From a virus, in IMG/VR virus record IMGVR_UViG_3300020221_000075, positions 1 to 30,738 of that record: a stretch of DNA of 30,738 bases, one strand, 5' to 3'. Shown here in pieces: positions 1-30,738 of the stretch. The notes below the pieces were generated by a model that was not told the DNA's origin, searched no databases, and saw nothing but the letters and a program-made list of their open reading frames with translations. How positions within the stretch are numbered: position 1 is the first letter of the stretch; every line of letters begins with the position of its first letter. Both the position numbers and the translations under genes were made by a program.

Positions 1-2
1 TT

Positions 3-182
3 ACCATTGATATGGTAGATTCAGAATCAGGTAAAGTAAAAAAACAAAAAGAAGAAAAGTTAGTTAAGGGTTATAACCCAACTGATGTTGAAGCTAAAAT
101 TACTAAGGTGTTTGAGCATTATACACAAGATTGGCGAATAACCGCTATTGTTGAAAGTAAAATAGATGAGGTGATAGAATAA
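3..182 (+). CDS. C-terminal part of a DUF4494-like protein (partial)
   Basis: The reading frame is open from the left edge and ends in TAA, giving the last 59 residues of a protein whose start lies outside the window. The tail has the pattern of DUF4494, a small protein family found mainly in Bacteroidetes and their phages: a lysine-rich turn (GKVKKQKEEKLVKG), then a 'DVEAKI' segment where the family has 'TEAEARI', then an alternating strand-like end (WRITAIVESKIDEV). The function of DUF4494 proteins is not known. The gene is followed by a clear rho-independent terminator, so it ends a transcription unit upstream of the scaffold and capsid genes. The family match is from memory of the pattern and should be treated as probable. 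Confidence 0.6.
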   Translation, partial: TIDMVDSESGKVKKQKEEKLVKGYNPTDVEAKITKVFEHYTQDWRITAIVESKIDEVIE

Positions 183-210
183 TTAGATTTCAATAGTTTA
201 ATTAACATAG

Positions 211-245
211 AAAAGGGGGTCAATAGACCTCCTTTTTGTTTTTTG
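211..245 (+). terminator. Rho-independent terminator after the DUF4494-like gene
   Basis: The arms GGGGGTC (215-221) and GACCTCC (226-232) pair with one G-U wobble around an AATA loop. They are followed at once by TTTTTGTTTTTT. It separates the upstream gene from the scaffold/capsid unit. Confidence 0.85.
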
Positions 246-257
246 TCAAAAATAGAA

Positions 258-265
258 ATATTTAT
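258..265 (+). promoter_or_regulatory. ATATTTAT element (distal copy upstream of scaffold)
   Basis: This exact octamer lies in the 170-base gap before the scaffold gene, shortly after the terminator. A second copy lies at 324-331. Its role as a promoter element is inferred from recurrence at other gene starts. Confidence 0.3.
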
Positions 266-323
266 GGAATATAAAAACTAATTGTTGAAACAGTTAAAAA
301 TAAAACTTTTTTAACAATTGGTA

Positions 324-331
324 ATATTTAT
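324..331 (+). promoter_or_regulatory. Candidate late promoter element ATATTTAT before scaffold gene
   Basis: Exact octamer ending 21 nt before the scaffold ATG and followed by an A-rich leader with no Shine-Dalgarno. The same octamer precedes the genes at 4189, 4560, 7363, 11184 (minus) and 15278 (minus). Confidence 0.45.
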
Positions 332-352
332 TATAAAAATAAAAAACGCAAA

Positions 353-2086
353 ATGGCAAAAGAAAAATCATTAGTAGAAGAAGCAATCATCCAAATGAAG
401 AATTTGGAAGAGGCGGTTGCCGAAAATGCAAAAGGAATACTTGCATCAACGATGAAGCAAGAAATCAAAGATTTAGTAAAAGAATCTCTATCTGAACAAG
501 ATGAAGATGAGGTTGAAACAGATGTTGACATTGAAGATGACGCAGACATTGATATGGATGCCGAAGATGATATGGATACAGATAACGACTTAGGTGATGA
601 AGACATTGACGTTGATGTAGATGCGGATTCTGAAGATGTAATTGACTTAACAGGTCAACCTAGTTCTGAAGTTCTTAAAGTGTTTCAATTACTTGGACCT
701 GAAGACCAAATAGTGGTTACTAAAGACCCTAATGGGAACATAAACTTAAAAGATAACGAAACAAACAAAGAATATATGATAGTAGGTGAAAACATTGAAG
801 AAGAAGATTATCTGAACGAATACTCTGAATTAGGTGATATGAATGAAGAAGATTGGTCGACAGATGGAATGAATAATGAAGATATCGATGCTCTTGTTGA
901 AAGAGTTTTTGGTGTTGAAGATGAATATTCTGAAGATTCTGACTATGATGACACTTCTGACTTTGTTGGACTTGGTGGTATGGACGAAGGTGTTTACGCT
1001 GCCGTTCGCGAAGATTATGACGATGAAGCAAATATGGGTGCCTTAGATGAAGATGATTTCGATAGTATTGATATGAACAAAATGTACGGAGACGAAGGTG
1101 CTGACCAATTAGGTGAGGATAACGATGATATCGTTTACGAAATTGAATTTGATGGAGAAGAACCTGAACTTTCTGAACGGGGCCACTCTAGATATCGTGA
1201 TTTAAAATACCATTTTGGTAGACGTGGTGAAGATGAAGATGAATATGACACTACGGATGACTATAAAGATGGAGATTATGATGAACTTGAAGAATGGTCT
1301 TGGGGTGGTGCTTTAGCAGGAGGAATATCAGGAGGATTAGGTATTGATGAAGATATGGAAGAACCTGTAATGGAAAGTAAAAAAATGTCACGTAAAATAC
1401 CTGGAGTCGGAATGGGTAAACCTAAATTTTCTTATGATGGCAAACCTAACCAAAACTTACGTGTGAAAAAACAAGGTTACGGTGGTAAAGGAATTGGATT
1501 TGGAAACGCTAAAAAAGCATCTAAGTTTGACGCTGACAAAGATAATGGTCAAATGGATGGAGAATTTAGAGTTAAACCTAAAAAGTTTGAAGCAAAAGAA
1601 GCGGCACGTACATATGGTAATGGTTCTAAATCAGGAAGAGGGCTTAGAAAAGGAATCACTCCTAATAGAAACCTTACGTTTGAAAACGTTGACGCGAGAG
1701 AAATACAAATCCTTAGAGAAAAAAATGAAGAATACAGAAAAGCATTAAATATCTTCAGAAATAAATTGAATGAGGTTGCGGTGTTTAACTCAAACTTGGC
1801 TTACGCTACACGTTTGTTTACAGAACACTCAACGTCTAAACAAGAAAAAATAAATATATTAAGAAGATTTGATTCTGTAGAAACTATTAAAGAGTCTAAG
1901 AATTTATATCACCAAGTTAAGGATGAATTATCTGTGTCATCAAACCAATCACCAATCAACGAATCATTTGAAAGAGTAATTGAAAAAACTCCTTCTACAG
2001 GTTCAGCGGTTAACTTGATTGAGTCTAAGACATATGAAAATCCACAATTCTTAAGAATGAAAGACTTAATGTCAAAATTAAGATAA
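353..2086 (+). CDS. Prohead core scaffolding protein (T4 gp22-like)
   Basis: This 577-residue protein is the likely internal scaffold of the prohead, on which the capsid shell assembles and which is degraded before DNA packaging. It has an N-terminal helical segment (1-48), a very acidic Asp/Glu-rich stretch (about 50-300), a basic Gly/Lys-rich stretch (about 345-430), and a charged helical C-terminal region (about 445-577) that starts near 'REIQILREKNEEYRKAL'. The assignment rests on this architecture and on its position 43 bp before the gp23-like capsid gene, as in T4 (22-23). Several [I/L]-x-E sites fit prohead-protease cleavage, including LSE|Q at residue 48, ELSE|R and PINE|S. It is about twice as long as T4 gp22, mainly because of the acidic region. 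A gp21-like protease gene is not in the window. Confidence 0.75.
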   Translation: MAKEKSLVEEAIIQMKNLEEAVAENAKGILASTMKQEIKDLVKESLSEQDEDEVETDVDIEDDADIDMDAEDDMDTDNDLGDEDIDVDVDADSEDVIDLTGQPSSEVLKVFQLLGPEDQIVVTKDPNGNINLKDNETNKEYMIVGENIEEEDYLNEYSELGDMNEEDWSTDGMNNEDIDALVERVFGVEDEYSEDSDYDDTSDFVGLGGMDEGVYAAVREDYDDEANMGALDEDDFDSIDMNKMYGDEGADQLGEDNDDIVYEIEFDGEEPELSERGHSRYRDLKYHFGRRGEDEDEYDTTDDYKDGDYDELEEWSWGGALAGGISGGLGIDEDMEEPVMESKKMSRKIPGVGMGKPKFSYDGKPNQNLRVKKQGYGGKGIGFGNAKKASKFDADKDNGQMDGEFRVKPKKFEAKEAARTYGNGSKSGRGLRKGITPNRNLTFENVDAREIQILREKNEEYRKALNIFRNKLNEVAVFNSNLAYATRLFTEHSTSKQEKINILRRFDSVETIKESKNLYHQVKDELSVSSNQSPINESFERVIEKTPSTGSAVNLIESKTYENPQFLRMKDLMSKLR

Positions 2087-2129
2087 TAAAAAATAAATAA
2101 ACAAAAAAGCAAATAAAAAACCAAAAAAA

Positions 2130-4010
2130 ATGGGAGCATTATTAGAATCAGGTCTTGTTGGTAACATCGGTCTTAAGCACCTTAAAGTTATCAAAGAAGA
2201 TACAATTAACAAATGGGATAGATTAGGATTCCTAGAAGGTCTAAGAGGACATTTAAAAGAGAACGTAGCTCAGTTATATGAGAACCAAGCGTCTCACCTA
2301 ATTAATGAGGCAACTTCTGACGGTTCTTCAGGTTCATTTGAAACTGTTGTTTTCCCAATCGTTAGACGTGTATTCTCTAAATTATTAGCTAACGACATCG
2401 TGTCTGTACAAGCTATGAACTTACCTATCGGTAAATTATTCTACTTCGTACCTAAAATCCAAGGGTATAAAGATGGTAGTTATGATGCGGCGACTTATTC
2501 AGGTGGTTCAGGAGAACATTACGGTCCTGTTGGAGCAGTAAACGGTTTAACTGCTGACCAAGCTAAAGCTGGTCAAGGTTATACTACAGGTACTGCGTCT
2601 AATTACAATCCTACTTACAAGAAAAATCTTTACGATTTATTCTATGAAGGTAATGAAGGTCAATTAGACCCTCCAGGATTATTTGATTACTCTAAAGGTC
2701 AGTGGTCGGCGATTACTGCAACTACAGACGTACAAGTTTGGAATGGTTCTAACTTAGTTGACGCTGATGGTCAATACAATGGCGAAAACGTAAGAAAAGT
2801 AATCGTTAAAATGTGTGGTTTTGCTAACACAGGTAATGGTAAATTAATCGGACCTGATGGAAATGAGTATGATACTGAATCATTCTTAGCAGACTTAAGA
2901 GTATTCGGGGACGAAAATTTCACAGATGATGATTCACCATGTAATGTTGTTTTTGCTGACGACGCTAAAACTATACCAAATTCTTTATTGTTCCGTGTAG
3001 TTACACAACAATATGGACAAGGAATTGTTTCTAATTTATCAACAAGAGCACAAGCATCTTGGCCTACAGAAGGAAATGGTGGATACTTTAATGATATTTG
3101 TACTCCTGATGGATGTATCTTTTTAGAAGTTGACCTTTCTTGTCCTGTATGTGCTAACTGTAACGCAACATCTTTAGATGGTTACACAGGTACTACAATC
3201 GATACATTAGGTCTTAATGACTTCACTGCAGTATTTAGACGTTACAAAGAACTTGAATTCGAAGACAAAATCGGTGAGGTTTCTTTCGACCTTGAGTCTG
3301 TAACAGTTTCTGTAACTGAAAGAAAATTAAGAGCACAATGGTCACCTGAATTGGCTCAAGACGTAGCGGCATTCCACAACATCGATGCTGAAGCTGAATT
3401 AACGGCTTTATTATCTGAACAAGTTGCGGCAGAAATCGACCGTGAAATCTTAAGAGACCTTAGAAAAGGTGCGGCTTGGAACTTACGTTGGGATTACAAC
3501 GGATGGAGAAGAATCAACGCTACTACTGCGTATACACAAAAAGACTGGAACCAAACATTGATTACTGCAATCAACCAATTGTCAGCACAAATCCACAAAT
3601 CTACTTTAAGAGGTGGAGCTAACTGGATTGTTGTATCTTCTGAGGTTTCTGCGATTTTTGATGATTTAGAATACTTCCACGTATCTAACGCGTCTCCTGA
3701 GCAAGACCAATACAACATGGGTATTGAAAGAGTTGGTACATTATCAGGTCGTTACCAAGTTTACCGTGACCCTTACTTCCCACCAAACCAAATCTTAATT
3801 GGTCACAAGGGAACGTCATTGTTAGACACAGGTTACATCTACGCACCGTATGTACCTCTACAATTAACACCTACAATGTATAACCCATTCAACTTTACAC
3901 CTATCAAAGGTATTATGACAAGATACGCTAAGAAAATGGTTAACAACCGTTTCTATGGTAGAGTAACTGTTGATGGTATCCGTACATTCGACTTAAGAGA
4001 ATTGAGATAA
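2130..4010 (+). CDS. Major capsid protein (T4 gp23-like, HK97 fold)
   Basis: This 626-residue protein forms the hexameric shell of the head. The N-terminal third has the gp23 signature 'VVFPIVRRVFSKLLANDIVS' followed by 'VQAMNLPIGKLFYFVPKI'. The C-terminal half carries the conserved segment around 'LRAQWSPELAQDVAAFHNID' and ends with 'RFYGRVTVDGIRTFDLREL'. Between them (about residues 115-355) lies a long variable insertion containing a Cys cluster (C338, C341, C344) absent from T4 gp23 as I know it. Residues 58-60 (INE) followed by A61 match the T4 prohead-protease consensus [I/L]-x-E, close to the T4 gp23 processing point at residue 65, so a 60-residue propeptide is likely. The gene stands alone between the scaffold and a strong terminator. 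Confidence 0.93.
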   Translation: MGALLESGLVGNIGLKHLKVIKEDTINKWDRLGFLEGLRGHLKENVAQLYENQASHLINEATSDGSSGSFETVVFPIVRRVFSKLLANDIVSVQAMNLPIGKLFYFVPKIQGYKDGSYDAATYSGGSGEHYGPVGAVNGLTADQAKAGQGYTTGTASNYNPTYKKNLYDLFYEGNEGQLDPPGLFDYSKGQWSAITATTDVQVWNGSNLVDADGQYNGENVRKVIVKMCGFANTGNGKLIGPDGNEYDTESFLADLRVFGDENFTDDDSPCNVVFADDAKTIPNSLLFRVVTQQYGQGIVSNLSTRAQASWPTEGNGGYFNDICTPDGCIFLEVDLSCPVCANCNATSLDGYTGTTIDTLGLNDFTAVFRRYKELEFEDKIGEVSFDLESVTVSVTERKLRAQWSPELAQDVAAFHNIDAEAELTALLSEQVAAEIDREILRDLRKGAAWNLRWDYNGWRRINATTAYTQKDWNQTLITAINQLSAQIHKSTLRGGANWIVVSSEVSAIFDDLEYFHVSNASPEQDQYNMGIERVGTLSGRYQVYRDPYFPPNQILIGHKGTSLLDTGYIYAPYVPLQLTPTMYNPFNFTPIKGIMTRYAKKMVNNRFYGRVTVDGIRTFDLRELR

Positions 4011-4034
4011 TCAAAATCTTAAAAATAAGAAAAA

Positions 4035-4061
4035 GGTCAGATAAATCTGACCTTTTTTTTT
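4035..4061 (+). terminator. Strong rho-independent terminator after the major capsid gene
   Basis: A perfect 7-bp stem (GGTCAGA / TCTGACC) with a TAAA loop is followed by a run of nine T. It lies 24 bp after the capsid stop codon. Confidence 0.93.
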
Positions 4062-4151
4062 GTTTGATAATTTAAATTGATACTTTGCTCATTTAACTAA
4101 AAATTAATAAAACTTATTAAGTGTTTATACTTATTATTAATTTAATTTAGA

Positions 4152-4159
4152 ATATTTAT
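4152..4159 (+). promoter_or_regulatory. Candidate late promoter element ATATTTAT before 4189 gene
   Basis: Exact octamer 29 nt before the ATG, inside the 178-base gap after the capsid terminator. The overlapping bases also read TTATAAATT, a near match to the T4 late promoter core TATAAATA. The rest of the gap is AT-rich with no other recognisable signal. Confidence 0.4.
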
Positions 4160-4188
4160 AAATTACAATAATCTTAAAAAAAATAACT

Positions 4189-4431
4189 ATGAAGTTTATA
4201 TTAATGATATTAGTTTTTTTAATGTCATTTGTAACTGTAGGACAAGTATCAGGTAGGTATTCTTTCTCATCATCAAGTGGAACATATACACCAATAACAG
4301 GTGGTGTTAATTATGATAATTTTACCAATTGGAATAATACCGCGTATTCAGGAACATTACCTAATAGTACCGCAGGTTTTTTAGATGATAATGTATCATC
4401 CGCTTTATTACCTATAGGGTTTAATTTTTGA
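4189..4431 (+). CDS. Short secreted protein resembling the truncated N-terminus of a flavobacterial surface protein
   Basis: This encodes 80 residues with a clear signal peptide (MKFILMILVFLMSFVTVGQ) and then 'YSFSSSSGTYTPITGG' and 'DDNVSSALLPIGFNF'. These two motifs mark the start of a domain common in large secreted Bacteroidetes proteins (type IX secretion cargo and adhesins), where the 'PIGFxF' strand is normally followed by many further residues. Here the frame stops with TGA right after GFNF, and reading through meets a second TGA four codons later. It is therefore either a truncated host-derived remnant or a very small exported phage protein. It has its own upstream element and its own terminator, so it may still be expressed. 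The family resemblance is from motif memory. Confidence 0.55.
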   Translation: MKFILMILVFLMSFVTVGQVSGRYSFSSSSGTYTPITGGVNYDNFTNWNNTAYSGTLPNSTAGFLDDNVSSALLPIGFNF

Positions 4432-4451
4432 GGTGTATGAAGACGGGACAA

Positions 4452-4472
4452 TGAAAAAAATAATTAGGTAAA
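4452..4472 (+). other. Micro-ORF MKKIIR, possible remnant of a leader gene
   Basis: The bases encode Met-Lys-Lys-Ile-Ile-Arg then TAA. These are the same first six residues as the 77-residue gene at 9299-9532 (minus). It sits directly before a terminator stem. It may be the stub of a deleted leader-bearing gene or chance; no coding claim is made. Confidence 0.2.
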
Positions 4473-4496
4473 GTGGGGAAACCCACTTTTCTTTTT
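4470..4496 (+). terminator. Rho-independent terminator with GAAA tetraloop
   Basis: A perfect 8-bp stem (AAAGTGGG / CCCACTTT) closes a GAAA loop and is followed by TTTTCTTTTT. It terminates the small secreted-protein unit before the leader-protein genes. Confidence 0.9.
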
Positions 4497-4534
4497 AGAT
4501 AATGAATTCTAAATGTTTTTTTTTAACTAATAAG

Positions 4535-4542
4535 ATATTTAT
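4535..4542 (+). promoter_or_regulatory. Candidate late promoter element ATATTTAT before 4560 gene
   Basis: Exact octamer 17 nt before the ATG, directly after the preceding terminator. It would drive the three leader-bearing genes at 4560-6562. Confidence 0.45.
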
Positions 4543-4559
4543 TTATAAACAATGTAATT

Positions 4560-5579
4560 ATGAAAAAATTGTATTTTCTAAATGAAGAAGAAAAAGAAAG
4601 AATTTTAAAACTTCATAAGAGTGCCACAAGAAAACAATACATAACCGAAGACATGGATAATAGAATGTGTGAGGGATGTGGTAAATCAGATATGTATGAA
4701 TATTCTGAATTAGATGAAGCTGATGCGGGAGCGGTAGCGACAGGACTTGCTTTAGGTGGTGTTGTGGGAGCCGCTTTGGCTTATGTTAATTCATCTGCAG
4801 GGTCTTATAATGGTGTTAAAAAAATATTTGACGCTTGTAATGCTTCAGGTATGGGTAAATCAACAATGAACGGAGGAACTCTCGATAGTATCTCAAAACA
4901 AGTGAGAACCGCAATTGATGGATGGGGTACCGATGAAGATGCTATTAAATCGGCATTAGGACAAATCGCAACAATTCCTGATTTATGTGCGGTTAATAAA
5001 AGATATGCTGAAAATTACCCTGGTAGTACATTATTAGGTGATTTAGATGGTGATATCGATAGTGATAGTGAATGGAATAAATATGTATACCAACCATTAT
5101 TAGCAGCTAAAAGAAAATCAGAAGAACTTGGAGCAGGAAAATCTTCAGGAGGAGGTATGTTCGGAGCAATTTCAAGAAGTGCTAAAGCCGCGATGATTGC
5201 GTCTATGGTTAAATGGCAACCTTCGTGGGCTAAATATAAATGTATCCTTAACAATAAGGACGCTAAACCAGGTAAAATGTCTAATGGTAGTTATGCAATC
5301 ACAATCGGTGGTTCTGTTTATTATGACAACGGAAGATATAAAGCTCCTGATGGTACTATGAAATCGTATACATGTCCTGGCTCAACAGTAACCCCAACAA
5401 CCTCAAGTAAAACTTCTACATCAAGTAAAACCTCAACAACAGGTAAAACCGCAACTAAAACACCAAGTCCTGTGGCTCAATCCAATGTAAAACAAGTCCA
5501 AAAACTTGTTGGAGTTGCGGAAACAGGTGTGTTTGATGATGTGACTGCTAAGGCAGTTAGAACTAAATTAGGAATTTAA
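4560..5579 (+). CDS. Leader-bearing virion protein with annexin-like repeat and C-terminal peptidoglycan-binding domain
   Basis: This 339-residue protein starts with a charged helical leader (EEEKERILKLHK) ending in YITE|D at about residue 30, an [I/L]-x-E site of the prohead-protease type. A hydrophobic Gly/Ala segment follows (about 56-78, VATGLALGGVVGAALAYV), which could be a membrane or fusion-type helix. Residues about 103-185 resemble one annexin repeat, with the loop G121-W-G-T-D-E126 followed by an 'LLGDLDGD' turn. A Ser/Thr/Lys-rich linker leads to a PG_binding_1-type three-helix motif at about 305-339 (VKQVQKLVGV...GVFDDVTAKAVR). No catalytic domain is visible. It heads a set of three similar genes just downstream of the capsid gene, which fits a role as internal or ejected head protein. 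That role is inferred. Confidence 0.6.
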   Translation: MKKLYFLNEEEKERILKLHKSATRKQYITEDMDNRMCEGCGKSDMYEYSELDEADAGAVATGLALGGVVGAALAYVNSSAGSYNGVKKIFDACNASGMGKSTMNGGTLDSISKQVRTAIDGWGTDEDAIKSALGQIATIPDLCAVNKRYAENYPGSTLLGDLDGDIDSDSEWNKYVYQPLLAAKRKSEELGAGKSSGGGMFGAISRSAKAAMIASMVKWQPSWAKYKCILNNKDAKPGKMSNGSYAITIGGSVYYDNGRYKAPDGTMKSYTCPGSTVTPTTSSKTSTSSKTSTTGKTATKTPSPVAQSNVKQVQKLVGVAETGVFDDVTAKAVRTKLGI

Positions 5580-5600
5580 TAAATTAAGAAAAATATAATC

Positions 5601-6056
5601 ATGAAAAGATTAATTATAACTGAAGAAGAAAAAAGAAGTATTCTTTTAAAACACGGTAGTAAATCATTTTTAAATGAGGCTGCTAAAGACGATATTATGG
5701 CAATACAAAAATCTTTAGGTTTAACTGCGGATGGTGTGGCAGGACCTAAAACAATCTCATCTATTATCGCAAAATTAGGTGGAGGTTCATCAGCGGCGGC
5801 GACCAATAAAACCGCAACACCTACGACACCTGCAACACCAACAACCCCTACTACACCTACTACACCAACAACCCCTACTACACCTACTACACCAACAACC
5901 CCTACTACACCTACTACACCTGCCGCGGCTACCACTACAACATTCTCAGCGGCACCTGTTGCGGGGGCAACAACTTTAGAACAAGCTTGTGGTACAAGAA
6001 AAACTAATAAAGACTATAGACTTTGTAAAAAAGTATTTAACAAAACTACCAAATAA
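5601..6056 (+). CDS. Leader-bearing protein with peptidoglycan-binding domain and Thr-Pro repeat
   Basis: This 151-residue protein begins with the same kind of leader (ITEEEKRSILLKHG) ending in FLNE|A near residue 27. A PG_binding_1-type motif follows at once (about 30-62: IMAIQKSLGLTADGVAGPKT). Then comes a Thr-Pro linker of about 40 residues built from exact 27-bp repeats, and a short C-terminal segment with two Cys (QACGTRK, YRLCKKV). It lies 21 bp after the annexin-like gene and 2 bp before the third gene, so the three are probably co-transcribed. The domain order differs from its neighbour (binding domain first, not last), while leader and domain type are shared. This suggests paralogues shuffled from the same parts. 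Function beyond cell-wall binding is unknown. Confidence 0.6.
   Translation: MKRLIITEEEKRSILLKHGSKSFLNEAAKDDIMAIQKSLGLTADGVAGPKTISSIIAKLGGGSSAAATNKTATPTTPATPTTPTTPTTPTTPTTPTTPTTPTTPTTPAAATTTTFSAAPVAGATTLEQACGTRKTNKDYRLCKKVFNKTTK
5838..5918 (+). repeat. Three exact 27-bp in-frame repeats coding for a Pro-Thr linker
   Basis: The nine-codon unit (P-T-T-P-T-T-P-T-T) occurs three times with identical codons at 5838-5864, 5865-5891 and 5892-5918. Identity at third positions points to recent slippage or expansion, so copy number may vary among relatives. Confidence 0.9.
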
Positions 6057-6058
6057 TT

Positions 6059-6562
6059 ATGAAAAATACTAATATACTTAAAGAAATAAATGAAATGAAA
6101 TATCTCTTTGACTATAGGAGAGGTAAAGTTATTTCTGAACAAGAAAGTTCTGATGTGACAGATTTTGTGGTTGGTGGTAAACAAGAAGTTAGTGTTGGAC
6201 CTAAAACTGTTGCTCCGACCGTATCAAGCACTCCTTCAACAACTACTAAAACAACTAGAAAAGCCACAGGTTTAGAAGTTCAAAAATTACTCAATACAAA
6301 ATTTAGTGCTGGTTTAAAAGAGGATGGTAGAGTTGGTCCTTTAACTCTTGGTGCAATTATGAACGCTCTCGAGGGTTCATCAGGTTCATCTGCAGGAACC
6401 TCAACAGGAGTATCCACAACACCTACTACTACAGTAGCGGGTGGTTCAGTAACTTCAACAACTACGGTTGCTGGCTCAACAACACAAACTTCAACCGACG
6501 CAGCATCAGGAGGTGGTGGTATAGACCCTAATGTGGTGGGACAAGAATTTAATTTTGGTTAA
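6059..6562 (+). CDS. Leader-bearing protein with a peptidoglycan-binding-like domain, third of the set
   Basis: This 167-residue protein starts with a leader (ILKEINEMKYLFDYRRGK) ending in VISE|Q at residue 27, the third [I/L]-x-E site in this gene set. A low-complexity Ser/Thr/Val region follows, then a PG_binding_1-like motif at about 73-107 (LEVQKLLN, DGRVGPLTLGAI), then a Ser/Thr/Gly-rich tail that ends in QEFNFG. It begins 2 bp after the stop of the preceding gene and ends the plus-strand unit at a bidirectional terminator. No enzyme domain is seen. The shared leader and binding motif suggest common targeting with the two preceding gene products, perhaps packaging in the head and ejection into the cell wall; this is inferred. 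Confidence 0.55.
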   Translation: MKNTNILKEINEMKYLFDYRRGKVISEQESSDVTDFVVGGKQEVSVGPKTVAPTVSSTPSTTTKTTRKATGLEVQKLLNTKFSAGLKEDGRVGPLTLGAIMNALEGSSGSSAGTSTGVSTTPTTTVAGGSVTSTTTVAGSTTQTSTDAASGGGGIDPNVVGQEFNFG

Positions 6563-6583
6563 AAAATAAAATATAGTATAATA

Positions 6584-6612
6584 AAAAGACCGACTACAAA
6601 TCGGTCTTTTTT
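6584..6612. terminator. Bidirectional terminator between convergent genes
   Basis: AAAAGACCGA (6584-6593) pairs perfectly with TCGGTCTTTT (6601-6610) around a CTACAAA loop. The A-run on one side and T-run on the other let it work in both directions, between the plus-strand gene ending at 6562 and whatever reads rightward-to-left from 6850. Confidence 0.88.
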
Positions 6613-6613
6613 A

Positions 6614-6850
6614 TTATATGTCATCTTCAGTTCCCTTCCCAACTTGTTCCCTACTTAATACTCTAATACATTTAGAAATAACTTCAGACTCACCAAGAGT
6701 AAAGGCACTCATATTATGACAATATTTAATCGCTTCAACCAAAAGATAAATTGCTCTGTCCTTATCCATAGTATCGAGTAATACCTCTAAATGATTTTCA
6801 TCTTGTAGTTGTATATTATTAAATAATTTTCCGTATAATTTTTCTTCCAT
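6614..6850 (-). CDS. Small protein of unknown function (78 aa)
   Basis: This is a complete small reading frame with an ATG start, ending in TAA directly at the bidirectional terminator. The product is mostly helical by composition (LEVLLDTMDKDRAIYLLVEAIKYCH) with an acidic C-terminus (GTEDDI). No domain is recognised. It starts 4 bp after the stop of the 6855-7268 gene on the same strand, so the two probably share a transcript. Confidence 0.65.
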   Translation of the reverse strand: MEEKLYGKLFNNIQLQDENHLEVLLDTMDKDRAIYLLVEAIKYCHNMSAFTLGESEVISKCIRVLSREQVGKGTEDDI

Positions 6851-6854
6851 AATT

Positions 6855-7268
6855 TTAATTTAATGAACCGTTAACCTTTTCCAAAATTGTATGTAAGGAA
6901 TAGTTTATTTGAGACTTAATTTGATTTTCTAAATCAATTCTTATTTTTTCTGTTTTATTATCATACATATTTGTTAATCTATCCCAATCCCTCTGTACTA
7001 ATCTAACATCATAATGATATACATGATTAGTCATACTTACTCGTCTATCATCTAAAATAACAAATAAATCAAGAGTTGTATTTCTGATATAACGTTTACC
7101 TGATAGAGGAGCGATTAAAAACTTAGAATCGTCATGTCTAATTAAACCTCTACAAATACTAACACAAGTCCTTTCATTTTCCGACAATTCATCATCCTCA
7201 GACTTCATGAATTTATATTTTAATAATAATGACCACTTAACGTACAACCTTTTAAAAATTCTCCTCAT
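6855..7268 (-). CDS. Conserved phage-type protein of unknown function (137 aa)
   Basis: The frame is open from 7289 but the first codon there is TTG, so the ATG at 7268 (MRRIFKRLY) is chosen. An ATG at 7208 (MKSEDDEL) is also possible and would drop a basic, partly hydrophobic N-terminus. The central part has a strand-rich pattern (FLIAPLSGKRYIRN, LFVILDDRRVSMTNHVYHYD) and the C-terminus is a charged helix. It looks like a conserved small phage protein but I cannot name a family. It is transcribed leftward, divergent from the gene at 7363, and is followed 4 bp later by the 78-residue gene. Confidence 0.6.
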   Translation of the reverse strand: MRRIFKRLYVKWSLLLKYKFMKSEDDELSENERTCVSICRGLIRHDDSKFLIAPLSGKRYIRNTTLDLFVILDDRRVSMTNHVYHYDVRLVQRDWDRLTNMYDNKTEKIRIDLENQIKSQINYSLHTILEKVNGSLN

Positions 7269-7350
7269 AATTTTATTTTTTATATTCAATTAAGTATAGG
7301 ATAAAATATTGATAAAAACAGGTCTTGTTAAAAGTTTTTACATTATTAAA

Positions 7351-7358
7351 ATATTTAT
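7351..7358 (+). promoter_or_regulatory. Candidate late promoter element ATATTTAT before 7363 gene
   Basis: Exact octamer only 4 nt before the ATG. If it acts as a -10-type element, the transcript would be leaderless or the start codon would lie downstream. Confidence 0.35.
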
Positions 7359-7362
7359 AGAT

Positions 7363-7986
7363 ATGGATGAATGGATTGACGTTAATAAATTACCAATAAA
7401 TGAAGCAACGATGACTTCATTAACTGCAGGTGTTTATAACGGTCCACAAGAATTAGGTATAAAAAAATGGAAAAAATCCGAAATGGGTCCATTTTACGTA
7501 AGTTTAAAAAATGAACTTAATAAACTTAGTAAACAAAAAACTCTAAAGAATAATAAAGCTCGTGTAGTAGGAATGTGGGAAAAAGGTACTGATGGTACTT
7601 ACGATGTTCCGACACATGATGTACACACTATTAATGAAGATTTAGCGGTTTGGTTTGGTACTAAAAAGAAACCAAAAGGTTCTTCACAACCAAAAGGTCC
7701 TTGGGTTAACATATGTCGTAAAGATAAGGACGGTAAACATCCTCCATGTGGAAGGCCTAATACTGATAAAGGTGCGTACCCTAAGTGTAGAGCGGCGGGT
7801 GTTGCGGGTAAAATGTCTGATTCACAAAAGAAAGCGGCGTGTCAACAAAAAAGAGCGGCTGAGAAAAAAGATACACAAAGTGGTAAAGGTCAAAAACCTG
7901 TGATGACATCATACAAACCAAAAAAGAAAAAGACTCTTGAGGAGTCTTTATCTAAAATTATTAATAGAGTTTTAAATAGTCTTTAA
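7363..7986 (+). CDS. Cys-containing basic phage protein of unknown function
   Basis: The start is set at the ATG at 7363; the frame extends upstream only to a TTG codon. The 207-residue product has PINE|A at residue 14, again an [I/L]-x-E site. A central block (about 110-165) carries 'WVNICRKDKDGKHPPCGR', 'GAYPKCRAAGVAGKM' and 'KKAACQQKRAAEKK', a Cys-spaced basic motif that I recognise from many aquatic T4-like phages but cannot assign to a function (a DUF5872-like name is possible). The last 16 residues (LEESLSKIINRVLNSL) resemble the leader helices found at the N-termini of the genes at 9292 and 9532. The 3' end overlaps the convergent HNH gene by 15 bp. Confidence 0.6.
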   Translation: MDEWIDVNKLPINEATMTSLTAGVYNGPQELGIKKWKKSEMGPFYVSLKNELNKLSKQKTLKNNKARVVGMWEKGTDGTYDVPTHDVHTINEDLAVWFGTKKKPKGSSQPKGPWVNICRKDKDGKHPPCGRPNTDKGAYPKCRAAGVAGKMSDSQKKAACQQKRAAEKKDTQSGKGQKPVMTSYKPKKKKTLEESLSKIINRVLNSL

Positions 7987-8454
7987 CAAGTTAATAAAAT
8001 TAGTCCACGTATTTAAATCGTTCTCATTTCTACCTATATTGGCGGAATAACAACATAATACAACATTTTCTTTAGTGTAACCTTTATTTCTATCTAACCT
8101 ATCTAAAGAAGGTTGTTGGGGATGTTTCTTATAGTTTGATGGTATTAAAGGGACTTTAAACCAATAACACAAACCGTTTTGTTTTTCAAACATCTCATTA
8201 ATATCACTAACCGTTAAAGTATTTTCTAAGTTACGATGTTTTGAATCATTTATTAAGGTATTTTGCCAAAGTCTTACTCTTCTTTCTTTTTGTTTAATAC
8301 TCTCCTTGATTCTATGTTTAGGTTCTAATCTTTTTTTTCGTTTATATTCTCTTGTATCAATTAAAATACATTCTTTACATTTACTACCTCTTTGTGTTTT
8401 ATAAAAATCATTTTCTGACTTTATTTTACCACATTTACTACATTGTTTATCCAT
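7972..8454 (-). CDS. HNH endonuclease with N-terminal zinc finger
   Basis: The ATG at 8454 (MDKQCSKCGKIK) is preferred over one eight codons upstream because it places the zinc finger at the N-terminus as usual. The 160-residue product has two CxxC pairs (C5/C8 and C26/C29), a basic helical middle, and an HNH-type nuclease core 'SLDRLDRNKGYTKENV' at 116-131 followed by a Cys/Asn segment (LCCYSANIGRN). Free-standing HNH nucleases of this type often act as homing endonucleases in T4-like phages. It is separated from the upstream minus-strand operon by a terminator and overlaps the convergent gene at its 3' end, which suggests an inserted, independently expressed gene. Confidence 0.8.
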   Translation of the reverse strand: MDKQCSKCGKIKSENDFYKTQRGSKCKECILIDTREYKRKKRLEPKHRIKESIKQKERRVRLWQNTLINDSKHRNLENTLTVSDINEMFEKQNGLCYWFKVPLIPSNYKKHPQQPSLDRLDRNKGYTKENVVLCCYSANIGRNENDLNTWTNFINLLKTI

Positions 8455-8458
8455 ACTA

Positions 8459-8466
8459 ATAAATGT
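8459..8466 (-). promoter_or_regulatory. ATATTTAT-like element (ACATTTAT) before the HNH gene
   Basis: One mismatch from the recurrent octamer, ending 4 nt before the HNH ATG and lying after the terminator of the upstream operon. It could give the HNH gene its own promoter. Confidence 0.25.
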
Positions 8467-8484
8467 ATGGGTAAACATTAAAAT

Positions 8485-8514
8485 ACAAAAAAAAAGAGAC
8501 GTTTAGTCTCTTTT
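8485..8514 (-). terminator. Rho-independent terminator of the minus-strand structural/leader operon
   Basis: A 9-bp perfect stem (AAAAGAGAC 8492-8500 / GTCTCTTTT 8506-8514) encloses GTTTA. On the minus strand it is followed by a run of nine T. It lies directly after the stop codon of the 8520-8984 gene. Confidence 0.88.
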
Positions 8515-8519
8515 ATTTT

Positions 8520-8984
8520 TTAACAATAAGGTGGTGAACATCTCTTTTTACCATCGAGACCTTTTATCTTTCCTTTACAAACTTGTACTCCATGTCCATT
8601 ACTATATGCACTGGGAAATACGTCGTACCTCGCCTTGGCGGCCGCTTTACCACGAGCACATAATTTAGTACCCGTTTTCTTTCTACCTTCCATCATAACC
8701 ATATCTTTATCATCTATATTCATAGATAATTCCATACCATCTTTTTTTGACTGATTCATTATAAAATCAAAAACTTGGTCTAAAGTATTTTTAGATTCTG
8801 CAATATGGTCTTGTGCCCAATCGTGACCATTCTCTAAAATAGATTCTACCATGTTACGGTCTAAATCTAATAGTAAATCACATTGTCTTCTCATTTGTTC
8901 TAAATTAGAAAAGAACATATATCTACTACTTTCGTACGCCTCTTCCCTTAAAACTTTTTTTATAAGTGTATTTAAATTTTTCAT
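8520..8984 (-). CDS. Leader-bearing protein with a C-terminal Cys-containing phage motif
   Basis: This 154-residue protein begins with a short leader (NLNTLIKKVLRE|E, [I/L]-x-E at residue 14). A helical acidic middle region follows, then a C-terminal block of about 55 residues with 'GTKLCARGKAAAKARYDVFP', 'SAYSNGHGVQVCKGKIKG' and 'KKRCSPPYC'. That block is a recurring motif in aquatic myophages whose function is unknown; four Cys could bind a metal. It overlaps the upstream 9292 gene by ATGA and is followed by a terminator, so it is the last gene of a long minus-strand unit that also encodes tail proteins. Cargo of the head or tail is a plausible role, inferred from the leader and context. 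Confidence 0.6.
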   Translation of the reverse strand: MKNLNTLIKKVLREEAYESSRYMFFSNLEQMRRQCDLLLDLDRNMVESILENGHDWAQDHIAESKNTLDQVFDFIMNQSKKDGMELSMNIDDKDMVMMEGRKKTGTKLCARGKAAAKARYDVFPSAYSNGHGVQVCKGKIKGLDGKKRCSPPYC

Positions 8985-9292
8985 ATATTAAGATATTTCA
9001 CATATGCTTTATCTGCATATTTTATGAACTTTTCACCATATATTTTGGCTAATCTATCCATAATTAATTGGGGATTTTTTCTCATGTATCTTAAAATGTC
9101 AGCAGGGATTTGCTCATCATATTTACCAAATAAAGATTCAATCTCCTTTTCTCTTGGTTGCATTCTAACATTAGGTTCGACACTAAATTTAGAATTACCA
9201 ATCTCGTCATCAAATTCTTCGTCAGATTCATTAATAACTCTTTTAATGATTCGATTTAAATCTGATTCCGTTAATCTTACTGTCTTTTTCAT
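8981..9292 (-). CDS. Small leader-bearing protein (103 aa)
   Basis: The product starts with MKKTVRLTESDLNRI and continues IKRVINE|S, a basic amphipathic helix ending in an [I/L]-x-E site at residue 22. The rest is an acidic linker (about 23-50) and a helical C-terminal part (about 50-103, LFGKYDEQIPADILRYMRKN). No known domain is recognised. The leader is nearly the same as in the next gene upstream (9299-9532). It ends in TGA that overlaps the ATG of the downstream gene (ATGA), which indicates translational coupling. Confidence 0.65.
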   Translation of the reverse strand: MKKTVRLTESDLNRIIKRVINESDEEFDDEIGNSKFSVEPNVRMQPREKEIESLFGKYDEQIPADILRYMRKNPQLIMDRLAKIYGEKFIKYADKAYVKYLNI

Positions 9293-9298
9293 TGTTTA

Positions 9299-9532
9299 TT
9301 AATTTGAACCTGAATGGTGTCTACGACCTTCCATCTTTTCATAATAACCCTCTTTAGAACCTTTCCAATCCCAAGGTAAGTCATTTTTAATATTATAATC
9401 TAATTGTTTGTCATCAACACCTTTAAGTTTTCTCATCAATTTTTTTATTAATGTTTCTTTTTCTTCTTCTTTGATGATTCTCTTAACAATATTATGTAAA
9501 TCGTTTTCAGTTAATCTTATTATCTTTTTCAT
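9299..9532 (-). CDS. Small leader-bearing protein (77 aa)
   Basis: This begins MKKIIRLTENDLHNI and continues VKRIIKE|E, matching the leader of the following gene at most positions and ending in an [I/L]-x-E site at residue 22. The remaining 55 residues are basic and Gly/His-rich toward the end (EGRRHHSGSN). Apart from the leader no similarity is recognised. It lies 1 bp after the 9534-9722 gene and 6 bp before the 103-residue gene in the same operon. Its stub-like first six residues recur at 4452. Confidence 0.65.
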   Translation of the reverse strand: MKKIIRLTENDLHNIVKRIIKEEEKETLIKKLMRKLKGVDDKQLDYNIKNDLPWDWKGSKEGYYEKMEGRRHHSGSN

Positions 9533-9533
9533 A

Positions 9534-9722
9534 TTAATTATAATATCCGTTTATCCCCCCTAATTGTACGGCATCTAATTGCATTACAGTTCTTGTGTTA
9601 CCAGACGCATCTATACCATCAGTCCATATTGGGTGTGGAGGAAAGACAGTTAAAGTATTCCCACTACAATCAAGTATACATAGAGGTTGTTCAGTGTTAG
9701 CGCTAAAAATTTCTTCGGCCAT
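9534..9722 (-). CDS. Small conserved structural-operon protein (62 aa)
   Basis: The product is 62 residues with an aromatic, Gly/Thr-rich composition (TLTVFPPHPIWTDG, DASGNTRTVMQLDA, QLGGINGYYN) suggesting beta structure. Its ATG lies 1 bp after the stop of the 486-residue structural gene, so it is co-translated with tail proteins and is probably a minor virion component. No family is recognised. Confidence 0.6.
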   Translation of the reverse strand: MAEEIFSANTEQPLCILDCSGNTLTVFPPHPIWTDGIDASGNTRTVMQLDAVQLGGINGYYN

Positions 9723-9723
9723 T

Positions 9724-11184
9724 TTATTTTTCGTTTACTATTTGAAACTTTATTTGTCTTTTATAGGTGTTCACCTCACCCGAACTCTCAACTTTTAAAT
9801 CGATGAAATATTCGTTTGGTATTTTATCTCGAGTATCAAAAATAAAAAAGTACTCATTAGGTGTTCTGTTAACCATAGTCCATTGTTGTACCTCTACTTC
9901 AGTTTGACCTTCTCGAACATATACTCTATAATAAATATCAACTTTTTGTAATAATTTTTGAGTTGTAAAGGATTGTTTTACAATAACCCCAACTTTTCTG
10001 ACATCACTATTTAAAATTTTCTCATCTTGTTTGATACCATAATAGTCAAACCCGTATAATTTAGGCTCTACCGAACTTGTTCCAATTTGTATTGAGTTTT
10101 TAAATGGATATAGAGTGAAGTCATTTAGTATTGGTGAAATAAAAAAACCGTTTAATTCTAAGTTGTACCATTTATCTGAAAAAGTACAAGGTGTTTTATA
10201 ACCAACTAATGGAGGTACCACAACTTCATAGACACCATTGGTTCTTCTACATGTCGGTAGTCCCGTTAAAATTGGTGTTCCCGAATTATCTAATATATCT
10301 ACTAATGGATTTGAGTCTAAGTTAATCGGATTACCATTTTCATAGAGGTATAGATATAATTTATTTACTTTACCTAAAGTGAAAAGATTCCTATCGTCAT
10401 CAATTGAGTCATCATAATTAGTTTCTAAATGAGGTTCGTAAAACGTTTGAGTGTGTCTTGTAAAAAATTGTACTTCATAAGCATCTGATAAACCTGTTAA
10501 ATTTTCTAATTCAGGTTTAAATGCGATTCCCCATCCCGCAACATTAATTAATGAACCATCAATTATAGAATTGATTTCGTTAGTCATATCAAAGGCAATA
10601 TTTTCATTACCAAATTCAAAATGTTGGACATCAATAATGGTTAATGCACTAAAAGGTACATTCCCTAAATTTTTATTATTATAAATTCCTGGTTCTGACC
10701 AATCATCTATTGTTGTTCTTTGGTAAAAATTTGATGGTCTATTAGAATAATTTCTATCATAATCAATCTCGTATTGTAAGTCGGCAAAATCATACCCAAC
10801 CCCTTCGTCCCATAATTGAGGTGTCGATGGGTCGTCATTAATATATGGTATTCTAAATAAAATTAAGTCAAATGAGGTAGCTCTTTGTCTTGATTGTGAT
10901 GTTGTGGTATTTAATAACTCAGGGTTAAAAGTTGAGGTGTTTACCATTCGTAATGTATGTTTAACACCGTCACCTACACAATTTGTGTTTATTGTACCTT
11001 CATTTATTTTTTCTAAAAGAAGAGATAAATCCAAATCAAATATAAAACGACTATATCCATTTGGAAATGTTGAGCTTGCTAGTTCACCAAAGAATATTTC
11101 AGTAACAGGGTTTCTACCTGTATTGGTGTAACTATTGGAAATTATAGTATTGTTCCTGCTAAAATATGAATTATTTATTGACAT
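9724..11184 (-). CDS. Tail/baseplate-associated structural protein, DNRLRE-like N-terminal half
   Basis: The ATG at 11184 is chosen; the codon before it is TTG. The 486-residue protein is beta-rich. The first ~230 residues follow the plan of DNRLRE-type surface domains: 'YSRFIFDLDLS', 'TLRMVNTSTF', then a long Asp/Tyr-rich region (YEIDYDRNYS, FYQRTTIDDWSEPG), and 'VAGWGIAFKPELENL' before 'VQFFTRHTQTFYEPHLE'. The second half (about 245-486) looks like two or more immunoglobulin-like domains (KLYLYLYENGNPIN; VDIYYRVYVREGQTE). It is the last large gene of the tail block, after the gp5-like gene, so it is probably attached to the baseplate. Precise T4 equivalent unknown. Confidence 0.6.
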   Translation of the reverse strand: MSINNSYFSRNNTIISNSYTNTGRNPVTEIFFGELASSTFPNGYSRFIFDLDLSLLLEKINEGTINTNCVGDGVKHTLRMVNTSTFNPELLNTTTSQSRQRATSFDLILFRIPYINDDPSTPQLWDEGVGYDFADLQYEIDYDRNYSNRPSNFYQRTTIDDWSEPGIYNNKNLGNVPFSALTIIDVQHFEFGNENIAFDMTNEINSIIDGSLINVAGWGIAFKPELENLTGLSDAYEVQFFTRHTQTFYEPHLETNYDDSIDDDRNLFTLGKVNKLYLYLYENGNPINLDSNPLVDILDNSGTPILTGLPTCRRTNGVYEVVVPPLVGYKTPCTFSDKWYNLELNGFFISPILNDFTLYPFKNSIQIGTSSVEPKLYGFDYYGIKQDEKILNSDVRKVGVIVKQSFTTQKLLQKVDIYYRVYVREGQTEVEVQQWTMVNRTPNEYFFIFDTRDKIPNEYFIDLKVESSGEVNTYKRQIKFQIVNEK

Positions 11185-11199
11185 CAATTACTTTATTAA

Positions 11200-11207
11200 A
11201 TAAATAT
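11200..11207 (-). promoter_or_regulatory. Candidate late promoter element ATATTTAT (minus) before 11184 gene
   Basis: Exact octamer on the minus strand ending 15 nt before the ATG, overlapping the TGA stop of the gp5-like gene. It could give the structural gene extra transcription within the operon. Confidence 0.35.
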
Positions 11208-12784
11208 CAATTAATTCTGATATTTTGATTTAATATAGTATTTTCAGCATCTGCTAATAATTGGTCAATCTCAGTTGTACTCTGTAGATTACCCGCAGCT
11301 ACGGGTACAGGTGGCATTGTTGCAATAGGATGTACGTGACCTTTTATAAATAACATTATTTTTCTTAACAATGTTATTAAAAAATCTCCTCTAACTGTTG
11401 GGTAAGTTTGGTTTAATATAGTTTTGGTACCTTGACCGATAAAACTATCTTGCTCTACCCCGTATAACGAATTTAATAATTTGGTACTTTCATTACCTCT
11501 TGGTCCTTCAGAGTCTTGAGATATTAAATATAATCTTTGTGCCCCTAAAACCCCATAAGTAATAGCCGAACCCTCAAAATCAAATGGAGTAACTGTTGAT
11601 GTAACAACTTCACTTTGTGGACCTAATAAGGCGTTACCATTTTTATTTTCTGAAACTAAAAAGAAACCGCTCGATACTTTACCAGGACTTAATTTTATTT
11701 TAGTGTAAAATTTAATATAGTTATTTAATTCTGCAATATCATTATTGGTTTCCGTCGGTGAAAATTTATTTCCTTTTTGAAAAGTTGCGATTGATGGGGT
11801 TGTAATAAATGGAAATTGGTCTGTAACAACATACGTTGGGTATGGGGATACATTGACGTTAGAGGTAAAAACACCATCAATATATTTGTTTATAATAAAG
11901 ACTACCTCATCAAAACTTTTATTTGTAAAACGAATTTCATTTAACAATGTATAATCGGACCCTGGACTTAATTGAGTTATTGTTTTCGCTTTGAAGTTTT
12001 TAGTGTTAACCATATCAGAATTAGGTGTCACATTGTATACACCGACACTACCGTTAAAAACATTTTGAGTATTCTCAAGATTTTCAATATCCCAGATAAC
12101 CATTTTTTTAACCACTTTAACAACCTCTTTTAAATTAACTCTAACTTCAGGTTCTAAATTTTTCTTAGTTCGACCAAAAATAGATAATTGTAAAAATGCT
12201 CTATTAGAATTACCTACAGGTGGAAAAGTACTTTTACTTAAAGGTTCAATTACCTTACCCGCCCTAATTAGTACTGTATCTTTTTTTACAATAACATCTG
12301 CACTACCTCTACCTAATAAACCGTTGTCTAAAGGTTCAGGAAAAATTCCATATGTTTTTGGTTTATCTCTATATGTACCATCAGGATTTCTTAAACTACG
12401 ACCCTCTTTAATTTGGTCACCAGCCGCTAAATATTTCTTCGCACCCTCATTATACTCAAACGGGCTAGTTAGTGGTGATGAAAATGGTCCTTGTATGTAG
12501 AATTGATTTTCATATAAGAATTTTTTGTTCTGATAAATAATGTGAACATATTCTTTATTTTCAGGGACTTGGCTAATATAAAAAGGTAATAAAGGTAAGA
12601 ACACAAAAGGGTCTTTTGATGTCCATTCATCACCTTCTTTAAATTCTACTGCTTTTTTAGCTGATTCGTAATCAACATATGGTGCAGGTATAACTCTAAG
12701 TCTACCCAGCATCATAGGGTCCTTGTTATCATAAACAGTCCCCTCAAAAATTATTTGATACTTATTTTGTTCGGTTATTTTCAT
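11207..12784 (-). CDS. Baseplate hub/central spike protein with OB-fold (T4 gp5 N-domain-like), no lysozyme domain
   Basis: This 525-residue protein should sit at the tip of the tail tube. The N-terminal ~110 residues have the gp5 OB-fold pattern: 'IIFEGTVYDNKDPMMLGRLR' (11-30), 'DPFVFLPLLPFYISQVP' (58-74), 'EYVHIIYQNKKF' and 'NQFYIQGPFSSPLTSP'. The middle is beta-rich and unassigned. Near the C-terminus, 'GHVHPIATMPPVPV' matches a motif common at the end of phage gp5-like proteins. The lysozyme domain that T4 gp5 carries is not visible, so cell-wall cutting would have to come from elsewhere. It overlaps the preceding 70-residue gene by ATGA and ends with TGA. Confidence 0.75.
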   Translation of the reverse strand: MKITEQNKYQIIFEGTVYDNKDPMMLGRLRVIPAPYVDYESAKKAVEFKEGDEWTSKDPFVFLPLLPFYISQVPENKEYVHIIYQNKKFLYENQFYIQGPFSSPLTSPFEYNEGAKKYLAAGDQIKEGRSLRNPDGTYRDKPKTYGIFPEPLDNGLLGRGSADVIVKKDTVLIRAGKVIEPLSKSTFPPVGNSNRAFLQLSIFGRTKKNLEPEVRVNLKEVVKVVKKMVIWDIENLENTQNVFNGSVGVYNVTPNSDMVNTKNFKAKTITQLSPGSDYTLLNEIRFTNKSFDEVVFIINKYIDGVFTSNVNVSPYPTYVVTDQFPFITTPSIATFQKGNKFSPTETNNDIAELNNYIKFYTKIKLSPGKVSSGFFLVSENKNGNALLGPQSEVVTSTVTPFDFEGSAITYGVLGAQRLYLISQDSEGPRGNESTKLLNSLYGVEQDSFIGQGTKTILNQTYPTVRGDFLITLLRKIMLFIKGHVHPIATMPPVPVAAGNLQSTTEIDQLLADAENTILNQNIRIN

Positions 12785-12993
12785 TTTTTAATTCTTGAGT
12801 CGTATTCTTTTTTAACCGTATTATATGTTAATTCTAACTTATCTAAATGTTGTGTTAATTTAATAACCGTTTCTTTAGTAAGATTAAAATCTTCATTAAT
12901 AAAGTCCATAACAAATTGTAAATCTTTATTTGAATGTGATTTAAAATCTTTAATTATCTTTAATACCTTTTCAGCGTCTTGTTTTTTACTCAT
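12781..12993 (-). CDS. Small helical protein in the tail operon (70 aa)
   Basis: The ATG at 12993 (MSKKQDAEK) is preferred to one six codons upstream because it starts 1 bp after the stop of the 635-residue gene. The 70-residue product is charged and helical throughout, with a likely coiled-coil C-terminus (HLDKLELTYNTVKKEYD). It ends in TGA that overlaps the ATG of the gp5-like gene. A small tail assembly or hub protein is plausible from position; no family is recognised. Confidence 0.65.
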   Translation of the reverse strand: MSKKQDAEKVLKIIKDFKSHSNKDLQFVMDFINEDFNLTKETVIKLTQHLDKLELTYNTVKKEYDSRIKK

Positions 12994-12994
12994 A

Positions 12995-14902
12995 TTACAT
13001 TTTTTTACCAAATGAGGATGCAGGTACTGTGAGACCTGCAGGTGTTATTGCTAAGGCTCCAATCGCAACTTGTACTTTACCATTTTCAGATTCTTCTTTC
13101 GCCATGGCCTTCATTTGTGAAAATTTAGACAAAATATCTAAGTTAGGACTTCCATCAGGCATTGCACCTGTAGGAACACCTATTTTTTGTAGTTCTTCTA
13201 TAGCCCCAATAAAGGCTCTAGATTCGGAATAACCATCTAATATTTGAGATGCAAATAGTAAAGGTAATGGTATTTGAATTCCCCATCCTGTACCCGCAAT
13301 TTTTAACAACCATAAGATTTCATCGATGACACTCTTACACCTTCTCCAATCACTAATAAATTGAGCAACAGTTAACAATAACTGTATTAATTTTAAAATC
13401 ATTGTAATTCTTTTATCACTTTGTTCTCTGGCAATATCAGTAATTACTTGTTGAATTAAATTTCTAATGTCCCGTTTAATTAATTCAAATAACTCTTTTA
13501 CGAAAATGGCACCTACTTTAGAAACTAAATTGATGACGAATTCCTTGAATAGTTTTGCAAACTCTATGTAGCTTTTTACAAGGTCCACAATTTGATTACC
13601 AATCGATTTTAACATTATAAAAATCGGTAATAAAATTTTAGGTGATAAAAGTGAATACACAATCCCTTGAGCCATTAATTTTACAAAATTAAGGTCTAAC
13701 GCCGCATCTATATTACCTTCGATGGCTAATCCTTGCCATTGAGGGTTATTACTAATTGATTGGGTAATTGCGTCTGCGGCATTAACTAAATCACTATCAG
13801 GAACAAATTGTAAATTTTCTAACGAATCAATAATGGCGTCAGCATCTATAGGAAGTTTTACATTACCACAATCCTGATACTCAACAACCCCATTTTTTAA
13901 ATTATCAACTCTAAGGTCAATATTTCTTAAATCTATTTCAGTAAACTCGAAGAAGGAGTCATCAACTCCATCCCCTTCAGCAATTTTAGCAATTCCACTA
14001 ACATCAATTTCTTTTGTATTGTCAAAACAAAGACCTAAGATTCTTTGTAATATTAAAGCAAATTTACTAGCGTCGCCCGCTTGGTTAATTCCGATATTCG
14101 CTTTAATAGATATCGCCCCCGTTAAAGATTCTATGATGTAGGCAATCATAGTTGTGAAATCAACTATTTTTATTGTTTTATAATAATCGGCCAGAAACTC
14201 CCCAACTTTGTTAACATTATTAATTCTGTTATATAATGTTACCTTGAACCAAGGTCCTGTTTGTCCTAAATTATCCTGTTCTACATATTGTATATCAAAT
14301 AAATCTTGACCTGATTTACCAACATAATTTTGTCCGTTATCAATTGAATATGGTTGTCCACTTTGTATTCTTAGATACAATTCTTTGTTCATTGAAAATG
14401 GGTAAGTTTGTATTTGAACAGGATTTTTTTCATACATAACTTTACCAGGAGATTCAACAGGGTCTTTAATTAATAACCCTCCAATATCTACTGAAGGTAC
14501 TTTAATATATAAAACTTGAGCATCAAACGTTTGTTGTTGGTCACACCCAACCGCGGTTAAACACTCCTCTAATAAAATTTCTTGTATCTTGGGTTCGATG
14601 TTCTTTAACGTTTTTAGTAATAAGTTTTTAATATATTTAATAGAATTACTACCTTTACCCCCTGTTAAATTGTTAATATCTAAAAGTTGCTCAAGCTGAT
14701 TCTTAACTTGTTTTTCAAAACTTTTGGTTTTTTTCTTTACATCATTTAATGATGAAGTAATATCAGATTTGGTTTTTTCAAACGACTCACCTGCCTTTTT
14801 TTTCGCCTTTTTATAATCAGACTTAAGTTCTGTATACGCCTTAGTCGCAGTGATTTTGTCCTGTGCTTTCTTATAATCAGCATTTAAATCTAATGACGCC
14901 AT
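12995..14902 (-). CDS. Large tail/baseplate-associated structural protein (635 aa)
   Basis: The protein starts with a Lys-rich helical region (about 1-75, repeated 'YKKA..K' and 'SFEK' units), followed by a mixed domain (about 90-300) and a helical, strongly hydrophobic part (about 415-540, with segments such as 'ILLPIFIMLKSIGNQIVDLV' and 'MILKLIQLLLTVAQFISDW'). It ends in a Gly/Pro-rich tail. It lies just upstream of the gp5-like hub gene and downstream of the sigma factor. By size, hydrophobicity and position it could be the functional counterpart of a hub or tape-measure-related protein such as T4 gp29, but no direct motif proves this. It is followed 1 bp later by the 70-residue gene. Confidence 0.55.
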   Translation of the reverse strand: MASLDLNADYKKAQDKITATKAYTELKSDYKKAKKKAGESFEKTKSDITSSLNDVKKKTKSFEKQVKNQLEQLLDINNLTGGKGSNSIKYIKNLLLKTLKNIEPKIQEILLEECLTAVGCDQQQTFDAQVLYIKVPSVDIGGLLIKDPVESPGKVMYEKNPVQIQTYPFSMNKELYLRIQSGQPYSIDNGQNYVGKSGQDLFDIQYVEQDNLGQTGPWFKVTLYNRINNVNKVGEFLADYYKTIKIVDFTTMIAYIIESLTGAISIKANIGINQAGDASKFALILQRILGLCFDNTKEIDVSGIAKIAEGDGVDDSFFEFTEIDLRNIDLRVDNLKNGVVEYQDCGNVKLPIDADAIIDSLENLQFVPDSDLVNAADAITQSISNNPQWQGLAIEGNIDAALDLNFVKLMAQGIVYSLLSPKILLPIFIMLKSIGNQIVDLVKSYIEFAKLFKEFVINLVSKVGAIFVKELFELIKRDIRNLIQQVITDIAREQSDKRITMILKLIQLLLTVAQFISDWRRCKSVIDEILWLLKIAGTGWGIQIPLPLLFASQILDGYSESRAFIGAIEELQKIGVPTGAMPDGSPNLDILSKFSQMKAMAKEESENGKVQVAIGALAITPAGLTVPASSFGKKM

Positions 14903-14903
14903 T

Positions 14904-15278
14904 TTATTTATTCATTTTATATGTGTCGTTTGGTTTAGAAATATCTTTCTCTAACAAGTTTTGTATTATATCACCATCGACATCTAAATCGGATATTGAG
15001 AACGATTCTTTATTAGAATTACTTTTTTCCCATATACTTGCTTGTAACTTAGAGAGTGAAAGTTTTTTCTCAACACAATCGTTTATTATTTTTTGTTGTT
15101 TTTCAATCACAGGACCAATAAGAGTCATGTCTTCAGGTTCCTTCATCATTGACAACATTTTATTCTGAATTCTAATAGCAGTGTTTCTTTGCTCAACTAA
15201 TTCATTGTATATTTCTTGCATCAATGAAAGTATAGATTCTTTACTTAAATTAATTTCTTTTTTTTGAGGTCTTCCCAT
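14904..15278 (-). CDS. Helical protein of unknown function (124 aa)
   Basis: This is a complete frame starting MGRPQKKEINLSKE. The basic 'GRPQKK' start resembles an AT-hook core but is not proof of DNA binding. The rest is helical with a coiled-coil-like middle (NTAIRIQNKMLSMM, IGPVIEKQQKIINDCVEKKL) and an acidic C-terminus. It ends 1 bp before the 635-residue tail gene and starts 28 bp after the sigma factor gene, so it heads the tail-gene segment. A chaperone, small terminase or tail assembly role are all open; none is supported directly. Confidence 0.6.
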   Translation of the reverse strand: MGRPQKKEINLSKESILSLMQEIYNELVEQRNTAIRIQNKMLSMMKEPEDMTLIGPVIEKQQKIINDCVEKKLSLSKLQASIWEKSNSNKESFSISDLDVDGDIIQNLLEKDISKPNDTYKMNK

Positions 15279-15283
15279 GTTTA

Positions 15284-15291
15284 ATAAATAT
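15284..15291 (-). promoter_or_regulatory. Candidate late promoter element ATATTTAT (minus) before the tail gene block
   Basis: Exact octamer on the minus strand ending 5 nt before the ATG of the 124-residue gene, inside the 28-bp gap that separates the sigma factor gene from the tail genes. It would switch on the tail block independently of the upstream operon. Confidence 0.4.
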
Positions 15292-15306
15292 TTTTATTTA
15301 CATTTT

Positions 15307-16056
15307 TTATTTAACCATTTTCTCAACTAAATCAAGATAAATTATTTTGTATTTTTTCATTGAACTTCTAATCTCTTTTGTTGTTAGATTAGTCATTTCT
15401 CTCAGTGAGAGTAAGATTATATTTTTATTGAATTTGTTGTTAGACGCACCTACAAAAATGTTTTCGTAATTATCGAAAATTTCGTAAAGTGCGTGACCTA
15501 GTTTAATCTCATTTTCATTTAAATTTTCTTCTTTTAAAAAAGTATCTAACTCGACTAAGAAATTTTGGATTACTTGGGCTGAATCGGGAGTGTCGTTTTC
15601 TATACTATACGAAAAATCTTCATTGTTTTCTAAATCAAAAGAAATGTCTTCATATGAAATTTTACGATTTATCTCTTTTTGGTCTTTTATTATCTGACCC
15701 ATCAAATAATTCTTACAAATCGTCCCAAAATATGAGTAAGCCTTCTTTTCTTTAGAAGGTTTAAACTTATCAATTTTAGTCATTAAGAAAGAATGAGTGT
15801 CAATATGAATTTCATAAAAATCCATATCTTTACGGTATAATTTATATCTCCTAATAATAGAAGATATCATCTTATCCAAAGGTTTCCTTAAAAAGTCATT
15901 GTATATTTTATTTTTTTCTTCAAATGTCTCGGCTTGTAAAAATTCAATTACCGCCAACTCTTCACGTACATCAAAATAATTAGACTGTTTAGGTTTTCTA
16001 CCTTTTCTTTTTAATTCTACATCAGTATTTCCCGATATATTTAAAGATTCAGTCAT
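15307..16056 (-). CDS. Late-transcription sigma factor (T4 gp55-like, divergent sigma-70 region 2)
   Basis: This 249-residue protein probably directs host RNA polymerase to phage late promoters. Residues about 85-130 match the core of sigma region 2 as seen in phage sigma factors: 'FLMTKIDKFKPSKEKKA' followed by 'YSYFGTICKNYLMGQIIKDQ' (107-126). The C-terminal part has a helix pair ending 'SLREMTNLTTKEIRSSMKKY', reminiscent of a region 4-type helix-turn-helix. The N-terminus is basic (RKGRKPKQ). It abuts the glycosyltransferase gene at 16057 with no gap (stop follows start by zero bases on the opposite reading), so it is translated with the upstream operon and directly precedes the late tail block it may control. 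Confidence 0.65.
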   Translation of the reverse strand: MTESLNISGNTDVELKRKGRKPKQSNYFDVREELAVIEFLQAETFEEKNKIYNDFLRKPLDKMISSIIRRYKLYRKDMDFYEIHIDTHSFLMTKIDKFKPSKEKKAYSYFGTICKNYLMGQIIKDQKEINRKISYEDISFDLENNEDFSYSIENDTPDSAQVIQNFLVELDTFLKEENLNENEIKLGHALYEIFDNYENIFVGASNNKFNKNIILLSLREMTNLTTKEIRSSMKKYKIIYLDLVEKMVK

Positions 16057-16860
16057 TTAAACTTCTTGAGCATCATATTTTATGGCTCTGTCATTGATAA
16101 AGAAATATTCTTTTTTGGCCGAATCAATCCAAAATCTAACTTCTTCTTCACTAAGTACGTTATCACCATTCTTATAATTCCAGAAAATAGACCCTTCTCT
16201 TAAATTTGTGTGTTTATAACCTATCTTAGGAATTGACATAATTCTTATAGAATTGTGAGTCATCCTTAAAAAGAATTCATACCCAAAAGTTAATTTGAAT
16301 GATGGTTTTAATAACCCAAAATTTAAAAAAGAATCCTTTTTAATAACCATTCCTGAAATTTGAAAATTTTGATAAGTTTGTAATGTGTCATTAGTTAACA
16401 CACCCATTTCAGAACTAATATTTAAAGCGAATGTTGCCTCATTAGTGAACCCTGCAAATTGACCTTTTTCATCTGTATCAACCACTATTGGTAGAAAAGA
16501 CTCAACATCAGGGTACGATTCTGAATATTTTTTAACATTATTAAACCATATTTTTGAATACTCATCGTCAAATTCAAAAATTGAAATCCATTTTGAGTTA
16601 GCATTTCTAACCCCATAATTTACCTGTTCTGAAAAATTAGGTTCTTTTGTCCATAAAACTTTATTCACTTTTAAATCTGAAAAATCAAAAGAGTCCAAAT
16701 ATTCAACTAATTGAGTTTCATTAGTATGTACTATAACTAATTCATTTATTTTGGTTTTTTGTATTTTTAATGATTCGATTGCTTTTGTAAAGTATTCGTC
16801 AAAACCTCTAGCACCTGAAGATTTGATAGGTAATATTACTGATACGTCAAATTTTTCCAT
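16057..16860 (-). CDS. Family 2-type glycosyltransferase
   Basis: This 267-residue protein has the GT-A plan: an N-terminal strand 'VSVILPIKSS' (6-15), a second strand 'ELVIVHTNE' (40-48), the segment 'NFSEQVNYGVRNANSKWIS' (75-93), and 'FEFDDEY' at 95-101 where the metal-binding DxD of GT2 enzymes normally lies. A later 'FGYEFFLRM' region corresponds to the usual acceptor-site acidic motif. It would transfer a sugar from a nucleotide-sugar donor; donor and acceptor are unknown. It sits between a second glycosyltransferase gene and the sigma factor gene in one minus-strand unit. Confidence 0.75.
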   Translation of the reverse strand: MEKFDVSVILPIKSSGARGFDEYFTKAIESLKIQKTKINELVIVHTNETQLVEYLDSFDFSDLKVNKVLWTKEPNFSEQVNYGVRNANSKWISIFEFDDEYSKIWFNNVKKYSESYPDVESFLPIVVDTDEKGQFAGFTNEATFALNISSEMGVLTNDTLQTYQNFQISGMVIKKDSFLNFGLLKPSFKLTFGYEFFLRMTHNSIRIMSIPKIGYKHTNLREGSIFWNYKNGDNVLSEEEVRFWIDSAKKEYFFINDRAIKYDAQEV

Positions 16861-16881
16861 ATTGTTTTTAATTTTAATTTT

Positions 16882-17943
16882 TTATTCTGCTGGTTGTAAT
16901 TTAGATAATTGCTCTTCAAACGATATTTGACGAGATTTAAGATAGTAGTCAAATAATTTTACAGTATTCTTATTGAAATTTTCTTTAATCTGTAATTCCC
17001 CGACAGTTTTTTTCATACCATCAAATAGAGTTTCATTTAAATTATCCTCTAACCAATTTTGTAATACATCTGCAATAAAATCTACAATTTGGTTTTTATT
17101 GTTAATCCAAATACCATTATCTTCATTTAACCAATGAGGTAATAAATTAGGAACTAATCCTAAAACAGGTATACCTGATTTCATAGATTCGAGAGGGAAT
17201 GTCCCATAGGAACTTGTCTCATCAATCCAAACAGAAAGGAAACAATCGTTAAGTGAATTTGCAAATTCTTTTTCACTCAATCCTCTCATATCTTTAAATG
17301 TAATCCATCTATACTGAGGAAATTTAATATAAAAAGTTTTAATTATATTTGCAGTGTCTCTTGGTTCTCTTGTATGAATAGCAATAATTGGTTTTGGTGG
17401 TAATGTTTGATTTTTAAAATTATCAGAAATAAAAGGTTCTAACACATCAATAGATAACCCTCTCATTACGTTTGTAATATATTCTTTTTGGAATTCTGAA
17501 GTAGTAATACATTTAAAAAATCCTAATTGGTTCCATGTCTGACCTGGTTGTAAAGTCTCTAACATATGGTCATACGCTTGACAAAGAACTATTTTACCAC
17601 AAGGTAATTTAGTAATCTGACTCATTACAAATCCGTAAAGTTCAGGAATAACAATAAAGTCTTCAGGTGCGACTTGTAGATTCTGACCCTCAATAGGTTG
17701 ATGAGGTAATCTATCCATATAATCCTGACCTAACCAATTAGCAACACCTGCGTAGTCAGACTTTTCATGTAGAATTATTGGGTTGTACCCATTATCTAAT
17801 AAGGCAATACCCAAGTTATATATGTAGGATATAGATGCCTTTGCATTACCCTTAGTATCTTGTACTAATAGATAAATTTTAGATTTTTTGTTTTTTAAGT
17901 TCTCAATCGACTTTTCTAATTTTGTAATTTGTTCCTGATTCAT
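16882..17943 (-). CDS. GT-B fold glycosyltransferase
   Basis: This 353-residue protein has an N-terminal coiled-coil-like helix (1-20), a Rossmann-type start (KIYLLVQDTKGN) and a C-terminal GT-B nucleotide-sugar site with 'DETSSYGTFPLESMKSGIPV' (241-260), which matches the E-x7-E-type pattern of GT1/GT4 enzymes. 'CITTSEFQKEYITNVM' (145-160) is the typical linker helix before the second domain, and 'IAIHTREPRD' begins that domain. The acceptor is unknown. The gene begins 1 bp after an 89-residue gene and lies 21 bp before the GT2 gene. Confidence 0.75.
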   Translation of the reverse strand: MNQEQITKLEKSIENLKNKKSKIYLLVQDTKGNAKASISYIYNLGIALLDNGYNPIILHEKSDYAGVANWLGQDYMDRLPHQPIEGQNLQVAPEDFIVIPELYGFVMSQITKLPCGKIVLCQAYDHMLETLQPGQTWNQLGFFKCITTSEFQKEYITNVMRGLSIDVLEPFISDNFKNQTLPPKPIIAIHTREPRDTANIIKTFYIKFPQYRWITFKDMRGLSEKEFANSLNDCFLSVWIDETSSYGTFPLESMKSGIPVLGLVPNLLPHWLNEDNGIWINNKNQIVDFIADVLQNWLEDNLNETLFDGMKKTVGELQIKENFNKNTVKLFDYYLKSRQISFEEQLSKLQPAE

Positions 17944-17944
17944 A

Positions 17945-18214
17945 TTAATATTTATTTAATAATTTTTTATTTAAAAGACTATTAAAAGCGATTTTAAACG
18001 GTATAGATAACTCATTATTTTTAATACCTAACGTTTCATCGACTTCCTCAATTTCGGTTAATAACACATCTGTTAATAATTTAACCATATCGTATTTAAC
18101 AACACTAATATGGTTTTCTGCAGAACCCGAATAATCTTTCCGGGGTTTTGCGTTTGTATACTTCTCAATAGCATCTAAATCAAGATAGTAGTGTTCATTT
18201 AAAATTTTTAACAT
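17945..18214 (-). CDS. Small protein of unknown function (89 aa)
   Basis: This is a complete frame whose ATG overlaps the stop of the HAD-like gene by one base (TAATG) and whose stop lies 1 bp before the next glycosyltransferase start. The product begins with an aromatic strand (EHYYLDLDAIEKYT) and has a helical second half (LLTDVLLTEIEEVDE, AFNSLLNKKLLNKY). No family is recognised. Tight coupling suggests it acts with the HAD-like protein or the glycosyltransferase. Confidence 0.65.
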   Translation of the reverse strand: MLKILNEHYYLDLDAIEKYTNAKPRKDYSGSAENHISVVKYDMVKLLTDVLLTEIEEVDETLGIKNNELSIPFKIAFNSLLNKKLLNKY

Positions 18215-18810
18215 TATAAAAACTTTTTTAGTTCATCTTCCAATTCCTTTATAGTACTAATTGTGTTAGGATGGTCGATATGTTTATTATATTCAGTTTC
18301 GAATTTTATTAAAATTTTGTCTGAAGGATATTCTAATAATAATGATGGGTTGGATGTAAGTAAAATGTCTATTTGTTCCCACATTGATTTTATTGTATAA
18401 TTACTATAAAAAAATACTCTTTCTAATTGACATCCGAATTTTGAAAGGAAGAATAGTGAAGCTGGCTTAGACCTACCGATTTCGTCTGAAACAACTATAA
18501 AATCATGGTTATCTCTAAGATTAACATACACATCGTTTAAATCATTAAAAGTTGTATATTCAGTAGACTGAGAGTGACCAAAAATCTCCATTGGGAATTC
18601 CTCATATAAAAATGAAAATAAATCATCAGGTTCTTTAAATTTAAAGTGTTCTCCTAAATTTAATGAAGTTACAGGTAGAATCATTTCATATTTAAAGTCT
18701 GACTCATCTTCTATCCCTTCTGTTTTTTGAATTAAGAATTTATCGTAGGTTTGTTCTATTTTACCAATCGTATTTCTTAATACACCATTAATTTCAATCC
18801 CTATTCTCAT
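18214..18810 (-). CDS. HAD-like protein with altered catalytic motif
   Basis: This 198-residue protein follows the layout of haloacid dehalogenase-type phosphatases of phage origin. It starts 'MRIGIEINGVLRN', where the nucleophile motif is normally DxDGVLR, then 'FIVVSDE' (104-110, motif II position), 'RSKPAS' with a Lys (113-118) and 'DILLTSNP' (148-155, motif IV position). The two acidic residues of motif I are replaced by Glu and Asn, so phosphatase activity may be lost or changed. It overlaps the phoH gene by 17 bp at its start and the 89-residue gene by one base at its end. The HAD assignment is probable; the substrate is unknown. Confidence 0.55.
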   Translation of the reverse strand: MRIGIEINGVLRNTIGKIEQTYDKFLIQKTEGIEDESDFKYEMILPVTSLNLGEHFKFKEPDDLFSFLYEEFPMEIFGHSQSTEYTTFNDLNDVYVNLRDNHDFIVVSDEIGRSKPASLFFLSKFGCQLERVFFYSNYTIKSMWEQIDILLTSNPSLLLEYPSDKILIKFETEYNKHIDHPNTISTIKELEDELKKFL

Positions 18811-19534
18811 CTTCGTATTTTTCTAATATTTTAGCAATTAAAGGGTTTCGCACATTTTTAGCGTTTCTAAAATCGTAAACCCCGATATCATTAATATTTT
18901 GAAATTTCTGTAATGCGTCATATAAACCTGATTGTTTTTTATCTTTGTATCTATCTGTCTGTTCCAAATCACCAGAAATAAAGAATTTACTATTAAAACC
19001 AATCCTTGTCATTAATAATTTAATTTGGTTAGGTGTTGCGTTTTGAGCTTCCTCAAAAACTAAGATTGAGTTGTCTATATTCATACCTCTCATGTAAGCG
19101 AGTGCAAACACTTCGATAATTTCAGCCTCTTTTAATTTTTCTCTAGCGTCTTTACCAATAATTTTATTTAATAAGTAATATGAAGGGAAAATATAAGGGT
19201 CTAACTTTTCTTCTAAATTTCCTGGTAACGAACCAAGTTTTTCTTCCGCTTCTACCGCAGGTCTAACAATTATTAGTTTTTCATATGAGTTATTCGGGTC
19301 AATTAATAAATCTACCGCCGCTTTCATTGCTATATAAGATTTACCAACACCTGCAGGTCCCGAACAAATTGTAATTTGATTTTCTTTTAAAATTTTATAA
19401 TACTCTTCTTGATTTGGTGATAAAAATTTATTTTTTTGTTTTTTCTTAACTACCGAATTAATGAATTCTTTTCTTGAGAATGGTTTAACTTCAGAGTCCT
19501 CAGACAATGGAGGTTGTTTTTTTCTTTGAGTCAT
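18794..19534 (-). CDS. phoH: PhoH-like ATPase
   Basis: This 246-residue protein is a PhoH-family P-loop ATPase. The Walker A motif is 'GPAGVGKS' (59-66), 'RPAVEAEEKLGSLPG' (91-105) is the conserved PhoH segment after the first strand, the Walker B region is 'ILVFEEAQN' (157-165, with Glu where most members have Asp), and 'LMTRIGFNSKFFISGD' (174-189) is the sensor-type segment. PhoH proteins are common in T4-like marine and freshwater phages; suggested roles include RNA metabolism and phosphate stress, unproven in phages. The ATG at 19534 is chosen over a frame extension of 14 residues because a TATAAATA element lies just upstream of it. It is the first gene after a 72-bp gap. Confidence 0.93.
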   Translation of the reverse strand: MTQRKKQPPLSEDSEVKPFSRKEFINSVVKKKQKNKFLSPNQEEYYKILKENQITICSGPAGVGKSYIAMKAAVDLLIDPNNSYEKLIIVRPAVEAEEKLGSLPGNLEEKLDPYIFPSYYLLNKIIGKDAREKLKEAEIIEVFALAYMRGMNIDNSILVFEEAQNATPNQIKLLMTRIGFNSKFFISGDLEQTDRYKDKKQSGLYDALQKFQNINDIGVYDFRNAKNVRNPLIAKILEKYEDENRD

Positions 19535-19545
19535 ATTTTTAATTA

Positions 19546-19553
19546 TATTTATA
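19546..19553 (-). promoter_or_regulatory. TATAAATA element before phoH
   Basis: An exact minus-strand match to the T4 late promoter core TATAAATA ends 11 nt before the phoH ATG, in the largest gap (72 bp) of the minus-strand metabolic block. It may be a promoter, but AT-rich background makes single matches weak evidence. Confidence 0.35.
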
Positions 19554-19606
19554 AAAATATATTTTATTTTTAACAAATGTGAATACGAAAATTATTTACG
19601 TATATA

Positions 19607-21115
19607 TTACATAACAATTATGTGTTTCTTTATCTTTTCTAAATTATTAATAACAAAAGGTTGTAAGGATTGAAAATAGTCTGTTTGTACTTTTAAAAGG
19701 TTGTCACTGTCCTCATTTCTGGTTTGACTTTCTAAGTGATACGCAACTAAAGAACCGTCATAATAATTATCAAATCCTAATGTTACACATTTTAAATTCA
19801 ACTCTACGTCCTCAAAACAACTAATATAATTTTCATTAAAATAACCACATTTCTCAAAAACATTTTTACGTATCATCAATAATGCCGCAGTAGAACCCAC
19901 AACTTTTTTTACATTGGTTGTAAAATTGTAATACGATTTTAAATTAGAGTGTGTCACTTGGAAAGCTCTTTTTTTATCAATGAATGTGACAATACCATCA
20001 TGTTGTATTGTGTTATCTTCATAATGAAGTCTTGCACCAACAGTACCAACCTTTTTATTGTCATTAAAAATTTTTAACATTCCGTATACAACGTTATTTA
20101 ATAATTTAATATCGTTGTTTGAAAATAACAAATATTCATAATCACTTGAAATGTGATTTTTAACTATATCGTTATTTATCTGTGCAAAATTATAATAGTC
20201 ATACTCGATTAGTTTTATATTACCCATTGGTAATATATTATTTTTAATCCATTCTTTTTCTTCTTTAGAAGACCCTGTATCACCAATAAAAATATCAAAT
20301 AAATCACTATTACAGTTTTTATAAAATGATTCTACACAATTAAATAAAAGATTAGTTTTACCTTTAGTGACAATAACGATTCCCACTTTACCAATATTCT
20401 TGATTGTTTTTTCAGTTATTTCAGGTATATAAACATCATTAGGTTTTAAATCTATTGGTAAATTTTTACCCCACTTTTCTAAAAATTTATCTTTAGACTC
20501 AAAAAATTCTTGATTAGGTTGACCTATTGATTCGTGAGTACTTTCAAATGACGAAGTTACTCCTAGTTTAACGTTATCTAAATAATTTGGGATGCAAAAA
20601 CCGTGGTCATAAAAATGAAATTTACCAAAGGATTGGTCAAATAAATGTTTTATTTTTGTTTTATCAAATGAAATAAATAATCCATCAACACTTACAACAG
20701 GAATTAAAAAAGGTAATTTGGGTGAATACTTACTTAAAAATTTTTTACCTCCTTTTGGATGGTGGTATACTTGACCAACCATTGTCTGTTGCATCCTTTC
20801 CCAATAAACACCTGATGAAGGGAAATAACAAGTACCTGCTTTTCCAATTATACCGAATTCGGGATTATTAGAAAAATCCTCAAGTAATTTAACGCCCCAT
20901 CCTTTTTCTAATTTAATATCGTTATGACAACAAACAATAATGTCATACTTAGCTTCTTTGATTCCTTGATTGTAAACTTCAGATAGTGAATATTCATTAT
21001 GATTTACATAAGGTAATACTTGTACCCACTGAAGTCCTGATGTTAGTATAAGATGGTCATTAAATTTATCATTATACTCTTTGTCTTTATGTGTTGAATA
21101 GATTATTGTTATCAT
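19607..21115 (-). CDS. Two-domain glycosyltransferase (two GT2/GT-A modules)
   Basis: This 502-residue protein has an N-terminal GT-A-like module (about 1-220), with 'ITIIYSTHK' at the start, 'DIIVCCHNDIKLEKGW' (58-73) in the DxD region and 'GLFISFDKT' after it. The C-terminal GT2 module (about 240-490) starts 'VGIVIVTKGKTNLL', has 'IGDTGSS', 'NNDI' at 333-336, 'GARLHYEDNTIQHDGIV' and 'CFEDVELNLKCVTLGF' (433-449), the last being the usual rhamnosyltransferase-type acceptor motif. Two active sites in one chain suggest addition of two sugars in sequence. Its start overlaps the end of the methyltransferase-GT8 gene by 29 bp, so the two are probably coupled. Confidence 0.8.
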   Translation of the reverse strand: MITIIYSTHKDKEYNDKFNDHLILTSGLQWVQVLPYVNHNEYSLSEVYNQGIKEAKYDIIVCCHNDIKLEKGWGVKLLEDFSNNPEFGIIGKAGTCYFPSSGVYWERMQQTMVGQVYHHPKGGKKFLSKYSPKLPFLIPVVSVDGLFISFDKTKIKHLFDQSFGKFHFYDHGFCIPNYLDNVKLGVTSSFESTHESIGQPNQEFFESKDKFLEKWGKNLPIDLKPNDVYIPEITEKTIKNIGKVGIVIVTKGKTNLLFNCVESFYKNCNSDLFDIFIGDTGSSKEEKEWIKNNILPMGNIKLIEYDYYNFAQINNDIVKNHISSDYEYLLFSNNDIKLLNNVVYGMLKIFNDNKKVGTVGARLHYEDNTIQHDGIVTFIDKKRAFQVTHSNLKSYYNFTTNVKKVVGSTAALLMIRKNVFEKCGYFNENYISCFEDVELNLKCVTLGFDNYYDGSLVAYHLESQTRNEDSDNLLKVQTDYFQSLQPFVINNLEKIKKHIIVM

Positions 21116-22433
21116 AAATTTCGTCGAATTTATCTTTCATTTCATGAAAGAATGGTGTTATTAAAGTTTGATGTGGAAAATCAATATAGTTATCATCATT
21201 AAAAGTTGGTTTTGGTCCATGAAAATGTAAAATTTTAATGCCATTAAACGGACCCCAATAAGGTTTATAATTAAACCTATAGTTTAATCTTTCAATTGAT
21301 TCATTATAAAACATTTTGTACGCGTCTTGGTCGTACACATTAAATTTACTTAAATTTAATTTAATAAATTCAACGAACTCATTATAGGTATCTTTTAAAT
21401 ACCTCCAATTAATCCACATTACGCCGCTATTCATATCCCAATGTTTACCAACTTTTGTAAATTCCCCAGCACACATAAATGTATTAGGTTTGTTATCTAA
21501 AATGTCAGAAATATCTGACATAAACATAACATCATTATCGGTATACAAAACATAATCATCTTTAATATCAAGAGATTCACACACAATTGGTATATCAACT
21601 CTTAAAAAGGCTCCATAAGCAATTGTGTCATCACCGTAGTGTTTTTTTAAATCATCATAAAATGTTATCCTATGGTTTATTACTGTAACACCAAGTTTAG
21701 TTAATTCCTCGATATGGGAATCTTCTTCACCATCAAGTATTAAGATAGGTGTTAAAAACGGATTTGTTTTTTTTGCGGTTATCACCGCAACTTTATACAT
21801 CTTTATATAGTTTAAATAACTATTTTGATTATGAGTGTTTAATCCAGTAAACCAATAAACATTCTTTGTTTGGTTATCTTTATTAGAAATTAATTTATAC
21901 CAAGAACCGTCACCATAACTATTATCAGGTTTACCTAACATTTCGTTGACCGCAACTCTAACACCCGCAATATGTCTATGAACATTAACAAACTCATCAG
22001 TTTGATAATCATGACCTGAAATAACTTTTTTAACCAACGGACTCCAATGAACGATGTCATTTTTAACACATTCATATTTATGACAGGCATCAATATAAAC
22101 CATATCACATTCTATAGAATAATCTGTAGTATAACCTTTAATTTTTCTAATATTTCCGTATAAAGAAGCTCTCAAATCAAATTGTTCCTCAACATCAACG
22201 TAATCGGCATAACTAGCGGAATCCGCATCATCAAATCCACCTTCCCAAGAGTCAATACATATTATAATTCCGTTTGGGAATTCTTGAGCGAAGATTGCAC
22301 TACTCTCACCCATATAGGAACCTAACTCAACAATTGTAGGAGATTCCCCTAATATGGGTTTTAAATCTTGACATAATTTTCTTAACTCTAACTCAAAATC
22401 ATGAGTTCTCATTACAGTCTTCAATTCTTTCAT
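21087..22433 (-). CDS. Fusion of SAM-dependent methyltransferase and family 8-type glycosyltransferase
   Basis: The 448-residue chain has two modules. Residues about 15-195 form a class I methyltransferase of the Methyltransf_24 type: SAM-binding 'VELGSYMGESS' (35-45), the acidic strand end 'CIDSWEGG' (59-66) and 'MVYIDACHKYE' (111-121). Residues about 210-430 form a GT8-like transferase: 'AYGAFLRVDIP' (272-282), the metal-binding 'YTDNDVMF' (297-304), 'MNSGVMWINW' (334-343) and the C-terminal 'HFHGPKP' (403-409) typical of GT8. This pairing would let one protein add and methylate a sugar, but which group is methylated is unknown. It overlaps dut by ATGA and the next glycosyltransferase gene by 29 bp. 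Confidence 0.8.
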   Translation of the reverse strand: MKELKTVMRTHDFELELRKLCQDLKPILGESPTIVELGSYMGESSAIFAQEFPNGIIICIDSWEGGFDDADSASYADYVDVEEQFDLRASLYGNIRKIKGYTTDYSIECDMVYIDACHKYECVKNDIVHWSPLVKKVISGHDYQTDEFVNVHRHIAGVRVAVNEMLGKPDNSYGDGSWYKLISNKDNQTKNVYWFTGLNTHNQNSYLNYIKMYKVAVITAKKTNPFLTPILILDGEEDSHIEELTKLGVTVINHRITFYDDLKKHYGDDTIAYGAFLRVDIPIVCESLDIKDDYVLYTDNDVMFMSDISDILDNKPNTFMCAGEFTKVGKHWDMNSGVMWINWRYLKDTYNEFVEFIKLNLSKFNVYDQDAYKMFYNESIERLNYRFNYKPYWGPFNGIKILHFHGPKPTFNDDNYIDFPHQTLITPFFHEMKDKFDEIYDNNNLFNT

Positions 22434-23029
22434 ATTCCTGTAGAACCAAATCCATTCTCCCCTCTATCTTTATTTTTTTGATTTTTATTTTCGGTTAACT
22501 CTACCCATTTACCATTTACTACAGGACATAAAACCGCTTGAGCAACTTTCATTCCTTTTGGAATCATAACATTATAGTTGTTGGTGTTAAATATAATCAC
22601 CTGTATCTCTCCTGTATAACCATTATCTACAGTACCTGGTGAATTTAATACCATTAAACCTTGTTTTAAAGATAACCCACTTTTAGACCTTACCTGAATT
22701 TCATATCCGTCTTTAATGTCTAAAGAAATTCCTGTTGGTACCAAAACTCTACCAAATGGAGGGATATCAACGTCAATTACAGAATGTAAATCAAATCCTG
22801 AATCGCTTGGATAATTGTATTTTGGCTCAACGGAATCAGGGTGTAACTTTACAAATCCAAGAGGTAATTTAGGGTTGTAGTTGGATAAATCATCCTCGAG
22901 AGATTTCATATCTAACCCAAAGTCATTTAAAATCATATCATAATCCAACTCACCGTTCCCACTCTCATCAATCATTTTTTGGAGTTTTTTTGCATACTCA
23001 CTTAAGTCTAAATCATCAAGTCCATTCAT
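22430..23029 (-). CDS. dut: dUTPase with N-terminal extension
   Basis: This converts dUTP to dUMP and pyrophosphate, keeping uracil out of phage DNA and supplying dUMP. All five motifs of trimeric dUTPases are present: 'DSGFDLHS' (76-83), 'RSKSGL' (114-119), 'GTVDNGYTGEI' (132-142), 'GMKVAQAV' (159-166) and 'RGENGFGSTG' (189-198). The 199-residue chain is about 50 residues longer than a usual member because of an acidic, probably helical N-terminal extension (1-52) of unknown role. Its ATG overlaps the stop of the exonuclease gene by one base and its TGA overlaps the next start, so it is tightly coupled to both. Confidence 0.95.
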   Translation of the reverse strand: MNGLDDLDLSEYAKKLQKMIDESGNGELDYDMILNDFGLDMKSLEDDLSNYNPKLPLGFVKLHPDSVEPKYNYPSDSGFDLHSVIDVDIPPFGRVLVPTGISLDIKDGYEIQVRSKSGLSLKQGLMVLNSPGTVDNGYTGEIQVIIFNTNNYNVMIPKGMKVAQAVLCPVVNGKWVELTENKNQKNKDRGENGFGSTGI

Positions 23030-23739
23030 TATTGTAAATTTTTTAATTTTTTAATTGTGTCGACTAAAACAACAACATCTTTTTCACAGTATTCTGAGAT
23101 TGATTTTAAATCTTGTTTTTCCCAATAGGTTTCATGTACCTTATCACCTGTAACTTCACCATCTTTAGGTGTTGGGATTTCTAAACAACTACACATTAAA
23201 TCTAATGAACCAATTGAGGAGTACGCTCCGTATTGCCAAATTTCTTTAGTGTCAATTGCCTTTACTTCCCATGGTTTTGTATCATAAGATGGAAGAATTT
23301 TTGACGGCATAATACCATTGATAATCATTCTTTTAGCTAACATCGGGATATCAAAATTCTTAAGATTGTGACCACATAAATAAAAATCTAATTTGTGACA
23401 CCTATCAAGTAAATTTCTAACTTGGATTAATAATTCTTTTTCGTTATTACCTGAAAAAGTTTGTTTTTTAACATCTCCATTATCCATAACAAACGCCATT
23501 GATACACAAACTATTTTTGCAAACTCAGGTACTAGAGCAGCTCTTCGTTTAAACATAAAATTTTTAGAGTCGATGTCAACCGTAGCATCTTCAGGGAATC
23601 TTTTTTGGAACCAATCAAAATACTTTTCAAATTGACTAGCAATCTCAGGACTAAATTTTTGACAAGAATCATAGTCGGGACAACCCCCGACAGTTTCAAT
23701 GTCTAAGAATAAAATTTTTGTAATTGGTATATTAATCAT
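23029..23739 (-). CDS. DnaQ/PolB-type 3'-5' exonuclease
   Basis: This 236-residue protein has the three exonuclease motifs of the DEDD superfamily in order: Exo I 'FLDIETVGG' (11-19), Exo II 'GHNLKNFDIP' (123-132) and Exo III 'YCEKDV' (217-222), the Tyr making it the DEDDy type. The spacing matches the stand-alone '3'-5' exonuclease related to PolB' family found in Bacteroidetes and their phages. It probably trims or proofreads DNA during replication or repair. It is followed with one-base overlap by dut, in an operon of otherwise mainly glycosyltransferase genes. Confidence 0.88.
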   Translation of the reverse strand: MINIPITKILFLDIETVGGCPDYDSCQKFSPEIASQFEKYFDWFQKRFPEDATVDIDSKNFMFKRRAALVPEFAKIVCVSMAFVMDNGDVKKQTFSGNNEKELLIQVRNLLDRCHKLDFYLCGHNLKNFDIPMLAKRMIINGIMPSKILPSYDTKPWEVKAIDTKEIWQYGAYSSIGSLDLMCSCLEIPTPKDGEVTGDKVHETYWEKQDLKSISEYCEKDVVVLVDTIKKLKNLQ

Positions 23740-23742
23740 AAC

Positions 23743-24960
23743 TTATTTAATTAGTGATTTGTAAAATTCTTTTCGCAAAGTAGTAACATTTTGCAAATTG
23801 TATTTGTCTTTAACAGTTTCATATAGTCTTTCACCCATATCTGTCATTAGGTTTGGATTTTGTAATAATTTTTTAATGAATTTATGCCAATCACTATGAT
23901 TTCTATTTTCATTAACTAACATAGCATTACCATCAACAAACTCACCATTTTTTAGACAATGTTTAAGGTCTATAGTGTAAGGTCCTATTTCGGAAGCGAT
24001 TAATGCCTTTTTATAAAATCCCGCCTCAATCACTTTTAATTGAGATTTCATTCTATTGAATATGTGGTTTTTGATTGGAGCTAAAGATATGTCAAACTTA
24101 GAGTAGTTAGAGGCATATTGTGTTACAGGTCTTGTCCATACTCTAACATAAGGTAATGACTTATCAGTCATATAATTTTTTTCCTCATACAACGTTAGAT
24201 ATTTTTTATAGTCTTCATCGATAATACTATATTTATCTGTAAATATTTCTTCATAACGAGCCCAAACAGTTTCTTCAGGTCTAATTGGTCTTTGTTTTTT
24301 TTCTCCCGTTTGTTTGTTAATTTCTGTTATATGACCTCTAGTATCGAAACCACATAAAACATATTGTATGTTATTTTTTAATGAACTGTTTTTTGTTACA
24401 AATCCATCTAATAACTTTAAATCATGTAAGTGGGAAGAACCACCTAACCAACCAACTCTAATTCTATCAGATTCTAATGTTGGTTCTTTAAACTGAGGTT
24501 CATTTGGGTCCACTGCATTTGGTAAAACAATTACGTTTTTGTTAAATTTACGTATTTCATTTGCAAATATTTCAGTAGTTGTTGTAACATAACTAGCTTC
24601 TTTTAGATTAGCAACAATTTTTTCATGTATTTTTTCTTGTAAAATAATACTATGGATAGGATGTTCTTTTGTCGGTAACCAATAATCATCAATATCAACT
24701 ACTACAACAATACCCATTGATTTTAAATTTCTAATTATCGCAGGACAGGAGTCGTAATTTTGACCAATGTTTCTATGTACATGGACTATTTGGTACTTCT
24801 TCCAATAATTGGGGTCACTAATTCTTGGTTCATAATCGATATCGACATGAAAATCATCATTATACATGTTTTGTAACATTATATGGGGGTCAATCGACCT
24901 AAATTTACCAACACCTGTACGGTCTGATGGTAATACTAAAACTTTAATTTTTTCTGACAT
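23743..24960 (-). CDS. Glycosyltransferase of GT4-like (GT-B) type
   Basis: The ATG at 24960 (MSEKIKVLVLPSD) is chosen over an in-frame ATG 25 codons upstream that would add an unlikely hydrophobic stretch. The 405-residue protein has 'VVVVDIDDYW' (85-94), a segment found in phage GT4-like proteins, 'ASYVTTTTEIFANEI' (122-136), the second-domain start 'RVGWLGGSSHLHDL' (168-181) and, near residue 300, 'DISLAPIKNHIFNRMKSQLK' with 'EAGFYKKALIAS' where the donor-binding Glu motif is expected. The acceptor is unknown. It is the first gene of the long minus-strand metabolic block, 3 bp before the exonuclease, and stands after a terminator. Confidence 0.8.
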   Translation of the reverse strand: MSEKIKVLVLPSDRTGVGKFRSIDPHIMLQNMYNDDFHVDIDYEPRISDPNYWKKYQIVHVHRNIGQNYDSCPAIIRNLKSMGIVVVVDIDDYWLPTKEHPIHSIILQEKIHEKIVANLKEASYVTTTTEIFANEIRKFNKNVIVLPNAVDPNEPQFKEPTLESDRIRVGWLGGSSHLHDLKLLDGFVTKNSSLKNNIQYVLCGFDTRGHITEINKQTGEKKQRPIRPEETVWARYEEIFTDKYSIIDEDYKKYLTLYEEKNYMTDKSLPYVRVWTRPVTQYASNYSKFDISLAPIKNHIFNRMKSQLKVIEAGFYKKALIASEIGPYTIDLKHCLKNGEFVDGNAMLVNENRNHSDWHKFIKKLLQNPNLMTDMGERLYETVKDKYNLQNVTTLRKEFYKSLIK

Positions 24961-25020
24961 ATTTTTATATATAACATAGAAAATATAGTCAGATAAACAG
25001 ACATTATCAATATAATAATA

Positions 25021-25049
25021 AATAAAAAACCCCATCGATTGACGGGGTT
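25021..25049 (-). terminator. Rho-independent terminator after the 25054 gene
   Basis: On the minus strand AACCCC and GGGGTT (plus 25028-25033 and 25044-25049) pair and are followed by TTTTTTATTT. It lies 4 bp after the stop codon of the 25054-25647 gene and separates it from the glycosyltransferase block. Confidence 0.82.
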
Positions 25050-25053
25050 CAAG

Positions 25054-25647
25054 TTATTGTACTTTTTTAATTTTGGTTACCTTACCTTCAAAAATGTGTT
25101 TTCCAACTTTAAATTGGAAAAGCTCATTTGATTTTTGGGTTGATTCGGTCAACAAACCGTTTTCAGATAAAACTTCTTCAACAGTTTCTCTCACAATATC
25201 TTTAATTTGTTTTGCGGTAAGTGAACTACTAATTTGATTTGGATTAGTTTGTTGTCTTTTAGGATTTGTCTCATTTATGACATTACCATTAGAATTCATT
25301 AACCTCGTAGCTTTCTCAACTAACTCATTTGATAAAGTGGGACCTGACATACCATTAGGTTGTGCAATTGGATATTCTATCATAAGTTGTTTTATTTCAT
25401 CTGGTAATTTAGACCCCATAATTCTATCTACCGTAGGTGTTTCGGTATTATAAATTGGTTTTGATTGTTCCATCATAAATTCTTGTGGAATGTTGTAATT
25501 AGCTTTAGGATTATCAAAATTTTCAGTATTGGGAATGTTGTAATTTGCCAATGGTACATTTTGACCACTTCTCGGCATTTGATTATGAATATCCATCATT
25601 TTTTTGGATATCATTAATTTTTGTAATAAATCATTTTCGTTTGTCAT
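25054..25647 (-). CDS. Probable virion-associated protein of unknown function (197 aa)
   Basis: This is a low-complexity, Asn/Pro-rich protein (two 'ANYNIP' repeats near residues 34 and 50) with a helical segment 'SLTAKQIKDIVRETVEEVLS' followed by 'ENGLLTES' (about 142-169), and a short C-terminal beta unit 'FKVGKHIFEGKVTKIKKV'. The helical segment resembles the leader helices of other genes in this window, here placed internally. It is the last gene of a five-gene minus-strand unit starting at 27646 and is followed by a terminator. No enzyme domain is seen. A structural or head-internal role is inferred from context. Confidence 0.55.
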   Translation of the reverse strand: MTNENDLLQKLMISKKMMDIHNQMPRSGQNVPLANYNIPNTENFDNPKANYNIPQEFMMEQSKPIYNTETPTVDRIMGSKLPDEIKQLMIEYPIAQPNGMSGPTLSNELVEKATRLMNSNGNVINETNPKRQQTNPNQISSSLTAKQIKDIVRETVEEVLSENGLLTESTQKSNELFQFKVGKHIFEGKVTKIKKVQ

Positions 25648-25649
25648 AT

Positions 25650-26051
25650 TTAAATGTTTTCTTCTTCATTATTAAAGACCGCGTTAATCACTACTCTTTT
25701 CATACTTCTATCACCTCTTGGATTATAACCAGGTTTTGGTGTGTTAAAATTTTCAGCGGTCGGTTTAAATGATAAAATTTTATCAAGTCTAAAAAGTCTC
25801 CACCCAGGTAATGGTTGTTCACCTTTATATCCTGTGTGTGAAGAACCTTCTTCATCCCAAGCTCTTAAAACAGGGTTATCCGCTTTACTGTAACCAAAAC
25901 AAACAGGTTCAATAACACGTAATCCCCTACCACCTGGCTCGTCACCATCATAATAAATTACTATTTTTTGTTTTTTCTTAATAGAATCTATTATAGACTC
26001 GACAGAAGCTACTTCTAAAATAAGTGATTTAGTTATGTTGTAAAGTTTCAT
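25650..26051 (-). CDS. WYL-like domain protein with leader
   Basis: This 133-residue protein starts with a short leader (KLYNITKSLILE|V, [I/L]-x-E at residue 13) and continues into a single WYL-like beta domain: 'AIKKKQ'-type helix (here SIKKKQKIVIYYDGDEPGG, 23-41), 'LRVIEPVCFGYSK' (44-56), 'VLRAWDEEG' (61-69) and 'WRLFRLDKILSF' (84-95). WYL domains bind nucleic acids or small ligands and regulate defence and transcription systems in bacteria. Here there is no DNA-binding winged helix, and the leader suggests that the protein is packaged. Its TAA overlaps the neighbouring gene boundaries by one base, giving tight coupling. The fold call is by motif pattern and is probable. Confidence 0.58.
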   Translation of the reverse strand: MKLYNITKSLILEVASVESIIDSIKKKQKIVIYYDGDEPGGRGLRVIEPVCFGYSKADNPVLRAWDEEGSSHTGYKGEQPLPGWRLFRLDKILSFKPTAENFNTPKPGYNPRGDRSMKRVVINAVFNNEEENI

Positions 26052-26347
26052 TACGCGGATGGTGTTGTGTATGGTTTGTTAGGTTGATATTCGTTAATAA
26101 CTATTTCAGCTTTTCTTTCCAAAATATCTTGGATTGCTCCTGCTCCTTGGTTATAAACATCTAAAAATCCTCCCGTACCTTTACCTTGCTCATCACCATC
26201 GGCTAAAGCATCAGGATTAACACTTGAGTATTCATTTGCGGTCTTTTTAAAATCATTTTTAGGTAATAATTTAGCTCTTTCCGCCTCAGCTATTGAACTT
26301 AACTCATTTTTAGGTTGTTCAAAATTTAAAGGTTCATTTACTGCCAT
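26051..26347 (-). CDS. Small protein of unknown function (98 aa)
   Basis: The product is polar and probably partly disordered, with 'PLNFEQPKNEL' near the start, 'AEAERAKLLPKNDF', a Gly/Asp-rich middle and 'DILERKAEIVINEYQPNKPY' at the end; the last contains a VINE site of the [I/L]-x-E type. The ATG follows the upstream stop by 2 bp, and the stop overlaps the start of the WYL-like gene by one base. It is probably a minor virion or assembly protein; no family is recognised. Confidence 0.55.
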   Translation of the reverse strand: MAVNEPLNFEQPKNELSSIAEAERAKLLPKNDFKKTANEYSSVNPDALADGDEQGKGTGGFLDVYNQGAGAIQDILERKAEIVINEYQPNKPYTTPSA

Positions 26348-26349
26348 TT

Positions 26350-26820
26350 TTAAATTATTTTTTTAATTAAGTCGTTTATGCGTTTTAGGCTTTCGGTAAC
26401 CTCCAAATTATAATATTCGGTGTTACTACTATGACTTTTTGATGGTCTATTTAAATTGTTTATTCCATTTTTTTCATGTGGGTCTATAAATTGGTTAGGA
26501 AGAACTTCAGACCTATTTTGTTTTAAACTATGTACACCATCCCTCATTGATGTTAGGGTATTATCAACCCAATTTCTAACATAATGACCTCCATTTAATA
26601 TAAATGGTAAATCGTTTTCTCTTCCATTGAATGAATCAAACCAATTTTTCATTCTTTTTAGTTGTTGGTATGAAATTTCACCATTATCTCTAAGTTCTTT
26701 ATTTCTTCTAAAACCTTCGGTGTTTTCATCCGCACCTTGAGCTGCGTCATGACATTGTTTTAAATAGGTCATAACATCTTCAGGTAATTGGACTTTATTT
26801 CCGTATAAATCTTTATTCAC
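26350..26820 (-). CDS. Protein of unknown function with leader-like C-terminal helix (156 aa, GTG start)
   Basis: The start is GTG at 26820; no ATG is available until residue 17, and the GTG overlaps the end of the preceding gene by 8 bp, which suits translational coupling. The first ~100 residues are helical (MTYLKQCHDAAQGADE, YQQLKRMKNWFDSFN, GGHYVRNWVDNTL). The last 16 residues (VTESLKRINDLIKKII) resemble the N-terminal leader helices at 9292 and 9532 but sit at the C-terminus. No domain is recognised. Confidence 0.6.
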   Translation of the reverse strand: MNKDLYGNKVQLPEDVMTYLKQCHDAAQGADENTEGFRRNKELRDNGEISYQQLKRMKNWFDSFNGRENDLPFILNGGHYVRNWVDNTLTSMRDGVHSLKQNRSEVLPNQFIDPHEKNGINNLNRPSKSHSSNTEYYNLEVTESLKRINDLIKKII

Positions 26821-27646
26821 TGGTTTTTAAAATACTTATAAGTTTATTAATACTTATACCTTCTTTGTCGGCAATTTTTTTAATTGATTGTAAGTTTTTA
26901 ACTAATATTTTACTAACAGGGGAATCTTTTCTAACAACGTCAGAATAATCACTATCCTTTTTAGATAACATATCCTCAACCATTTTAATCATTCTTTGTT
27001 TTTGTGCCTCTTCTAAAGAACCCTTCTCAACTAAACGTTGTTTAAGTTTACCCTTTTTTCTTTTTTGACCTTTTAATTTACCAAAGTCATTAGTCCTCTC
27101 AACAGGGTTATCAACACCCATATCTTTAAGAGTTTTTACTGATTCGATAAAATCCATATCTTTAGTTTCTTCATAACCAAAGGCATCTGAAAAATCAATC
27201 TCTTTAACAATATCTCCATCCTTTTCTTCACTTTCACCGTAATAAACTCTATAACCTCTAGTTACAGGGTCATTGGTTTGTCTTGTGGCAACAATAGTTT
27301 GGTCCATTGTCTTCTTTGGGTGTAAGTACATATTAATAAATGGAATACTTGAGTCTCTAAAGGTACCGTCAGAACCTATTAATTCATTTATTTCTTTAGT
27401 ATCACTAACATCATCAAGTTCTTTTTCAATATCCTTCTTTTTAACTTTTTCTTTCTTGGTTAAAAATTTTTGGACAATTGATTTAACTTTTTTCTCATCT
27501 TTTTTATTGAAGTCTTTTTTGTTATCGGTTTTTCTAGATTCGGATAAAGTTTCCGCAACAGAATAATATAGGGAAATTTTATCACCTTTATCTTTAAGGA
27601 AAAAATAACAATTATTATTAAAGTATTCTTTATTAAAATTAATCAT
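26813..27646 (-). CDS. Lys/Asp-rich protein of unknown function (277 aa)
   Basis: This is the first gene of the five-gene minus-strand unit, divergent from the large tail gene at 27698. The N-terminus is aromatic (FNKEYFNNNCYFFLKDKGDK) and has ETLSE|S at about residue 36. A long Lys-rich helical region follows (about 40-85), then a possible small beta domain (IPFINMYLHPKKTMDQ; GYRVYYGESEE), a basic stretch (KLKGQKRKKGKLKQRL) and a helical C-terminus (IADKEGISINKLISILK). I do not recognise the family. High charge and leader-like site fit a head-internal or scaffold-associated protein, but this is inference. Confidence 0.6.
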   Translation of the reverse strand: MINFNKEYFNNNCYFFLKDKGDKISLYYSVAETLSESRKTDNKKDFNKKDEKKVKSIVQKFLTKKEKVKKKDIEKELDDVSDTKEINELIGSDGTFRDSSIPFINMYLHPKKTMDQTIVATRQTNDPVTRGYRVYYGESEEKDGDIVKEIDFSDAFGYEETKDMDFIESVKTLKDMGVDNPVERTNDFGKLKGQKRKKGKLKQRLVEKGSLEEAQKQRMIKMVEDMLSKKDSDYSDVVRKDSPVSKILVKNLQSIKKIADKEGISINKLISILKTSE

Positions 27647-27659
27647 GACTTTTTTATCA

Positions 27660-27686
27660 ATAAATACTTCGTTTTAATGTATTTAT
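27660..27686. promoter_or_regulatory. Divergent promoter region: inverted repeat ATAAATAC...GTATTTAT
   Basis: The 51-bp gap between the divergent genes contains a perfect 8-bp inverted repeat, ATAAATAC (27660-27667) and GTATTTAT (27679-27686), with an 11-base spacer. Read one way, each arm is GTATTTAT 11-13 nt before a start codon, as at other starts here. Read the other way, each is ATAAATAC, the T4 late promoter core, about 30 nt before the opposite start. Either reading gives a symmetrical two-way promoter. Confidence 0.5.
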
Positions 27687-27697
27687 CATAAAAAAAG

Positions 27698-30547
27698 ATG
27701 TCGAGTCAAAATATAAATCAATATGTAAGGAACAACCTATACCCAAAACTTTATTTGGATAGTTATGATATGTCCCTAACATCTGATGAAACAGATTTTA
27801 ATCAGGAGGTTGTTTTCTCACCTTATTTAATCGCTCAAACATATGGTAATAAACTACCAATCAATATTGACATAAATAATATTGATACCGTCCAAAATTT
27901 AAATTTAACATATAAAAATTATAACAATAACAATATTTTTGTTTCTCAAAATTATTACAACCCTGATAAATTAGATTTGAAATGTTTTACTGCAGAAACT
28001 TCATGTGATATAGGTTTAACAGGAATTGATAACGGTTTAGTAAATAAAATGACAGGTCAAACCATAACATTTACTAAAGGTTTATTTTCAGATTTTTTAA
28101 AATTTGATAGGTTAAGTTTTGATAGAAGATTCAAAATGTTCCAAGTAACGGGGTATACAAATACTCCAAATGTAAGATTTTCTGGTTTTAATAATACCGT
28201 ATTATATGAAGTCGTTAGTAAAAACGACCCTGTAATCGGTAGATACCACGAATTATATGGAGGGTTTTATCAAGGGTTTTATAAACTTCATGGTTATGAT
28301 TATGAAATTTTTCCTGAAAGGATGACCAAAGGGTGGTCGGTCGAAATGATTCTTAAACCGAGATTATTTAATGAATATGTACTAGGACCTGGCGAGACAA
28401 CATTAAATGGGATATACCCAAATAATAAAAATACATTTTTTTATTTTGGTACTAGAGCCGAGAATAAGTTTTATCATCATGCGGATGGTACTCCTGATTG
28501 TTTTACAGGTTATACTCGAGTAACAACTCCTTTAACGGGTTTAAGTACATGCGCATGTTGTGATTTAACAATAAAGAATAGTAGATGTATATATGTATAC
28601 CCGCCAAGGTCTAAGGATGGTAAACATGACCCTAGAGTTAATTATGGTTGTGATACATGTGGTGGTTTAAAGACAAAACAGTTATCATGCGGGTGTGGTT
28701 GTGACAAACCACAATGTGAGAATTGTGGGTGGGAATGTCAAACACCCCTTTGCCCAACAACACCCACCCCAACCCCAACTCAAAGTCCTACACCAACCCC
28801 AACAAGTAATAATTGTATTGTTACCCCTACTTGTACACCTACATGTACTAAGTGTGATACTTGCGATGACTGTTTAGATTGTAAACCTGAAGGTTTTTCT
28901 TCTATTGAGGACACTTGTGAAAAGGACCCATTATACGACTCAATGTCAAATGCTTTTTCATTAAGATTATGTGGAGACCCTAAAAACCCAAAAATAGGTG
29001 TTAGATTTTTAAGATTTACAGGTGATTGTACAACTTCAGGAGAGTGTTCTACTAGTGGAATCACATACTCAACGGGATATACTATAACTGATATATGTAC
29101 ACCACCAATATACCCAAGATGTGAAAAAGAAAATCCTGCTTGGTTAAATGAAGAACATTGGTTCCAAGTTAATGTTGTTTGGGAAAGATATACTTGGTTC
29201 GATTACTGTGATTTAAAATATCGTGGTGGATTAGGTGATATAACTAAACAAGTTTATTTAGAATCTTTAGCAAATAATACAACCTCATTAATTAGTACTC
29301 CTTACACAAAAGAAAATGGTAAAGTTGCTGAAAAAATGGATATCATCAATTTAAATGAAAAATGGTTAATTGAGGGTAAAATGAGAAAGGGTAGATTAAA
29401 AATCTACATTAATGGTAAGATATTTCACACTATCGAGGATTTTGAGGAAATTATACCAAGAGCTCTAAATACTGATAAAGAAAAACAGGTTGGTGTACCA
29501 TTTAATATCTCATGGGGCGGAGGAACACAAGGGCTTAGAGAAAACTTAACCTTCTCCTCAACAACAATTCCTAATGGACCCTATATCCAAGACCCTGAGT
29601 GTTTTCCAACTAATGATTTAACGGCAACAACATTCAATGGGTTAACTACTAATATTTTAATCGAACAAAATTTTGCAGGTACTTTTGATGGAGGAATCTC
29701 ACAATTTAGAATGTATGTAGAACCATTATCGGCACCTGAAGTTAAACACAATTTTAAATTACTTGTAAGTAAATTTAATATGTTTAATCCAGATTGTCCT
29801 AATTGTTCAACAACAATATGTAAACCTGACGACATTACTTATATACTTTCTGCAGATACTCCAACCACAACAACTGAAGACCCATTTGGTAACGAACCTT
29901 TAGGTAGAAAATATATTGAGGATTTAAGAGATAAAAATTATTTGATTGAAAGGAAGTTAAAATTAACTCCTAATAAACCAACTACAATGTATTGGGAGTC
30001 CGATGAATGGTGGGGAGACCAAGGAAAAACTTCTGAATGTGTTGGTTACGCTTGGGCTCATTGGGTCGAGGACGGGCCAATCAAACATAGCGGTATCGCT
30101 CCAATAGTTCACCCAACAATTATTTATAAAGAAGCTCAAAAAATAGATGAGTGGCCTGGTGAAAATTATAAAGGAACTTCTGTTAGAGCGGGGGCCAAAT
30201 ATTTAAAGAGTATTGGTAGAATTGAGCAATATTTATGGACTTATGATATAAACGTTTTAATATCGACTGTATTAACTAAAGGACCTGTTGTTGTCGGTAC
30301 TAATTGGTACTCATCGATGAATAGACCTAATATTAATGGTTTAATGAAAGTTTCGGGTTTCAAGATTGGAGGTCATGCCTATGTTATCAATGGTGTTGAT
30401 ACAATTAAAAAACAATTTAGAATTAAAAATAGTTGGGGTCGTTCTTGGGGTAAACAAGGACATGCCTTTATTTCTTTTAATGATATGAATAAACTTATTA
30501 GACAAAACGGTGAAGTTTGTTTAGCTATAGAAAAAAGGTCTAACTAA
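27698..30547 (+). CDS. Large tail protein: LamG-like domain with Cys-rich insert and C-terminal papain-family (C1A) protease
   Basis: This 949-residue protein has four parts. Residues 1-210 are beta-rich and unassigned. From about 213 (WSVEMILKP) to about 700 runs a LamG/concanavalin-like fold with 'GRLKIYINGKIFHTIEDFEE', 'VPFNISWGGGTQGL' and 'GTFDGGISQFRMYVEPLS'. It is interrupted at about 283-410 by a Cys-rich stretch (about 20 Cys, many CxxC) with a Thr-Pro linker (about 354-370). Residues about 750-949 form a C1A protease: oxyanion Gln775, Cys781 (QGKTSEC), His893 (GGHAYVINGVD) and Asn911 (KNSWGRSWG), all in papain order and spacing. It probably binds and digests host surface protein at adsorption, or matures tail proteins; both are inferred. 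The next gene overlaps its stop by one base. Confidence 0.8.
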   Translation: MSSQNINQYVRNNLYPKLYLDSYDMSLTSDETDFNQEVVFSPYLIAQTYGNKLPINIDINNIDTVQNLNLTYKNYNNNNIFVSQNYYNPDKLDLKCFTAETSCDIGLTGIDNGLVNKMTGQTITFTKGLFSDFLKFDRLSFDRRFKMFQVTGYTNTPNVRFSGFNNTVLYEVVSKNDPVIGRYHELYGGFYQGFYKLHGYDYEIFPERMTKGWSVEMILKPRLFNEYVLGPGETTLNGIYPNNKNTFFYFGTRAENKFYHHADGTPDCFTGYTRVTTPLTGLSTCACCDLTIKNSRCIYVYPPRSKDGKHDPRVNYGCDTCGGLKTKQLSCGCGCDKPQCENCGWECQTPLCPTTPTPTPTQSPTPTPTSNNCIVTPTCTPTCTKCDTCDDCLDCKPEGFSSIEDTCEKDPLYDSMSNAFSLRLCGDPKNPKIGVRFLRFTGDCTTSGECSTSGITYSTGYTITDICTPPIYPRCEKENPAWLNEEHWFQVNVVWERYTWFDYCDLKYRGGLGDITKQVYLESLANNTTSLISTPYTKENGKVAEKMDIINLNEKWLIEGKMRKGRLKIYINGKIFHTIEDFEEIIPRALNTDKEKQVGVPFNISWGGGTQGLRENLTFSSTTIPNGPYIQDPECFPTNDLTATTFNGLTTNILIEQNFAGTFDGGISQFRMYVEPLSAPEVKHNFKLLVSKFNMFNPDCPNCSTTICKPDDITYILSADTPTTTTEDPFGNEPLGRKYIEDLRDKNYLIERKLKLTPNKPTTMYWESDEWWGDQGKTSECVGYAWAHWVEDGPIKHSGIAPIVHPTIIYKEAQKIDEWPGENYKGTSVRAGAKYLKSIGRIEQYLWTYDINVLISTVLTKGPVVVGTNWYSSMNRPNINGLMKVSGFKIGGHAYVINGVDTIKKQFRIKNSWGRSWGKQGHAFISFNDMNKLIRQNGEVCLAIEKRSN

Positions 30548-30738
30548 TGAGTGAAATTATAGTAATAAAAAGTATAAATTACGATGGTGAATTGGCGAAT
30601 GTGTTATTTAAACCATCGGGGTCTAACAAAGTCATTAATTTGGGTAATATTACATTACCTTTTGAATTCGACCCTTCTTTATTAGTTCCTCCTTTAAAAC
30701 CATATGGTGATTACACTATTTTCCTTGTTGAGGAAAGT
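30547..30738 (+). CDS. Start of a further structural protein (partial)
   Basis: The ATG overlaps the TAA of the protease-tail gene (TAATG). The frame is open to the right edge, giving the first 64 residues. They are beta-rich (IIVIKSINYDGELANVLF, INLGNITLPFEFD, PYGDYTIFLVEE), the style of a phage tail or fibre-associated protein. No family can be named from this fragment. It is probably co-expressed with the preceding gene. Confidence 0.65.
   Translation, partial: MSEIIVIKSINYDGELANVLFKPSGSNKVINLGNITLPFEFDPSLLVPPLKPYGDYTIFLVEES

Follow-up and report, generated by a model that had tools for sequence, protein, structure and literature searches.

In phage T4, a capsid-targeting sequence (CTS) is carried by IPI, IPII, IPIII and Alt and is removed by gp21. 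The ends concerned in the T4 sequences are FIAE↓A in ipII and ipIII, ITE↓A in ipI and, at residue 65 of gp23, LTE↓A (arrows mark cuts, which are predicted only for the phages described below). The length of the CTS is given as 10–19 residues, and the first 10 residues of IPIII are reported to be enough for packaging, the IPIII leader by itself taking a foreign protein into the head (PMC9026906). Many head-protein propeptides of the giant phages phiKZ and SPN3US are likewise cut after Glu by a prohead protease (PMC5694885, PMC9026906), at S/A-x-E and similar sites; these propeptides are described as far longer than the T4 CTS, several exceeding 100 residues, and not as one common short tag. The T4 core proteins gp22, gp67 and gp68 have multiple [I/L]-x-E sites and are reported to be cleaved into pieces (PMC5694885).

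In the window (the whole stretch of DNA analysed, 30,738 nucleotides) and in related contigs we find leaders that resemble the T4 CTS: in most classes they start with M-K, they end in [I/L]-x-E, one leader can stand on different mature proteins, the capsid protein is of T4 type and has a corresponding site, and most of the close relatives examined have a gp21-family protease. Unlike the T4 CTS, they form several classes of 10–37 residues, occur on up to 31 ORFs per contig and are also found inside polyproteins, and past M-K and the end no likeness to MKTYQEFIAE was seen by eye. The polyproteins share multiple [I/L]-x-E sites with the T4 core proteins, but differ from them in having conserved modules, some with internal leaders. 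We think it likely that the leaders are T4-like capsid-targeting propeptides cut by a prohead protease, with cleavage, presence in the virion and ejection all being inferred. The kind of system is already known; its scale, the exchangeable classes and the polyprotein arrays appear to be new.

Leaders in the window

The sequence-only reading had singled out eight products with leaders ending in [I/L]-x-E, together with INE↓A at residue 60 of the capsid protein, and every one of these sites was found as it had been described (Table 1). Short N-terminal leaders common to otherwise different proteins form class A (consensus MKxLYFLxEEEKxRILxLHExATKxQYLxE), class B (MKKIIRLTESDLxRIVKRVIxE) and class D (MxNLNxIIKKVLxE). 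Class E (INEMKYLFGYxRGxVISE) is found on eight ORFs, window included, three of them orthologous and the rest with differing mature parts, and the looser class C (MKIIITExQY) is present in relatives. In the window, five of the eight leaders fit the class A, B or D patterns, and that of 6059 belongs to class E. A leader similar to that of 4560 is found in L008, L055, L005, G011, L031 and G006 on products that match in the leader only. PINE↓A ends at residue 14 of the 207-aa 7363 product, or at residue 32 of a longer TTG-started ORF, and the 8520 product, as modelled by AlphaFold2 with low confidence (mean pLDDT 58), has a helix at residues 2–14.

The putative leader of 26051 is the least secure of the eight: the eight homologues found (window included) share its leader and its mature part alike, and because the entire N-terminus is conserved the leader lacks independent support. 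The C-terminal tail listed last in Table 1 has a counterpart in 8/8 homologues, with T-E-S in four of these.

Table 1. Predicted features of the window. Arrows mark putative cuts.
Feature	Position	Strand	Remarks
Acidic scaffold-like protein, gp22 position	353..2086	+	Directly 5' of capsid gene; [I/L]-x-E-rich
Major capsid protein (gp23 family)	2130..4010	+	phrog_138, E 2.7e-67
Class A leader, 30 aa, YITE↓D	4560..4649	+	Product 4560-5579
Short class A leader, 26 aa, FLNE↓A	5601..5678	+	Product 5601-6056
Class E leader, 27 aa, VISE↓Q	6059..6139	+	Product 6059-6562
Leader, 14 aa, PINE↓A	7363..7404	+	Two-module product 7363-7986; family A4, leaders exchanged
Two-module polyprotein	7405..7986	+	Internal junction TINE↓D after residue 92 (base 7638)
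Class D leader, 14 aa, VLRE↓E	8943..8984	-	Product 8520-8984
Class B leader, 22 aa, VINE↓S	9227..9292	-	Product 8981-9292
Class B leader, 22 aa, IIKE↓E	9467..9532	-	Product 9299-9532
Candidate leader, 13 aa, LILE↓V	26013..26051	-	Product 25650-26051; Glu13 in 8/8 homologues found (window included)
C-terminal tail VTESLKRINDLIKKII, leader-like without final Glu	26350..26400	-	Resemblance by eye

Exchanged leaders, polyproteins and cargo

The alignments indicate that orthologues retain the boundary Glu while the leader changes. In the 8520 family, whose members have class D or class B leaders, this Glu is found in 22/22 aligned orthologues, preceded at P3 by I/L in 15, V in five and M in two (22 of 37 listed members were aligned, duplicates and truncated or doubtful starts being omitted). 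The first junction of the 7363 family (A4; 33 of 50 listed members aligned, with the same omissions) has both Glu and P3 I/L in 31/31, and leader columns 23–36 are only 21–63% identical while the junction residues are fixed; the window protein starts at the second junction and is among the two rows without letters at the first. [IL]-x-E precedes DL[AG]VWF in 31 of the 36 family members having that module. In a third family with exchanged leaders (E↓AP), Glu stands before A-P in 12/16, with V at P3 in 4/12. The leader end at [I/L]-x-E is clean in class B and the 7363 family, not in class C (E15 in 16/38), and in the 8520 family V or M occupies P3 in 7/22. Class B leaders also occur internally in some polyproteins, and a fused module of L040 and L024 has its homologue (34–36% identity) in a separate L065 gene with its own LLME↓Q leader.

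Classes A–D precede 99 mature families in related contigs, and the leaders of the family representatives give the consensus MKxxxxITExxxxxIxxxxIxE; the 192 leadered ORFs represent 184 distinct sequences. Domains found after leaders include lysozyme, peptidoglycan binding, a GDSL-lipase/lysozyme fusion, LRR, SET and metallopeptidase-like parts, and many leadered products have no family at all. The mature parts in the window had been called unrelated, which is correct only in part: the C-terminal repeats of 4560, 5601 and 6059 look similar and peptidoglycan-binding-like by eye (the corresponding Pfam matches are below cut-off for 5601 and 6059 and absent for 4560). The labels annexin-like (Pfam E 0.0019) and WYL-like (E 0.013) both rest on matches below cut-off, and a single annexin-like family behind class A and class B leaders was rejected for want of a mutual match at E 0.01.

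It is possible, though in our judgement unlikely, that most of this cargo has a structural role, or is broken down inside the head like the T4 core proteins, and is not delivered; this is a variant of the propeptide reading, and the odds of the two overlap. In many relatives the 7363 polyproteins and the E↓AP family are encoded among the head genes, as would fit core proteins, and 16 [IL]-x-E sites are present in T4 gp22 itself. The cargo of classes B and C, on the other hand, is for the most part small, highly variable and scattered along the contigs, and the 15–23 leadered families in each of G001, G002, G003 and G007 fit an arms race better than structure.

Capsid, scaffold-like protein and protease

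The predicted capsid cut, LINE↓A after residue 60 (base 2309), is present in 80/80 aligned capsid proteins, a conservation that is not specific because the surrounding stretch is largely invariant. The scaffold-like protein has 16 [I/L]-x-E sites versus 8.6±2.5 in shuffles (4/1000 shuffles reach 16); since it has no PHROG match, it is gp22-like by position and composition only. Over 74 scaffold-position ORFs the [IL]-x-E enrichment is modest (mean z 1.21).

For the anticipated gp21-like protease gene, the window, a 30.7-kb fragment, gives no Peptidase_S77 match, and such a gene is present in 22 of the 24 capsid-selected related records searched (from a set of 80); the two negative records, G004 and G020, extend only to ~1.3 and 2.0 kb on the 5' side of the capsid gene. 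These S77 proteases have ELNHP and G[VI]SSR segments in common with T4 gp21, and in most of them [IL]-x-E sites lie close to the protein's own ends. S77 is present in 14 of the 18 leader-selected records that reach 90 kb (G001, already within the capsid-selected set, was excluded), compared with 5/11 random-pattern contigs of that size and 7/18 from 60 kb up; given these rates, co-occurrence is only suggestive and was not accepted as independent proof. G027 and G028, like G031 and G033, look like near copies by their parallel leader positions, and at the G027/G028 shift the S77 gene of G027 would fall past the end of G028. The T4 portal family has no match in the window and matches in 7/11 leader records.

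The proposal, made from the sequence alone, that these are capsid-targeting leaders cut by a gp21-type protease is the best supported because leaders are exchanged, the Glu boundary is kept, the capsid site is alike and the protease is found in most close relatives examined. Also in its favour, none of 48 ORFs with homology to T4 core proteins bears a leader. Counting against it are the loose end of class C and its presence on lysozymes, leaders in three contigs without detected T4-type head genes, V or M in place of I/L at P3 in part of the 8520 and E↓AP families, and a P1' residue in class B that mostly differs from that of the capsid protein.

Distribution and upstream element

Leaders are present in three records (G029, G030, G034) with no detected S77 or T4 portal; a capsid match is absent from G029 and G034 and covers only 59 residues in G030. 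Leader-selected phage records have 1–17 leader matches each; in Bacteroidales, matches were found in 7/393 genomes, one or two partial ones in each, a scarcity that favours the propeptide reading. A few Bacteroidales chromosomes without S77 hold leader-like stretches, some adjoining a transposase-like gene. These stretches and the leaders of G029, G030 and G034, as well as class C leaders on two phage-lysozyme proteins (which could be ordinary endolysins), speak for a docking or regulatory tag unrelated to the head, directed to a host target, transcription or the membrane, with Glu merely ending a helix. That explanation seems to us quite improbable, as it is opposed by the P3 I/L and P1 Glu fixed across unrelated leaders in the 7363 family, by internal leaders as linkers and by the comparable site in the capsid protein.

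The class B profile has no match in immuto, Mel-JY01 or LR756511, and only weak ones in LR756508 and T4, none convincing in T4. No match was obtained by tblastn of the short leaders against annotated phages, the queries probably being too short.

Leadered genes are often preceded by TATTTAT, found no more than 60 nt upstream of 44/57 class A and B genes, 26/41 class C genes and 367/1576 others; where the 50 nt upstream are free, the counts are 31/31, 11/12 and 176/547. The element also stands at 4/4 gp41 helicase genes and at only 1/9 capsid genes; it is therefore not late-specific and was rejected as a late-gene marker, and the timing of leadered genes is unsettled.

Background of the motif and the end of class B

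[I/L]-x-E ends at residues 10–35 in 561 of 1389 ORFs (at least 80 aa) versus 434±15 in shuffles, and occurs in internal windows of 427 of the 1389. The N-terminal excess is real, but the bare motif is not diagnostic, and with a background of about 40% of ORFs it was dropped as a leader detector. The class A, B and D patterns match 43, 52 and 55 of 2741 ORFs, with mean matches of 0.4, 0.0 and 0.3 in shuffled N-termini, and they miss true cases such as the class A leader of G011:66112. The earlier expectation that cargo can be found by its leader thus stands for the leader families and fails for the bare motif.

The end of class B was assessed on 32 sequences chosen by residues 1–12 only. Residues 13–22, outside the selection, average 2.8 bits, with I/L at residue 20 in 32/32 and Glu22 in 31/32, and conservation falls just past Glu22 (1.4 bits at residue 23, 0.4–0.9 at 24–34). 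P1' is mostly Q, N, S or E, and A in the capsid protein. Leader codons have pS 0.56 and pN 0.23 (780 pairs), the following 22 codons pS 0.65 and pN 0.70; the class B leader is held at the protein level. Chance, by which leaders would merely look alike in AT-rich phage N-termini where [I/L]-x-E is common, as the 40% background allows, is hardly tenable, since leader families stand far above shuffles and class B ends sharply under protein-level constraint: for classes A, B and D it is refuted already, and only for individual proteins such as 26051 does it stay possible.

Proposed mechanism and significance

We propose that the short amphipathic leader would attach a newly synthesized protein to the scaffold core while the prohead is growing. 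A gp21-type (Peptidase_S77) protease would then cut behind the Glu of [I/L]-x-E, as it is expected to do at a site of this kind in the capsid protein. Mature cargo, presumably freed within the head, could then exit with the DNA; ejection into the host is inferred from the T4 internal proteins and Alt alone. The few leader classes would act as address tags that can be exchanged between many unrelated cargoes. Some genes would encode polyproteins, with either such sites or internal leaders between the modules. Uncultured T4-like phages probably tag dozens of unrelated proteins for head loading. With less assurance, we lean towards a clade-wide cargo-loading system of exchangeable leaders, dozens of proteins per genome and self-dissecting polyproteins, with a parallel leader set in the jumbo phage LR756508.

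Beyond a handful of model phages it is, to our knowledge, largely unknown which proteins are injected with the DNA, since these proteins have no common sequence. A conserved removable tag would make those of uncultured phages findable from sequence alone, and at least 494 class B stretches provide hundreds of testable candidates. If the reading is true, a leader search would yield a first catalogue of candidate injected proteins from uncultured phages, and the tag alone would list proteins that these phages may deliver into bacteria.

Leader families and their conservation

The 30.7-kb window, a virus record encoding a T4-type major capsid protein (match to phrog_138), contains each of the eight sites at which the sequence-only reading had seen short N-terminal leaders ending in [I/L]-x-E, exactly as described. 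This motif is common in such genomes, at 561 of 1389 N-termini (vs 434 ± 15 in shuffles and 427 of 1389 internal windows), so the search was directed at leader families instead of the bare motif. Patterns for leader classes A, B, C and D matched 43, 52, 42 and 55 of 2741 ORFs, compared with means of 0.4, 0.0, 0.1 and 0.3 on shuffled N-termini; one T4 and one immuto stretch among these ORFs gave no class A–D pattern match. The patterns overlook some true leaders. Class E, the leader of window ORF 6059, occurs on eight ORFs, several of them unlike one another beyond the leader, and class D resembles the latter half of class B.

A capsid search of IMG/VR yielded at least 80 loci, and regions were drawn from nine capsid-selected contigs, eight of them whole (G001, G002, G003, G004, G006, G007, G011 and G014) and one, G008, represented by its first 60 kb only. 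Leadered ORFs (families in parentheses) numbered 31 (23) in G001 (296 kb), 23 (22) in G002 (272 kb), 15 (15) in G003 (229 kb), 6 (6) in G004 (152 kb), 21 (19) in G007 and 7 (7) in G006; the patterns found five in the window, four in G014, three in G008 and none in G011. Mature parts behind class A–D leaders form 99 groups (BLAST), the representatives of which align to MKxxxxITExxxxxIxxxxIxE.

Conservation was measured on 32 class B sequences chosen on residues 1–12 alone. Residues 13–22, outside the selection, average 2.8 bits, with Glu22 in 31 of 32, and conservation then falls to 1.4 bits at residue 23 and 0.4–0.9 at 24–34. Leader codons have pS 0.56 and pN 0.23, the next 22 codons 0.65 and 0.70; differences in leader DNA are mostly synonymous, and the protein is therefore the level of conservation. 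Class B was found in at least 494 stretches of viral contigs. A profile built from 15 class B leaders gave 1–17 matches per record in 18 records selected for containing such a leader; in 18 random-pattern records it matched once, weakly (E 0.02).

Leader exchange at a fixed boundary

In the family of window product 8520, most members carry a class D leader and others class B, while the boundary residue is Glu in 22 of 22 aligned (P3, I/L in 15, V in 5, M in 2). Relatives of the window neighbours 8984 and 9292 are fused in two loci (L015, L026) as one protein with a single leader. Leaders of the 7363 family (50 members listed, 33 aligned) span 10 to 37 residues with little mutual likeness (leader columns 23–36 are 21–63% identical); the first junction is [I/L]-x-E in all 31 members that have it, and the next residue is A in 24, V in 3, G in 3 and M in 1. 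A head-region family of 316–480 aa has Glu immediately preceding A-P in 12 of 16 members (P3, I/L in 8, V in 4), behind leaders 11–43 residues long and of very different sequence, for example MGNRELERLVRKIVKE and one that terminates in RLME; the remaining four have TRE or TKE (L053, L075), INE↓M (L078; the arrow marks the putative cut) or no such start (L043).

The 7363-family proteins hold additional modules and junctions, [I/L]-x-E preceding DL[AG]VWF in 31 of the 36 having the latter; in the window, the family member has two modules, with PINE↓A and TINE↓D as its junctions. Twelve class B matches with E < 0.001 start past residue 45. Nine lie in 7363-family proteins (L024, L040, L046, L048, L056, L068, L073, L074, L077), each directly preceding an extra C-terminal module, and one in L198; those of L217 and L234 (residues 51–53) may be miscalled starts. 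In L065, a homologue (34–36% identity) of the extra module found in L040 and L024 stands as a gene of its own, adjoining that contig's 7363-family gene and carrying a different leader, LLME↓Q.

Putative prohead protease and capsid site

The cleavage proposed in the sequence-only reading calls for a gp21-like protease gene, and Peptidase_S77 was found above cut-off in 22 of 24 capsid-selected records; upstream of the capsid gene, the two negative records extend for 1.3 and 2.0 kb and then stop. Twelve protease ORFs (ten from the clade, one immuto, one from a MAG contig) aligned with T4 gp21 retain the ELNHP or ELDHP and G[VI]SSR segments, which we take to hold the catalytic His and Ser, and most have [I/L]-x-E sites close to both of their own ends. 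The capsid site reads LINE↓A in 80 of 80 proteins from the at least 80 loci (LINEATS in 60), the same letters as in many 7363-family members. Among records of at least 90 kb, S77 occurs in 14 of 18 leader-selected and 5 of 11 random-pattern ones (7 of 18 of the latter at 60 kb or more). Three leader-bearing contigs (G029, G030, G034) gave neither S77 nor T4 portal when searched for these, and the capsid matched only 59 residues in G030 and nothing in the other two; whether they are fragments or have another head type is unresolved.

Putative cargo and class C

Among the first 25 of 36 Pfam families listed for the 99 representatives were PG_binding_1 (5), phage lysozyme (2) and DUF6576 (2), single matches to LysM, GDSL lipase, LRR and SET, and weaker ones to Peptidase_M78, M48 and SprT-like. 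With NCBIfam, one or two members each matched LRR-type effector models and peptidoglycan hydrolases, and PHROGs with a function, among the matches listed, were mostly endolysins, tail tape-measure or lysin families. GTDE-type annexin-like stretches follow leaders of class A as well as of class B, and the two sets showed no mutual match (phmmer, E 0.01).

Class C is the weakest leader class, without a clean Glu end, and may have a function other than that of the remaining classes. It also precedes a GDSL-lipase/PG-binding/tail-lysozyme fusion. Its occurrence on two phage lysozyme proteins can be read in two ways: the lysozymes belong to the virion, or class C does not tag proteins for the head. 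In G001, a small class C protein containing a stretch similar to KLLGLIKKVGFESVVKIVGSLDKTFEIFD has several paralogues dispersed between 78 and 284 kb.

Coordinates of class C proteins, annexin-like stretches and other window features
Feature	Location	Remark
Class C leader on phage lysozyme protein	L092:7001-7921 (-)	
Class C leader on phage lysozyme protein	L117:16761-17675 (-)	
Class C leader on 748-aa protein	L129:16449-18692	SET (E 7.9e-9) and DHH-like part below cut-off
Annexin-like stretch	L203:324-758	
Annexin-like stretch	L202:1596-2030	
Annexin-like stretch	G001:144682-145095	
Annexin-like stretch	window 4560-5579	
C-terminal stretch V-L-x-E-N-G-L-L-x-E-S	window 25054-25647 (-)	conserved in 6 of 8 homologues; possible further protease sites
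949-aa protein	window 27698-30547	C-terminal part presumably papain-like, by eye
Protein between leader genes	window 7972-8478 (-)	presumably HNH-endonuclease-like, by eye

Controls and occurrence elsewhere

Leaders were sought on 48 ORFs homologous to T4 core proteins (gp17, 18, 20, 21, 23, 25, 41, 43, 61, nrdA, rnh) and found on none. Class B matched at E 0.01 in 7 of 393 Bacteroidales genomes, always partially. A genome collection described as covering 84,980 species yielded seven class B-like loci, two within one MAG that also has S77 and five in MAGs without S77; of these five, four are Bacteroidales loci and one comes from another Bacteroidota MAG. The Bacteroidales loci (L352, L353, L355, L356) have leader-like RLTESDL-type stretches, adjoined in three of the four by a closely similar transposase-like gene, presumably IS1595-like.

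A 484-kb uncultured jumbo phage (L370, LR756508.1:150001-200000; L371; L376) has a parallel leader set, MRLSERKLRRIVKEEISRVLRE, on 8 of 326 ORFs (250 kb scanned) and a second leader of about nine residues, MKLKGILKE, on six ORFs by pattern. Several of its leadered proteins carry a YRG motif, and none of six searched against Pfam exceeded the cut-off.

Relation to known propeptides

T4 internal proteins have propeptides of 10–19 residues, and the first 10 residues of IPIII are enough for packaging (PMC9026906); different residues are described there as governing targeting and processing. Propeptides of SPN3US and its relatives are described as longer than those of T4 (PMC5694885). No paper on these leaders or such arrays was found in the open-licence literature, a scope outside which most subscription journals and preprints lie. 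Comparison strongly implies leader-directed targeting and cleavage; that the proteins are in virions and are ejected is inference only. The sequence-only reading, in which a shared signal would load diverse cargo into the head, is right in kind, and the putative system exceeds in size and modularity what that reading could see.
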